Shown one piece after another: positions 1-57,167 of a stretch of DNA of 57,167 bases; within the stretch, counting starts at the first letter, position 1; each line of letters opens with the position of its first letter. The notes under the pieces were generated by a model that saw only the letters and a list, made by a program, of their open reading frames with translations, was not told where the DNA came from and ran no database searches. The translations under genes were made by a program, and so were the position numbers. Origin of the DNA: Prevotella sp. (GTDB lineage: Bacteria; Bacteroidota; Bacteroidia; Bacteroidales; Bacteroidaceae); the NCBI GenBank assembly GCA_017471245.1, contig JAFUVB010000036.1, positions 1 to 57,167 of the forward strand. Direction: 5' to 3'.

Positions 1-151
1 AGAATCTCTGCTTTGGAAAAGACCTCGCTCAGAGAACTTGTTACCAAGCCGAGAGACTCTGTCAATCTCAATCAATCTGTCAAAGAACTCACTCTATTTT
101 GAATATTTATACCTAACGCGATTTTATCGCATCAGTAGTAAACTCATTATA

Positions 152-230
152 AGAACTCATCCGTACTGATGCTTCACTGATACAGAACACATTCCTAACT
201 GATACTTCACTGGTAAAGAACTCATTCTTT
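152..230. repeat. 32-33 bp imperfect tandem repeat
   Basis: Two copies starting AGAACTCAT/AGAACACAT (152-183 and 184-216), with a third partial copy from 217. Each contains ACTGATnCTTCACTG. The rest of 1-334 holds no convincing gene: it is AT-rich, with repeats and one isolated AAAACCTATGCTTTTT unit at 239-255 that belongs to the family arrayed elsewhere in the window. Confidence 0.7.
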
Positions 231-286
231 TGCTTGTTAAAACCTATGCTTTTTTACTTGTGATGCCAATGCCTAATACCAATGTA

Positions 287-349
287 CAATGTTCAATTGT
301 CAATGATCAATGTTCAATTGTCAATGATTACCGTTCAATTGTCAACGAT
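287..349. repeat. 21-bp tandem repeat, 3 copies, overlapping a stop codon
   Basis: Units lie at 287-307, 308-328 and 329-349. The first two are identical and the third differs at a few bases. The core is GTTCAATTGTCAA. The array runs into the last codons and stop of the minus-strand zinc-ribbon gene (stop at 335-337), so the gene's 3' end looks like the first unit. Confidence 0.85.
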
Positions 350-1567
350 CTTTGTCATTTTGAAGAGTGCGATTTTCTTGTTCGTATTTACCTCAGCATC
401 AATGCGATACTTGTTTGTCGTGTTCTGCGAGGCATCTGTATTCACTACATCCTGATTGGCTGAGAATGACACAATATACTCATATTGGTCTTCGCCAGCT
501 TCACGCTTTTTGATGTTGTAGTTGCCTGGTAGTTTCCAAGTCATTTCTGTTATGCCGTCTTTGTATAATTTGTTCATCATTTCCACGACATCAGATTTCG
601 TGGCGTTTTCTTTGTTGAGAAGAGTAAGTGTTTCTGCAACCGTTGACTTCAGGTTCTCTTCATTGCGTGAGTTGATGCTTACAAAGAAGTTGTGGAAGAG
701 GTCGCTGATGAAAGCTTTCTCTTCGGGAGATACCGTTTGTGCTTTTATCTTCTTAACTATTTCGTCAGCTTCGTCGCGGTGGTCTCCATCGGGATGCTCA
801 GTTATATATGCCAGATAAGCCTCTTCGGTGTCAAGGCTGCTTGTCTGTGCCCAGTCGATAGAGTCGATCTTGTGCATGGCAAGCGCCTTATGCTCTGAAT
901 TTGGATAGTTTTTCAAGTAATCCTGCAGTGCCGATTTTGAATTGCTTACCAATGCGTTGGTCCAATCTTGGTTGCCAAGTTTAATCATTTTCAGCTTTGC
1001 CTGAATCGTATCGCGATGGGCTGGTGTGGCGTCTTTGTAGGTGTCGAGGAATCCTTGCAGCACTAACGGGTCATTGCTGTTCACTGCAAAATTGTATTCT
1101 TCATTTTCTTTCTTCTTCTGTGCCTCGTTGTACATGTAGAAACATGCGCCGAAGATGACAAGTGCAATGATAAACGAAATAAAGAGTGCTGTTTTGGATG
1201 TCTTCTTTGCCGGTTTCGTTTCTTCTTTGCTTACTGCAGGTGAAAGGTTAGACACAGTGGCTTTATTGCGATTTTCGCTTGTAGCACTTTCATTCGGGTT
1301 GGTCTTGTCGTCCGTGTTTGAAGACGGCTGGACTGATACAGCGGGAGCCAGTTTGGGCGTATCCTGTTTTGCGGGTTTGCTGTCTACTGAATAATGGTTA
1401 GGTGCAGGGCAGTGGCAATGCGGGCAGAGATCTTCGTCATTTAGATACACTTCACCACATTCGGGACATTTGGTAATCTTCCCTGCAATTTCCACTCCGC
1501 AGTTGGGGCAAATGGGTGCTTTATCACTTATTTGATGTCCGCACTCAGGACATTTTATAATTGCCAT
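335..1567 (-). CDS. zinc-ribbon, single-pass membrane protein
   Basis: 410 residues of unknown function. The N-terminus carries CxxC zinc-ribbon knuckles (CPECG at 6-10, CPNCG at 20-24, CPECG at 34-38, CPHCHC at 48-53), that is, two tandem double-zinc-ribbon modules. A Pro/Ser/Lys-rich linker (55-125) follows, then one membrane helix at about 127-146. The C-terminal part has two TPR-like repeats (SALQDYLKNYPNSEHK and AYLAYITEHPDGDHRDEA) and a final globular region. The cytosolic N-terminus and external C-terminus are inferred from the Lys-rich flank. It lies 83 nt downstream of the lysozyme gene on the same strand with no promoter seen between, so co-transcription is likely. Its stop codon sits inside a 21-bp repeat array. 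Confidence 0.85.
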   Translation of the reverse strand: MAIIKCPECGHQISDKAPICPNCGVEIAGKITKCPECGEVYLNDEDLCPHCHCPAPNHYSVDSKPAKQDTPKLAPAVSVQPSSNTDDKTNPNESATSENRNKATVSNLSPAVSKEETKPAKKTSKTALFISFIIALVIFGACFYMYNEAQKKKENEEYNFAVNSNDPLVLQGFLDTYKDATPAHRDTIQAKLKMIKLGNQDWTNALVSNSKSALQDYLKNYPNSEHKALAMHKIDSIDWAQTSSLDTEEAYLAYITEHPDGDHRDEADEIVKKIKAQTVSPEEKAFISDLFHNFFVSINSRNEENLKSTVAETLTLLNKENATKSDVVEMMNKLYKDGITEMTWKLPGNYNIKKREAGEDQYEYIVSFSANQDVVNTDASQNTTNKYRIDAEVNTNKKIALFKMTKIVDN

Positions 1568-1650
1568 ATATGACGTGTATTAGTTGGTTTTATATTCTTA
1601 TGAATGAGTTATCTGCGTATTTTTGGTTCAGGCAGCAGCCATATCGTGTT

Positions 1651-2346
1651 CTACCGGTGGCGGAACCGGATTTCACGCATGCTGTGTCTGCCCATGAATC
1701 TGCTTTTGTCCACGAAAGTGTTGATGCCATTGATTCGTCCTTTTGCCGTGTATTGCCAAATCATGTAGTCGCGATCATCGGCAAGCTCCGGCGGTTCATT
1801 AGAATACATCGCCACCATAAGTGGATAGTCATCTATCTGATGTTGCAGATATTTGTTGTAAAAGTTTCGTCCTGTATAGATAAGCGGCTTCTGCTTGTAT
1901 GCTTCTTCTACCATTTTCAGGAAAGTCATGAGGGAATCGCAGAACACATCCACTTTTAATCCTCCCGTTGATTCAACGTCGATCATTGGAATCAGGTCCT
2001 GATCGCCAGGCCTGCATTGTGTCTTGAAGTTTTCAAGTTGCTTTTTGAGCTCTGATTTCGGGCGGAAGAAATGGTAGCTGCCTACTTTCAGACCATAGCG
2101 ATGGGCTAATTCGATGTTCTTTTCATACGTGTCATCAATCCTGTCTCCGCCTTCAGTGGCTTTCAAGTATACGTATGCCATTTTGCTGTTTTCGCCTACA
2201 GTTTCCCAGAATACGCTTCCCTGATAGTGGCTCAAGTCGATTCCATGAATGTGTGAGCATGTGTCTTCGCATTGTACATAGCTTTCTTGCGCATATACAA
2301 TGGTTGTAGTGGCTATATATATAATGATAAATAATAATCTTCTCAT
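1651..2346 (-). CDS. GH25 family lysozyme (muramidase)
   Basis: 231 residues. A signal peptide (about 1-19, ending VYAQ) predicts export. The GH25 fold is shown by GIDLSHYQG (Asp37), YLKATEGG (Glu65), GSYHFFRP (about 89-96) and the MIDVES strand (Asp123, Glu125), which carries the acidic residues used by this family to cut the MurNAc-GlcNAc bond of peptidoglycan. Length fits the single-domain Bacteroidota form; no cell-wall-binding repeat is present. It has its own consensus promoter only 8 nt before the ATG. A role in wall turnover or bacterial competition is inference. Confidence 0.9.
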   Translation of the reverse strand: MRRLLFIIIYIATTTIVYAQESYVQCEDTCSHIHGIDLSHYQGSVFWETVGENSKMAYVYLKATEGGDRIDDTYEKNIELAHRYGLKVGSYHFFRPKSELKKQLENFKTQCRPGDQDLIPMIDVESTGGLKVDVFCDSLMTFLKMVEEAYKQKPLIYTGRNFYNKYLQHQIDDYPLMVAMYSNEPPELADDRDYMIWQYTAKGRINGINTFVDKSRFMGRHSMREIRFRHR

Positions 2347-2354
2347 ACTTTTTG

Positions 2355-2385
2355 CAAAGTTATTGCAAAAAGTGCGGAATGCAAA
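2355..2385 (-). promoter_or_regulatory. Bacteroidota promoter of the GH25 gene
   Basis: Read on the minus strand, TTTG (2382-2385), 19 nt, then TAACTTTG (2355-2362). This is a full match to the phylum consensus. The ATG (2344-2346) follows the -7 box by 8 nt, so the transcript would be nearly leaderless. Confidence 0.75.
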
Positions 2386-2404
2386 ATAAATTATATTTCT
2401 TTAA

Positions 2405-3238
2405 TTATTCTTCTATCTCAGACAGGCTCTTCGCGAAGTTGTTTAGGAAATTGCTTGTTGTTTCAAACGGATTGTACCGCATATAGCGTATGCTTCGCCT
2501 TAGGTTTCTTCTAAACACCTTGCTGTTGTTCTCTACCATGCCATTTGTCCTCATGCGGAAATGCCAGTTCTCAGCTGTGTCGGCAGCAGTATGGGTGAGC
2601 GATCGCTGAGTGAGTTTCTGGGCAGCAGCGTCTTCTTTTAGCATGTAAGGTATTTCATCGCGGTCGAAATGGAAGAATGTAGTCAATATGCTTCCTTGAA
2701 GGCTTGCCATTTTTCTCATTCCGAGTTTGTTGAGTGACGTTTCCAAGGAGATGAAGTTCACTCTGTCGCCTTCACTGCGCAGGAAACGTCCCAGATCAAC
2801 AATACCTTTGAGCGATATGCCGCGGTTGAGCGTCTGATTCATATTATGGATGATCATGTAGAGCAACTGCATGGTTTCTGGCGTGGAGTCAGGATTGTTG
2901 TTCTCTTCCTTGATGATTCTTTTCAGTCTGAAGTTCAGAAAAAAATTCATCATCTTAGGTTGTTCGTCAAAGACAGGCAATTCAGGAAGATTATTTCCTG
3001 CGCTGAGGTTTGCACTATTCAACACTTCGTCAAATACCGGGTGAGCAATGTTTATGTTTGGGTCATCCTTATGATGCTGTAGACCGATGCGCACATAGTC
3101 TGTAACATTATGAACATCAGCTATCTGGAGCAGTCTTTTCCATTTGAAAGCTGACATCGGTTCCAATGGTTCCTCATCATTGAACACGCCCGACCTCAAT
3201 AGTCGGAACAGATTGTTATTAATAATATAGTTTGTCAT
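2405..3238 (-). CDS. nucleotidyltransferase-like protein, apparently without catalytic core
   Basis: 277 residues. The N-terminus (FRLLRSGVF, then FKWKRLLQIADVHNV) and a C-terminal stretch (GISLKGIVDLGRFLRSEG, then a helical pair ending before DEIPYM) resemble the first and last parts of the NTP_transf_5 (PF14907) family. I see no GS-x-D nucleotidyltransferase motif between them. It may therefore be a degenerate or regulatory relative; the family link is from memory of its pattern and is tentative. No signal peptide or membrane helix. Its ATG overlaps the stop of the upstream antiporter by 4 nt (ATGA), so the two are translationally coupled. Confidence 0.55.
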   Translation of the reverse strand: MTNYIINNNLFRLLRSGVFNDEEPLEPMSAFKWKRLLQIADVHNVTDYVRIGLQHHKDDPNINIAHPVFDEVLNSANLSAGNNLPELPVFDEQPKMMNFFLNFRLKRIIKEENNNPDSTPETMQLLYMIIHNMNQTLNRGISLKGIVDLGRFLRSEGDRVNFISLETSLNKLGMRKMASLQGSILTTFFHFDRDEIPYMLKEDAAAQKLTQRSLTHTAADTAENWHFRMRTNGMVENNSKVFRRNLRRSIRYMRYNPFETTSNFLNNFAKSLSEIEE

Positions 3239-4518
3239 CGGCTGTATCTTCTGGGATATTTGAACAATATTGACAGCAATGCTGCTATGCCCAACATCAT
3301 TGGATAATATAAATAAGGTATTATCTCTATGGGACTGATGCTTGCCAGACCTGCTGCCATTAACAATTGTGCACCATACGGTATGATTCCTTGCATGAAA
3401 CAGGAGAAAGTGTCAAGTATGCTGGCGCATTTGCGATTGTCTACACCGAACTTGTCTCCTATTTGTTTGGCTATTCCTCCGACGGTAAGGATGGAAACGG
3501 TGTTGTTGGCAGTGCAAACATCTGTAAGACAAACAAGAGCGGCAATGGATAATTCTGCGCCTCGCTTGCTGTTGATCTTTGCAGATATCTTCTGGATGAT
3601 GAAGTCAATACCTCCATTCATGCGTACAATCTCAAGCAAACCTCCCGCCATCATCGTAATGATAATCAATTCACCCATTCCCAGAATGCCTTGTCCCATG
3701 GAACCGAACCATCCGTACAGGTCGTAAGTGCCGTTAAAGATGCCAATGATGCCCGTCATGGCAATACCCAATGTGAGTACAGCCATCACATTCATGCCAA
3801 AGATTGCAGAAATAAAAACCACAAGGTAGGGGATTACTTTGAGATACTCCACGTCGGGTATGTCTGTCGGTGAGTGTACATCTGCACCAAGAAACAGATA
3901 TAAGACAAGTATCAACAAGGCTGCTGGCATAACGATGAATGAATTCACTCTGAATTTGTCACTCATTTTACATCCTTGAGTACTTGTTGCAACGATGGTG
4001 GTATCGGAAATGAATGAAAGATTGTCGCCGAAGAAAGAGCCTCCAACAACAATGGCTGTTATCATCGGCAGGTTTGTGCCTGTGGAATCGGCTATTCCGG
4101 CAGCTATTGGCGTCAGTGCTACAATGGTGCCGACACTGGTTCCGATAGACAGGGATATGAAACAGGCTGCGAGGAACAAACCAGAAAGCAACATGTTTCC
4201 TGGCAACAGACTTAAGGTAAGGTTGACAGTTGAATCGATACTGCCCATTGCTTTGGCAGAATTTGCAAAGGCACCTGCCATCACAAATATCCACAACATA
4301 ATCATCAGATTACCTGTTCCGGCTCCTTTACTATACACTTCAATCCTTTTTTGTAGAGAATGGCTGCCGGTTATACCGATCGCATAGATGCTTGCCAGCA
4401 TAAACGCAACGGTAATAGGCACTTTATAAAAGTCACGTGCAATGATGGAAGTGACCAGATAAAGTACTATAAAAACCAATAATGGCGATAGTGCAAGTAA
4501 TCCTTTTCTGTTGCTCAT
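3235..4518 (-). CDS. Na+/H+ antiporter, NhaC family
   Basis: 427 residues, about eleven hydrophobic helices across the inner membrane. The family signature GDNLSFISDTTIVATSTQGC corresponds to the NhaC-type GDxxSPxSDTT motif, and the second half has the conserved CLTDVCTANNTVSILTVGG helix. The family exchanges external H+ (or a carboxylate pair) for internal Na+. Substrate cannot be read from sequence: relatives include malate/lactate antiporters. It forms a two-gene unit with the downstream nucleotidyltransferase-like gene (4-nt overlap). No recognisable -7 box lies directly upstream. Confidence 0.85.
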   Translation of the reverse strand: MSNRKGLLALSPLLVFIVLYLVTSIIARDFYKVPITVAFMLASIYAIGITGSHSLQKRIEVYSKGAGTGNLMIMLWIFVMAGAFANSAKAMGSIDSTVNLTLSLLPGNMLLSGLFLAACFISLSIGTSVGTIVALTPIAAGIADSTGTNLPMITAIVVGGSFFGDNLSFISDTTIVATSTQGCKMSDKFRVNSFIVMPAALLILVLYLFLGADVHSPTDIPDVEYLKVIPYLVVFISAIFGMNVMAVLTLGIAMTGIIGIFNGTYDLYGWFGSMGQGILGMGELIIITMMAGGLLEIVRMNGGIDFIIQKISAKINSKRGAELSIAALVCLTDVCTANNTVSILTVGGIAKQIGDKFGVDNRKCASILDTFSCFMQGIIPYGAQLLMAAGLASISPIEIIPYLYYPMMLGIAALLSILFKYPRRYSR

Positions 4519-4537
4519 GTGGTTGTCTTATATCGCT

Positions 4538-4598
4538 ATCGACATACGGATGATAATGAATTACTGTGATACAACACATCAATCTTCCGTATGTCGAT
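4538..4598. repeat. 13-bp perfect inverted repeat, 35-nt loop
   Basis: ATCGACATACGGA at 4538-4550 is the exact reverse complement of 4586-4598. It sits in the 101-nt gap between nhaC (start) and uxaA (end), both on the minus strand. It lacks a T-run, so it may be a processing site, an operator pair or a weak terminator for uxaA. Confidence 0.75.
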
Positions 4599-4619
4599 TA
4601 TCGAATAACATTTTGTATG

Positions 4620-6116
4620 TTAAAGAGTTACGCCGTTTTTGAAAATAGAAATCTCGCGGTATCCATTTTCTTCGTTTTTGGCTTTTTCACCATTAGCAAC
4701 GGCAATGATTTTGTCGATGAACTTGTCGAGAACTTCTTTCATTGGTTTACCTTCAACGAGTTCTCCTGCATTGAAGTCAATCCAATTAGGTTTGTTCTTA
4801 TACAAATTGCTGTTAGTGGAAATCTTCATGGTGGGAATGAATGTCCCGAATGGAGTTCCGCGTCCTGTCGTGAAAAGCACGATTTGACAACCTGACGATG
4901 CCAATGCTGTGCTTGCCACAAGGTCGTTTCCTGGTGCTGACAGCAGGTTCAACCCCTTTACTTGCAGCCGGTCGCCATAACCGAGAACACCACTTACAGG
5001 TGCGCGACCACACTTCTGGGTGCATCCCAATGCCTTGTCTTCAAGTGTTGAGATACCACCTGCCTTGTTTCCAGGTGAAGGATTCTCGCCCACAGGTTCA
5101 CCATGACTGAGAAAATACTCTTTGAAATCGTTGATGAGCTTCACTGTCTGATTGAATAGAGCTGGGGTTTCGCAGCGATTCATCAAAATGGTTTCAGCTC
5201 CAAACATCTCTGGAACTTCTGTCAGGATGCTCGTTCCGCCCTGTGCAACGAGGAAATCGGAAAACTCACCGACAAGAGGATTGGCAGTAATACCGCTAAA
5301 GCCATCGCTTCCGCCACATTTCAAACCTACTCGGAGTTCGCTCAATGGGCATGGCTGACGCTCGTCTTTCTTTGCAATCTGATAGAGTTCGCGCAGTATT
5401 CGCATACCTTCTTCCACTTCGTCGCCCTCAACTCGCTGGGTGACAAGTAACTTGATGCGCTCTCTGTCATAGTCGCCAAGCATTGCCATGAAATCTTCTG
5501 GCTGGTTGTTCTCACATCCAAGCGAAAGCACAAGCACAGCACCGGCATTGGGGTGAAGGACGATATCACGCAACACCTTTCGCGTGTTCTCATGGTCGTC
5601 GCTCAATTGTGAGCAACCGTAATTATGGTGCCAGGCATGAACTGCGTCGATACCTTCAAGACCAGTTTCCTTTTCCAGTTGGGCGGCAAGGCGTTCTGCT
5701 ATTCCGTTAACACATCCTACAGTCGGAACAATCCACACCTCATTACGGATACCTACTTCGCCATTCTTCCGAACATAACCATTAAAAGTGCGATTGTCCT
5801 GGGGAATATTGAGTTTTTCATCAACTGGATGATACTCATAGGATAGTTTTCCGGAGAGATTGGTTTTCAGATTATTCTCATTAACCCATTGTCCCGCCTT
5901 CAGGTCTTCCTTGGCATGGCCGATGGGATAGCCATATTTGATGATGTTTGTTCCTTCGGGTGTATCATTAATCAAGACTTTATGTCCCATTGGGGTGTCT
6001 TGTAAGAGAGTAACTTGTTTGTTGTCGATGTCGATTATTTCGCCTTTGCTCATCTGGCGAAGGCAAACAACCACTGAGTCGGCAGGGTTGATTTTGATGA
6101 ATGCTGATTGTTCCAT
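4620..6116 (-). CDS. uxaA: altronate dehydratase UxaA
   Basis: 498 residues, full length for the bacterial fused form. It dehydrates D-altronate to 2-keto-3-deoxygluconate (KDG) in the galacturonate pathway. The N-terminal SAF-type domain (about 1-95) ends with YPIGHAKEDLKAGQWV. The catalytic part shows GYVRKNGEVGIRNEVWIVPT, HNYGCSQLSDDHENT, LSLGCENNQ, GLKCGGSDGFSG and CGRAPVSGVLGYGD, all hallmarks of the UxaA/GarD family with its Fe-binding cysteines. It follows the LacI-type regulator gene on the same strand, separated by a 22-bp repeat array. Its product feeds KdgK and Eda encoded just beyond the regulator. Confidence 0.95.
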   Translation of the reverse strand: MEQSAFIKINPADSVVVCLRQMSKGEIIDIDNKQVTLLQDTPMGHKVLINDTPEGTNIIKYGYPIGHAKEDLKAGQWVNENNLKTNLSGKLSYEYHPVDEKLNIPQDNRTFNGYVRKNGEVGIRNEVWIVPTVGCVNGIAERLAAQLEKETGLEGIDAVHAWHHNYGCSQLSDDHENTRKVLRDIVLHPNAGAVLVLSLGCENNQPEDFMAMLGDYDRERIKLLVTQRVEGDEVEEGMRILRELYQIAKKDERQPCPLSELRVGLKCGGSDGFSGITANPLVGEFSDFLVAQGGTSILTEVPEMFGAETILMNRCETPALFNQTVKLINDFKEYFLSHGEPVGENPSPGNKAGGISTLEDKALGCTQKCGRAPVSGVLGYGDRLQVKGLNLLSAPGNDLVASTALASSGCQIVLFTTGRGTPFGTFIPTMKISTNSNLYKNKPNWIDFNAGELVEGKPMKEVLDKFIDKIIAVANGEKAKNEENGYREISIFKNGVTL

Positions 6117-6134
6117 AGATGTTTCTGTATAGTT

Positions 6135-6208
6135 TATAATTGAAATTCTTTGAATCTGTAATTGAAATTCTGTATAGTTTTAATTGAAATTCTGTGATTT
6201 TATAATTG
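6135..6208. repeat. 22-bp tandem repeat array overlapping the regulator's stop codon
   Basis: Units at 6135-6156, 6157-6178 and 6179-6200 plus a partial fourth share TAATTGAAATTCT. Read on the gene strand, the first unit starts with the final codons and TAA of the LacI-type gene, and the array fills almost all of the gap to uxaA. Because 22 is not a multiple of three, it is not coding. Confidence 0.85.
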
Positions 6209-7264
6209 TCTTCTTCGATAGAAATTCACGTTTTCTTTGGTGAGTAGCTCGATGGGCATATAGTTCACCGGGTCCACTTCCTGCTTTAGTACGATGGCCT
6301 TGAACAATGTGTCAACACAATTATATCCTTGCATGAACGCATGTTGGGCTATCAGGAATGAAATGGATCCCTGTCTGAGGCAAACGGCATTCTTTCCAAC
6401 CATGTCGTATCCCATGATCTGAACATCGCGCCTGTTTGTTCTCAAGAGGAAATCACCAATGATATGAGCTTTCGAACACATTGTGATGCAATGATGAACA
6501 TCGGGATTCTTCATGAAGAACGCTTCCAGTTGCTTGTCATAGTAAGCTTTGTCCTTGTCCATCGGCATGTCGAGCTCAACGATATCGATGTGAGGGTAGT
6601 GCTCTTTCATATAATGACGGAAGCCAACCTCACGGTTATCCTGTTGCTTGCTTGCCACTTTTCCGTTCTTTGTCAGTTTCATCAGCATGATTTTCTTCTC
6701 GTTTTGTGCAATAAGCATCAGCATCTTCGCTGCGAAATATCCGCTGCTGAGAGAGTCTTGTCCGTAGAAAGAAAGTGGATTCAGATCAGGCAGATATGAG
6801 TCTAAAAGTATGAACGGGATATTTAGCTCATGCAGTTGATCAGTATATTTCTTTGTGATTTCCAAATCGCTCGGTACTACAACCACTCCATTAGTTCCTG
6901 ATGCAATGATATTTTCGAAAACTTCTTCAAACTCTTGTTTGTTGAATCTTTCGTAATACCCCATTTTCACATCAATGTGGAAGTCTCTCCTTACTTCGCA
7001 TGCCTCCAAGGCACCTTCTTCAATCTCTTCCCAATATGCTTCACTCTCATGTTTTGGAATCAATACATGAAAAGTATATGATTTGTTGTATGCCAATGCA
7101 CTGGCATACATATTAGGACGGTAGTTGATTTCTTTCAGAACACGCTCAACTTTTTCGCGTGCAGACTTCGATACGTTAGGGCGATTGTGGAGGATTCTGT
7201 CAACAGTACCTACAGAAACGCCTGATTTTTCTGCAATATCTTTGATCCTTACTTTTGGTGACAT
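6200..7264 (-). CDS. LacI-family regulator of hexuronate genes
   Basis: 354 residues from the ATG at 7262-7264; an upstream in-frame ATG would add 34 unlikely residues and overlap the promoter. The N-terminal helix-turn-helix (IKDIAEKSGVSVGTVDRIL, then SAREKVERVLKEINYRPN) is typical LacI. The rest is a periplasmic-binding-like sensor domain (about 65-340) ending FYRRRQL. Flanked by uxaA and divergent kdgK-eda, it probably responds to a hexuronate or KDG-type inducer; the effector is inferred. A perfect palindrome lies between its promoter and start, and a related site before kdgK, which suggests autoregulation and control of both directions. Confidence 0.9.
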   Translation of the reverse strand: MSPKVRIKDIAEKSGVSVGTVDRILHNRPNVSKSAREKVERVLKEINYRPNMYASALAYNKSYTFHVLIPKHESEAYWEEIEEGALEACEVRRDFHIDVKMGYYERFNKQEFEEVFENIIASGTNGVVVVPSDLEITKKYTDQLHELNIPFILLDSYLPDLNPLSFYGQDSLSSGYFAAKMLMLIAQNEKKIMLMKLTKNGKVASKQQDNREVGFRHYMKEHYPHIDIVELDMPMDKDKAYYDKQLEAFFMKNPDVHHCITMCSKAHIIGDFLLRTNRRDVQIMGYDMVGKNAVCLRQGSISFLIAQHAFMQGYNCVDTLFKAIVLKQEVDPVNYMPIELLTKENVNFYRRRQL

Positions 7265-7292
7265 TTGTTTAATTATTAAAAATGTATGCATA

Positions 7293-7306
7293 GTGTTCGC
7301 GAACAC
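7293..7306. promoter_or_regulatory. putative LacI-type operator (regulator side)
   Basis: GTGTTCGCGAACAC is a perfect 14-bp palindrome. It lies 18 nt downstream of the -7 box of the LacI-type gene, where bound repressor would block transcription. The related site at 7434-7447 supports this. Confidence 0.65.
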
Positions 7307-7324
7307 GGATGCAGTTTTTCGATG

Positions 7325-7332
7325 CAAAAATA
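7325..7332 (-). promoter_or_regulatory. -7 box of the LacI-type gene
   Basis: TATTTTTG on the minus strand, matching TAnnTTTG, about 60 nt before the chosen ATG. No clear TTTG element is seen at the usual distance upstream. Confidence 0.5.
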
Positions 7333-7406
7333 GTAATAAAAGTTGAATTGTGTGAATACACAGCAACTTTTTTTCTTAAAAATGTCTTTTTTCTAAATTT
7401 TATTTG

Positions 7407-7414
7407 TAAATTTG
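7407..7414 (+). promoter_or_regulatory. -7 box of kdgK-eda
   Basis: TAAATTTG, 80 nt before the kdgK ATG. A good -33 TTTG at 19-20 nt is missing, which may suit a regulated promoter. Confidence 0.55.
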
Positions 7415-7433
7415 CAGCAAAATGAGCGCAGAT

Positions 7434-7447
7434 GTGCTCGCAAACAG
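7434..7447. promoter_or_regulatory. putative second LacI-type operator (kdgK side)
   Basis: GTGCTCGCAAACAG matches the perfect palindrome at 7293-7306 at 11 of 14 positions and keeps the TCGC centre. It starts 19 nt after the kdgK -7 box, mirroring the other site. Confidence 0.5.
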
Positions 7448-7494
7448 AAACAAACGAATTAATCTATAAACAAAAAATTTGAAAGAAAGCAATT

Positions 7495-8517
7495 ATGGCT
7501 AAAATCGTAACATTAGGAGAAATCATGCTCCGTCTGTCGCCGCAAGGTAACGATCGTTTTATCCAGAGTGAGTCATTCCGCATTATTCCTGGCGGGGGTG
7601 AAGCCAATGTGGCTGTAAGTGTAGCCAATTATGGGCATGATGCCTATTTCGTATCAAAACTGCCGAAACACGAAATCGGTCAGATTGCCGTTAACGCCCT
7701 GCGCCGTTATGGTGTGAATACGCAGTTTATTGCTCGCGGAGGTGATCGCGTGGGACTGTATTATGCAGAAACAGGTGCAAGTATGCGTCCGTCAAAAGTT
7801 ATTTATGACCGTGCACACAGTTCGATAGCAGAAGCAGATCCTTCTGATTTCGACTTTGATGCTGTGATGGAAGGTGCTCAGTGGTTCCACTGGAGTGGTA
7901 TCACACCCGCCATTTCCGACAAAGCAGCCGAGCTTACCAAGCTTGCTTGCGAGGCAGCAAAGCGTCACGGAGTGACGGTTTCTGTGGATTTGAATTTCCG
8001 CAAGAAGCTTTGGACTTCTGAAAAAGCGATCTCTATCATGCGCCCGTTGATGAAATATGTGGACGTTTGCATCGGTAATGAAGAAGATGCAGAGCTCTGT
8101 CTCGGTTTCAAACCTGATGCCGACGTTGAAGGCGGCAAGACAGATGCAAGCGGTTACGAGAAGATTTTCAAGCAGATGAAAGAAGAATTCGGATTCAAGT
8201 ATGTAGTTTCCACGCTTCGTGAAAGTTTCTCTGCCACATTCAACGGTTGGAAAGCACTTATCTATAACGGTGAGGAATTCTACCAGAGTAAGCGTTATGA
8301 GATCAATCCTATTATCGACCGCGTAGGCGGAGGCGACTCTTTCTCAGGCGGATTGATCCACGGATTGCTCACGAAAGCCACTCAGGGAGAGGCTCTCGAG
8401 TTTGCTGTTGCAGCTTCTGCACTGAAGCATACCATCAACGGAGACTTCAATCTGGTTTCTGTTGACGAAGTAGAAAGCCTCGCAGGCGGCAATGCAAACG
8501 GCCGAGTACAGCGTTAA
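7495..8517 (+). CDS. kdgK: 2-keto-3-deoxygluconate kinase
   Basis: 340 residues, PfkB/ribokinase fold, cytoplasmic. Phosphorylates KDG to KDPG with ATP. The start MAKIVTLGEIMLRLSPQG, the substrate-side glycines IPGGGEANVAVSVA, the sugar-kinase strand SVDLNFRKKLW, and the catalytic anion-hole motif DRVGGGDSFSGGLIHGL with its Asp are all present. The position directly before eda and opposite uxaA/LacI makes KDG kinase the best reading within the PfkB family. A -7 box and operator-like site precede it; eda follows after 36 nt. Confidence 0.93.
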   Translation: MAKIVTLGEIMLRLSPQGNDRFIQSESFRIIPGGGEANVAVSVANYGHDAYFVSKLPKHEIGQIAVNALRRYGVNTQFIARGGDRVGLYYAETGASMRPSKVIYDRAHSSIAEADPSDFDFDAVMEGAQWFHWSGITPAISDKAAELTKLACEAAKRHGVTVSVDLNFRKKLWTSEKAISIMRPLMKYVDVCIGNEEDAELCLGFKPDADVEGGKTDASGYEKIFKQMKEEFGFKYVVSTLRESFSATFNGWKALIYNGEEFYQSKRYEINPIIDRVGGGDSFSGGLIHGLLTKATQGEALEFAVAASALKHTINGDFNLVSVDEVESLAGGNANGRVQR

Positions 8518-8553
8518 TTCATGAATCGTAATAACCGTTTAAGACATTAAGAA

Positions 8554-9222
8554 ATGGCAAAATTCGATAAATTAGCAGTTCTGAAGAAGATCGGTGATAC
8601 CGGAATGGTTCCTGTTTTCTATCATAAAGATCTTGAAGTATGCAAGAATGTGGTTAAGGCATGCTATGAAGGCGGCGTGCGTGCATTTGAATTTACCAAC
8701 CGCGGTGACTTTGCCCATGAGATATTTGGTGAGTTAGTGAAGTGGGCTGACAAAGAATGTCCAGAGCTTGCACTTGGAATTGGCTCTGTAGTAGATGCCC
8801 CGACGGCTTCACTTTACATCCAGTTGGGTGCCAACTTTGTGGTGGGTCCGTTGTTCAATCCTGACATTGCGCCCGTCTGCAACCGCCGTTTGGTTCCCTA
8901 TTGTCCTGGCTGCATGACCGTTTCAGAGATAGGAAAAGCTCAGGAACTCGGCTGCGATCTGACGAAAGTATTCCCTGGCGACGTTGTCGGTCCTAACATG
9001 ATTAAAGGCCTTAAGGCACCTATGCCATGGTCAAAGATTATGGTTACAGGCGGCGTAGCTCCCGAAGAGGAGAACCTGAAGGCATGGTTCAAGGCCGGTG
9101 TCTACTGTGTTGGCATGGGATCGAAGCTGTTCCCGAAAGACAAAGTGGCAGCAGGCGACTGGAAATATGTTACAGACAAGTGTGCAGAAGCACTCGGTTA
9201 TGTAGCTAAGGCAAGAGCATAA
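8554..9222 (+). CDS. eda: KDPG aldolase (bifunctional 4-hydroxy-2-oxoglutarate/KDPG aldolase)
   Basis: 222 residues, a class I aldolase with TIM-barrel fold. Splits KDPG into pyruvate and glyceraldehyde-3-phosphate. Visible are [10 protein letters not shown] (catalytic Glu region), LGIGSVVDA, the strand [31 protein letters not shown], the Schiff-base lysine in [18 protein letters not shown], and [13 protein letters not shown]. Co-directional with kdgK after 36 nt, it is the last step of the hexuronate route. The sensor kinase gene begins 45 nt downstream on the same strand without an obvious promoter or terminator, so read-through is possible. Confidence 0.94.
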
Positions 9223-9267
9223 TCACAATTGTTTATAGTGGAAGGACGAAAGAGATATGGAAGATTC

Positions 9268-12200
9268 ATGAGTGAAAAGAGCAAAAGAAACGGTTCGTTT
9301 TCACCATTTCTTACTCTCTTCATTTATCTTTCTGCTTTTTCGTCTTTCCTTTTTATGGCTTCGTGCAAGCCTTCGCATAAGGATGATGCCGACTTTTTCA
9401 ACTCCATCTCTTATGCTTTTCATTACCAAGACATCGACTCCACTTCGTATTACGCACTGAAAGCTCTCGAATTATCCGACGGTTACGCCGAAGGAAAGGC
9501 TGAAGCCATGAACAATCTGGCATTTGTCAACATTGTCAGGATGAACTATTCAGAGGCATCAGTTCTGCTCGACAGCATCAATAAGATAACAGACAATCAG
9601 GTGGAGCTGCTGATTTCTGATATCCAACAGATGCGACTGTGCCAGCGCGAGTCACGAAACAAGGACTTTTATGAGTTTCATGAGAAGGCAATGAGGTCGC
9701 TGAAGCGCATCGACGAGGAACGTGACGTGCTTGATGAGCATCTGAAACGCCGACTGTTGTATGCCGAAACGGAGTTCGCCATCGTAAAGTCCACCTATTA
9801 TTATTATGTAGGACTGGAGCAGCAATCGCGTGATGCACTGTCGGCAATCAGCGTGGATGAGATTGAAAAAGACTCTGCTCAGTATCTGAATTATCTGTAT
9901 CAGATTGGCGCGGGAGGTATTATCAATGAAGGAACGCGCAGCGAAATCAACCAGAAAGAGTGGGAATACTTGGTGAGATGCTACATTGAAGCGCGCCATT
10001 GCGGGCAGTTGTTCTGGGAAGCAAATGCGCTGCAGGCAATGAGCGAGCATCTTTTTGTTGACGAAGAGCGCAGCCAGCTGCTTGCAAACAATAAGATGTC
10101 GCTCTCGGTCATTAACCCCGACAACATGCCCGACTCGTTGCTCGCCGGCTATTTGGCACAGAAATCACTCGAAATCTTCGTTGAATACGGCGATGTTTAT
10201 CAGATAGCCGGTGCCTATCGCACCCTTTCGCAGTGCTATTGGACGCTGAAAGACTACACATCGTCTATCTTCTGCCTTGAGAACGCCCTCAAGAATGATG
10301 CCATTTTCCAGACTCCCGACCTCGTGGCAAGTATCCGCGAGCGCCTTTCGCTCACCTATTCCGCAATGGACAACAAGCCGCAAAGCGACTTCAACAGGAA
10401 CATTTACCTCGACATGCAGGAAATTACGCGCCAGGACAGACAGCTTGAAGCGCGTGCTGAACAGCTGAACCGCAATTCAAAACAGTTGAATTTCATGATG
10501 GCGGCTGTTATCCTCATGATTGCCATCGTGGTGTTCTCGCTCTACGTCTTCGACTATTTGCGCAGGAAGAAAGACCAGAAAGACTCCCTGTCGGCACTGA
10601 TGGAACCGCTGCACAAGTGGAAGAAAGACAACGAACAGCAGATCTTAAGGCTGAATGAAACCTACGAAGACATCAATGAAAGATACGGCATCAGCAAGCT
10701 ACACTATCAGGATAACAAGCGCAGATATACCGACAATCGCGCGAAGATGTTCCTTGTGAACAGCGTGATGCCCTTCATCGACCGCATCATTCATGAGGTG
10801 AACCATCTCAAGAACGAACAAGAGAGCAGCGAAATCACGTCGGAACGGCTTACCTATCTCTCGGAACTGACCGACAAAATCAATGAATACAACACCGTGC
10901 TGACACAGTGGATCCAGCTGCAACAGGGGCAATTGAGCCTCCATATTGAGAGTTTCAGGCTGCAAGAACTATTCGACATCGTGGCAAAGAGCCGCATGTC
11001 GTTCCTGTTAAAGGACATCAGCCTGAGCGTAAAGTCCACTGATGACGTGGTAAAGGCAGATAAGATCATGACGCTGTTTATGATTAACACCATCGCCGAT
11101 AATGCGCGGAAGTTCACCAGCGCAGGCGGCGAGGTGGAAATCAGCAGTTCCTCAACCGATCAATATGTGGAAATATCAGTGAAAGACACGGGATCGGGAC
11201 TGAGCGAAGAGCAACTGAGCGGTATTTTCGATCATAAAGTATACAACGGTCATGGCTTCGGACTGATGAATTGCAAAGGAATCATCGACAAATACCGCAA
11301 AATGAGCCAGTTGTTCGGCGTTTGCAGCATCGGCGCAGAGAGCAAAACGGGCGAGGGGAGCAGGTTTTTCTTCCGTCTGCCGCGCGGTGTCGTCCATTCA
11401 ATCGTGGCATTCTTCCTTTGCATGCTTCCCTTCCACGCCGGCGCAAGCCGCAATGAGCTGCAGCAAGCAGTCAGCTTTGCCGACTCCGTTTATATGTGCA
11501 ACATCCGCGGCGAATACCGGAACGCCATCAATTATGCCGACAGCAGCATCGCCTGTTTTAACAAATACCACCTCGAAACCCATCACAGCGGCGACACGCT
11601 GATGACAAAATACGACAACGGACAGACGGTACCCGCCGAGATCATCTGGTATCACGACAGCGTGCGCACCAACTTTGAAGCCATTCTCACTATGCGCAAC
11701 GAGTGCGCCGTGGCAGCTCTTGCCGTCCACGACTGGGAATTATACCGATATAACAACAGTGTCTACACGCAGCTGTATAAGGAAATGTCGGCCGACAACT
11801 CACTCGAAGTCTACGTAAGCGACATGAAACGGGTGGAGAGCAATAAGACAATAGCCATCTTTATGCTCGTTATCCTGCTCTTCGTGATATTGTTTGCCTA
11901 TTATTTCCTCTACTACCGCCACCAGCTTTACTACCGTTTTTGCGTGGAGCAAATAGGCAAAATCAACCGCATGCTGCTCGGTGATGAGCCCGACGAAGAT
12001 AAGCTTTCCCACCTGAACAGTCAGATAGCAACAGGCATTTCGCGATGGCCTGACAACCTTTATCATATCGTGAACCGCATCAAAACGGCGCTTCAGGAAA
12101 GCGTTGACTCCAGAAACGACCAGAATTTGAGCATAGAACTCGCCGAAGACAACCTTCATCGTGCCGAATATGAGAACCAGAAACTCTACGTTTGCAACAA

Positions 12201-12747
12201 TGTGCTCGACAATTGCCTGAGCACCTTGAAGCACGAAACCATGTACTATCCCTCGAGAATCCACCAGCTGGTAGAGGAAGACGAGCCGAATGTGACGGCG
12301 ATAGATGAGGTGGTGTCTTACTACAAGGAGCTTTACACCATCCTCTCAGCACAGGCAATGCGCCAGTTGGACAGTATCAAGACCGAATGCAAGCCGGTTG
12401 ACGTATATGGCGTTGAGGTGTTGGGCGACAAATTGTTGTTCGACTACATGTTCTCTCTGCTGAAAAAGCAGGCGGCAGGTGCCGAACTGCACGTCCGGCC
12501 GATGGTGAAAGATGAGAATTACGTGGTGTTCACCGTTGCGTTGCCGCAGCTGACCGACACCGACTTGTTCACTCCCAAGATACGCAACATACCGTTCATG
12601 GTGTGCCGACAGATTGTTCGCGACACGAGCGAGGCAACAAACATGCGCGGTTGCGGCATCGTGGCTGAGCAGGAAAATGACAAAGGGTTGGTGCTCCACA
12701 TCACGCTTGCCCTGTCGAAACGCAATCAACATAGCATCAAACAATAA
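9268..12747 (+). CDS. membrane sensor with two histidine-kinase-like modules (DUF5112/DUF5113 type)
   Basis: 1159 residues from ATG 9268 (an upstream TTG is less likely). An N-terminal signal or lipobox (FLFMASC, Cys33) precedes a helical TPR-like sensor region (about 40-400). A membrane helix (about 409-430), a coiled coil and a kinase core follow: H-box IIHEVNH (His509), N-box IADNARKF (Asn612), DTGSG (Asp640) and GHGFGL (Gly661). A second hydrophobic segment (707-725), an external loop, a third helix (861-884) and a second histidine motif LKHETMYYPSRI (His989) come next; the final ATPase-like part lacks DxGxG and GxGFGL. The domain names are my recollection of Prevotella/Bacteroides annotation. 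It is followed after 10 nt by its response regulator. Confidence 0.85.
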   Translation: MSEKSKRNGSFSPFLTLFIYLSAFSSFLFMASCKPSHKDDADFFNSISYAFHYQDIDSTSYYALKALELSDGYAEGKAEAMNNLAFVNIVRMNYSEASVLLDSINKITDNQVELLISDIQQMRLCQRESRNKDFYEFHEKAMRSLKRIDEERDVLDEHLKRRLLYAETEFAIVKSTYYYYVGLEQQSRDALSAISVDEIEKDSAQYLNYLYQIGAGGIINEGTRSEINQKEWEYLVRCYIEARHCGQLFWEANALQAMSEHLFVDEERSQLLANNKMSLSVINPDNMPDSLLAGYLAQKSLEIFVEYGDVYQIAGAYRTLSQCYWTLKDYTSSIFCLENALKNDAIFQTPDLVASIRERLSLTYSAMDNKPQSDFNRNIYLDMQEITRQDRQLEARAEQLNRNSKQLNFMMAAVILMIAIVVFSLYVFDYLRRKKDQKDSLSALMEPLHKWKKDNEQQILRLNETYEDINERYGISKLHYQDNKRRYTDNRAKMFLVNSVMPFIDRIIHEVNHLKNEQESSEITSERLTYLSELTDKINEYNTVLTQWIQLQQGQLSLHIESFRLQELFDIVAKSRMSFLLKDISLSVKSTDDVVKADKIMTLFMINTIADNARKFTSAGGEVEISSSSTDQYVEISVKDTGSGLSEEQLSGIFDHKVYNGHGFGLMNCKGIIDKYRKMSQLFGVCSIGAESKTGEGSRFFFRLPRGVVHSIVAFFLCMLPFHAGASRNELQQAVSFADSVYMCNIRGEYRNAINYADSSIACFNKYHLETHHSGDTLMTKYDNGQTVPAEIIWYHDSVRTNFEAILTMRNECAVAALAVHDWELYRYNNSVYTQLYKEMSADNSLEVYVSDMKRVESNKTIAIFMLVILLFVILFAYYFLYYRHQLYYRFCVEQIGKINRMLLGDEPDEDKLSHLNSQIATGISRWPDNLYHIVNRIKTALQESVDSRNDQNLSIELAEDNLHRAEYENQKLYVCNNVLDNCLSTLKHETMYYPSRIHQLVEEDEPNVTAIDEVVSYYKELYTILSAQAMRQLDSIKTECKPVDVYGVEVLGDKLLFDYMFSLLKKQAAGAELHVRPMVKDENYVVFTVALPQLTDTDLFTPKIRNIPFMVCRQIVRDTSEATNMRGCGIVAEQENDKGLVLHITLALSKRNQHSIKQ

Positions 12748-12757
12748 AAACAAGAAT

Positions 12758-13483
12758 ATGGAACCATTCAAAGTAATCATCGTGGAAGACGTTCCCTTGG
12801 AACTGAAAGGGACGGAAGGAATTTTCAGAAATGAGATTCCCGAGGCAGAAATCATAGGTACGGCCGAAAATGAGACTGCTTATTGGCGCCTGATCAAGCA
12901 AGACAAGCCCGATTTGGTGCTTCTCGACCTCGGATTAGGTGGCTCAACAACCGTCGGAGTGGAAATTTGCAGACACACGAAAGAGTCGTATCCCAAGGTG
13001 AAAGTGCTCATTTTCACAGGCGAGATCTTAAATGAGAAGCTCTGGGTTGACGTTCTCGACGCCGGCTGCGATGGCATTTGCCTGAAGAGCGGCGAACTTC
13101 TCACGCGCGGAGACGTGGCAAGCGTGATGAGCGGAAAGAAGATGGTGTTCAACCAACCCATACTTGCCAAGATCATAGAGCGATTCAAATACTCCGTGAA
13201 TTCGCAGTTGATGCGCCAGGAAGCGCTGATTAACTACGAGATTGACGAATACGACGAGCGCTTTCTTCGCCATCTTGCGCTCGGATACACCAAGGAACAG
13301 ATTACAAACCTGCGCGGAATGCCCTTCGGAGTTAAGAGTTTGGAGAAGCGTCAGAACGAACTGATCAACAAACTCTTTGCTGACGGCAAGAGCGGAGTGG
13401 GGGTTAACGCCACGAGATTGGTGGTAAAGGCTATTGAACTGAGGATTCTCGACATCGACAACCTGCGTCCCGACGATGAGTGA
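12758..13483 (+). CDS. response regulator with atypical LuxR-like output domain
   Basis: 241 residues from ATG 12758; longer in-frame extensions overlap the kinase gene and are rejected. The receiver domain (1-120) has the acidic pair Glu10-Asp11, the phospho-acceptor Asp57 in LVLLDLGLGG, LIFTGE (Thr) and CLKSG (Lys). The C-terminal part (about 165-241) has a helix-turn-helix-like stretch, FLRHLALGYTKEQITNLRGM, similar to LuxR/GerE but with longer spacing, then VGVNATRLVVKAIELRIL. DNA binding is therefore likely but not certain. Ten nt after the sensor kinase gene, it is its obvious partner. Target genes cannot be read here; the neighbouring membrane protein or eda side are candidates. Confidence 0.85.
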   Translation: MEPFKVIIVEDVPLELKGTEGIFRNEIPEAEIIGTAENETAYWRLIKQDKPDLVLLDLGLGGSTTVGVEICRHTKESYPKVKVLIFTGEILNEKLWVDVLDAGCDGICLKSGELLTRGDVASVMSGKKMVFNQPILAKIIERFKYSVNSQLMRQEALINYEIDEYDERFLRHLALGYTKEQITNLRGMPFGVKSLEKRQNELINKLFADGKSGVGVNATRLVVKAIELRILDIDNLRPDDE

Positions 13484-13511
13484 ACAGTGAAACAATAACG
13501 CAAAAGATGAG

Positions 13512-14129
13512 ATGAAGAAGTCGGAAAAAGCATTTGCCTACGTGGCTTTGATGCTGGTAATCGCTCAGGTTGCAGTGATTCTGGTGTCGTGGATCGTCAC
13601 TGCCGTCACCCAAGCTCTGCCCATGCGCTCGCTTTTAAGTAGCGAAGGCATCCGCTGGTTCTTCGGTGAGTTCGTGTCGAATCTGGCTTCTCCGCTCCTC
13701 GTTTGGATGCTTTTGGCTGCCATAGCCTACGGCGCGCTCCGCTCAAGCGGACTTCTGCAGGCGCTGAAGGGTGAAAGCCATGAGCATCGAAACAGTTTCC
13801 GCCATCGGTTTGCACTGAAAATCGTGGTTGCTGAAGTGATTCTCTACGTGTGCATCATACTCATTCTCACGTGCATACCTCATGCCGTGCTCCTCAGCAG
13901 CACTGGTCATCTCTTCCCGAGCAGCTTCAGTCAAAGCCTCGTTCCTGTGATTACGTTTGGGGTGGTATTGGTTTCCGTCACCTACGGTCTGCTCAGCAGC
14001 ACGCTTTCTTCGGTGGTCGACGTATTCCATTCGCTCACTATAGGGGTTAGCTATCTGCTGCCATGGTGGTTCATTTATGTGTTGGCTGTGCAGCTCTGGT
14101 ATACCATTTGCTTCGTGTTTATGCTATAG
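13512..14129 (+). CDS. small polytopic membrane protein (AbgT-like in Bacteroidota annotation)
   Basis: 205 residues with about five hydrophobic helices (roughly 8-30, 50-72, 100-122, 135-158, 168-200) and a charged cytoplasmic loop ALKGESHEHRNSFRHR (about 84-99). I recall Bacteroidota proteins of this length being labelled AbgT-family putative transporters; it is much shorter than true AbgT (about 500 residues), so transport is unproven. It begins 28 nt after the response regulator and probably shares its transcript, which suggests a function linked to the two-component system. Transcription probably ends in the inverted repeats that follow. Confidence 0.7.
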   Translation: MKKSEKAFAYVALMLVIAQVAVILVSWIVTAVTQALPMRSLLSSEGIRWFFGEFVSNLASPLLVWMLLAAIAYGALRSSGLLQALKGESHEHRNSFRHRFALKIVVAEVILYVCIILILTCIPHAVLLSSTGHLFPSSFSQSLVPVITFGVVLVSVTYGLLSSTLSSVVDVFHSLTIGVSYLLPWWFIYVLAVQLWYTICFVFML

Positions 14130-14130
14130 C

Positions 14131-14290
14131 AAAACCATAGGTTTCATCTCTTGAATTTCAAAAGCATAGGTTTCGGACTTCAAAACCTATGCTTTTGACG
14201 TGTAAAACCTATGGTTTTGAGCCCTGAAACCTATGGTTTTGAAGCCCGAAACCTATGTTTTTGAAAGGCGAAACCTATGCTTTTGAAAAT
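14131..14290. repeat. 22-bp repeat array A (AAACCTATGCTTTTGA family)
   Basis: Five direct units, exactly 22 bp each (14181, 14203, 14225, 14247 and 14269), share GAAACCTATG[CG]TTTTGA and have a variable 5-6 bp tail. Two inverted copies precede them (from 14131 and 14158). The second inverted copy and first direct copy form a perfect 16-bp stem (14158-14173 with 14183-14198) and a 9-nt loop. The array fills the gap between convergent genes, where the hairpin could end both transcripts. Confidence 0.9.
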
Positions 14291-14311
14291 AACATCGGTA
14301 TCTTTCAACTT

Positions 14312-14743
14312 CTACAATGGAATTTTATCGATCCGGCGCTGATGCCTTCCGCCCTCGAAATCAGTGGCGAAGAACTCGTCCATGATCTTTTTTGCCATCT
14401 CATTGTCAATGAAACGCCCCGGCATAACGAGCACATTGGCATCGTTGTGCTGCCTGATCAGGTGCGCAATCTCAGGTATCCAGCACAGTCCGGCACGTAT
14501 CTGCTGGTGTTTATTAAGCGTCATGCTGATGCCTTCGCCGCTTCCGCAGATGGCAATGCCAGGATACACCTCGCCGTTTTCTATTCCTCGTGCCAGCGCA
14601 TGGCCGAAATCGCTGTAGTCGCACGACTCTTCTGAATACGTGCCATAGTCTTTATACTGCAGTCCTTTATCATTCAGATACTGAATAACGTATTGTTTCA
14701 ACTGGAATCCGGCGTGATCGCTCGCCAATCCTATTGTTTTCAT
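14312..14743 (-). CDS. rpiB: ribose-5-phosphate isomerase B
   Basis: 143 residues from ATG 14741-14743, the usual length; a start five codons upstream is also possible. Interconverts ribose-5-phosphate and ribulose-5-phosphate. It shows MKTIGLASDHAGFQLK, the CDYSDFGHALA segment, the catalytic cysteine in AICGSGEGISMTLNK, and HNDANVLVMPGRFI. The anion-hole loop reads GSGEGIS, where most RpiB/LacA proteins have GTGxG. It is the last gene of the arabinose operon, 93 nt after transketolase, which places both non-oxidative pentose phosphate enzymes with the pathway that makes xylulose-5-phosphate. Confidence 0.93.
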   Translation of the reverse strand: MKTIGLASDHAGFQLKQYVIQYLNDKGLQYKDYGTYSEESCDYSDFGHALARGIENGEVYPGIAICGSGEGISMTLNKHQQIRAGLCWIPEIAHLIRQHNDANVLVMPGRFIDNEMAKKIMDEFFATDFEGGRHQRRIDKIPL

Positions 14744-14836
14744 GTCTATCATATTCATCAGGTTAAAATGAAAAAGTGAAGTGCTGGCATGCAAAAACAG
14801 CCTTTGCGCAGCACTTCACTCTGGTTTTCTCTCATC

Positions 14837-16855
14837 TTATTCTGCCAAGAAAGCCTTCACTTGGTTGTAGACGTTCTCAGCGGTGTAGCCTAATTTCTCG
14901 TCAAGAACCTTGTATGGTGCAGAGAAACCGAAGCTCGGCATTCCGAATACCTTGCCATTGGCTCCTACAAGACCCTCAAGAGTTACAGGAAGACCTGCCG
15001 TCATGCCGAATATCTTGGCACCTTTCGGCAATATCTGCTCCTGATATTCCTTGCTCTGACTGCGGAAAAGACCTTCTGACGGGACACTTACGATGCGCAC
15101 CTTGATGCCATCCTTGCGCAGCAATTCTGTGCCGGCAACAAGCGTTGACACCTCAGAACCGTCGGCAAGAAGTATCACATCATACTCATCATCGCTTCCT
15201 GCCACCACGTAAGCACCCTTCCTGGCCTGCTCATAATCATTGCCTGCGGGGAGCTTGGCTATGTTCTGGCGGGAGAAAATGAGGGCTGTCGGTGTCTCAA
15301 TGTTTTCCATTGCCATTGCCCAACATACGGTTGTCTCATCGGCATCGGCAGGACGGAACACGCGCACGCTGTCTTTTCCGTGGTGGTTCTTCAGCTTCTC
15401 CATCAGCCTGATCTGTGCTTCCTGCTCCACAGGTTCATGGGTTGGACCGTCTTCACCCACACGGAATGCATCATGAGTCCATATAAACTTGATGGGAACT
15501 TCCATCAGTGCTGCCATGCGCACGGCCGGTTTCATGTAGTCGGAGAACACGAAGAACGTGCCGCAGGCGGGTATCACGCCACCATGGAGATGCATTCCGA
15601 TGCACATACATGCCATCGTGAGCTCGGCAACACCTGCCTGGAAGAACGCTCCTTCGAAATCATTCTTCACCAGACTCTTAGTCTTTTTCAGGAATCCGTC
15701 GGTCTTGTCGGAGTTTGAAAGGTCAGCTGATGCACAGATCATATTGGGAACTTGCTCAGCCAAAACACCGAGACAAGCGGCACTCGCGGCACGTGTGGCA
15801 GAGCCTTCTTTCTGAACCACGGCACTCCAATCCACCTTTGGCGCGTTCCCGCTGAACCATTCTTTCATCATGGAAGCTTTCTCCGGGTTTGCTTTTGCCC
15901 ATGCTTCTTCTTCTGCATAGCGCTCTGCTACGATCTTCTTAAGTTCTTCCTTACGGTTGGCATACAGCTCTGCCACTTCGGGGAAGATCACAAATGGGTT
16001 CTCAGGATCGCCCCCGAGGTTCTTCACGGTCAGCTTATATGCATCGCCGCCGAGTGGAGCACCGTGGGTGTTAATGCATGCTTCGTAGCTTGTTCCGTCA
16101 GCTCTCAAGGCACCTTTACCCATAACGGTCTTTCCGATAATCAGCGTTGGGCGCTCGGTTTCCTTATTTGCCTCGATGAGGGCAGCGCGAATTTCGTCGG
16201 CATCGTTGCCGTTGCAAGTCAGCACATTCCATCCCCATGCCTTGTATTTTGCTGCAGTGTCTTCGTTCATCACTACTTTGGTCTCCGTGGAAAGCTGAAT
16301 GTCGTTGGAATCATAGAACATGATGAGGTTGCTCAGACCCAGGATTCCGGCAATGCGTCCGGTGCCTTGCGAGATCTCTTCTTCTACTCCTCCGTCGGAA
16401 ATATATGCGTAGATCTTGTGCTTCATCACCTCTTTGCCAAGGCGTGCCTGAAGGAATTTCTCTGCAATGGCTGCGCCGGCGGCGAAGGTATGACCCTGTC
16501 CGAGCGGACCGGAAGTATTCTCTATTCCGCGTTTTAGTTCGCGTTCAGGATGTCCCGGAGTAGGGGAACCCCACTGACGGAACTGAGAAATCTCGTCGAG
16601 AGTGAACTTTCCTTGCAGGCAAAGTGCACTGTAGAGCATGGGGCTCATGTGTCCCGGATCGAGGAAGAATCGGTCTCTTCCTGCCCATTCTGGGTTTTCA
16701 GGGTCGTAAACGAGGAATTCCGAGAAAAGCACGTTGATGAAATCAGCACCGCCCATGGCTCCGCCCGGGTGTCCTGAATTAGCTTTTTCAACCATTGATG
16801 CCACCAAAATGCGAATGTTGTCGGCGGCTTTGTTCATTAATGTTTTACTATTCAT
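14837..16855 (-). CDS. tkt: transketolase
   Basis: 672 residues, full length, cytoplasmic. TPP- and Mg-dependent transfer of C2 units between sugar phosphates. The N-terminal TPP domain has SGHPGGAMGGADFINVLF, GPLGQGHTFAAGAA and the diphosphate-binding YISDGGVEEEISQGTGRIAG followed by FYDSNDIQLS. The Pyr domain has the catalytic Glu region (FFQAGVAELTMACMCIGMHL) and WTHDAFRVGEDGPTHEPVEQ; a C-terminal domain starts about residue 540. Encoded between the GH51 gene and rpiB, it draws off xylulose-5-phosphate from arabinose. Confidence 0.96.
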   Translation of the reverse strand: MNSKTLMNKAADNIRILVASMVEKANSGHPGGAMGGADFINVLFSEFLVYDPENPEWAGRDRFFLDPGHMSPMLYSALCLQGKFTLDEISQFRQWGSPTPGHPERELKRGIENTSGPLGQGHTFAAGAAIAEKFLQARLGKEVMKHKIYAYISDGGVEEEISQGTGRIAGILGLSNLIMFYDSNDIQLSTETKVVMNEDTAAKYKAWGWNVLTCNGNDADEIRAALIEANKETERPTLIIGKTVMGKGALRADGTSYEACINTHGAPLGGDAYKLTVKNLGGDPENPFVIFPEVAELYANRKEELKKIVAERYAEEEAWAKANPEKASMMKEWFSGNAPKVDWSAVVQKEGSATRAASAACLGVLAEQVPNMICASADLSNSDKTDGFLKKTKSLVKNDFEGAFFQAGVAELTMACMCIGMHLHGGVIPACGTFFVFSDYMKPAVRMAALMEVPIKFIWTHDAFRVGEDGPTHEPVEQEAQIRLMEKLKNHHGKDSVRVFRPADADETTVCWAMAMENIETPTALIFSRQNIAKLPAGNDYEQARKGAYVVAGSDDEYDVILLADGSEVSTLVAGTELLRKDGIKVRIVSVPSEGLFRSQSKEYQEQILPKGAKIFGMTAGLPVTLEGLVGANGKVFGMPSFGFSAPYKVLDEKLGYTAENVYNQVKAFLAE

Positions 16856-16911
16856 ATCTTAAATAATTGTTTAATGTTTCTTTTTCATTTATCTGTGATA
16901 AGCCGGGAAGG

Positions 16912-18498
16912 CTACTTCACTTCCAACACAACGACGGATTTGGCTGGTATTTTGAACTTCAAACTGTTCTTTTTCACCTTTACATCCTTGAATGTTTCGG
17001 GCTTCACCTTATCCGGATTGTCAAAATCGTTGTAGTCAGAAATATTCTTACAGGTGAGAATGCGACCGGTCATGCTCTTCAGTTTGGCACCATCGATGTT
17101 GATTTCAATCTCTTTTTTCTTGTCAAGACTGACGTTTGTCACTGAAATCACGATTGTTCCATCTTCTTTTTTCGCAGATGTGGCGCTGATTAATGGCAGA
17201 CGGCGGAAACCGTTTTCCTTGCTGTTGTCCATGGCTACGTTCATATCGTGCCTGACATTCATGTTTTCGCACTTGATTTCTGTAGGCAAATAGGTTGCAT
17301 TCTGAAAAGGCTTGTACATCTCGAATACATGATAGGTCGGCGTAAGTACCATGTGACCGCCATCTTTGGTATCTGTCAGGATCATGCTTTGCAATACATT
17401 CACTATCTGTGCTATGTTTGCCATCTTCACTCTGTCGGTATGACGATGGAAAACATCAAGAGAGAGGGCTGCAACCATAGCATCGCGCATGGAATTCTGC
17501 TGGAAAAGATGACCTCTAACTGTTCCGGGCTCTTCGTCCCACCATGTTCCCCATTCGTCAACGAGCAGTCCGATTTGCTTTTTAGGGTCTTTCTTGTCCA
17601 TGATAGCGCAGTGCTTGTTGATGACATCCTCTATTTCGAGGCACTTTCCCAGTGTCCAGTAATACTGATCGCTGTCAAACGTCGTGGCAGAACCTTTGCT
17701 TCCATTCCAGCCAGATACGGTATAATAGTGCAATGAAAGACCATTCATGCGGTGTCCTACATTATCCATGAGCACTTTTGTCCAGTTATAGTCGTAATCG
17801 CTGGCACCACTTGCAATCTTATATAGCTGATGTCCGTCGTAGTTACGGCAGTATGTGGAGTATCTGCGATACAGGTCGCTGTAGTATTCCGGCCGCATGT
17901 TGCCGCCGCAACCCCAGCTTTCATTACCTATCCCGATATACTTCACATTCCAAGACTTGTCGCGACCGTTCTGGCGACGTAGTTTTGCCATGGGAGTATC
18001 GCCGTCGCTGGTCATGTATTCAACCCATTTGGCAAGTTCTTCCACAGTTCCGCTTCCCACATTTCCGCTGATATACGGCTCGCAACCAATGAGTTCGCAC
18101 AGGTTTAGAAACTCATGTGTACCGAAAGAATTGTCTTCTATCGTTCCACCCCAGTTGTTGTTCTGCATCTTTGGGCGCTTTTCTTTCGGTCCGATACCAT
18201 CCATCCAGTGGTATTCATCAGCAAAACAACCACCCGGCCAGCGCAAAACTGGCACTTTAAGGTCTTTTAATGCTTGCAAGACATCATTTCTGTAACCCTG
18301 TGTGTTAGGTATTGGGGAGTTTTCTCCTACCCAAAGGCCACCATAAATGCATGTTCCAAGATGCTCGGCAAACTGTCCGTAGATCTCTTTGGGTATTTTC
18401 TGTGTACCATTGTTTGCTTGAATACTGATGGTAGCGTCTTGTGCAGAAGCAAAAAGTGAGATTGTTGCTGTCAAAGCAACGATAATGAGTCTTTTCAT
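16912..18498 (-). CDS. secreted alpha-L-arabinofuranosidase, GH51
   Basis: 528 residues. The signal peptide (1-19, FASAQ) predicts export to periplasm or cell surface. The (beta/alpha)8 domain has EIYGQFAEHLG, RWPGGCFADEYHW, the acid/base Glu193 in IGIGNESWGCGG and the nucleophile Glu315 in LLVDEWGTWW, as in GH51. A C-terminal beta-sandwich with VTNVSLDKKKEIEINID completes the family architecture. It releases terminal arabinose from arabinan or arabinoxylan side chains. It lies 76 nt after araB and 56 nt before transketolase, inside the arabinose operon, which fits its substrate. Confidence 0.95.
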   Translation of the reverse strand: MKRLIIVALTATISLFASAQDATISIQANNGTQKIPKEIYGQFAEHLGTCIYGGLWVGENSPIPNTQGYRNDVLQALKDLKVPVLRWPGGCFADEYHWMDGIGPKEKRPKMQNNNWGGTIEDNSFGTHEFLNLCELIGCEPYISGNVGSGTVEELAKWVEYMTSDGDTPMAKLRRQNGRDKSWNVKYIGIGNESWGCGGNMRPEYYSDLYRRYSTYCRNYDGHQLYKIASGASDYDYNWTKVLMDNVGHRMNGLSLHYYTVSGWNGSKGSATTFDSDQYYWTLGKCLEIEDVINKHCAIMDKKDPKKQIGLLVDEWGTWWDEEPGTVRGHLFQQNSMRDAMVAALSLDVFHRHTDRVKMANIAQIVNVLQSMILTDTKDGGHMVLTPTYHVFEMYKPFQNATYLPTEIKCENMNVRHDMNVAMDNSKENGFRRLPLISATSAKKEDGTIVISVTNVSLDKKKEIEINIDGAKLKSMTGRILTCKNISDYNDFDNPDKVKPETFKDVKVKKNSLKFKIPAKSVVVLEVK

Positions 18499-18574
18499 AT
18501 ACTGTAATCTTTTTCTTATATTACGGATAAAGAGTGCGATTCCCTAACCGCACCCTTTATACAGATACAAGCAG

Positions 18575-20176
18575 TTACTTCTTGAACTTGACTGCAGCTT
18601 CCTCTATGCTGAGTCCGTTCTTGTAGTTTTCTATATAGGTGTTGAAGCCGGCCACATCTTCTGGTGTCGGTTTTATCTCAATACCGGCATTGCCAGTGAA
18701 CACCACGTTGTCTAAATAGTCGGGAAGCGACATGCCTTTCTCATTGTTTACGAGATAGGATGCCAGCAACGCAATGCCCCAAGCTCCTCCTTCGCCTGCC
18801 GTTTCCATGACAGATATCGGTGAATTGATAGCTGCGGCGAGGATTCGTTGCCCAACGCCCTTGGTCTTAAATAATCCTCCGTGTCCGGTTATTCTGTCAA
18901 CCTTCACCTTTTCTTCATTGAAAAGAATGTCGTTTCCTATCTTCAGCACGCCAACAGATGCGTGAAGATGGGCTCGCATGAAGTTGGCAAGGTTGAATTT
19001 GTCATTGGCAGATCTCACAAACATCGGTCTTCCTTCTGAAAGTCCGGTTACTGGCTCGCCAGAAATATAATTGTATGAAATCAGTCCGCCGCAGTCTGTG
19101 TCACCTTCTAATGCATGGTTGTACAGTTTTCCATAGATTTCGTTCATATCTACGGGAACTCCGATGAGTTGTTGGTATTCTTTGAATATATTAACCCATG
19201 CATTCAAGTCGGATGTACAGTTGTTGCAATGAACCATAGCTACCAAACTGCCATCAGGAGTGGTCACCATGTCGATCATCTCATAAGGTTTTGAGAGGTC
19301 ATGCTCCAAGACTATCATTGAGAATGATGATGTTCCGGCAGACACATTACCCGTTCTTTGCTTCACGGCATTCGTTGCAACCATGCCCGTTCCTGCATCT
19401 CCCTCGGGCGGGCAAACAGGTATTCCTGCCTTCAGACGACCTGAAACATCAAGGAGTCTTGCACCTTTTTCTGTTAGGCAACCGGCATTCTCTCCGGCAA
19501 CAAGCACTTTTGGCAGGATGTCAAGCAATTTCCAATTGTAGCCTTTGGGTGATACCAAGTTGTTGAACTTATCAACCATGGCAGACGAATAGTCCTTTGT
19601 CTCAGGGTCAATGGGAAGCATTCCGGAAGCATCACCTATTCCTAAAACCTTCTCACCTGTAATCTGCCAGTGGATATATCCTGCCAGTGTGGTCAGAAAC
19701 TCGATATCATTCACGTGGGGCTCATTGTCTAACACTGCTTGATACAGGTGAGAGATACTCCAGCGTAGAGGAATGTTGTAAGAGAATAGCTCTGAAAGCG
19801 TGGCAGCAGCCTTTCCTGTGTTCGTATTTCTCCATGTACGGAATGGAACGAGTATCTTCTCATCCTTGTCGAAAGGCATGTAGCCGTGCATCATGGCACT
19901 GATTCCGATGGCTGCAAGGTTGTTTATTTCAATGTCATATTGCTTTTTCACGTTGGAACAAAGATCTGCATAACTGTCTTGCAGGCCGTTCCATATCGCA
20001 TCGATGCTGTATGTCCAAAGTCCGTCTACAAGTTGGTTCTCCCATTCATGGCTTCCTTGTGCGATTGGTTTGTTTTCCTGATCAATCAATACTGATTTGA
20101 TTCTGGTGGAACCTAATTCAATACCGAGAATGGCCTTACCTGTCTCGATGGTTTGTTTTGCATTTAATTTCATCAT
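18575..20176 (-). CDS. araB: FGGY carbohydrate kinase, probable L-ribulokinase
   Basis: 533 residues, FGGY/actin-like kinase fold. The phosphate-binding start [27 protein letters not shown], the Asp/Gly-rich [16 protein letters not shown], the ATP motif [22 protein letters not shown] and [19 protein letters not shown] are visible. It resembles the long Bacteroidota form rather than the E. coli AraB sequence, so ribulokinase is assigned from its place between araA and the arabinosidase. Product would be L-ribulose-5-phosphate for AraD. A 174-nt gap without gene separates it from araA and holds a 10-bp inverted repeat (20286-20295 and 20328-20337). Confidence 0.85.
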
Positions 20177-20350
20177 GTTGATTGTATAATGAAAAATGAA
20201 ATGAATGATTACTCTTAATTTAAACTAATGGTAACTGACATTTTCCAACATTTTCAGTTGGGTTCTGTCGTATATCAAAAAGCAAAATGAAAAATCAAAA
20301 ATGCCTACCATGATGGTTTCATCTTTAATTTTTCATTCTGCAGTGTGAGG

Positions 20351-21883
20351 TTATTTCAATGCCTTGTTGAGCATATAATACACTTCGTTGATACGAAGCT
20401 GCTGTTTCACGCTTTCAGTAGTGGAATCCTTGTTGATTCTAACATACTCAATGCCGAGCATTTCTGCGAAGTCTTCCCAGTATTCCTCGGTGATATCGTA
20501 TGAGAATGCACTGTGGTGTGTGCCTCCGGCAAGAATCCATGCTCCAGCACCAATCTCAAACGAGGGCTGCGGCACCCAAAGTGCACTGGCAACGGGCAGG
20601 TTTGGCATTGGTTTAGGCTCAATACACTCTACTTCCTGAGAAATTAAGCGGAAACGGTTTCCAAGGTCTACAACGGTTGCCTTTATGCCACGACCGGTCT
20701 TTGAGGTGAACACGAGGCGGGCAGTCTGCTGTTTGCGTATGCCGATGCCGAGGAAATGAACCTCCAATTTGGGCTTGTCGACAGCGATGAGCGGACAAAC
20801 CTCCAGCATGTGACTCTGAAGGCAGGATGAGCGATCGCCGGCGAAGTTCAGGGTATAGTCCTCCAAGAACGAGCAACCAATAGGCATTCCCTGTTGGATA
20901 ACCCACAAAGTGCGATAGAGACAAGCCGTTTTCCAGTCACCCTCAGCACCGAATCCGTAACCTTCTCCCATCAAACGCTGAGAGGCAAGACCAGGTATCT
21001 GGTCGAATCCAACGAAGTTAGGATCGTTGATGTCGGCATCTCCAAGGTCATCGAAGTTGGTTGTGAAGGCTGTAGCACCTTCGTCTTTCAGTACTCGGCG
21101 CAGTGCTATCTCTGCCTTGGCAGCGTTCTTAACCTTCTCCCAATATACCTGTTCGCCACTCTCGTCAATCTTGATGGTATACGACTTCTTGTATTCCTCA
21201 ACCAGAGCATCTGCCTCAGCATCAGTTACCTTCTTGAAATACTCCATCAGAGAAGATACTGGATAATAGTCAACATGATAGCCAAGGCGCTGCTCAAACT
21301 CAACGCGGTCGCCATCAGTAACGGCTACATTGTTCATGTTCATACCGAACATAAGGCAGCGTACGTTCTTTGCATCAGCAACACCTGCTGCAACGCGAGC
21401 CCATACGGCAATCTTCTTCTGTGCATCCTCACTTTTCCAGTAGCCGCACACCACTTTTCGCGGAATGCGCATGCGGGTGCAGATGTGTCCGAACTCAATA
21501 TCACCGTGCGCACTTTGGTTCAGATTCATGAAATCCATATCCATTGTATCCCATGGAATCTCTGCATTATACTGTGTATGGAAGTGGAGCAACGGCTTGT
21601 TCAGCTGCTGTAAGCCTTTAATCCACATCTTTGCAGGTGAGAAAGTGTGCATCCATGTGATGATACCGATACATTTCTCATCATTGTTGGCAGCTTTCAT
21701 CACAGCCTCCACCTCTTTTGAAGAGTTGGCTGTGCCTTTGTATACGATTTTAACAGGAATGTTTCCGCTGTTGTTCAGACCTTCAACCATTTCCTTGGAG
21801 TGACCATCAACCTGAACTACTGCGTCACCTCCATAAAGCAACTGTGCTCCAGTCACCCACCAAATTTCAAGATTATCAAACAT
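20351..21883 (-). CDS. araA: L-arabinose isomerase
   Basis: 510 residues, close to the usual 500. It converts L-arabinose to L-ribulose with a Mn2+ centre. Family segments include EIWWVTGAQLLYGGDA at the N-terminus, GIITWMHTFSPAKMWI, HFHTQYNAEIPWDTMDMDFM, GEGYGFGAEGDWKTACLY with a metal-binding Glu, SFLEDYTLNF with another, and the C-terminal GGTHHSAFSYDI. The operon order araD-araA-araB and the nearby Nudix-type regulator agree. A 111-nt gap precedes it after araD. Confidence 0.97.
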   Translation of the reverse strand: MFDNLEIWWVTGAQLLYGGDAVVQVDGHSKEMVEGLNNSGNIPVKIVYKGTANSSKEVEAVMKAANNDEKCIGIITWMHTFSPAKMWIKGLQQLNKPLLHFHTQYNAEIPWDTMDMDFMNLNQSAHGDIEFGHICTRMRIPRKVVCGYWKSEDAQKKIAVWARVAAGVADAKNVRCLMFGMNMNNVAVTDGDRVEFEQRLGYHVDYYPVSSLMEYFKKVTDAEADALVEEYKKSYTIKIDESGEQVYWEKVKNAAKAEIALRRVLKDEGATAFTTNFDDLGDADINDPNFVGFDQIPGLASQRLMGEGYGFGAEGDWKTACLYRTLWVIQQGMPIGCSFLEDYTLNFAGDRSSCLQSHMLEVCPLIAVDKPKLEVHFLGIGIRKQQTARLVFTSKTGRGIKATVVDLGNRFRLISQEVECIEPKPMPNLPVASALWVPQPSFEIGAGAWILAGGTHHSAFSYDITEEYWEDFAEMLGIEYVRINKDSTTESVKQQLRINEVYYMLNKALK

Positions 21884-21994
21884 GGTTTAATTTTTTTATG
21901 ATAGCCGACAATTAGCAACAGGCATACTGATAACCAACTGTCAGGATATCGGTGTTAATAATTATATTATATATTCATTAAAATGATTCTACAA

Positions 21995-22693
21995 TTAGCG
22001 CTTGGACTGGCCATAATAAGCATTTGGTCCGTGCTTGCGGCTGAAATGTTTCTCAATAAGCAGTGGGTTCATTGTTGTTTCTGGATTCACCATGAACGAT
22101 ACAAATGCCATTTTTGCCACTTGCTCCATGACAACGGCATTGTATACTGCCTGATCGGCATCTTTTCCCCATGAGAATGGACCATGATTCTTAACCAGCA
22201 CACCAGGAGTATGTACAGGATTGATGTTTCCGCTCTTGATCCGGTTGACAATAACCACACCCGTTTCCTTCTCATACTCAGCCATCTGATCCTCGGTCAT
22301 GTCGTAAGTGCATGGAATCTCGTCGTGGAAATAGTCGGCATGTGTTGTTCCAATGTTTGGAATGTCCTTGCCTGCCTGCGCCCATGCAGTAGCGTAGGTG
22401 GAATGTGTATGCACAATGCCGCCCAATTCTGGGAACGCCTTATATAAAATAAGGTGTGTAGGTGTGTCGGAAGAAGGGTTCAAGTCTCCTTCTACCACCT
22501 TTCCACTTTCGAGGTCAACCACTACCATATCGCTGGCTTTCATTGTTTCGTAGCTCACACCTGACGGTTTGATCACCACAAGCCCTTTCTCACGGTCGAT
22601 TCCCGACACGTTACCCCATGTGAAGATCACCAGATTGTGCTTCACCAGGTCGAGATTGGCTTTGAATACTTTCTCTTTCAGTTCTTCTAACAT
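21995..22693 (-). CDS. araD: L-ribulose-5-phosphate 4-epimerase
   Basis: 232 residues from ATG 22691-22693; the longer in-frame extension overlaps the regulator gene and is rejected. Class II aldolase fold; converts L-ribulose-5-phosphate to D-xylulose-5-phosphate. Visible are GNVSGID (27-33), KPSGV (42-46), SSDTPTH with Asp76, and zinc ligands His95, His97 and His170 in [10 protein letters not shown] and KNHGPFSWG, nearly the E. coli numbering. The start lies 37 nt after the regulator gene. Confidence 0.96.
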
Positions 22694-22730
22694 AATATGA
22701 TACGACGTTTTATTACCCGCCATCAGCATC

Positions 22731-23408
22731 TTACAGCTTGAAAGTGGGATATTCTTGATACATTCTTCTATTGAAACGATACAAGGCAGCACCCCTCTTG
22801 GAGCTATACTTATCAATCAGTTCCGTCTTTTCAATCGTGTCAATAGCTTTGATGCGCTTACGGAAATTGCGTTTGTCGAGCTCTTCACCGAGAATTGCCT
22901 CGTAAACCAGCTGAAGCTGAGTGAGCGTAAAGAGATCGGGCAGCAGATTGAAGCAGAGCGGTTCAGAATTGATATGCATCCGCAACAGTGTGAGTGCTTT
23001 CTTTATCATGATGTTATGATCGGAGAACAACTTTGGAATTGCATCAACATCAACCCATTCCAGCCCGTGCTTCTTCAGCAAATCTTCCTGATAATCGCTC
23101 ACATTGATCAGTGCGCAATAGGCAACCGACACCACTCGCTCGCCAGGATCGCGGTCTACGGCTCCGAAAGCTGCCACTTGCCTCATGTAGATATGCTTCA
23201 GCCCAGTCAGTTTATAAAGCACCCTGTATGCTGCTTCATCAATGCTTTCGTTTTCGCCAACGAATCCGCCGTAGAGAGACCACTCCCCACGGCCAGGATC
23301 CATTTGGCGTTTGCCAAGAAGCACCTTTAGTTTCTTTTTGTCGAAACCAAAGACTATGCAGTCAACGGCAACGAAAACCTTGTTATGTTCAGCATAGAAC
23401 GCTGTCAT
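22731..23408 (-). CDS. Nudix-domain transcriptional regulator of arabinose genes (AraR/NrtR type)
   Basis: 225 residues. The N-terminal Nudix fold (about 10-140) keeps the [16 protein letters not shown] frame, but the REUXEE part of the Nudix box reads RVLYKL, so pyrophosphohydrolase activity should be lost. The C-terminal winged helix (about 150-225) carries [20 protein letters not shown] and NFRKRIKAI, as in NrtR-like regulators. In Bacteroides thetaiotaomicron a Nudix regulator at the corresponding place (AraR) controls arabinose genes with arabinose as effector; the same role is inferred here. It sits between the symporter and araD in the operon, so it is likely autoregulated. Confidence 0.9.
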
Positions 23409-23428
23409 CTTCTTTCTTTAAGTCAGTA

Positions 23429-25108
23429 TTACCAGAAATAAATGTAGAACGCAACGGTGAAGCCGAGGATGATGCATGTGTGGATCACATCCCAGGTATT
23501 CCAACTGGCACGTGTTGCGGCAATCTGCTCTGGCGTTGCCGTACCAAATACCAAGCCTTTGATCTTCTCCTGGTTCGGAGCTTCTGTGAACAGACTCACG
23601 ATAATCACGATGATGCAGCATACAATCAGCATGGCACCGCAGAAATACAGCCAGTTGAAGTCGTAGAACACAGTCTTGAACCAACTATCGCTGGCATTCG
23701 TGGCATTGCTGTAGTATACCTTTGCTCCCAAACGGGTCAGACCAATAATGATACCAGACAGCAGTCCCCACATACCACCCTTAGCGGATGTACGCTTCCA
23801 ACAGATGCCCAGCAAGAAGGCTGCTGCTATACCAGGAGCCAGCACACTCTGCACATCCTGCAAGTAGTTATAGAGCACATTACCCACAGAACGCATGATG
23901 GGAATCCAGAGAATACCAAGAACAACGATGACCACGGTGGCAATCTGTCCGATGCGTACGAGACTCTTCTCAGAAGTTTGTGGCTTTAAGCGCTTCCAGA
24001 AGTCAATAGTGAACAGCATTGCTGAAGAGTTAAACAAGGATGCCAGTGAAGACATCAGGGCAGCAAGTATTCCGCAAACCACCAAACCTTTCACACCGGC
24101 AGGCAGCAGCTTGGCCACAAGGGTGGGGAAGGCTGCATCTGGAGTTGACAGAGAGAACACTTCACCGTTAGGCATGGCAATACCCTTTGTACTCAGCGCG
24201 TATGCAATCATTCCGGGAATCAGGAACAGGAACACAGGCAGCAACTTCAGATAAGCACCGAAGATTGTACCACGACGGCTTTCCTTTTCGTTTTTACCCG
24301 AGAGAACACGCTGTACGATATACTGATCAGTGCACCAATACCAGAAACCAATCACGGCGGAACCTACGAGAGCACCAAGCCAGGGATAGTCTGGATCGCG
24401 AAGGTCGCGGATCAGGTCAGTCATGTGGTCGCCATACTCATTCACAGTCTGTACAGAGCAGGTTGCCATCATCTCATCCCATCCGCCAAGAGCCTTCAAG
24501 CCCAGCACGAGAATGATAAGAGAACCCAGCAACAGAATTGGAGTCTGCAGCACGGAAGTGTAGAGCACCGACTTCATACCACCGAAGATGGTATAAAGAG
24601 CGGTGATAAGCACCAGTCCGATAGCAGCAATCCAGAAGAAGTCGATGCCCCAAAGCTCCTTGATGCCGAATACCTGTTGGAAAACCAGACCACCGGCATA
24701 TACCGTCACGGCAACTTTTGTGAGCACATAGCTGATCAGCGAGATCACCGAGAGGATGGTGCGGCTCTCCTTGTTGTAGCGTTTCTCGAGGAATTCCGGC
24801 ATAGTATACACCATTGAACGTGAGTAGAACGGAACGAACACCCATCCCAAAATCAGGATCATCCATCCCTGAATCTCCCAGTGAGCCATGGCCATACCTG
24901 ATGATGCACCTGCACCGGCAAGACCGATCAGGTGTTCAGAACCAATGTTTGAGGCAAAGATGGACGCACCGATGGCTATCCACGTAGCATCCTTACCACC
25001 TAAGAAATAATCCGCAGAGTTGTCGTTTCTCTGACTGACAACCCAAATCACGATACCTATCAGTGCACAGCAAAATACACCGATAACGATCCAGTCTAAT
25101 AATTGCAT
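23429..25108 (-). CDS. sodium:solute symporter, probable arabinose importer
   Basis: 559 residues, SSS (SGLT-like) family with about 14 membrane helices. Signatures include SADYFLGGKDATWIAIGASIFASNIGSEHLIGLAG, FYSRSMVYTMPEFLEKRYN, and FWYWCTDQYIVQRVLSGKNE, the last two typical of sugar-transporting SGLT/vSGLT members. Positioned between galM and the Nudix regulator, its substrate is most probably L-arabinose; this is inference from context. It starts 40 nt after galM and ends 20 nt before the regulator gene, so the three are one transcript. Confidence 0.92.
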   Translation of the reverse strand: MQLLDWIVIGVFCCALIGIVIWVVSQRNDNSADYFLGGKDATWIAIGASIFASNIGSEHLIGLAGAGASSGMAMAHWEIQGWMILILGWVFVPFYSRSMVYTMPEFLEKRYNKESRTILSVISLISYVLTKVAVTVYAGGLVFQQVFGIKELWGIDFFWIAAIGLVLITALYTIFGGMKSVLYTSVLQTPILLLGSLIILVLGLKALGGWDEMMATCSVQTVNEYGDHMTDLIRDLRDPDYPWLGALVGSAVIGFWYWCTDQYIVQRVLSGKNEKESRRGTIFGAYLKLLPVFLFLIPGMIAYALSTKGIAMPNGEVFSLSTPDAAFPTLVAKLLPAGVKGLVVCGILAALMSSLASLFNSSAMLFTIDFWKRLKPQTSEKSLVRIGQIATVVIVVLGILWIPIMRSVGNVLYNYLQDVQSVLAPGIAAAFLLGICWKRTSAKGGMWGLLSGIIIGLTRLGAKVYYSNATNASDSWFKTVFYDFNWLYFCGAMLIVCCIIVIIVSLFTEAPNQEKIKGLVFGTATPEQIAATRASWNTWDVIHTCIILGFTVAFYIYFW

Positions 25109-25148
25109 ATTGTACGATTGTTAAATAATTTGTTTGAAACTTCTTCCT

Positions 25149-26318
25149 TTACTGTTTCACCACACCGAACTTATAGATGCAGTGAGAGTAGTATTTCTCA
25201 CCTGGACTCAGGAATGGTGACGGCCACTTGGGCTTGTTGGGAGAGTCGGGATACTTCTGTGTCTCCAGACACACACCAGCATGCTTTGCATACTTGATGC
25301 CTTTCTTTCCTGCAACCTTGCCTTCAAGGAAATTACCCGTGTATACCTGAATTCCCGGTTCGTTGGTGAACACCTCAAGCATGATACCTGTTTCAGGTGA
25401 ATAGAGGCTGGCTGCCAATTGTTTGATATTGCCCTTGCCGTCATGATATGAGGCTAAGCACCAGTTGTGGTCGAAACCGTTGGCATTCTTGATAGGTTTG
25501 TAGTCGAAGTTGTTCACATCCTTGCCAATTTCCTTCGGTTCCATGAAGTCCATAGGTGTGCCTTTCACCCAAGCCGTGTCGCCAGTGGTCATATAAGTGG
25601 CATCAGATGGTGTGTAGATGTATGCATTCACATGGAGAATGTGGTTTTCGATAGTCTTGTTGGGGTCACCGTTCAGGTTGAAATATGAGTGGTTAGTCAT
25701 GTTCACCACTGTCTTCTTGTCGGTCGTGGCAGCATACGTGATATCGAGGCTGTTGTTGTTGCGAACAACATACGTAACATCTGCCTTCACGTTGCCTGGG
25801 AAGTTGTTGTCACCATCGGGCGACATCATTGTCAACACCAGTGTAGAGTCGTTGGGCTGGTTAGCATCGTACACCTGATACTGCCATCCTGAGGGACCTC
25901 CGTGCAGGCAGTGTCCGAAATTGTTCTTTGGCAACTGGATGGTTTTTCCGTCGATGGTGATCAGACCGTCCTTGATACGGTTGGCATAACGCCCGATAGC
26001 AGCTCCAAAATCGCTTGGAGAATTCACCGAGTCGGCATACTGTGCAACGTTGTCGTAACCCAACACCACATCTTTCAGCTCATTGTTCTTGTCGGGCACC
26101 ATCAGCGATACCACTCGTCCGCCGAAATTGGTGATACACACCTCCATACCGTTGTTATTGGTCAGTGTGTACAGTTTCACCGTTTTCTCATTAATAGTTG
26201 TGTCGAAGGCAGTCGGGTTCAGTCCCGACACGGTCAGTTTGGCATCATTACCGCCACAAGCGGCGAGCAGGATGGCTGCCATTCCTGCACCGCAAATCAT
26301 AGATTTAATGTGTTTCAT
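25149..26318 (-). CDS. galM: exported aldose 1-epimerase (mutarotase) lipoprotein
   Basis: 389 residues from ATG 26316-26318; the 22 residues further upstream are AT-rich leader. The lipobox MAAILLAACGG predicts a lipid-anchored, periplasmic protein, unlike cytosolic E. coli GalM. Family motifs are NFGGRVVSLMVPD, AAIGRYANRIKDG, the catalytic His region NNFGHCLHGGPSGWQYQVY and VNMTNHSYFNLNG, and the Glu near the C-terminus (GVCLETQKYPDSPNK). As first gene of the arabinose operon it would speed anomer conversion of sugar before uptake by the symporter. Confidence 0.93.
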   Translation of the reverse strand: MKHIKSMICGAGMAAILLAACGGNDAKLTVSGLNPTAFDTTINEKTVKLYTLTNNNGMEVCITNFGGRVVSLMVPDKNNELKDVVLGYDNVAQYADSVNSPSDFGAAIGRYANRIKDGLITIDGKTIQLPKNNFGHCLHGGPSGWQYQVYDANQPNDSTLVLTMMSPDGDNNFPGNVKADVTYVVRNNNSLDITYAATTDKKTVVNMTNHSYFNLNGDPNKTIENHILHVNAYIYTPSDATYMTTGDTAWVKGTPMDFMEPKEIGKDVNNFDYKPIKNANGFDHNWCLASYHDGKGNIKQLAASLYSPETGIMLEVFTNEPGIQVYTGNFLEGKVAGKKGIKYAKHAGVCLETQKYPDSPNKPKWPSPFLSPGEKYYSHCIYKFGVVKQ

Positions 26319-26494
26319 TGTAGTTGAATAAATTAAGAGTATTGAATTTGGGTGTAAAAATACAATTTTTTTTTGAGTATCCATTATATATAAAGGTAAG
26401 AATACATGTATTTAAGATTTTTTATGTGATATCATCCCTTGTTAATATTTATTGTTTTTTATGCGTTGAGCGTATAGATTCCTATAAAAATCAT

Positions 26495-26502
26495 TATCTT
26501 TG
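26495..26502 (+). promoter_or_regulatory. -7 box immediately before the Gfo/Idh gene
   Basis: TATCTTTG, with the ATG only 4 nt later (26507), so initiation would fall at or inside the start codon. No TTTG occurs at the standard 19-20 nt upstream; the nearest TTG is 26 nt away. The divergent region 26319-26506 must also hold the galM promoter, but I cannot place it with confidence. Confidence 0.5.
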
Positions 26503-26506
26503 CAAC

Positions 26507-27490
26507 ATGAAACTAATTAACTGGGGATTTATTGGCTGTGGCGATGTCACAGAAAGGAAATCGGGACCTGCCTTCAATGAGGTTCCAGGGTCGAAAATTG
26601 TAGCGGTGATGAGCCGTACTGAGAAGCGTGCACGCTCGTATGCCGAGCGCCATCATGTGCCAAAATGGTATACAGATGCGCAAAGGTTGATCGACGACCC
26701 TGACGTGAATGCTATTTATGTGGCAACACCGCCGAGCAGTCATGCCACATTTGCCATTATGGCGATGAAGGCGGGCAAGCCTGTGTATGTGGAGAAACCG
26801 CTTGCAGCATGCTATGATGATTGTGTGCGCGTGAATCGTGTCAGTCAGGAGACGGGTGTGCCATGTTATGTTGCCTACTACCGCCGTTACCTGCCTTATT
26901 TCCAACGTGTAAAAGAGATTGTGAAGAACGGTGTGATCGGAACTGTTGTGAATGTGCAGGTGCGCATGTCGGTGCCACCGCGCACCCCAGACTATTATTC
27001 AGAAGAGAATCTGCCATGGCGACTTCAGCCTCAGATTGCAGGCGGTGGCTATTTCTATGACTTGGCGCCCCATCAGTTAGATCTGCTGCAAGACATGTTC
27101 GGAGTAATCACAGAGGCGAGTGGCATCTGTGCCAATGTTGGCGGACTTTATCAGGCAGAAGACAGCGTGAGCGCGTGCTTCCGCTTTGAGAACGGCTTGC
27201 CCGGCAGTGGCTCCTGGTGCTTCGTAGGTCATGAGTCGGCACAGGAAGATTGTATAGAACTGATTGGTGAGCGTGGTATCCTGAGTTTCTCGGTATTCAA
27301 CTTCGATCCCATCGTGCTTGTAACCAGTGAGGGCGAACAGAAAATTGAAGTGGAAAACCCTCCATACGTGCAGCTGCCAATTATCAAGAGCGTGACTGAA
27401 GCGCTGCAAGGCACAGGCGTATGCTCGGCAACGAGTGTGAGTGCAACACCTGTTAACTGGGTGCTTGATAGGATATTGGGAAAGATTTGA
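26507..27490 (+). CDS. Gfo/Idh/MocA family oxidoreductase
   Basis: 327 residues from ATG 26507. NAD(P)-binding Rossmann start WGFIGCGDVTERKSGPAF, sugar-binding motif VEKPLAACYDDCVRVN with the EKP signature (about residue 92), and C-terminal half with GGGYFYDLAPHQLDLLQDMFG. The family oxidises or reduces sugars, inositols and related alcohols; the substrate cannot be read. No signal peptide, so cytosolic. Divergent from the arabinose operon, but a joint role is only possible, not shown. Its TGA overlaps the next ATG by one base (TGATG), indicating coupling with the DUF4421 gene. Confidence 0.9.
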   Translation: MKLINWGFIGCGDVTERKSGPAFNEVPGSKIVAVMSRTEKRARSYAERHHVPKWYTDAQRLIDDPDVNAIYVATPPSSHATFAIMAMKAGKPVYVEKPLAACYDDCVRVNRVSQETGVPCYVAYYRRYLPYFQRVKEIVKNGVIGTVVNVQVRMSVPPRTPDYYSEENLPWRLQPQIAGGGYFYDLAPHQLDLLQDMFGVITEASGICANVGGLYQAEDSVSACFRFENGLPGSGSWCFVGHESAQEDCIELIGERGILSFSVFNFDPIVLVTSEGEQKIEVENPPYVQLPIIKSVTEALQGTGVCSATSVSATPVNWVLDRILGKI

Positions 27491-28587
27491 TGATGAAGAA
27501 GATGATGATAGCACTGCTGGCAGGAGTGGCAATGGCAGCTTCGGCACAGCAGACAGAAAGTGGTGGGGAACCAGAAAAGGAAGATCTGCCACATCGCATA
27601 GGCAACTTCTTCACCAAGTATTTCCGCGACTTCAACGAAACCGACACTTCATACATCGAGCCACAGCACTATAACTTTGCGCTGATGATGCAGAACACGA
27701 ACACCTACGAGCTATATAGCATCGGAAGTAAAGACGGGCAGATCATCTCCTTCGCACCTAAACCGACCTACCGGGTGGGACCTTACTTCGGATGGCGATG
27801 GTTTTTCCTTGGATACACTTTCGATGTGAGCCATATCTCAAATGAGCACAACAAGAAAGAGTTCGATGTGAGTCTGTATAGTAACCTGATGGGGGTTGAC
27901 CTGTATTACCGGAAGACTGGCAATGACTACAAGATCCGCTCGTTTCAGCCTGACGGTGATTCACGTGAGATAAGAAACCTTGACATCCCTTTCTCCGGAC
28001 TAAATGTGGGCATCGTGGGTGCAGACCTCTACTATATCTTCAATCATAAGAAATTCTCGTATCCTGCAGCTTTCAGCCAGAGCACCGTACAAAGGAGAAG
28101 TTGCGGAACGGCTCTTGCCGGATTCGGATATACTCGTCACAGCATTAACCTTGACAGTAAACAATTAGAGAATACGCTGAATGAACACCTGAGAGAATTC
28201 GGCACATCAAAACTCGACAGCGGTCTGTTATTCGACAACGTGAAATACTCAAACATATCCGCTTCGGGCGGCTATGCTTACAACTGGGTGTTTGCTCACA
28301 ACTGGCTGCTGAGCACAAGTGCCATGCTGGCGTTGGGGTATAAGCATGTAACTGGTGCGCTGCGCAAGGATGAGGTTACGCTGCTGCGCGATTTCTCTTT
28401 CCGAAACGTAACGCTCGATGGCACATACAGAATCGGTTTGGTTTGGAACAACACTAAATGGTTTGCCGGCATGAGTGCAATCATGCATAGCTATAACTAC
28501 AAGACGAGCCAGTTCTATACGAACAACACTTTTGGCAGCCTTAATTTCTATGTGGGATTTAACTTCAACAGGAAAAGGGGACATTAA
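27490..28587 (+). CDS. DUF4421 family predicted outer-membrane protein
   Basis: 365 residues from ATG 27490, sharing a base with the preceding stop. The signal peptide (about 1-20, ASAQ) indicates export. Many alternating aromatic/polar strands (GPYFGWRWFFLGYTFDV, LNFYVGFNFN at the C-terminus) suggest a beta-barrel. The early segment FFTKYFRDFNETDTSYIEPQ is what I associate with DUF4421. Function is unknown for this family. It precedes an exported peptidoglycan-amidase-like gene by 17 nt, so envelope-related work is a reasonable inference. Confidence 0.8.
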   Translation: MMKKMMIALLAGVAMAASAQQTESGGEPEKEDLPHRIGNFFTKYFRDFNETDTSYIEPQHYNFALMMQNTNTYELYSIGSKDGQIISFAPKPTYRVGPYFGWRWFFLGYTFDVSHISNEHNKKEFDVSLYSNLMGVDLYYRKTGNDYKIRSFQPDGDSREIRNLDIPFSGLNVGIVGADLYYIFNHKKFSYPAAFSQSTVQRRSCGTALAGFGYTRHSINLDSKQLENTLNEHLREFGTSKLDSGLLFDNVKYSNISASGGYAYNWVFAHNWLLSTSAMLALGYKHVTGALRKDEVTLLRDFSFRNVTLDGTYRIGLVWNNTKWFAGMSAIMHSYNYKTSQFYTNNTFGSLNFYVGFNFNRKRGH

Positions 28588-28604
28588 GAAGTGAGAAAAA
28601 GAAC

Positions 28605-29480
28605 ATGATGAAAAAGACAATGATTACGTTGTTGCTGGGACTGACGCTGACGGTATCGGCTCAGCAAGTGGAATATGAACGCGAAGACAGTGTTCGCGTA
28701 ATGGAACTGCTGAATGGCGCTTCCTGTCTTGATACTGTTGGAGAAAACAGGATGGGGGAGTGGATGGTGCATTTCGGACGTGCCATCATGGACATGGGGA
28801 TTCCCTATGTGGGACATACGCTGGAGCCTTTCGACAAAGAGCGGCTGATCATAAACCTGAGGCAGATGGACTGCACCACGTTCACTGAGAATGTTGTTGC
28901 CCTTTCGCTTTGCATGAAAAACGGTCTGACTTCGTTTGAAGCCTTCTGTCATATACTCCAGAAAATAAGATACGAGAAAGGCGATGTCCCCACTTATTCG
29001 CGCCGCCTGCACTATTTCACTACGTGGATTCTCGACAACACCGATATGGGATTCTGCCACGAGATACAGTCACCCAATCCGCCATTTACTGAAGTGCAGA
29101 CTGTGAGGGTGGATTATATGTCGAAGAACCCGTCGAAATACCGCATGCTCACAGTGAACCCCGGCGACATTCCAGCCATCAGGCGAATGGAGAGTGATAT
29201 CAGCGGGAAGACATTCCGATATATTCCCAAGCAGGAGGTGAAGAACACAGCATTGCTGAGAAATACCGTTCACAACGGTGATATCCTTGCCATTATCACC
29301 AATATCAAAGGTCTCGACACCCAGCATATTGGTATTGCCGTGTGGCATGACGACGGATTGCATCTGCTGAATGCATCAAGTATACACAAAAAAGTTGTCG
29401 AAGAGCCGATGACTCTCCGACAATACCTTTATAAACACCCCACGATGCCAGGCATCAGGGTGGTAAGAATCAATGATTAA
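28605..29480 (+). CDS. DUF1460 exported N-acetylmuramoyl-L-alanine amidase-like protein
   Basis: 291 residues. Signal peptide about 1-19 (TVSAQQ). The NlpC/P60-like DUF1460 (PF07313) pattern is present: catalytic Cys90 in [16 protein letters not shown], and the His in [10 protein letters not shown] near residue 245, followed by [15 protein letters not shown]. Family members cleave peptidoglycan fragments between MurNAc and L-Ala or process muropeptides. It belongs to a three-gene plus-strand unit beginning at 26507. Its stop overlaps that of convergent glyA by 4 nt (29477-29480), so no intergenic terminator exists. Confidence 0.88.
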
Positions 29481-30757
29481 TAGGCGAACAAAGGATAGTT
29501 CTTCATGGTCTCGTTCACGCGTGCACGAACCTTTGCAATCACTTCTTCGTTCTCGGGATCGTTGAGCACCGTCTCAATGAGCTCTGCAATCAGCACCATC
29601 AGGTCTTCCTTTGCACCGCGGGTGGTGATGGCAGGTGTGCCTAAGCGCAAACCACTGGTCTGGAAAGCACTGCGAGTATCGAAGGGAACCATGTTCTTGT
29701 TCACTGTGATGTCTGCTGCCACCAATGCGTTCTCTGCCACCTTACCTGTGAGATCAGGATACTTTGTGCGCAGGTCAACGAGCATGGAGTGGTTGTCGGT
29801 GCCGCCGCTTACGATGTGGAAGCCGCGCTTCACCAATTCCTCTGCAAGCACTTTTGCATTCTTCTGAACCTGCTTTGCCCACTCTTTAAACTCGGGCTGC
29901 AATGCTTCACCGAATGCAACTGCCTTTGCAGCGATGACATGCTCAAGCGGACCGCCCTGCTGACCAGGGAATACGGCTGAGTTGAGAATAGTAGACATCA
30001 TCTTCACAACGCCCTTTGGAGTCTTCAGTCCCCAAGGATTCTCAAAGTCCTTACCCATAAGGATGATACCGCCACGAGGACCGAGCAAGGTCTTGTGGGT
30101 GGTGGAGGTGACGATGTGAGCATATTTCACTGGGTTGTCGAGCAGACCAGCTGCGATGAGACCTGCCGGATGAGCCATGTCAACCATGAGCAATGCGCCC
30201 ACTTTGTCGGCAATCTCGCGCATGCGCTTATAATCCCACTCACGGCTGTAAGCACTGCCACCGCCGATGATCAGCTTCGGCTTGTGCTCAAGTGCCAATT
30301 GCTCCATCTCATCGTAGTCAACACGACCTGTTTCTTTGTTCAGGTTGTAGCCGATGGGGTTGTAGAGAATGCCGCTGGTGTTAACATGCGAACCGTGAGA
30401 CAGGTGACCGCCATGGTCGAGGTTCATCCCCATGAAGGTATCGCCGGGTTTGAGCACTGCCAGCAGCACTGCTGCATTGGCCTGCGCACCTGAGTGTGGC
30501 TGAACATTGGCATATTCAGCACCAAACAGTTTGCAAACGCGCTCGATGGCAAGGTTTTCAATCTCGTCAACCACCTGACAGCCGCCATAGTAGCGCTTGC
30601 CGGGATAGCCCTCAGCATACTTGTTGGTGCAGTACGAACCCATAGCCTGCATGACTTCGTCGCTTACAAAGTTCTCACTGGCAATCAGCTCCATGCCCTT
30701 GAGCTGGCGCTGGTGCTCTTTTTCGATCAACTCGAAGATTTGGTTGTCTCTTTTCAT
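29477..30757 (-). CDS. glyA: serine hydroxymethyltransferase
   Basis: 426 residues, full length, PLP-dependent, cytoplasmic. Interconverts serine and glycine while charging tetrahydrofolate with a C1 unit. Motifs: [61 protein letters not shown] and the PLP lysine in [15 protein letters not shown], ending with [15 protein letters not shown]. It has its own -7 box at 30799-30806. It converges on and overlaps the DUF1460 gene. Confidence 0.98.
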
Positions 30758-30798
30758 TTTAAAGAAGGTATTTTTTCTTGTTTATCAGATTTATGGCG

Positions 30799-30806
30799 CA
30801 AAGGTA
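30799..30806 (-). promoter_or_regulatory. -7 box of glyA
   Basis: TACCTTTG on the minus strand, about 41 nt before the ATG. No clear TTTG element at 19-20 nt upstream. Confidence 0.55.
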
Positions 30807-31054
30807 ATAAATATTTTCATGATAGCATCTTTTACCTCGTATTTTTAACGTGATTTACAGATTTCGCCGATGTCACAATGTCCAAGACCGTCTGTAAAGG
30901 CATCAGGCAGAGGGTGCTTGCTTGCCATTTTCTCCGTATGGTCAAGCGTTGAGCTTGCCAAGTAAGCGGTTGGTTACCCTTATCCATAGACAATAATATG
31001 TATAATATGTGTGATGCGCATAATATCCTGATATCCAGGTGTTTGTCGGAATCT

Positions 31055-31346
31055 ATCTGTTACTCGCTGCGTTACCTGCTGCGTAATCTGCTGCGTTACC
31101 TATTTTAGCTTTTAGTCTCCATGAAAATTCAATATGGTCTGGAGATTTACATTCCAAAATGAATGTACACATTATTAATATATTTAAATGAAAACAATTA
31201 TCTTATATCAATACAACAGATTCAAAGGATTCATAGGATTTAACGCATGTTTGCATGTGTAGCTTAAATCCGTATAATTCGTATAATCCGTTGTTCAGAA
31301 AATAGCACAGCTGGTAACGCAGCAGGTAACGCAGCGAGTAACAGAT
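31055..31346. repeat. 292-bp element with perfect 30-bp terminal inverted repeats
   Basis: The left arm 31055-31084 and right arm 31317-31346 are exact reverse complements. The arms themselves contain 12-bp tandem units of the form CTGCGTTACCTG; the left side carries three such units (to about 31102). The 232-nt interior is AT-rich and lacks a gene. It could be a MITE-like remnant or a long hairpin RNA. No clear target-site duplication is seen. Confidence 0.7.
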
Positions 31347-31483
31347 AAATCCTCTCAAATATCTGAATGTCAGTTTGTTATGCAAAGTGACACTTCAATA
31401 CTCTTTTTAAACACGTGTGTGGTCTGTGGGCATACGTTGGATGATTAATTTTAAACTCAGTCGCAATCTGCGATTCCGATTTA

Positions 31484-31593
31484 CAAAACCTATGCTTTCA
31501 CACCTCAAAACCTATGCATTTATGCTCCGAAACCTACGTTTATGGGCGTCAAAACCTATGATTTTACACTCCTAATACTATGCTATTTCAGAA
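31484..31593. repeat. 22-bp repeat array B (AAACCTATGCTTTTGA family)
   Basis: Five units of exactly 22 bp start at 31484, 31506, 31528, 31550 and 31572. The first four keep AAACCTAYG; the last is diverged. The array ends 17 nt before the -33 element of the galE promoter. Confidence 0.88.
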
Positions 31594-31608
31594 ATATCGG
31601 CAAAATCG

Positions 31609-31640
31609 CTTGCTCATTTCGCCGATTCTTTGTAATTTTG
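31609..31640 (+). promoter_or_regulatory. galE promoter
   Basis: TTG at 31610-31612, a 20-nt spacer and TAATTTTG at 31633-31640. The ATG follows 23 nt later at 31664. Confidence 0.7.
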
Positions 31641-31663
31641 CACGACAAATACAAATTCAGAAG

Positions 31664-32704
31664 ATGAAACAAACAATTTTGGTAACAGGTGGCACGGGCT
31701 TCATTGGGAGCCATACCACGGTGGAACTTCAGCAAGCCGGATATCAGGTGGTAATCGTTGACAATCTGTCAAATTCCAAGGCAGAGGTGGTTGACGGCAT
31801 TGAGAAGATCACCGGCGTGCGTCCTGCATTCGAACAAGTGGACTGCTGCGATCAGGAAGCACTTGAACAGGTATTTATTAAATATCCTGACATTCAGGGA
31901 ATTATCCATTTTGCTGCAAGTAAAGCTGTAGGCGAGAGTGTGGAAAAGCCACTGCTGTATTATCGCAACAATATCACGTCGTTGATCAATCTGTTGGAGC
32001 TGATGCCGAAATATGACGTAAAAGGCATCATCTTCTCATCGAGTTGCACCGTATACGGTCAGCCCACGAAGGAAAACCTGCCTGTAACCGAGGAAGCACC
32101 CATACAGAAAGCGCTCAGTCCTTACGGCAACACCAAGCAGATCAACGAAGAAATTATTCAAGACTATATCCACAGCGGAGCACCCATTAAGGCTGTCATT
32201 CTCAGATACTTCAATCCCATCGGCGCTCACCCGTCTGCGCTGATTGGCGAACTGCCCAATGGAGTGCCTATGAATCTGATTCCATTCGTAACGCAGACCG
32301 CTATCGGCATCCGCCAGGAGCTGAAGATTTTCGGAAATGACTATCAGACCGAAGACGGAACCTGCATCCGCGACTACATTTATGTGGTGGATCTTGCCAA
32401 GGCTCATGTCAAGGCAATGGAGCGCGTACTCGATGTTGACGGCACCGATGCCGTGGAAATATTCAACATTGGTACCGGCAGAGGCCTGAGCACCTTGGAA
32501 GTGGTGGAGGGCTTTGAGCGGGCAACCGGCGTAAAACTCAACTGGCGCTATGCTCCTCGCCGCGAAGGAGACATCGAAAAGGTGTGGGGCAATGTTGACA
32601 AGGCGAACAAAGTGCTCGGCTGGAAGGCAGAGGCAGATATCAACGATGTGCTTCGCTCCGCATGGAAATGGCAGTTGAAATTGCGCGACGACGGCGTGCA
32701 ATAG
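31664..32704 (+). CDS. galE: UDP-glucose 4-epimerase
   Basis: 346 residues from ATG 31664; an extension upstream would cross the promoter. SDR-type Rossmann fold: NAD-binding VTGGTGFIGSHTTVELQ, IHFAASKAVGESV, the catalytic SSSCTVYG and YGNTK (Tyr-x-x-x-Lys), then DYQTEDGTCIRDYIYVVDLA, all classic GalE. Interconverts UDP-glucose and UDP-galactose for galactose use and surface glycans. Monocistronic, with a consensus promoter upstream and a hairpin at 32764-32785. Confidence 0.97.
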   Translation: MKQTILVTGGTGFIGSHTTVELQQAGYQVVIVDNLSNSKAEVVDGIEKITGVRPAFEQVDCCDQEALEQVFIKYPDIQGIIHFAASKAVGESVEKPLLYYRNNITSLINLLELMPKYDVKGIIFSSSCTVYGQPTKENLPVTEEAPIQKALSPYGNTKQINEEIIQDYIHSGAPIKAVILRYFNPIGAHPSALIGELPNGVPMNLIPFVTQTAIGIRQELKIFGNDYQTEDGTCIRDYIYVVDLAKAHVKAMERVLDVDGTDAVEIFNIGTGRGLSTLEVVEGFERATGVKLNWRYAPRREGDIEKVWGNVDKANKVLGWKAEADINDVLRSAWKWQLKLRDDGVQ

Positions 32705-32763
32705 CATTTAATACCATACGCGTTGCCATCTCGGCACGTGTTATTTTGTGTTTGTGTTGTTTG

Positions 32764-32785
32764 TCCCCCGATGTGAATCGGGGGA
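32764..32785 (+). terminator. hairpin after galE
   Basis: TCCCCCGAT (32764-32772) pairs with ATCGGGGGA (32777-32785) around a GTGA tetraloop. Only a weak T-rich tail follows, but the position 60 nt after galE suits termination. Confidence 0.65.
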
Positions 32786-32823
32786 TAATTTATTCTATTT
32801 TCTGAAACAAATATTAGCTTTTT

Positions 32824-32854
32824 TTTGGTATTCAGCAGTTTTTTCGTACCTTTG
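32824..32854 (+). promoter_or_regulatory. promoter of the TonB-dependent receptor gene
   Basis: TTTG (32824-32827), 19 nt, TACCTTTG (32847-32854). Full consensus; the ATG follows 39 nt later. Confidence 0.75.
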
Positions 32855-32893
32855 CAGGCAGATACTGTTTATAACTAATATTTAAAAACGTTT

Positions 32894-35800
32894 ATGCAAA
32901 AAAGAATTTTGTTTTTGATGCTCATGGCGATGTTGACTGTAACTTCGGCCATGGCTCAGATCATCACCTCTGCCATGGGCGGAAAGGTGACGATTGCGGG
33001 TAGCAACGAAGAAGTGATTGGTGCTACCATCCAAGCCGTTCACGAACCTTCGGGTACGCGTTATACGGCTGTTACCAACATCGACGGGCGCTTTAATATC
33101 CAAGGTATGCGCACCGGCGGTCCTTATTCGTTAACGGTGTCGTACATCGGATTCCAGACAAAGACACTGAAAAACATCACGTTGCAGTTGGGTGAAACCA
33201 CTACGCTCAACGTGCAGATCTCGGAAGATGCCAACGAACTGGCAGAAGTGATTGTCACAGGAAGTGCTTCCAAGTTTGCTGCAGAGAAGACTGGAGCTTC
33301 CACAAACATCAACAATGCCCAGATTACGAACCTTCCAACTGTTAGCCGAAGCATTACCGACGTTACGCGTCTGTCTCCTTATGGCGGCAATGGTATGAGT
33401 TTCGCAGGTGCCGACGGCCGTACTGCCAACTTTACCATCGATGGTGCCAACTTCAACAACAACTTCGGTTTGAGCTCAAACCTCCCAGGCGGTGGCAATC
33501 CCGTATCTATCGATGCCATCGAAGAGCTGCAGGTGGTGATTTCTCCGTATGACGTGCGCGAAACAAACTTCATCGGCGGTGGCGTGAATGCCATCACCAA
33601 GTCGGGAACCAACACATTCCGCGGCAGCGCATACGTATACCACAAGAACGAGAACATGCAGGGCGATGCCGTATATCGTGAGCAGATCAACGGCGCTCGT
33701 GCCAAGAGTCAGACCACAACCTACGGATTCACCTTCGGCGGTCCGATTATTAAGAACAAGCTGTTCTTCTTCGTGAACGGCGAAATGGTGAAATCGCCTA
33801 CCATCGTGAACCGTTGGAGGGCTACAGAAGATGGTGTTGCCGATGCCGACAATTACCTCTCGCGCACAACAACGGGCGACATGCAGATGGTTTCCGAATT
33901 CGTGAAGAGCAGATACGGCTATGATCCAGGTTCATATACCAGTTTCCCCGCCGACGAGAACAACTATAAGATTCTTGCCCGCCTCGACTGGAACATCAGC
34001 AACATGCACCATCTGGCACTGCGCTACAACTATACGAAGAACAACTATTGGAATTCTCCCAATGCTTCTTCTATGGACGGCGGAACGCGAAGCGCATACA
34101 GCCGTATGTCGCAATACTCCATGTCGTTTGCCAATTCCATGTATGGAATGGACAACCTCGTGCATTCGTTCTCACTCGACCTGAACAGCCGTCTCTCCGA
34201 CAATCTCTCAAACCAGTTCCTCGCTACATATTCCAAGCTCGATGACATACGTAGTTCCAACTCTGATGAGTTCCCGTTCATCGACATTCTCGACGGTTCC
34301 GGCAACACAGCCAACTATATGGCTCTCGGCTATGAGCTGTTTACTTGGAACAATGCCGTGCACAACACCATCTGGAACATGAAGGATGACCTTACCTATT
34401 ATCTGGGAAGCCACAAGATTACCGCTGGTCTCACCTTCGAGCACCAGATGGCTGACAACCAGTATATGCGCAACGGAACGGGCTATTACCGCTATAAGAG
34501 CGTCACCGACTTTATCAACGGTGCCACTCCCGAGGTGGTTTGCCTCACCTACGGCTACGATGGCGAGTCGAAACCAGCTGCCCGCGTGCAGTTCAACAAG
34601 GCAGGTTTGTATGTGCAGGATGACTGGAACGTGAACACTCGATTCAAGTTGAACTATGGCATCCGCTTCGATGGTCTGTTCTTCAACAATGGCGATCTGA
34701 TGACAAACAATGCCATCCTCGCCCTGAACTATTACGACAATGCAGGCCGTGAGCGCCACATCGATACCGGCAAATGGCCGTCATCGAGCCTCACACTCTC
34801 ACCCCGCGTGGGATTCACATGGGATGTACTGGGCGACAAAACGCTGAAAGTGCGCGGTGGTACCGGTCTCTTCTCAGGCCGTCTGCCTCTCGTTTTCTTC
34901 ACCAATATGCCTACAAACGGTGGTCTTGTGCAATATCAGGCACAGCTCGGTCCGTCAACAAGATATACAAATCTGCCTGCAGCAGTGCAGGAGAAGTATG
35001 CCGACATGACCGATGTGCTTACTCAGTTCAAGGGCGGACTTGTGACCGATGCCAACGGAAAGGCTTCAATCGCTGCTTTGCAGAACAAGCTTTTCGAGAT
35101 GGGATTCCCCTCAACGGTAAATCCCGACGACGGTACGGTTCCTTCGTCTATCTCTGCCGTGGATCCCGATTTTAAGATGCCGCAGGTTTGGAAGACCTCT
35201 CTCGCCGTTGATTATCAGTTCCCCGTGGACTTCCCGTTTACAGTTACCGTGGAAGGAATCTTCAACAAAACCATCAACGGAGTGTGCATCTCCGACTGGA
35301 GTATCCGCAATGTGGGCGGCTTTGCACGCTTCAACGGTGTTGACAACCGTCCCATCTATCCTTCCGATTTCCGCACCGGCACCAAGGCATTCGTACTTGA
35401 GAACACCAGCCGCGGTTACGGATGGTCGGCCAACGTGATGCTTAATGCACAGCCGGCAGAATGGATTTCGCTGATGGCAGCCTATACGCACACCGCTTCG
35501 AAGGAAGTTACCGGCATGCCGGGTTCTGCTGCCGAGTCGGCGTTCACATACGTTCCCACGGCTGAAGGACCTAACAACATCCGCCTCCACAACTCACAGT
35601 ATGTTACTCCCGACCGTGTTGTTGCCAATGCAACAATCCACGACAAGAGCGGCAACCACTATAGTTTCATCTACGAAACATGGCGTGGCGGCTACAACTA
35701 TTCATACATGACAGCCAACGATATGAACGGCGACGGCTACAACTATGATGCTCTCTACATCCCGACCGACGACGACGTGATGAGCAACCGCTTCCGTTTC

Positions 35801-36220
35801 GTTTCCGAAAGCGACAAAAACCGCTTCATGGAGTATGTGCACAACGACAGCTACCTGAATAGCCACCGTGGCGAATATGCCGAGGCATACAGCGTTTACA
35901 GTCCTTGGGTTCACCGTATCGACTTTGGATACAAGCACGATTTCAAGGTGAACTTCGGCAATACCACACATAGGCTGCAGCTGAGCCTCGATATGAAGAA
36001 CGTGCTAAACTTCTTTAATTCAAGCTGGGGTGTGAGCAAGTACATGAATCCCGACCTCAACGAGGGAAGAATCCTGAAGTATGAAGGCACCGATGCACAG
36101 GGCTACGCCACATTCTCTACTCCGAAAGCCGTTAATTCCAGCAACAAGACATGGGTTCCCAACCATTCTATCGGTCAGTGCTGGTATGCTTCAATCGGTA
36201 TTAAGTATATTTTCAACTAA
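32894..36220 (+). CDS. Oar-like TonB-dependent outer-membrane receptor
   Basis: 1108 residues. Signal peptide 1-21 (TSAMA-Q). A carboxypeptidase-regulatory-like beta domain (about 27-110, ending NELAEVIVTG) precedes a plug with INNAQITNLPTVSRSITDVTRL, FTIDGANFNN and ISPYDVRETNFIGGGVNAIT. A long barrel follows, with TonB-receptor strands such as LGYELFTWNNAV and a C-terminal aromatic strand ASIGIKYIFN. The plug fits the Oar/carboxypeptidase-like group rather than classical SusC: there is no SusC-type signature and no SusD gene follows. Substrate unknown. The next gene, a BACON lipoprotein 18 nt downstream, probably acts with it at the surface. Confidence 0.85.
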   Translation: MQKRILFLMLMAMLTVTSAMAQIITSAMGGKVTIAGSNEEVIGATIQAVHEPSGTRYTAVTNIDGRFNIQGMRTGGPYSLTVSYIGFQTKTLKNITLQLGETTTLNVQISEDANELAEVIVTGSASKFAAEKTGASTNINNAQITNLPTVSRSITDVTRLSPYGGNGMSFAGADGRTANFTIDGANFNNNFGLSSNLPGGGNPVSIDAIEELQVVISPYDVRETNFIGGGVNAITKSGTNTFRGSAYVYHKNENMQGDAVYREQINGARAKSQTTTYGFTFGGPIIKNKLFFFVNGEMVKSPTIVNRWRATEDGVADADNYLSRTTTGDMQMVSEFVKSRYGYDPGSYTSFPADENNYKILARLDWNISNMHHLALRYNYTKNNYWNSPNASSMDGGTRSAYSRMSQYSMSFANSMYGMDNLVHSFSLDLNSRLSDNLSNQFLATYSKLDDIRSSNSDEFPFIDILDGSGNTANYMALGYELFTWNNAVHNTIWNMKDDLTYYLGSHKITAGLTFEHQMADNQYMRNGTGYYRYKSVTDFINGATPEVVCLTYGYDGESKPAARVQFNKAGLYVQDDWNVNTRFKLNYGIRFDGLFFNNGDLMTNNAILALNYYDNAGRERHIDTGKWPSSSLTLSPRVGFTWDVLGDKTLKVRGGTGLFSGRLPLVFFTNMPTNGGLVQYQAQLGPSTRYTNLPAAVQEKYADMTDVLTQFKGGLVTDANGKASIAALQNKLFEMGFPSTVNPDDGTVPSSISAVDPDFKMPQVWKTSLAVDYQFPVDFPFTVTVEGIFNKTINGVCISDWSIRNVGGFARFNGVDNRPIYPSDFRTGTKAFVLENTSRGYGWSANVMLNAQPAEWISLMAAYTHTASKEVTGMPGSAAESAFTYVPTAEGPNNIRLHNSQYVTPDRVVANATIHDKSGNHYSFIYETWRGGYNYSYMTANDMNGDGYNYDALYIPTDDDVMSNRFRFVSESDKNRFMEYVHNDSYLNSHRGEYAEAYSVYSPWVHRIDFGYKHDFKVNFGNTTHRLQLSLDMKNVLNFFNSSWGVSKYMNPDLNEGRILKYEGTDAQGYATFSTPKAVNSSNKTWVPNHSIGQCWYASIGIKYIFN

Positions 36221-36238
36221 TTTAATGACTATAATAAT

Positions 36239-37942
36239 ATGAAACTCAAATATTTAATTCCGTCTTTTGTGGCAGTTATCGCCATGTTGGTGAGCTGCTC
36301 CGACAATAACGACCCCACCTATCTCGACGAGGTAAGGCTGTCGTCGTCCTACGTGACGTTGGCTCTTGAAGGTGGTTCCACGGATATCACGGTAAACGCA
36401 ACCGACAGTTGGTCGATCGATGCCTCAGAAATTCCATCATGGCTCACCGTTTCTCCGCTCTCAGGATCAGCCGGCGAGAGCAAGATTTCATTCTCAGCTG
36501 GTCCCGGTCTCTATGGTCAGGTGACCGAAATCCATCTTTCCTGCGCCGGAAGAACGCAGAACATCAACGTGCAGCAGGGCGTTCCGGCACCGTCGGATGC
36601 CACTTGTGCCGATGTGATAGCAGGTCCCGACGGCAAGCAATACCGCGTAAAGGGTACTGTAACAGGTATTGCCAACGTCAGTCCTTACGGAAACTGGTAT
36701 CTGGCAGATGAGACCGGTCAGATTTATATCTACGGTACTGCCGATGCCGACGGCAAGTTGAAGAACGACGCATTGATCAGTCTGGGCATCGAAGTGGGCG
36801 ATGTGGTGACCGTTGAAGGTCCCAAAACAACCTACAACGGCACCGTGGAACTCGTGGACGTTACGGTTGTCAGCGTTGAAAAGTCGCTTCTGAAGATTCT
36901 CACCGAAAGCAAGACAATGACGAAGGACGGCGGAAACCTCGACATAACATTGGTTTACAAAGGCAGCGGCGCATATCCTGAAATCGCAGCTGATTGTAAA
37001 GACTGGATCAAATACGAGGGAACCACCTACAAACCTGGCGTTCCCACGCTCTTCGAAACCAATCCGGGCGACACCGCCGTGGTGCATTTCACCGTTGCAG
37101 AGAATACTGAGAAGACCCGTAACGGTAGCATCAACTTCTCTTCAACCACGTATGACAACAAGAAAGGCACATCTTCAACCGTGATGGCATATACCTTCAC
37201 GCAGAAGGGAATTACGAATCTGCCTACCGGAACCGGTACTGAGGAAGACCCGTATAATGTCACCGCTGGCTTGGAAGCAGCTGCTGCCGGAGCTACAGAC
37301 GTATGTGTAAGAGGTATCGTGAGTCGCAAGCCGACCTTCAATTCCAAGTATAGCAGCCTCACCTATTATATATCTGTCGATGGAGAACAGAACGATGAGC
37401 TGGAGGTATACAGCGCAAAGAGCTTCAACGGAGATAATTATAGCTCTGCCGATGATATCCAGCTGGGCGACGTTGTGGTGGTTAAGGGCAACCTGAAAGA
37501 CTATAAAGGAACGCTTGAAGTTGACCAGAGCAGCACGCTGATCAAGCTTAACGAGCAGACAAGCATGGAGAATGTGAATGCAGAAGGTTCTTATCGCAAG
37601 CCATTCGACATTGCTGGTGCCATCAACTATGTTAACAACGGCGGCAAGGATAATGTCTTCGTGAAGGGCGTTGTGTCAAAGGTTGTCAATGCTTTTGAGC
37701 CTGGATACGGCAACGGAACGTTCTGGATTTCCGACGACGGTGTATATAACACTGATTATTCGAAGGATTTCGAGGCTTATCGCGCACTGTGGTTGGGCAA
37801 CAAGACGTGGGCTAACGGCGACGATCAGATTGCTGTTGGCGACAAGGTGGTGCTCTACGGTCAGCTGACAAAGTACAAAGATACTTACGAAACCAGCGAC
37901 AAGAAGGCTTACGTCTATAACTATAACGGCAAGGTGAAGTAA
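36239..37942 (+). CDS. surface lipoprotein with BACON and OB-fold domains
   Basis: 567 residues. Signal peptide with lipobox IAMLVSC (Cys20) followed by SDNND; acidic residues soon after the Cys fit surface export in Bacteroidota. A BACON domain (about 32-115, with WSIDASEIPSWLTVSPLSG) is followed by an OB-fold module (about 120-212, YRVKGTVTGIANVSPYGNWYL), a second BACON-like part (about 215-335), and two more OB-fold modules (about 345-440 and 450-567) with VRGIVSRKP and VKGVVSKV. These OB modules resemble those of exported nuclease-associated or glycan-associated proteins. Ligand unknown. It begins 18 nt after the receptor and ends at a strong terminator. Confidence 0.85.
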   Translation: MKLKYLIPSFVAVIAMLVSCSDNNDPTYLDEVRLSSSYVTLALEGGSTDITVNATDSWSIDASEIPSWLTVSPLSGSAGESKISFSAGPGLYGQVTEIHLSCAGRTQNINVQQGVPAPSDATCADVIAGPDGKQYRVKGTVTGIANVSPYGNWYLADETGQIYIYGTADADGKLKNDALISLGIEVGDVVTVEGPKTTYNGTVELVDVTVVSVEKSLLKILTESKTMTKDGGNLDITLVYKGSGAYPEIAADCKDWIKYEGTTYKPGVPTLFETNPGDTAVVHFTVAENTEKTRNGSINFSSTTYDNKKGTSSTVMAYTFTQKGITNLPTGTGTEEDPYNVTAGLEAAAAGATDVCVRGIVSRKPTFNSKYSSLTYYISVDGEQNDELEVYSAKSFNGDNYSSADDIQLGDVVVVKGNLKDYKGTLEVDQSSTLIKLNEQTSMENVNAEGSYRKPFDIAGAINYVNNGGKDNVFVKGVVSKVVNAFEPGYGNGTFWISDDGVYNTDYSKDFEAYRALWLGNKTWANGDDQIAVGDKVVLYGQLTKYKDTYETSDKKAYVYNYNGKVK

Positions 37943-37964
37943 TTCTCTTTCGTTGTTAAATATA

Positions 37965-37999
37965 AAAAATCGGGTATCGCATGGCGGTATCCGATTTTT
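37965..37999 (+). terminator. strong hairpin terminator after the BACON lipoprotein gene
   Basis: A 16-bp stem with two G-U pairs (37965-37980 with 37984-37999) and a 3-nt loop. The 3' arm ends in a T-run, and A-runs flank the 5' side, so it may work in both directions. Confidence 0.85.
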
Positions 38000-38015
38000 A
38001 TTTTGTCTATTTCCA

Positions 38016-38116
38016 CTAAAGAAATCGATGGTTTCCGACAATCGTTGCAGCCTATTCATCTAAAGAAAACTTTGGTTCCAGATTGCCATTGCAATCAATT
38101 CCTCTAAAGAAAACTT
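38016..38116. repeat. 44-bp tandem repeat (twice 22), 2.3 copies
   Basis: Copies start at 38016, 38060 and 38104 with CTAAAGAAA. The first two are diverged over the rest but keep the length of exactly 44 bp. It sits between the BACON gene terminator and the cupin promoter. Confidence 0.7.
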
Positions 38117-38157
38117 AATTTCTTGGTCATAGTGGTGTATATCTCATTCATTTTGTG

Positions 38158-38165
38158 TATATTTG
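38158..38165 (+). promoter_or_regulatory. -7 box of the cupin gene
   Basis: TATATTTG, 44 nt before the ATG. No matching TTTG at the usual spacing. Confidence 0.45.
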
Positions 38166-38209
38166 TGGCAAATTAATCATACATTCAAATCAATTTAAAA
38201 CAAAACATT

Positions 38210-38545
38210 ATGGTAATCGATTTCAACAACATCCCCGAAGAACAGAAGTTTAATTTCAAAGGCGGAGTGGGGGAACTTGACTCTCGCGACTATATCGACG
38301 GGAACAACAAGATTATGTTCAGCCGACTGAAACCTGGCGCTTCGTCAGGCCATCACTCTCACGACGGCAGCAGTGAGATAGCATATATCCTCAGCGGCGA
38401 GGCGGTTTTCAAATATGATGACACAGAAGAAGTGGTGAAGGCAGGGCAGGTTCACTATTGCCCAGAGGGTCATAACCACAGCATGCACAACCGCACCACC
38501 GAGGATATTGTGTATCTTGCCATCGTTCCAACGCATGCTAAATAA
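38210..38545 (+). CDS. small cupin-domain protein
   Basis: 111 residues, a single beta-barrel cupin. Motif 1 is GASSGHHSHDGSSEIAYILSGEA, carrying metal-binding His, His and Glu; motif 2 is CPEGHNHSMHNRT, carrying further His. A metal site is thus intact. Such short cupins act as isomerases, dioxygenases or sugar-binding sensors; specific function cannot be given. No signal peptide. It stands alone, between a terminator and the convergent uxaB gene. Association with uronate metabolism is possible only from proximity. Confidence 0.85.
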   Translation: MVIDFNNIPEEQKFNFKGGVGELDSRDYIDGNNKIMFSRLKPGASSGHHSHDGSSEIAYILSGEAVFKYDDTEEVVKAGQVHYCPEGHNHSMHNRTTEDIVYLAIVPTHAK

Positions 38546-38590
38546 TGCCGAAATGCCGCTTTCGTTTCCCTGAAACAAGGCATCGCATTC

Positions 38591-38766
38591 TGAAACCTAT
38601 GGTTTCCCGTCTCAAAACCTATGTTTTTGAGCCTCAAAACCTATGCTTTTGAACCCCAAAACCTATGCTTTTGCAACGCGAAACCTATGCTTTTGAGCCT
38701 TAAAACCTATGCTTTTGAGCCTTAAAACCTATGCTTTTGCGAACTGATACCATAGGTTCTGAAAAA
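38591..38766. repeat. 22-bp repeat array C (AAACCTATGCTTTTGA family)
   Basis: Eight units of exactly 22 bp from 38591 to 38766. Seven are direct; the eighth (38745-38766) carries the core in the opposite orientation (ACCATAGGT). Core AAACCTATGCTTTTG is nearly constant and 5-6 bp between cores vary. It lies between convergent cupin and uxaB. Confidence 0.92.
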
Positions 38767-38768
38767 TA

Positions 38769-38803
38769 AAACAGCCCACTCGCACTTGGCGAATGGGCTG
38801 TTT
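38769..38803. terminator. bidirectional terminator between cupin and uxaB
   Basis: AAACAGCCCA (38769-38778) pairs perfectly with 38794-38803, with an inner TCGC/GCGA extension. T-rich and A-rich flanks suit termination from both sides. Confidence 0.85.
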
Positions 38804-38813
38804 CTTTATTCAA

Positions 38814-38945
38814 TTCTTCTGTTTTTCAGCAAAATCTTCTCTGATTTTCAGGAACATTTCCTCTGTTTTTCAAGAATTTCTTCTCTGATTTCCAGCAAAA
38901 TAATCGCTGATTTTCAGATGCAATTCTCAGTTTTTACAGAATGCT
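38814..38945. repeat. 22-bp repeat array with CTGATTTTCAG core, overlapping the uxaB stop
   Basis: Six 22-bp units start at 38814, 38836, 38858, 38880, 38902 and 38924. The core CTGATTTTCAG is a small inverted repeat (CTGA/TCAG). The last unit contains the uxaB stop codon (38934-38936), so again the array appears to extend out of a gene end. Confidence 0.88.
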
Positions 38946-40418
38946 TTTCACTGTTTCCAGCATGCCTTTCTCCTGGATGTCGTTCAGGAAACCTGTCACC
39001 ATGTCGGTCAAACCGGGTATTGTGTTCAGGTCGCCATGCTCTCCCCAGATGAAGGTAGCACCGAGAACACCCTCGGCAACCTTGCGTGTGTCGCCCGTTG
39101 ACCACAGGTTCTTCAGCAGATCCATTATCTCCTGAGCATCGTTAGGCACGATTTCGGCACCGTCGGCACGCTTTCCGCCCTTGTAGTAGGTGATGATTGC
39201 GGCGAGTCCAAGCACCAATCCCTTCGGCAGTTCGCCCTTGCGCTCCAAGTAAACCTTCACTCCTGGCAGGTCGCGAGCCTGGAACTTGGGGAATGAATTC
39301 AGCATAATGCTCGTCACCTGATGATCTACATACGGATTGTTGAAGCGCTCCAGCACGTCGCCAGCGAACTGTTTCAGCTCGTCAATCGGCAGATTCAGCG
39401 TTTCCATCAGCTCTTCGAACTGCACTTTGTGGATGTATTTGCCGATCACTTCGTGGTTGCAAGCATCGCGAACGATATTCACGCCGCTGAGATAAGCCAC
39501 TGGAGAGAGCACGGTATGCGGGCCGTTGAGCAGCGTAACCTTGCGCTCGTGATACGGTTTCTCGCTTTCGGCGATGAGCACATGCAGTCCTGCCTTCTCT
39601 GCAGGGAATTCCTCGCGCAGTGCATCAATGTCCATGTTCTCCGGCTTCTCAATCACCCAAAGGTGGAAGATTTCTGCCTGCACCACGAGATTGTCCTTAT
39701 AGCCCACCTTCTCCTGGATTTCTGCAATCTCCTTGCGCGGGAATCCAGGAACGATGCGGTCAACGAGCGTTGCGCAAACATAGTTGTACTTGGTGAACCA
39801 CTCCTTGAATGCTTCGTAATCCTCACCTAAGTCTTCCTTCCAAAGCTCGATATACTTGTAGATACATTCCTTCAGGTGGTGTCCGTTAAGGAATATCAGC
39901 TCGCAAGGCATAATGATCAGACCTTTCTTCGGGTCTCCTTCGAAAGTCTTAAAGCGGCGATAGAGCAGCTGAACCAGCTTTCCGGGATACGAAGAGGCAG
40001 GTGCGTCGGTGAATTTGCAGCTGTCATCGAATGCGATACCAGCCTCCGTGGTGTTTGAAATCACGAAACGGATCTCCGGCTGCTCAGCCAATGCCATGAA
40101 GGCGGCATTCTGAGAGTAGGGGTTAAGTGCGCGGCTGATCACGTCGATACGCTCTAATGAGTTGACAGCCTCACCGTTCAGGCGGCCCTGAAGGTTCACA
40201 TGATAGAGGCAGTCCTGACCATTGAGCCAGTCAGCCATGCCCCTTTCGATGGGCTGAACCACCACTACGCTTCCGTTGAAGTTGGTCTTTGCATCCATGT
40301 TCCATACGATCCAGTCTACAAAAGCACGCAGGAAGTTGCCCTCACCAAACTGAATAATCTTCTCAGGCATCACGCTCTTCGGCGCGGTCTGCTTGTTTAA
40401 AGCTTGTAATTTCTTCAT
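38934..40418 (-). CDS. uxaB: tagaturonate reductase (altronate oxidoreductase)
   Basis: 494 residues, mannitol dehydrogenase superfamily. NADH-dependent reduction of D-tagaturonate to D-altronate, the substrate of UxaA. The N-terminal Rossmann motif IIQFGEGNFLRAFVDWI is the form found in UxaB. Others: FVISNTTEAGIAFDD, ELIFLNGHHLKECI, the catalytic-lysine region ERKVTLLNGPHTVLSPVAYLSG, and a helical C-terminus. It lies 30 kb from uxaA but within the second uronate cluster (uxaB, uxuB, uxuA). It has its own -7 box and ends inside a repeat array. Confidence 0.93.
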   Translation of the reverse strand: MKKLQALNKQTAPKSVMPEKIIQFGEGNFLRAFVDWIVWNMDAKTNFNGSVVVVQPIERGMADWLNGQDCLYHVNLQGRLNGEAVNSLERIDVISRALNPYSQNAAFMALAEQPEIRFVISNTTEAGIAFDDSCKFTDAPASSYPGKLVQLLYRRFKTFEGDPKKGLIIMPCELIFLNGHHLKECIYKYIELWKEDLGEDYEAFKEWFTKYNYVCATLVDRIVPGFPRKEIAEIQEKVGYKDNLVVQAEIFHLWVIEKPENMDIDALREEFPAEKAGLHVLIAESEKPYHERKVTLLNGPHTVLSPVAYLSGVNIVRDACNHEVIGKYIHKVQFEELMETLNLPIDELKQFAGDVLERFNNPYVDHQVTSIMLNSFPKFQARDLPGVKVYLERKGELPKGLVLGLAAIITYYKGGKRADGAEIVPNDAQEIMDLLKNLWSTGDTRKVAEGVLGATFIWGEHGDLNTIPGLTDMVTGFLNDIQEKGMLETVKSIL

Positions 40419-40464
40419 GATTTTGATTTGTTGTTGTATTTTGATAGTTCTTCTTATTTACATG

Positions 40465-40472
40465 CAAAGGTA
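40465..40472 (-). promoter_or_regulatory. -7 box of uxaB
   Basis: TACCTTTG on the minus strand, 46 nt before the ATG, in the divergent region shared with the AAA-CYTH gene. Confidence 0.55.
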
Positions 40473-40524
40473 TAAAAAATAAATATATAATATGTCATAT
40501 TCATGCGTTAAATAAACGTAAAGG

Positions 40525-40556
40525 TTTGCGAAGCTCAAAACTTTATACTATCTTTG
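40525..40556 (+). promoter_or_regulatory. promoter of the AAA-CYTH gene
   Basis: TTTG (40525-40528), 20 nt, TATCTTTG (40549-40556), full consensus; ATG 45 nt downstream. Confidence 0.75.
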
Positions 40557-40601
40557 TATGCGAAACCGAATCATCAGGAATTATAATTCACAACATCAAT
40601 C

Positions 40602-41699
40602 ATGAAAGATATCAAGAAGATTGTCCTGACCGGAGGACCTTGTGCAGGAAAAACCACCGCTCTCGTCAGGATCATTGAGCATTTCTCCAGCCGAGGATAT
40701 AAAGTTTTCACCATCCCCGAAGTGCCAACGCTCTACAGTTTGGCAGGTTGGAACTATCTGACACCCAATAAAGACCTGTATTATGAGGGAGAACGCGCCA
40801 TCTTGAAGACACAATTAGTGCTCGAAGATACGTTCATGCAAATGGCGGAGGTATGCAAAAAGCCCACGCTCATAGTGTGCGACCGCGGAACACTTGACAT
40901 TTCCGCCTACATGACACCCGAAATGTGGGAAGAAATCACCGCCAAGGAAGGCACGAACACCAGCGAACTGAGAGCCAGATATGATGCCGTGCTCCACCTT
41001 GTGTCGGCTGCCGACGGCGCAGAGCAGTATTACACCGTTGCAACCAATGCCACCCGGTATGAGCAAGTGAACGAAGAAGGGCTTCGCATTGCCCGCGAAC
41101 TCGACAAGAAAGTGATCAAGGCATGGACGGGACATCCGCATCTGCGCGTGATTAACAACCACGATGACTTCGAAAAGAAGCTGAACCGCGTGATCAAAGA
41201 GATTTCCCACGTGCTCGGTTTGCCGCAGCCCATCGAGGAAGAGCGCAAGTATATCGTTGAGCTGACGGGCGAAATACCCGACTGCATCGAGAGCGAGATC
41301 ACCCAAACCTATCTCGTCGCCGACCCAGGAGTGGAAATCAGGCTGCGCAGGCGTGGCTGGCACGGCAAATATGTGAACGTGCATACCACCAAGAAGCATA
41401 CTGACAGCAACGAAATACTCGAAACGGAGCGCCAGGTGAGCAACAATCTCTACGAATCGTTGCTGCAACAGGCTGACCCATACCGCCAACCCATACGCAA
41501 ACAGCGCAAGAGTTTCATTTGGAAAGGGCAATACTTCGAACTCGACAACTACCTTGAGCCGGTATCCAATCTGACCATCCTCGAAACCAAAGGTGTTGCA
41601 GCGAAGGAGTCGGTGAAGTTTCCGCCGTTCATCAAAGTGCTGGAAGACATCACCGGAAATGACAAATACTATAACTACAACCTTGCTTTGCGCAAGTAA
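40602..41699 (+). CDS. AAA_28 NTPase fused to a CYTH-like domain
   Basis: 365 residues, no signal peptide. The N-terminal P-loop NTPase (about 1-200) has Walker A GGPCAGKTT (11-19), a Walker B-like LIVCDRGTLD (90-99) and the arginine-containing helix after it, as in AAA_28/NadR-like kinases. A CYTH (triphosphate tunnel) domain starts with EEERKYIVEL, giving the ExExK signature Glu212, Glu214, Lys216, and continues with EIRLRRRGWHGKYVNVHTTKK and a C-terminal LETKG. The same pairing occurs, to my recollection, in Drosophila ttd14-type proteins. Substrate unknown; nucleotide or inorganic triphosphate chemistry is likely. Monocistronic between a consensus promoter and a terminator. Confidence 0.85.
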   Translation: MKDIKKIVLTGGPCAGKTTALVRIIEHFSSRGYKVFTIPEVPTLYSLAGWNYLTPNKDLYYEGERAILKTQLVLEDTFMQMAEVCKKPTLIVCDRGTLDISAYMTPEMWEEITAKEGTNTSELRARYDAVLHLVSAADGAEQYYTVATNATRYEQVNEEGLRIARELDKKVIKAWTGHPHLRVINNHDDFEKKLNRVIKEISHVLGLPQPIEEERKYIVELTGEIPDCIESEITQTYLVADPGVEIRLRRRGWHGKYVNVHTTKKHTDSNEILETERQVSNNLYESLLQQADPYRQPIRKQRKSFIWKGQYFELDNYLEPVSNLTILETKGVAAKESVKFPPFIKVLEDITGNDKYYNYNLALRK

Positions 41700-41755
41700 T
41701 ACAGCAATAAATTTGTATAGGGGGCGAAAGTTTTAGCGGACACCAATAAAAAGAA

Positions 41756-41786
41756 ACGGGCTGCAGATGTTGTTCTTGCAGCCCGT
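41756..41786. terminator. bidirectional terminator between AAA-CYTH and uxuB genes
   Basis: ACGGGCTGCA (41756-41765) pairs perfectly with 41777-41786 over an 11-nt loop, with TCTCTT after and AATAAAAAGA before, between convergent genes. Confidence 0.85.
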
Positions 41787-41809
41787 CTCTTATTGAAAGC
41801 ATCACCTGA

Positions 41810-43396
41810 TCAGCGCGCCGTCACATATTTATGCAGTGTTTTGCGCACGGCACCTATGCCTGCGTAAAGTTCTTTCACCATTCCTTCAATCTGATTGCCA
41901 AGCCCAGCCTCGTAGAGATCTAATCCGAAGACATCCTTGCGGCTGTATAATTGCCGCAGGCAGCTCCAGTCTTGCTCCTCTTTCCCTATTTCAAGAGGGG
42001 CAACAATGGCCTGCAGCTCTGCCAACATCGGATCTGGCGACGGACTGAATGGTGTTCCGTCGTCCTTGATACCTTTCAGATAGCGCGCATAGCCAGCCAG
42101 TGTCAGCGGAATGAGGATGAGGTTCTCCATGTCGAGACCGCGCGAGATGTATTTCTTGATGGTCTCTCCGAAACGGATGGGAAGCTTCTGCGACGTGTCC
42201 ATAGCGATGCGCTGCGGTGCATCAGGCATGAAAGGATTGGGCAAACGGCGGTTTATCACGGCACCGATGAACTCGTATGGGTTGAGCACACCTGGATCTA
42301 CCACCACCGGCATTGCCTCTATGTATCCCAGTTTCTGAATGAACGGGCGCAAATCCTCATCAGCCATCTCGGCAGAAATAAGCGTATAGCCCAGCATACA
42401 GCCGTAGATTGACATGGCAGTGTGGAGCGGGTTCAGACAGGTGGTAACTTTCATCGTCTCCACCTTATCTACGGTTTCGCGAGAAGTATAGAGTGCTCCT
42501 CCAAGATTGAGCGGCGGGCGGCCGTTAGTATAGTTGTCTTCAATCACGAGATACTGCACTTCCTCGGCATTTACGAATGGAGCCGTGAACGTATGCTTCT
42601 CTGTTTCGATGTAGTTGTTATCTTCAAATCCGTCGGAAGCCAGCAATTCCTTCACCTTTTCGTGCGGGCGGGGCGTGATTTTGTCAATCATCGACCAGGG
42701 GAATGTGATTTTCTTCTCATCCTTGAGATAGTCGAGGAAAGCATCTGGCACCTGTTTGTCGGCAACCCAACGCTCTGCGTATGCAAAGACACCTGCCTTC
42801 ACCTTGTCGCCATTATGCGAACAATTGTCCATCGACTGCACTGTCAATGGCAGTTGTCCTGCCTTCCAACGCTCGTAGAGCAGTGCGCACACCTTGCCCA
42901 TGGCAAATATCGGCTGCATTCCGCGTGCGAGATCAGCCTCGTTATAGCTGTATCCCTTCTCCGTGATGGTGAAAGAAATCATCTGCAACGAAGGATTGCG
43001 GAATATTTCCACCAGTCGCTGCCAGTCGCAGAACTGATAGTCGGCCTTGAGAGCCTCGGTTACGGATGCAATAACCTTCTTTTCGATGTTGCCGTCAGAC
43101 TGCAACGACACGAGCAGAGAGAGGTTATTGTAGGGAGCGTATGCCTTATCAACCACTTCGAAATCGAAAGTTTCAGCCACAATAACGCCGCGGTCATACT
43201 GTCCGGTGTTCAGTGCATCGTTCAGAATGGCAGCAGGGAATGCGCGGAAGATATTGCCTCCGCCGAAGTGAACCCATGTAGGCTGCTTGGCAGTATTCTC
43301 TCTCACTGCCATGATGTCAAACTTTGGGAGCTCATAACCTTTGGCTTCCCATTCAGCGGCATTGAAATCGCCGCTCAGGATGTCGTTTAGTTTCAT
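41810..43396 (-). CDS. uxuB: mannitol dehydrogenase family protein, probable fructuronate reductase
   Basis: 528 residues, long-chain mannitol dehydrogenase superfamily. Rossmann motif WVHFGGGNIFRAFPAAIL, SFTITEKGYSY, MDNCSHNGDKVKAG and the catalytic Lys region typical of this family are present, with WSMIDKITPRPHEKV. NADH-dependent reduction of D-fructuronate to D-mannonate is assigned because uxuA lies 52 nt upstream on the same strand; mannitol or altronate specificity cannot be excluded from sequence alone. The gap to uxuA contains an 8-bp tandem repeat. Confidence 0.88.
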   Translation of the reverse strand: MKLNDILSGDFNAAEWEAKGYELPKFDIMAVRENTAKQPTWVHFGGGNIFRAFPAAILNDALNTGQYDRGVIVAETFDFEVVDKAYAPYNNLSLLVSLQSDGNIEKKVIASVTEALKADYQFCDWQRLVEIFRNPSLQMISFTITEKGYSYNEADLARGMQPIFAMGKVCALLYERWKAGQLPLTVQSMDNCSHNGDKVKAGVFAYAERWVADKQVPDAFLDYLKDEKKITFPWSMIDKITPRPHEKVKELLASDGFEDNNYIETEKHTFTAPFVNAEEVQYLVIEDNYTNGRPPLNLGGALYTSRETVDKVETMKVTTCLNPLHTAMSIYGCMLGYTLISAEMADEDLRPFIQKLGYIEAMPVVVDPGVLNPYEFIGAVINRRLPNPFMPDAPQRIAMDTSQKLPIRFGETIKKYISRGLDMENLILIPLTLAGYARYLKGIKDDGTPFSPSPDPMLAELQAIVAPLEIGKEEQDWSCLRQLYSRKDVFGLDLYEAGLGNQIEGMVKELYAGIGAVRKTLHKYVTAR

Positions 43397-43402
43397 TTTT
43401 TT

Positions 43403-43434
43403 CGTTATATCGTTATGTCGTTATATCGTCATTT
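43403..43434. repeat. 8-bp tandem repeat, 4 copies
   Basis: CGTTATAT, CGTTATGT, CGTTATAT, CGTCATTT in a row, within the 52-nt uxuA-uxuB gap, close to the uxuB start. Copy-number change here could alter translation of uxuB. Confidence 0.8.
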
Positions 43435-43448
43435 CGAGATTTTCTTGA

Positions 43449-44687
43449 TTAATCAAAAAATCCCGGCTGCTTATATTCTATGCCCAGTTCACGGTCAACC
43501 GTGGCAAGGATTCCTTGCACCTGACCGAGTGCGAACATGCGACCGAGGAACGAATAGCCGGCATTATAGCCTTTGGTCTCATCGCCAAGCATTGTCATAC
43601 CATGGTCAACGCGCATCGGAAGCGCCGGATTCTCTTTCTCAAAGATGCGCGCAAGCTCGATGATATCTGCCCTGCCGCCCAGATGACTTGCCTCTGTGAA
43701 GTCGCCATTGGGGAAAATATGGCACGAGCGCAGATGTACGAAGTGAGTGCGAGGGGCAAATTCGCGTGCCATATCTACCACATTGTTGTATGCACCTGCG
43801 CTCAGGGAGCCTGCACAGAATGTTAATCCGTTGTGCTTGTTAGGAACTGCGTTGAGGAACCAGCGGATATCATCAACGGTACGCACGATTCGGGGCAGTC
43901 CGAGAATCTCAATGGGCGGGTCATCCGGGTGAACGCACATGTTCATATCACATTCCTCGCAGGTGGGCATGATAGCTTCGAGGAAGTATTTCATGTTTTC
44001 TCGCAACTGGTTCTTGTCAATGCCTTTATAAAGATCGAGGAATTCACGGAACTTCTGAATGGGAGCCTCGTCGTTTTCACTGAAGTTTCCGCTCACGAAA
44101 CCTTGCGTTTTGATTACGATATTCTCCACCAGCTGATGGTCTTTCTCAGGTGTCATGGTCTTTGCCAGTGCATCAGCTTCTTCGAGAACATTGCGGCTTT
44201 GGGCTGAATCCAGTTCTGGCGGGAACTTAAACTTGGCCCATTCCTCGCGCGCACCTTCGCGTTTCAGGATATAGATGTCGAAATAGGCAAACTCGGCATA
44301 GTTGAAATAGAGGTTGGAAGCACCGTTTGGATTGTCGTGGAGCAAGTCGGTGCGCGCCCAGTCGAGCACCGGCATGAAGTTATAGCATATACAATGGATG
44401 CCTTCAGCCGAGAGATTGCGCAGCGACTCCTTGTATACCTCAATCTGATAATCACGATCGGGACCGCCATACTTGATGGTTTCCACCACGGGAAGGCTCT
44501 CCACTACGCTCCATCGCATGCCGTAGCTCTCGATATATTCGCGCAAGTCGCGAATCTTCTCCCGTGTCCACACTTCACCTAAAGGCACATCATGAAGGGC
44601 TGTGACGATGCCCTCAACGCCGATTTGCTTGAGCATGGCAAGCGTAATCTTGTCGTTCTTGCCAAACCATCTCCATGTTCTTTCCAT
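43449..44687 (-). CDS. uxuA: mannonate dehydratase
   Basis: 412 residues, near the usual 394. Converts D-mannonate to KDG with a divalent metal. TIM-barrel family segments: TWRWFGKNDKITLAMLKQIGVEGIVTALHD at the start, SYGMRWSVVESLPV, CYNFMPVLDWARTDL, MCVHPDDPPIEILGLPRIV with metal ligands, NGLTFCAGSLS and FVHLRSCHIFPNGDFTEASHLGGRAD. First gene of the uxuA-uxuB transcript. Its product joins the KdgK-Eda route of the other cluster. Confidence 0.97.
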   Translation of the reverse strand: MERTWRWFGKNDKITLAMLKQIGVEGIVTALHDVPLGEVWTREKIRDLREYIESYGMRWSVVESLPVVETIKYGGPDRDYQIEVYKESLRNLSAEGIHCICYNFMPVLDWARTDLLHDNPNGASNLYFNYAEFAYFDIYILKREGAREEWAKFKFPPELDSAQSRNVLEEADALAKTMTPEKDHQLVENIVIKTQGFVSGNFSENDEAPIQKFREFLDLYKGIDKNQLRENMKYFLEAIMPTCEECDMNMCVHPDDPPIEILGLPRIVRTVDDIRWFLNAVPNKHNGLTFCAGSLSAGAYNNVVDMAREFAPRTHFVHLRSCHIFPNGDFTEASHLGGRADIIELARIFEKENPALPMRVDHGMTMLGDETKGYNAGYSFLGRMFALGQVQGILATVDRELGIEYKQPGFFD

Positions 44688-44720
44688 ATTTATCTTTTTT
44701 TATTTGTTTGTTTTAGACTG

Positions 44721-44728
44721 CAAATATA
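44721..44728 (-). promoter_or_regulatory. -7 box of uxuA-uxuB
   Basis: TATATTTG on the minus strand, 33 nt before the uxuA ATG. No well-placed TTTG upstream, as at the kdgK promoter. Confidence 0.5.
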
Positions 44729-44810
44729 GTCATTTTATTTTGAAATCGCCGTGAATCAATACATTCTTTTACAGAATAAGACAATCGTGCAAGAAAATGA
44801 AACGTTATCG

Positions 44811-45998
44811 TTATTTGAGTATATCCCGTATTTCGTCCAAGCATCCGTCGTTTTTCGACTGGGCGATACCCAGCAAATGGCAGAGTAGGGGATAAACGTT
44901 CACATTGCGGAAGTGCGGATGCTTGATGTGTTTGAAGTCGGGACCCACTGCCCGGAACATAGCCTGCATGTCGCTATATTCATGATCATAGCCGTGAACA
45001 CCTCCTGTTGTCACCTTCTTATCGGTGAACAACCATCCCAAATCGGGCAATACCACGATGTCGCCCACATTTTCATTCGAGCCGTAATGCAGATATGCCG
45101 GTATGTCCTTGCGCTTCCACACCTTTACATGGTCAGTTTCCTTGAGTGCATTATACACGGAATCCTCACAATCAGGCTGCACATAGATGTTGGCAGGTAC
45201 GTCGCCTTCAATCTGAATGAGCCATTCCTTCTTCAGGCAACTCATCACCGGTATCTGCCTTGATGGTTCTGTGAGGGTCATTCCATGGTCGGAAAGCACG
45301 ATGAAATTCACCTTTCCGGCAATGGGGAGCTGCTGAATACCGCTGTAAAGTCGCTGCATCAGCGAGTCCATCGACATGGCAGCACTGCGCGTGAGCTTAC
45401 TCTGCGGACCGTAGAGATGGCCGTTATAGTCGGGCTGTTCGAAATAAGCCATGATCAGTTGCGGCCTGTTTTCCTCGGGTTTCTTCAGCTCTTCGATGAT
45501 GCCGTTCACCCGCTCATCGAATGTGATCTGCGTTTTCTGGTCGTAGAGATAGTATTTGTTGGGATACATGCCCTTTACTTTCACATCCGAACCAGGCCAA
45601 TAGAACACGGCGGTGTGCAGTCCCTGCTTCTGGGCTGTAATCCATATCGGTTCGCCTCCATAGAACTTCGGATTGAATTTCGTGTCAGGATTGCTCAGCG
45701 AGAACACTGATCCGTCTTCTCGGCAGAGGAATTTGTTGGCAATAATGCCGTGATGGTCAGGATAGAGCCCTGTTGCCAGTGCGTAATGGTTAGGAAATGT
45801 CTTTGAAGGAAACGATGGCAGCAGTCCGCTTTCCACGCCTTGGCTCGCCATCCAGTCAAAGAAAGGCGTGTCGAATGTCTGTGGATAGTCCCAACGGCAT
45901 CCGTCGAGTGAAATCACAACGGTGTAGTTTCTCTGGCTCTGTGCATGTAGAAGCGTTGCAAAACATGCGAGCAATAGGCATAACAGTTTTCTTTTCAT
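44811..45998 (-). CDS. exported type I phosphodiesterase/nucleotide pyrophosphatase
   Basis: 395 residues from ATG 45996-45998, which gives a clean signal peptide (1-18, LLHA-Q); an ATG eight codons upstream overlaps rlmH and is also possible. Alkaline-phosphatase superfamily, NPP group: metal Asp32 in ISLDGCRWDYP, nucleophile Thr67 in PSKTFPNHYALATGLYPDHHG, AYFEQPDYNGHLYGP, VLSDHGMT, and GVHGYDHEYSDMQAMFRAVGP. It would hydrolyse phosphodiester or pyrophosphate bonds of nucleotides or lipids in the periplasm. It lies directly downstream of rlmH on the same strand (16 nt). Confidence 0.9.
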   Translation of the reverse strand: MKRKLLCLLLACFATLLHAQSQRNYTVVISLDGCRWDYPQTFDTPFFDWMASQGVESGLLPSFPSKTFPNHYALATGLYPDHHGIIANKFLCREDGSVFSLSNPDTKFNPKFYGGEPIWITAQKQGLHTAVFYWPGSDVKVKGMYPNKYYLYDQKTQITFDERVNGIIEELKKPEENRPQLIMAYFEQPDYNGHLYGPQSKLTRSAAMSMDSLMQRLYSGIQQLPIAGKVNFIVLSDHGMTLTEPSRQIPVMSCLKKEWLIQIEGDVPANIYVQPDCEDSVYNALKETDHVKVWKRKDIPAYLHYGSNENVGDIVVLPDLGWLFTDKKVTTGGVHGYDHEYSDMQAMFRAVGPDFKHIKHPHFRNVNVYPLLCHLLGIAQSKNDGCLDEIRDILK

Positions 45999-46014
45999 GT
46001 TGTAATGGTTGGTT

Positions 46015-46485
46015 TTATTCATGGTGATAGGGTTCTCCTTTGATGATGGTGCATGCGCGGTAGAGTTGCTCAGTGAAGATCATGCGCACCATCTGGTGCG
46101 AGAATGTCATCCGTGAGAGTGATATTTTTTCGTTGCAGCGGCTGTAGACGGCATCCGAAAAGCCGTATGGCCCGCCGATTACGAATACGATCCGCTTGGC
46201 AGCCGCTTGCTTTCGTTGCAGCCATTTCGCAAATTCAATGCTTCTGAGCTCCTGTCCGTGCTCATCGAGTAGCACCATTGTGTCGGTGGTTTGCACCTGT
46301 TTCAGAATGAGTTCTCCCTCGCGTTCCTTCTGCATACTTTCCGAAAGGCTCTTCGTGTTCTTGAGTTCAGAAATCGTAATCAGCTCGAAGGGCATGTAGT
46401 GAGCTATGCGTTCCACATAGTCGTCTATGCAGGCCGCGATATGTTTGTTGGTGGTTTTCCCCACGAGAATCAGCACCGCCTTCAT
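46015..46485 (-). CDS. rlmH: 23S rRNA (pseudouridine1915-N3)-methyltransferase RlmH
   Basis: 156 residues, the normal size. SPOUT-type knot methyltransferase acting on helix 69 of 23S rRNA. Seen are ILVGKTTNKHI, LLDEHGQELRSIEFAKWL, the SAM-binding FVIGGPYGFSDAVY and the C-terminal SLSRMTFSHQMVRMIFTEQLYRA followed by GEPYHHE. Its ATG overlaps the stop of the upstream DUF4491 gene by 4 nt (ATGA), a coupled pair. Confidence 0.97.
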   Translation of the reverse strand: MKAVLILVGKTTNKHIAACIDDYVERIAHYMPFELITISELKNTKSLSESMQKEREGELILKQVQTTDTMVLLDEHGQELRSIEFAKWLQRKQAAAKRIVFVIGGPYGFSDAVYSRCNEKISLSRMTFSHQMVRMIFTEQLYRACTIIKGEPYHHE

Positions 46486-46859
46486 GGCTTCTTATAGCTT
46501 GAAGGGTGTTTCTTGCCGTTCTTGCATACAGGACACAGGCTTTCATCGTCATCAATGTGCTCGTATTCGTGCTTGCGTTTGGGGTTCATTGGGAACCAAC
46601 CTTTCTGAACGCGCTTTTTCTGGGAGAATAGTTCGCCGATGCCCCATAGGAATGATGCTCCTGTAACGCCGAGAATAGATGAGAAAACGACGTTCTCAAT
46701 CACGAATGCGCAGCAAATGCAGATGATTCCCACCACAAGATATACCCACCAGTATTTCGTTCCGGTGTAATACTCCTGCTTAATCACTAAAGGATGGCAC
46801 ATTCCGATAATCAGGAACGTGCTCACGGCGATAATCACGCCGGTATAATGCAATTCCAT
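46482..46859 (-). CDS. DUF4491 small membrane protein
   Basis: 125 residues. Three membrane helices: about 6-24 (VIIAVSTFLIIGMCHPLVI), 37-57 and 62-77, then a basic cytoplasmic tail with a zinc-like CPVCKNGKK near the end. Matches what I know as DUF4491, found beside rlmH in many Bacteroidota. Function unknown. It overlaps rlmH by 4 nt and heads that operon from a consensus promoter. Confidence 0.85.
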   Translation of the reverse strand: MELHYTGVIIAVSTFLIIGMCHPLVIKQEYYTGTKYWWVYLVVGIICICCAFVIENVVFSSILGVTGASFLWGIGELFSQKKRVQKGWFPMNPKRKHEYEHIDDDESLCPVCKNGKKHPSSYKKP

Positions 46860-46890
46860 ATCCTAATAGATGTTTCTTCTGTTTTCTGTG

Positions 46891-46921
46891 CAAAGTTACG
46901 AATAATCGAGCGAAATGCAAA
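46891..46921 (-). promoter_or_regulatory. promoter of the DUF4491-rlmH operon
   Basis: Minus strand TTTG (46918-46921), 19 nt, TAACTTTG (46891-46898); ATG 31 nt downstream. The remaining gap to dnaB contains two related copies (from about 46901 and 46989) of ATAATCGAGNGAAANGCAAAA and no gene. Confidence 0.75.
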
Positions 46922-47120
46922 AAGAAAACCCCGTTTTCTTTCAGCTTTTCCGAGATGTAGTAACTTCGGCGAAGCCAAAGTGGAGAGAATAATCGAGAGA
47001 AAAGCAAAAATGAAACCAACTTATGATGTAACGTCAACCTATTCTCATGATCAGCCATACGTTCAGAGAGAGGGGTAGAAAAATCCTTTCTTCTTTCTTT
47101 CAAATTTCGAAATAATTATT

Positions 47121-47128
47121 TATCTTTG
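47121..47128 (+). promoter_or_regulatory. -7 box of dnaB
   Basis: TATCTTTG, 20 nt before the dnaB ATG. The -33 region is T-rich (TTTCTTTC) without a proper TTTG. Confidence 0.55.
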
Positions 47129-47148
47129 CAACCCAAACATTGAATCAC

Positions 47149-48636
47149 ATGCCAGAAAGAAGAAAAAACAACACTCCGATAGACCCCAGCTACGGCCATC
47201 TGCAGCCACAAGCCACAGATATTGAGCGCGTTGTGCTGGGTGCACTGATGATCGACAAGGATGCCTTCTCGGTGGTGAGCGAGATTCTCAACCCCGAAAC
47301 ATTCTATGAGCCGCGCAACCAAAAGATCTATCAGGCCATACAAACGCTCTCACTCGCCGAGAAACCAGTCGACATCATGACCGTGATCGAGGAACTGAAG
47401 CACGAATCCACGCTTGAAGAGGTGGGCGGACCGGCATATATCATCGAACTAAGTTCGCATGTGGTTTCCTCTGCTCACATTGAGTACCACTCGCGCATAC
47501 TTAAACAGAAGCATCTGGCACGCCAACTCATCACGTATGCCAGCAACATCGAGACAAAAGCATTCGATGAGGGCGTGGATGTGGACGAACTGATGCAGGA
47601 AGCAGAGGGTGCGCTCTTTGAACTTTCGCAGAAAAACATGCGTCAAGACTATCTGCAAATCGACCCGATTCTCGCTCAAGCCGTCGACATCCTGCAGAAA
47701 GCTGCTGCCAGTACGGGCGGTCTTACCGGCATTCCCACAGGCTATACCAAGCTGGATGACATGACGGCAGGATGGCAACAGTCGGATTTGGTGATCATTG
47801 CCGGCCGACCAGCCATGGGAAAAACCGCTTTCGCCCTTTCGCTTGCCAAGAACATCGCTGTGGATTATCAGGTGCCAACGGCATTCTTCTCACTTGAAAT
47901 GAACAATGTACAGTTAGTAAACCGCTTGATTTCAAATGTTTGCGAAATATCTGGAAAGAAAATCCTTAACGGTCAATTGGATGATGAGGAGTGGAAACGG
48001 CTCGACCGCAACATCCGTGCGCTGCAGGGAGCGCCTATCTACATTGATGATACGCCTGGCATGAGTATTTTCGAACTGAGAACAAAGGCGCGACGATTAG
48101 TGAGAGAGAAAGGTGTGAAAATCATTATGATTGACTATCTGCAACTGATGAATGCCAACGGCGCGCGCTTTGGCAGCCGCCAGGAGGAGGTTTCCACCAT
48201 CAGCCGATCGCTGAAAACACTTGCCAAGGAGCTGAATGTGCCTATCCTTGCTCTTTCGCAGCTGAACCGTACCGTTGAAAACCGCGAAGGCATCGACGGA
48301 AAGCGCCCGCAACTGAGCGACTTACGTGAGTCGGGAGCCATCGAACAGGATGCCGACATGGTGCTTTTCGTGCATCGTCCTGAGTATTACCGCATTCTTC
48401 AGGATGAAAAAGGCAACGACTTGCGCGGCATGGCTCAGATTATCATTGCCAAGCACCGCAAGGGTGCAACCGGCGATGTGCTGTTGAACTTCCGCGGAGA
48501 GTTCACCCGTTTCCAGAATCCCGAAGATGTGATCATTGCGCCAGTGCATGGTATGGAAGGCGAATTTATTGGTTCCAAGTTGAACAGCGGTGATCCTCTG
48601 CCGCCTCCGCCCGTTGACGAGCAGGTGCCATTCTGA
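47149..48636 (+). CDS. dnaB: replicative DNA helicase DnaB
   Basis: 495 residues from ATG 47149. N-terminal DnaB domain (about 20-125; PQATDIERVVLGALMID, then PADIMTV-like PVDIMTVIEEL), linker, and RecA-type motor with Walker A GRPAMGKT (219-226), FFSLEM, Walker B IIMIDYLQLM, and LSQLNRTVENR followed by DLRESGAIEQDADMVLFVHR. Unwinds DNA at the fork as a hexamer. No intein. Length includes a short acidic/proline tail. Divergent from the DUF4491-rlmH operon. Confidence 0.98.
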   Translation: MPERRKNNTPIDPSYGHLQPQATDIERVVLGALMIDKDAFSVVSEILNPETFYEPRNQKIYQAIQTLSLAEKPVDIMTVIEELKHESTLEEVGGPAYIIELSSHVVSSAHIEYHSRILKQKHLARQLITYASNIETKAFDEGVDVDELMQEAEGALFELSQKNMRQDYLQIDPILAQAVDILQKAAASTGGLTGIPTGYTKLDDMTAGWQQSDLVIIAGRPAMGKTAFALSLAKNIAVDYQVPTAFFSLEMNNVQLVNRLISNVCEISGKKILNGQLDDEEWKRLDRNIRALQGAPIYIDDTPGMSIFELRTKARRLVREKGVKIIMIDYLQLMNANGARFGSRQEEVSTISRSLKTLAKELNVPILALSQLNRTVENREGIDGKRPQLSDLRESGAIEQDADMVLFVHRPEYYRILQDEKGNDLRGMAQIIIAKHRKGATGDVLLNFRGEFTRFQNPEDVIIAPVHGMEGEFIGSKLNSGDPLPPPPVDEQVPF

Positions 48637-48712
48637 TTCGGCAAGGCTAAACATGAGTCGCTGATTGTCACGATGTTTCATTTAACAAAGCAAAATAAAA
48701 CTATTGAATATC

Positions 48713-49405
48713 ATGAAGTTAAGAAATGTAATGCTCTTTGCGTCGCTGCTTGTTGCAATTGGTGCAACAGCACAGGTGAAAAAGTCGGTCTCCGTTCTCG
48801 GCGACAGCTATTCCACGTTTGAAGGTTTCATCACCCCCGCCACCAACGAGATGTGGTATTATGAGGAAACGCGCGATAACACAGATGTGGATGATGTTTC
48901 GCAAACCTGGTGGTGGCGGTTTATCAAGGAGAACGGATACAAGCTGTGCATCAACAACTCGTGGAGCGGCTCCACCATCAGCTATTACGGCTATGCAGGC
49001 AACGATTACAGCGAGCGTTCCTTCATCCGTCGCATGAACAATTTGGGCAATCCCGACCTGATATTCATATTCGGAGGCACCAACGACAGCTGGGCTGGAG
49101 CACCGATGGGAGAGTTCAAGTATGAGCGGCTGCGTCAGGATGATTTCTTTTCTTATCGTCCTGCGTTGGCATTCTTGCTTAGCCAGATGCAGAAGCGCTA
49201 TCCCAACGTGGAACTGGTGTTCCTGATCAATGACGGACTGCGTGAAGAACTGGTGAGCAGCACGAAAACCATCTGCAATCACTATGGTGTTACCTATATA
49301 CAACTGAAGGACATCGACAAGAAAAATGGGCACCCCACCATCAAAGGCATGGGTCAGATTGCGCAGCAAATAAAGGATGCGATGGGAGAAAATAAATCAA
49401 ATTAA
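48713..49405 (+). CDS. exported SGNH/GDSL-type hydrolase
   Basis: 230 residues from ATG 48713. Signal peptide 1-20 (IGATA-Q). Block I VLGDSYSTFEG with nucleophile Ser32, the Asn-containing FIFGGTNDSWAGAP, and the C-terminal GHPTIKGM with the catalytic His define the SGNH fold; the expected Asp sits three residues before His in the usual D-x-x-H position only loosely (DKKNGH). Likely an esterase or deacetylase acting on glycans; substrate unknown. Stands 76 nt after dnaB, without a clear promoter of its own, and precedes the leu promoter. Confidence 0.87.
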   Translation: MKLRNVMLFASLLVAIGATAQVKKSVSVLGDSYSTFEGFITPATNEMWYYEETRDNTDVDDVSQTWWWRFIKENGYKLCINNSWSGSTISYYGYAGNDYSERSFIRRMNNLGNPDLIFIFGGTNDSWAGAPMGEFKYERLRQDDFFSYRPALAFLLSQMQKRYPNVELVFLINDGLREELVSSTKTICNHYGVTYIQLKDIDKKNGHPTIKGMGQIAQQIKDAMGENKSN

Positions 49406-49435
49406 AAGAAAAACACGCAAAAAAGTGATAAATTA

Positions 49436-49467
49436 TTTGCGATATTCGGTATTTATGTGTATTTTTG
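49436..49467 (+). promoter_or_regulatory. leu operon promoter
   Basis: TTTG (49436-49439), 20 nt, TATTTTTG (49460-49467). Transcription should begin about 49472-49475, 36-39 nt before the leader ATG. A small GGC/GCC stem (about 49477-49490) lies in the untranslated part. Confidence 0.8.
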
Positions 49468-49510
49468 CAGCGCAATGGCGTAATTGCCGTTCCATTAAAC
49501 ATACAGAAGA

Positions 49511-49594
49511 ATGAAAAATCTGAGCACAAACCTATACATTATTAATATTATCCGACTGCAAAGAGCGGGCGGAAGTGTAAAGGTGTGCAGGTAG
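49511..49594 (+). CDS. leuL: leu operon leader peptide
   Basis: 27 codons, ATG 49511 to TAG 49592-49594. Nine codons specify branched-chain residues: Leu4, Leu8, Ile10, Ile11, Ile13, Ile14, Leu16, Val23 and Val25, including one rare CTA. Ribosomes stalling at codons 4-16 would leave the antiterminator strand (49569-49584) free; ribosomes reaching the stop would cover it. No other function is expected of such a peptide. It is too short for gene finders and is identified from its place between promoter and attenuator. Confidence 0.8.
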   Translation: MKNLSTNLYIINIIRLQRAGGSVKVCR

Positions 49595-49650
49595 CAATGC
49601 ACGTGATATGATTAGAAACCTTTCCACTTCCGCAGTGCGAAAGGTTTTTT
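49569..49650 (+). terminator. leu attenuator: antiterminator and terminator
   Basis: Terminator: AAACCTTTC (49616-49624) pairs with GAAAGGTTT (49639-49647), extended by CACT/AGTG across one bulged C, loop TCCGC, then a T-run to 49650. Antiterminator: GCGGAAGTGTAAAGGT (49569-49584), inside the leader peptide gene, pairs with 49618-49633 at 15 of 16 positions and so removes the 5' arm of the terminator. A pause hairpin GTGCA/TGCAC (49585-49589, 49598-49602) lies between them. Confidence 0.85.
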
Positions 49651-49718
49651 GTTTCTGTAAAATTTATTCACATCAAATGGCGAACAAAAAGGTAAAAAGA
49701 TTATAAAAAAAGAATGAC

Positions 49719-51218
49719 ATGAGTGAAAGATTATTTATTTTCGACACTACGCTGAGAGATGGAGAGCAGGTTCCCGGCTGCCAGTTGAACACCGTTGAGA
49801 AGATACAGGTGGCAAAACAGCTGGAACAACTGGGCGTTGATGTGATTGAAGCCGGGTTCCCCATTTCAAGTCCTGGTGATTTCAATTCCGTAATCGAGAT
49901 TTCGAAAGCCGTTACGTGGCCAACCATCTGTGCGCTCACACGTGCCGTTGAGAAGGATATCGATGTGGCAGTGGAAAGTCTTCAGTATGCCAAGCGCAAA
50001 CGCATCCACACTGGCATCGGAACCAGCGATGCGCACATCAAGTATAAATTTAATTCCAACCGTGAGGAGATTATCGAGCGTGCAGTGGCTGCCGTGAAAT
50101 ATGCCAAGAAGTACGTGGAAGATGTGGAATTCTATGCCGAAGATGCCGGGCGCACGGATAATGAGTATCTGGCACGGGTGATTGAAGCAGTGATCAAGGC
50201 AGGTGCCACGGTTGTTAACATACCCGACACCACGGGCTATTGCCTGCCAGCCGAATATGGAGAGAAGATAAAATACCTCAAGGAGCATGTCGACGGCATC
50301 GAAAATGCCATCATCTCAACGCACTGCCACAACGATCTCGGCATGGCAACGGCCAATACGTTCAGTGGAGTGGTAAACGGTGCGCGCCAAGTGGAGGTTA
50401 CCATTAACGGCATAGGTGAGCGTGCGGGCAACACTTCGCTCGAAGAAATTGCCATGATCCTGAAGTGCCACAAACATCTGGATATCGACACGAACATCAA
50501 CACCACCAAGATTTATCCCACCAGCAGGATGGTTTCGGGATTGATGAATATGCCCGTTCAGCCTAACAAGGCGATTGTGGGGCGCAATGCCTTTGCCCAT
50601 TCCAGCGGAATCCATCAGGATGGCGTGCTGAAAAACGTGCAGACCTACGAGATTATCAACCCCAAGGATGTGGGACTCGATGATAATTCCATCGTGCTTA
50701 CGGCACGCAGCGGCAGGGCAGCTCTGAAATACCGGCTCGAAACATTGGGCGTGAGCATCGAGAATGACAAGAAGCTGGATGCCTTGTATAACAAGTTCCT
50801 GGCACTTGCCGACAGAAAGAAAGAGGTGAACGATGATGAAATCCTCACGTTGGCTGGTGCCGATCAGTCGGATAACCATGCCGTGCGCCTTGATTTCTTG
50901 CAAGTTACAACCGGTATGGGTGTAAGGAGCGTGGCAAGCATAGGTATTGATATCAGCGGACAGAAGTTTGAAGCAGCCGCCACGGGCAACGGTCCTGTGG
51001 ATGCAGCCATCAAAGGACTTAAGAAAATCATTCAGAAGCAGATGACCTTGAAGGAGTTCACCATCCAGGCTATATCCAAAGGTTCTGATGACATGGGTAA
51101 GGTTCACATGCAAGTGGAATACAACGGCAGCGTGTATTACGGCTTCGGGGCGAACACCGACATTGTGACGGCATCTGTCGAAGCTTACATCGACTGTATC
51201 AATAAATTCAGGAATTAG
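49719..51218 (+). CDS. leuA: 2-isopropylmalate synthase
   Basis: 499 residues, cytoplasmic. Condenses acetyl-CoA with 2-oxoisovalerate, the committed step to leucine. The DRE-TIM barrel shows [16 protein letters not shown] (Arg13, Asp14), the metal-binding [14 protein letters not shown] and [28 protein letters not shown], and a C-terminal regulatory LeuA domain (about 385-499). Feedback inhibition by leucine is a family trait. First structural gene after the attenuator; leuC follows after 33 nt. Confidence 0.96.
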
Positions 51219-51251
51219 GAATTACGTTTTAACATCAATAGAATCAATTCA

Positions 51252-52646
51252 ATGAATACACTGTTTGATAAAATATGGGACAAGCACGTAGTGCAGATGA
51301 TCAGCGACGGTCCTATACAATTGTATATCGACCGCTTGTATTGTCATGAAGTAACGTCGCCGCAGGCTTTCGAGGGCATTCGTGCAAGAGGACTGAAGTG
51401 CTTCCGGCCGAATCAGATATTCTGCATGCCCGACCACAACACACCCACGCACGATCAGGACAAGCCCATTGCTGATCCTGTATCGCGAAAACAGGTGGAT
51501 ACGCTGAAAAAAAATGCCGAAGAGTTCGGGTTAACCTACTTTGGAATGATGGATTCAAATAATGGAATCATTCACGTGGTTGGTCCAGAAAAAGGGCTTT
51601 CGTTGCCAGGAATGACCATCGTTTGCGGCGATTCGCATACAAGCACTCATGGTGCTGTGGGTGCAGTTGCATTCGGAATCGGCACTTCCGAGGTGGAAAT
51701 GGTGCTGGCATCACAGTGCATCATGCAGCAGAAACCCAAGTCGATGCGTATCACCATCAACGGAAAACTGGCACCGTGTGTAACAGCCAAGGATGTTGCT
51801 CTGTATCTCATGCACAGGCTTACCACAAGCGGAGCTACCGGATATTTCGTGGAATATGCCGGTGAGGTGGTGCGGAATATGAGCATGGAAGGTAGGCTTA
51901 CACTCTGTAATCTCTCGATAGAGATGGGAGCACGTGGCGGTTTTGTGGCACCCGATGATACCACTTTTGCTTATCTGAAGGGGCGTGGCTATGCTCCAAA
52001 AGGCAAAGAATGGGAGAAAAGCGTGGCTTATTGGAGAACGCTGAAGAGTGATGACGATGCCGTTTTCGACAGGGAATTGGTTTTCGATGCTCAGGATATA
52101 GAACCCAGAATCACATACGGCACGAATCCAGGCATGGGAATTGGCATCAGCGAAAGCATTCCCTCCACAGATGAAATCCCTGAGAACGGCAAGGCGGGCT
52201 TTATGAAGGCTTTGGATTATATGGGATTTATGCCAGGCGAAAAACTATTGGGGCATCCTGTAGATTATGTTTTCCTTGGCGCTTGCACGAATGGGCGCAT
52301 TGAGGATTTCCGCGCCTTTACTTCTGTGGTTAAGGGTCGCCGAAAGGCAGACAACATTGTTGCTTGGTTGGTTCCAGGCTCTTGGACAGTTGCGCGACAG
52401 ATACATGAAGAAGGACTTGATACCGTATTGAACGAGGCTGGTTTTGAAATCCGCCAGCCCGGTTGTTCTGCCTGTCTTGCCATGAACGATGACAAAATAC
52501 CCGCAGGAGCGTATGCGGTGTCAACCAGTAACAGGAATTTTGAAGGTCGTCAAGGCATCAGTGCTCGCACCATTTTGGCATCGCCGCTCGTTGCCGCAGC
52601 AGCTGCCGTAACGGGAGTGATAACCGATCCGAGAGTATTAATCTAA
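51252..52646 (+). CDS. leuC: 3-isopropylmalate dehydratase large subunit
   Basis: 464 residues, aconitase family. With LeuD it isomerises 2- to 3-isopropylmalate (and citramalate to 3-methylmalate). [4Fe-4S] ligands are in [16 protein letters not shown] and [13 protein letters not shown]; substrate segments include [36 protein letters not shown] and ATSNR-like [13 protein letters not shown]. Length normal. leuD begins 13 nt later. Confidence 0.97.
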
Positions 52647-52659
52647 AAAACGAACAGCA

Positions 52660-53256
52660 ATGAAGCAGAAATTCAATATTATTACGAGCACATGTGTTCC
52701 TCTTCCTTTAGAGAACATCGACACCGACCAGATCATTCCGGCGCGCTATCTGAAGGCTACTACCCGCGAAGAACGCTTTTTCGGAGAGAATCTGTTCCGC
52801 GATTGGTGCTACAATGCTGACGGAACGCTGAACAAGGAATTCGTTTTGAACGACAGCAGATATAGTGGTTGTATCCTCGTTGCAGGTAAGAACTTCGGCT
52901 GCGGGTCAAGTCGTGAACATGCTGCATGGGCTATTGCAGGCTACGGATTCAGGGTTGTGGTGAGCAGTTTCTTCGCCGATATCCACAAGAACAATGAACT
53001 GAACAACTTTGTGTTGCCGGTTACGGTGAGCGAAGAGTTTCTTTCCGAACTCTTTCACTGCATCCAGAAAGATCCGAAAACAGAGGTTGAAGTAAATCTT
53101 CCCGAACAAATCATAACTAACAAGAATACAGGAAGAAAAGAGTCATTTGCCATCAGCGGATACAAAAAGCACTGCTTGATGAACGGACTCGATGACATCG
53201 ACTATCTGATACAGAACAAAAGGATGATCGAAGAGTGGGAACAAAACAACAGATAG
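52660..53256 (+). CDS. leuD: 3-isopropylmalate dehydratase small subunit
   Basis: 198 residues, the swivelling aconitase domain 4. Shows CVPLPLENIDTDQIIPARYLK and the substrate loop GKNFGCGSSREHAAWAIAGYGFRVVVSSFFADI. Partner of LeuC, encoded 13 nt upstream. Four nt separate its stop from the cimA start, indicating coupled translation. Confidence 0.97.
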   Translation: MKQKFNIITSTCVPLPLENIDTDQIIPARYLKATTREERFFGENLFRDWCYNADGTLNKEFVLNDSRYSGCILVAGKNFGCGSSREHAAWAIAGYGFRVVVSSFFADIHKNNELNNFVLPVTVSEEFLSELFHCIQKDPKTEVEVNLPEQIITNKNTGRKESFAISGYKKHCLMNGLDDIDYLIQNKRMIEEWEQNNR

Positions 53257-53260
53257 GAAT

Positions 53261-54823
53261 ATGGGAACGAGTGAAAGCATCAATTCTTACCACCGACTGC
53301 AGCCGTTTATCGAGATAATGGATTGCACTCTGCGCGACGGAGAGCAAACTTCGGGCGTCAGTTTCCTACCTCATGAGAAGCTGATGATAGCCCGAGTGTT
53401 GCTGCATGATGTGAATGTCGACCGCATTGAGGTGGCTTCAGCGCGCGTGAGCGATGGAGAGAAAGATGCGGTGAGCATGATATGCCGCTACGCAGAACAG
53501 CATGGAATGCTCAGCAGAGTAGAAGTGTTGGGCTTTGTTGATGGCGGTCTGTCGGTGAATTGGATAGCAGAAGCTGGCTGCAAGGTTGTTAATCTCTTGG
53601 CAAAAGGCAGTGAGAAGCATTGCAACGCACAGCTGAACAAAAGCGTTGACAGTCACATTGCCGATATTCTGGAGTGTGTCAGAAAAGCAGAAGAGAAAGG
53701 CATGGTTGTCAATCTATACCTCGAAGACTGGAGCAACGGCATGAAAGATTCGCCGGAATATGTGTATTCCATGCTCGATGTGTTGACAAAAACATCCATC
53801 CGAAGGTTCATGCTGCCCGACACATTGGGTGTATTGAATCCTCTTCAGGTGATAGAATACATGCGCAAAATGCAGAAACGCTATCCAGAAACTCACTTCG
53901 ACTTTCATGCACACAACGACTACGACCTTGCGGTAAGCAATTCTCTCGCTGCTGTTTTAAGCGGTTGCAAGGGGCTCCATGTAACTGTCAACGGGTTAGG
54001 AGAGCGTTGCGGCAATGCATCATTGTCGAGTGTTCAAGTGATTCTGAAGGATCAGTTCCATGCAAAAACCAATATTCATGAAGGTCGGTTGAACGAAATA
54101 AGCAGGCTGGTTGAAGGCTATAGCGGCATAGCCGTTGCTCCAAACCAACCCGTCATTGGCGAAAATGTGTTCACACAGGTGGCAGGAGTTCATGCTGATG
54201 GGGATTCAAAAGCAGGCCTATACTACAATGCACTGAAACCAGAACGGTTTGGAAGGAAACGGGAATATGCGCTCGGAAAGAACAGTGGCAGGGCTAACAT
54301 TGCAAAAAACCTTGAAGAACTGGGGCTTGTGCTCACTCCCGAACAGACACAAAAGGTGACACGGCGCATCACGGAATTAGGCGACCGCAAGGAAATTGTG
54401 ACACAAGAGGATCTTCCGTTTATTGTCAGTGATGTGCTGAAGCACGATGTGCCAGAGGAAAAAATAAAACTCGTGAGCTATATGGTTAGCACTGCCTACG
54501 GACTGAAGCCCTTGGCGAGCATCAAAGTGGAGATAGGCGGCAGACAATACGAAGCTGATTCAACAGGCGACGGGCAGTATGATGCATTCGTAAAGGCTCT
54601 CAGAAAGATATACAAAGACAATCTGGGGCGCACTTTCCCAATTCTTGCCAATTACGCGGTGAGCATTCCTCCCGGTGGACGAACAGATGCTTTGGTGCAG
54701 ACCGTGATAACGTGGCATAATGGCGATAAACTGATCCGCACACGAGGGCTTGATGCCGACCAGACAGAGGCAGCCATCAAAGCTACAATCAAGATGCTGA
54801 ACATCTTCGAAACCCAAAACTGA
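53261..54823 (+). CDS. cimA: citramalate synthase / alpha-isopropylmalate synthase-like enzyme
   Basis: 520 residues, second DRE-TIM acyl-CoA lyase in the operon. MDCTLRDGEQTSGVSF, HFDFHAHNDYDLAVSN, GLHVTVNGLGERCGNASLSSVQ and AGVHADGDSKAGLY are family motifs; the VHADGDSK form in place of IHQDG and a longer C-terminal domain fit the CimA/LeuA2 group. It probably condenses acetyl-CoA with pyruvate to (R)-citramalate, which LeuCD and LeuB turn into 2-oxobutyrate for isoleucine. A homocitrate or second isopropylmalate synthase role cannot be excluded. Four nt after leuD. Confidence 0.78.
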   Translation: MGTSESINSYHRLQPFIEIMDCTLRDGEQTSGVSFLPHEKLMIARVLLHDVNVDRIEVASARVSDGEKDAVSMICRYAEQHGMLSRVEVLGFVDGGLSVNWIAEAGCKVVNLLAKGSEKHCNAQLNKSVDSHIADILECVRKAEEKGMVVNLYLEDWSNGMKDSPEYVYSMLDVLTKTSIRRFMLPDTLGVLNPLQVIEYMRKMQKRYPETHFDFHAHNDYDLAVSNSLAAVLSGCKGLHVTVNGLGERCGNASLSSVQVILKDQFHAKTNIHEGRLNEISRLVEGYSGIAVAPNQPVIGENVFTQVAGVHADGDSKAGLYYNALKPERFGRKREYALGKNSGRANIAKNLEELGLVLTPEQTQKVTRRITELGDRKEIVTQEDLPFIVSDVLKHDVPEEKIKLVSYMVSTAYGLKPLASIKVEIGGRQYEADSTGDGQYDAFVKALRKIYKDNLGRTFPILANYAVSIPPGGRTDALVQTVITWHNGDKLIRTRGLDADQTEAAIKATIKMLNIFETQN

Positions 54824-54850
54824 GCATTTCCAAAATCAATTACAGATATA

Positions 54851-54916
54851 CATAAAACTCATTTCGGAAATGCACAAATCATATTACGGCAATGCATAAA
54901 ATCAATTTCAATAAGG
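54851..54916. repeat. 22-bp tandem repeat, 3 diverged copies, inside the leu operon
   Basis: Units at 54851-54872, 54873-54894 and 54895-54916, each starting CAnAAA and ending near AATG. The first contains CATTTCGGAAATG, a 13-bp inverted repeat. It occupies the only long gap (160 nt) of the operon, before leuB. Confidence 0.65.
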
Positions 54917-54983
54917 GAAATAACGATTGCGAGCAAGTAAGAACAATAATAAAACGGAAGAAAAACTTAATAAACAACAGACT

Positions 54984-56045
54984 ATGAAACTGAAAATTGC
55001 AGTATTGTCCGGCGATGGCATCGGACCGGAGATTATGAAACAAGGAGTGGCTGTGCTGAACGCGATTGCGGCAAGATACAATCACGAATTCATTTACGAA
55101 GATTCGATATGTGGAGCACACGCTATCGATGAGGTGGGAGATCCTTTTCCTGAATCCACATTTCAAACCTGCATGAACGCAGATGCCGTCTTCTTTGCAG
55201 CAGTAGGCGATTTGCGCTACGACAACAACCCAACATCGAAAGTGAGACCTGAACAGGGACTGCTTGCGATGCGTAAGAAACTGGGACTTTTTGCTAATAT
55301 CCGCCCTGTAACAACATTCGATTGCCTGCTCCATAAGAGTCCGTTGAAGGACGAATTGATAAAAGGTGCCGACTTCGTTGTGATACGCGAGCTCACAGGA
55401 GGCATGTATTTTGGAGAAAAGTACCAAGACAACGACATGGCTTATGATACCGACATCTACACGCGACCAGAGATAGTGCGCATCCTTCGCGTGGCTTTCG
55501 AGATGTCTCAAAAGCGGAAAAAACACCTCACGGTGGTGGATAAGGCCAACGTACTGGCTTCTTCGCGGCTGTGGCGACAGATTGCCAAAGAAATGGAACC
55601 ACAATATCCCGACGTGGAAACCGACTATATGTTCATCGACAACGCTTCAATGCGGGTGCTTACAGAGCCTCGATTCTTTGATGTGATAGTGACCGAGAAC
55701 ACGTTTGGTGACATCTTGACCGACGAAACCAGCTGCATCACTGGCAGCATGGGACTTCAGCCATCGGCTTCCTTAGGTGAACACACACCGTTGTTTGAGC
55801 CTGTGCACGGCTCTTGGCCACAGGCGGCAGGCAAAAACATCGCTAATCCGCTTGCCCAGATACTCTCCGCCGCTATGCTCTTGGAGCATTTCGGTCTGAA
55901 TGAGGAGGGAAAGGCTGTGAGGAACGCCGTAAATGCAAGCCTCGATGCCAATGTGCGCACACCGGAAATACAGGTGGAAGGCGGTAGAACCTACGGCACT
56001 GTTGAGGTGGGCGAGTGGATTGCCGAATACATAAAGAACGAATAG
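54984..56045 (+). CDS. leuB: 3-isopropylmalate dehydrogenase
   Basis: 353 residues from ATG 54984, the standard length; an in-frame extension of 19 Lys/Asn-rich codons upstream is rejected. NAD-dependent oxidative decarboxylation of 3-isopropylmalate. Features: [14 protein letters not shown], the [21 protein letters not shown] loop, [48 protein letters not shown] and [18 protein letters not shown]. Last gene of the leu operon. Confidence 0.97.
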
Positions 56046-56055
56046 ACTCAGTTAG

Positions 56056-56772
56056 ATGATTGAATTCATGAGAAAACGTGTGCTTTTGCTCATGCTGCTG
56101 ATGATGATGGCTGGTATCAATGCAGCACAAGACTGGAAAACGATGAAAGACAGCCTTGAAAATGCTGTGGAAAGGCTGGCATATCATCCAGATTCCATCG
56201 ATCTGCGGCTGAGAAAAGCCTCGTGGAACATGAGGTTGGAACAATGGGAATATGCTAAGGATGAATATGACTATGTGCTATCTCGTGAACCGATGAACCT
56301 TTCTGCGCTCTTTTTTAGGGCATACGTGAATGAGAAACTTCATCGTTATCACTTCGCCAGACTCGACTATCAAAACCTGCTCACCGTAGTTCCCACGAAT
56401 TTCGAGGGCAGGTTGGGACTGGCACTACTCAACCAAAAGGACAAGCACTACACTGAAGCCATGGATCAGATGCATATTCTCATTGAGCAGCATCCTGACA
56501 GTGCCGTGGCTTATGCTGCCTTGGCAGGTATGGAAAAAGAAAGAGAGCTATACGAGCTTGCTATATATGATTATAGTAAAGCCATTGCTCTTGATCCTTC
56601 AAATACTGATTATTTGCTCAACAGGGCTGATCTCTACATAAAACTGAAAAAGCCTACAGACGCAAGAAATGACTTGGAAAGACTCGTTACCTTAGGTGTT
56701 CCCAAACAGTCTTTAGAAGAAATGTTTGATAAAGTTATAAAAAAGAGGCAGAAGCATTCACGTAAGCAGTAA
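56056..56772 (+). CDS. exported TPR-repeat protein
   Basis: 238 residues; starting at the second ATG (56068) would give a neater signal peptide (VLLLMLLMMMAGINAAQ). Four to five tetratricopeptide repeats cover about 35-225, with clear A/B helix patterns such as WEYAKDEYDYVLSREPMNLSAL and YELAIYDYSKAIALDPSNTDYL followed by NRADLYIKLKKPTDARNDLE. No catalytic motif; a protein-binding scaffold in the periplasm is the usual role. Only 10 nt after leuB, so it may be read with the leu operon, but a link to leucine synthesis is unlikely. Confidence 0.85.
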   Translation: MIEFMRKRVLLLMLLMMMAGINAAQDWKTMKDSLENAVERLAYHPDSIDLRLRKASWNMRLEQWEYAKDEYDYVLSREPMNLSALFFRAYVNEKLHRYHFARLDYQNLLTVVPTNFEGRLGLALLNQKDKHYTEAMDQMHILIEQHPDSAVAYAALAGMEKERELYELAIYDYSKAIALDPSNTDYLLNRADLYIKLKKPTDARNDLERLVTLGVPKQSLEEMFDKVIKKRQKHSRKQ

Positions 56773-56793
56773 TTGCAGTTTATCTTTAACAAG

Positions 56794-56832
56794 AAATCCG
56801 GGAACCCTTTGTCTATTGGGGTTCCCGGATTT
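56794..56832. terminator. bidirectional terminator between TPR gene and tRNA-Cys
   Basis: Perfect 14-bp stem (56794-56807 with 56819-56832), 11-nt loop. It lies 21 nt after the TPR stop and 4 nt from the 3' end of the convergent tRNA gene. Confidence 0.88.
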
Positions 56833-56836
56833 CGGG

Positions 56837-56910
56837 TGGAGGTGCCTAGCGGAGTCGAACCGCTCTATACGGTTTTGCAGACCGTCACATAACCGCTTTG
56901 TTAAGGCACC
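56837..56910 (-). tRNA. tRNA-Cys (GCA)
   Basis: Acceptor stem GGTGCCT (56904-56910) with AGGCACC (56841-56847), discriminator U (56840) and encoded CCA (56837-56839). The anticodon GCA is at 56876-56878 within a perfect 5-bp stem; the T arm is AGCGG-TTCGACT-CCGCT. U73 and GCA are the main identity elements of cysteine tRNA. Confidence 0.96.
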
Positions 56911-56927
56911 ATTTCAATTTGCGGATG

Positions 56928-56959
56928 CAAAGATAAGACTTTTCTTTTGAAACACCAAA
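56928..56959 (-). promoter_or_regulatory. tRNA-Cys promoter
   Basis: Minus strand TTTG (CAAA at 56956-56959), 20 nt, TATCTTTG (56928-56935), 17 nt before the mature tRNA 5' end. The stretch 56960-57106 shows nothing else. Confidence 0.75.
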
Positions 56960-57106
56960 TTTTTCTGTTGTTTTTTACTTTCGATGGAAGAAAACATGGT
57001 TATTTTGCAGTCCAGCAGCTCGGTTTTCCTGACTTCGGCGGTTTTAACATTTCCGAAGGCTCAACCTAGTTGAAACCCCGATAAACAGGGAATTTTGCTC
57101 GGTGAC

Positions 57107-57137
57107 TTGGGTGACTCAGAAAATTTGTGTACCTTTG
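57107..57137 (+). promoter_or_regulatory. promoter at the right edge
   Basis: TTG (57107-57109), 20 nt, TACCTTTG (57130-57137). The next ATG is only 4 nt away. Confidence 0.7.
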
Positions 57138-57141
57138 CGGC

Positions 57142-57167
57142 ATGTTCCCACGTAAGAAGAGAAACAG
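57142..57167 (+). CDS. start of a gene cut by the window edge
   Basis: ATG 57142 opens a frame reading MFPRKKRN before the window ends. The consensus promoter directly before it is the only support; too short to identify. Transcription would begin at about the start codon, so the mRNA would be leaderless or the true start is further downstream. Confidence 0.45.

Follow-up and report, generated by a model that had tools for sequence, protein, structure and literature searches.

The leader that precedes leuA in the stretch of Prevotella sp. DNA analysed here (57,167 nt, contig JAFUVB010000036.1 of assembly GCA_017471245.1; hereafter the window) very probably controls the operon leuA-leuC-leuD-cimA-like-leuB by ribosome-mediated attenuation of transcription, with charged Leu-tRNA and Ile-tRNA as the signals sensed, as judged from sequence comparison and modelled RNA folds. 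A previous sequence-only reading of this DNA had proposed classical ribosome-mediated attenuation, a proposal that is supported by Leu/Ile-rich leaders in relatives, a covarying terminator, the mutual fit of the antiterminator and terminator strands, and the placement of the codons. All elements listed in that reading were found at, or within one base of, the positions it had assigned to them (Table 1).

The leader and its operon in the window

Table 1. Features of the leu leader and operon; positions refer to the window.
Feature	Position	Strand	Basis or detail
Promoter, Bacteroidota-type	49436..49467	+	TTTG - 20 nt - TAnnTTTG (TATTTTTG), read in sequence
Leader peptide ORF	49511..49594	+	27 codons + TAG, MKNLSTNLYIINIIRLQRAGGSVKVCR
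Control-codon stretch	49520..49558	+	Leu4, Leu8, Ile10, Ile11, Ile13, Ile14, Leu16; permissive by fold
Hairpin H1	49551..49573	+	49551-49559 with 49565-49573, 8/9 pairs; candidate 1:2 / pause hairpin
Antiterminator strand GCGGAAGTGTAAAGGT	49569..49584	+	pairs with 49618-49633
Intrinsic terminator	49616..49650	+	stem 49616-49627 with 49635-49647, U tract 49645-49650
leuA, 2-isopropylmalate synthase	49719..51218	+	TIGR00973, 665 bits, over cut-off
leuC	51252..52646	+	TIGR00170, over cut-off
leuD	52660..53256	+	TIGR00171, over cut-off
cimA-like (citramalate synthase, isoleucine branch)	53261..54823	+	NF042433 CimA, 606.6 bits, below cut-off 950
leuB	54927..56045	+	TIGR00169, over cut-off

The consensus promoter that had been claimed ahead of the leader is present and is of the Bacteroidota type: TTTG at 49436-49439 is followed by a 20-nt spacer and TATTTTTG at 49460-49467, TTTG-20-TAnnTTTG being the promoter form of this phylum. 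A sigma-70 scan of the window listed no plus-strand site at 49436-49467. Judging from the promoter, RNA polymerase would start near 49474; a hairpin of 7 pairs is predicted at 49474-49491, close to where the transcript probably begins. The leader gene extends from an ATG at 49511 to a TAG at 49592-49594, and the nine Leu/Ile/Val codons previously counted among its 27 codons are confirmed as 3 Leu, 4 Ile and 2 Val.

Segment 49569-49584 is Watson-Crick complementary to 49618-49633 at 15 of 16 positions, which reproduces the earlier count on the sequence itself. With G-U pairs allowed, this is the best match of any plus-strand 16-mer of the window, the runner-up score of 13/16 being reached at 7 places. 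The strand 49618-49633 is shared, and in the predicted pairing this makes antiterminator and terminator mutually exclusive. The intrinsic terminator lies where it had been described, and its pairs covary in relatives; a simple terminator scan of the window did not list the 49616-49650 stem, for which the bulged C at 49638 is the probable reason. Hairpin H1, which the earlier reading did not contain, is situated within the leader gene, and its 3' end takes in the initial 3 nt of GGAAGUG. It overlaps the antiterminator by these 3 nt only, and both can form together. When the segment 49472-49700 was folded, as had been suggested, it gave a z-score of -3.87, with 0 of 200 shuffles as stable; the fold and the conservation of the arrangement in relatives bear out the view that such an ordering is unlikely by chance.

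The composition of the operon explains why two amino acids might be sensed. For its fourth gene the best NCBIfam model is (R)-citramalate synthase (606.6 bits, under its cut-off of 950), an enzyme that feeds isoleucine synthesis through the LeuCDB enzymes shared with leucine. With leuA, a cimA-like gene and shared LeuCDB, the operon can make precursors of both Leu and Ile, and the Ile codons of the leader make sense because the operon contains the cimA-like gene; a single operon serving both products could be set by both amino acids. The order leuA-leuC-leuD-cimA recurs in 20 of 20 leu operons downstream of Bacteroidales matches, with cimA 57-71% identical to that of the window, and leuB comes next in 19 of the 20 within the stretch taken. 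A tRNA gene is located downstream of the leu operon, on the minus strand at 56840-56910.

Conservation and covariation upstream of leuA

The 110 leuA loci gathered are the best matches of each search and hence biased to close relatives; among the named sources of these loci are Segatella copri, S. albensis, S. baroniae, Hoylesella oralis, Phocaeicola and Bacteroides. After removal of L032, L050, L076 and L099 (too short or with N) and merging of upstreams more than 95% alike, 97 remained, the window included. Of these 97, 83 show the layout ahead of leuA, window included: terminator and antiterminator were recognised by pattern in 79, and the covariance model R1 added 4 (L083, L044, L009 and L090, each E <= 0.0002). 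Fourteen of the 97 are without an attenuator recognised by pattern and R1, and 12 show neither (L030, L040, L041, L065, L066, L069, L072, L085, L086, L088, L091 and L105); by eye, the promoter sits close to leuA in several of these 12 loci. L078 has a leader-like ORF with a different hairpin and no R1 match. In L016 a terminator-like hairpin lies directly behind the promoter (R1 E 0.035) with no leader ORF between, perhaps a decayed attenuator. The same locus lends something to the idea that the unit is a premature terminator accompanied by an incidental or independent small ORF, yielding an sRNA or a trans-acting peptide with termination not set by amino-acid supply, as does the transcript of about 175 nt that the promoter-terminator unit of the window would produce.

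A rule-based choice of ORF finds a leader gene in 76 of the 79 rows of alignment A2, which includes the window; the rows outside the 76 are L024 and L043, whose leader-like ORFs stop before GGAAGU, and L063, with only a 47-codon ORF. The pattern TTTG-20-TAnnTTTG occurs 5' of the leader ATG in 68 of the 76, compared with 24 of 1520 mononucleotide shuffles. None of the 76 leaders has fewer than 6 Leu+Ile codons, the averages being 4.7 Ile and 3.7 Leu. In 8 of them GGAAGU is read in another frame and the peptide ends differently, for example in SRK, with the RNA letters preserved; the constraint is thus on the RNA, which speaks against a peptide acting in trans.

Covariation was counted on A2 (79 rows, window included; the alignment covers the leader without its 5' part), with shuffle and permutation controls that leave the relatedness of the rows in place. 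The terminator is paired in 90.0% of cells and carries two-sided changes in 42 cells, against 14.2 in shuffles (0/500 as many); 7 pairs show such changes, against 4.7. H1, which was put forward after inspection of the same rows on which its covariation was counted, is paired in 85.1% of cells, with two-sided changes in 30 cells against 4.1 (0/500), although the number of pairs with such a change (4 against 2.6, 83/500) is not unusual, and one H1 pair is unformed in 50 of the 79 rows. It is present in 67 of 76 nascent folds, its segment having a mean of -7.7 kcal/mol against -3.1 for mononucleotide shuffles. Of terminator, H1 and antiterminator, RNAalifold on the aligned part predicted the first alone.

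For the antiterminator helix, 90.1% of cells are paired, and fixed-column covariation amounts to 5 cells against 6.2 in shuffles, which would fit the same letters serving terminator, antiterminator and leader gene at once. The alignment of relatives proposed in the sequence-only reading thus yields a conserved layout, Leu/Ile-rich leader ORFs and compensatory changes in the terminator; that reading had staked its case on covariation and leader conservation, of which the former is seen in terminator and H1 but not in the fixed columns of the antiterminator helix. The two strands nevertheless match within each locus: with its own terminator the antiterminator forms a duplex of -17.37 kcal/mol on average, against -16.92 for permuted partners (79 rows, kinship retained; 0/2000). 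Own-terminator fit was likewise unmatched in 2000 permutations for 21 ilvD matches described below, and was equalled in 4 of 2000 for 28 further leuA matches, whose arms were cut crudely. The three apical letters of the terminator, UUC, take no part in its stem and are nevertheless conserved in 79, 78 and 77 of the 79 rows, as pairing with the antiterminator would require.

These results bear on two other readings of the leader. Leader peptides of other bacteria can act on translation or on Rho-dependent termination, and a leader acting here mainly in one of these ways, instead of through the intrinsic terminator, would have that precedent. Since a covarying hairpin with a U tract stands before leuA and the antiterminator strands fit that hairpin, we regard such a mode as extremely improbable. 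Nor is much to be said for a ligand- or tRNA-binding leader of the riboswitch or T-box type with an incidental ORF, even though the strong conservation of the RNA letters GGAAGUG and CACUUCC is what such an element might display. The mutual pairing of the two strands explains the conservation of both, and the consensus fold of the aligned part, which excludes the 5' part of the leader, is the terminator only. An Rfam scan of the leader returned no family at gathering score and 7 weak matches at E <= 5, to unrelated families. The T-box and riboswitch family models do not match the window leader, nor does the Bacteroid-trp model RF01692, and the enterobacterial Leu_leader family appears neither at gathering score nor among the matches at E <= 5. 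Hardly any credence is left for a binding leader. As the attenuator matches no Rfam model, annotation that relies on Rfam overlooks it.

Leader codons and the predicted switch

For the attenuator, the informative question is which codons would, with a ribosome halted on them, leave the antiterminator strand free. Each of the 76 leaders was folded once per codon, all RNA through 12 nt past the start of the A-site being masked and the nascent RNA ending after CACUUCC. The nascent antiterminator is predicted to form in 76/76 leaders when the A-site lies 14 to 4 codons before GGAAGU, in 72/76 at -3, in 52/76 at -2 and in 6/76 at -1 codons. From GGAAGU onward and at the stop codon it forms in 0/76, in line with the earlier expectation that a ribosome finishing the leader masks the strand; the value at the stop follows partly by construction, as the footprint covers the antiterminator strand.

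Over the 76 leaders, the antiterminator can form with the A-site on 586 of 638 Leu/Ile codons, as opposed to 31 of 128 Val codons. No leader has fewer than 4 of these permissive Leu/Ile codons, and permissive Val codons are absent from 48 of the 76. Of the permissive Val codons, 24 of 31 stand two codons before GGAAGU, where 24 of 35 Val codons are permissive, for which reason some relatives may weakly sense Val. Of the nine Leu/Ile/Val codons in the window leader, the 7 for Leu or Ile are permissive and Val23 and Val25 are not; a ribosome on either covers the antiterminator, so these are not control codons, and Val was rejected as an amino acid sensed by the window operon. The earlier claim that stalling on leader codons frees the antiterminator therefore holds, by fold, for the seven Leu/Ile codons and fails for the two Val codons. 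Such a placement, with Leu/Ile codons where stalling frees the antiterminator and Val codons mostly elsewhere, would not be expected of an incidental ORF beside a premature terminator.

With the full terminator present, the antiterminator is the equilibrium minimum in no more than 30 of the 76 leaders (A-site at -8), and with the ribosome at the stop the terminator is the minimum-energy state in 76/76. With the antiterminator favoured at equilibrium in a minority of leaders, the switch must depend on the order in which the RNA segments are made. The window's own antiterminator is the favoured equilibrium fold without a ribosome and with the A-site anywhere from 36 to 12 nt before GGAAGU. Across the leaders, folds without a ribosome contain the antiterminator in 35/76 nascent and 2/76 complete leaders, and on this modelling termination in the absence of translation is not clearly encoded.

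We infer for the cell the following course of translation, stalling, pausing, termination and read-through. A ribosome would start on the leader gene at 49511, and H1, which can form as the leader gene is transcribed, may act as a pause signal that holds the polymerase for the ribosome. With ample Leu and Ile, the ribosome would reach the stop at 49592 and cover the antiterminator, so that the terminator forms and the transcript ends near 49650. If Leu or Ile were scarce, the ribosome would halt on one of the seven Leu/Ile codons (49520-49558) and leave 49569-49584 free; this strand would pair with 49618-49633 before the 3' arm of the terminator exists, and the polymerase would enter leuA.

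Codon usage differs between leaders and the genes that follow them. CTA makes up 92 of 284 leader Leu codons (32%) against 43 of 2407 (1.8%) in leuA of the same loci, and CGA 86 of 156 leader Arg codons against 75 of 1367, both leader counts including one wrongly picked leader among the 76. For CGA, the cause may be H1 pairing instead of sensing, or else slow decoding. In the Salmonella leu leader CUA is the control codon, and its replacement by CUG lowered sensitivity (PMC1183508).

Probable related attenuators and known systems

In its own genome, R1 finds this locus only (E 5.6e-18), apart from an opposite-strand shadow (E 2.0). The terminator signature CCTTTCNCACTTCC, tried as a marker of further sites in the genome with 1 mismatch allowed, was discarded, as it occurs at 4 places against 14 for the reversed control; none of the 4 is the window site, which is one base shorter. 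By eye, the 420 nt upstream of ilvD (C49:33256) and of hisG (C105) in the same genome contain no leader-terminator unit.

Across Bacteroidales, R1 matches 75 of 295 genomes at E <= 0.01, E-values being rough, with 94 places listed. Besides that of the window, 49 places were read, comprising the 29 that rank directly after it and 20 in genomes with at least 2 matches; the 44 others, mostly weaker, may include plain terminators. The gene that follows, identified by its signature residues, is leuA in 28 and ilvD in 21 of the 49, and no other; ilvD of the window's own genome (TIGR00110) bears the same N-terminal signature. The leaders of this design before ilvD are L142-L146, L148, L149, L151, L153, L155, L156 and L158-L161, together with L124, L125, L128, L131, L132 and L136, and most of all 21 have Val-rich leaders, e.g. 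MMNNVLHIILVVVLLVISR. At least 2 Val codons are found in 17 of 21 ilvD leaders and in 4 of 28 leuA leaders (Mann-Whitney p 1.3e-6 for the Val counts, kinship retained), where the leader is the most I/L/V-rich small ORF and the evidently wrong pick in L143 was left in. That the codon content of the leader follows the pathway is the strongest argument for specificity. As this content tracks the downstream gene, leuA or ilvD, we hold the sRNA or trans-acting peptide reading to be very unlikely.

In the wider taxonomic class, R1 matches 31 of 296 genomes, 21 of them outside Bacteroidales. Outside the order, 18 of 24 places were read by eye. Three are attenuator-like, one of them ilv-like and two, from a single genus, thrA-like; the rest look mostly like ordinary terminators. 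L169 and L177, from one genus of another order of the class, have Thr/Ile-rich leaders (MTINNTTIITIITTGINFGGR and MTINNTIITTIITTGIKDGGR), a terminator and then, by eye, an aspartokinase-like gene, and may be regarded as candidate threonine attenuators. In L180 the leader MKNIINIAVIIIIIIIR and a hairpin precede an ORF of 166 aa that resembles, by eye, an acetolactate synthase small subunit.

We lean slightly towards the view that Bacteroidales possess a lineage-specific, homologous family of branched-chain amino acid (BCAA) attenuators across leuA and ilvD operons, with codons, covarying hairpin and antiterminator packed into the leader gene and with retuning by exchange of Val against Leu/Ile. 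If so, the persistence of the family would imply close coupling of ribosome and polymerase in Bacteroidota, a phylum that makes little use of Shine-Dalgarno signals: attenuation needs a ribosome close behind RNA polymerase, and a conserved attenuator argues for transcription-translation coupling in Bacteroidales. Among the carriers of the attenuator is Segatella copri (L075), a species linked to the output of branched-chain amino acids in the gut.

An attenuator survey of 2004 by Vitreschak and colleagues reportedly predicted some cases in Bacteroidetes/Chlorobi. The mechanism is known, and its Bacteroidales family seems uncatalogued: the open-licence literature, among the matches listed, contained no leu or ilv attenuator of Bacteroidales. 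As of 2010, the authors of one paper knew of no leader-peptide system shown outside Proteobacteria and Actinobacteria (PMC2965389). For Flavobacterium psychrophilum, of the same phylum, transcripts have been mapped and strong indications reported that leader peptides attenuate amino-acid operons, a proposed mechanism of the same kind; the main-text section names no leu or ilv element (PMC9723704). Small ORFs resembling leader peptides are mentioned for B. thetaiotaomicron (PMC7366714). The Bacteroid-trp motif RF01692 is a candidate RNA of Bacteroidetes as well (Weinberg et al. 2010, PMC2864571), whose name, and name alone, points to trp genes and thus to another operon. The ilvBNC attenuator of C. 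glutamicum, for which a three-hairpin model was proposed, is likewise a BCAA attenuator and belongs to another phylum and operon (PMC11857589).

The closest likeness is to the enterobacterial leu, ilv, thr, his and trp attenuators (leuL type), which likewise combine a leader ORF with control codons and alternative antiterminator and terminator structures, and have an upstream hairpin able to pause polymerase, a role for which H1 is the candidate here. The use of the Leu codon CUA is shared with the Salmonella leu leader (PMC1183508). In contrast to the leuL type, the leader gene itself contains both H1 and the antiterminator strand, Leu and Ile codons occur together, and 8 of the 76 leaders have a reading frame whose end falls within GGAAGU or shortly after it.
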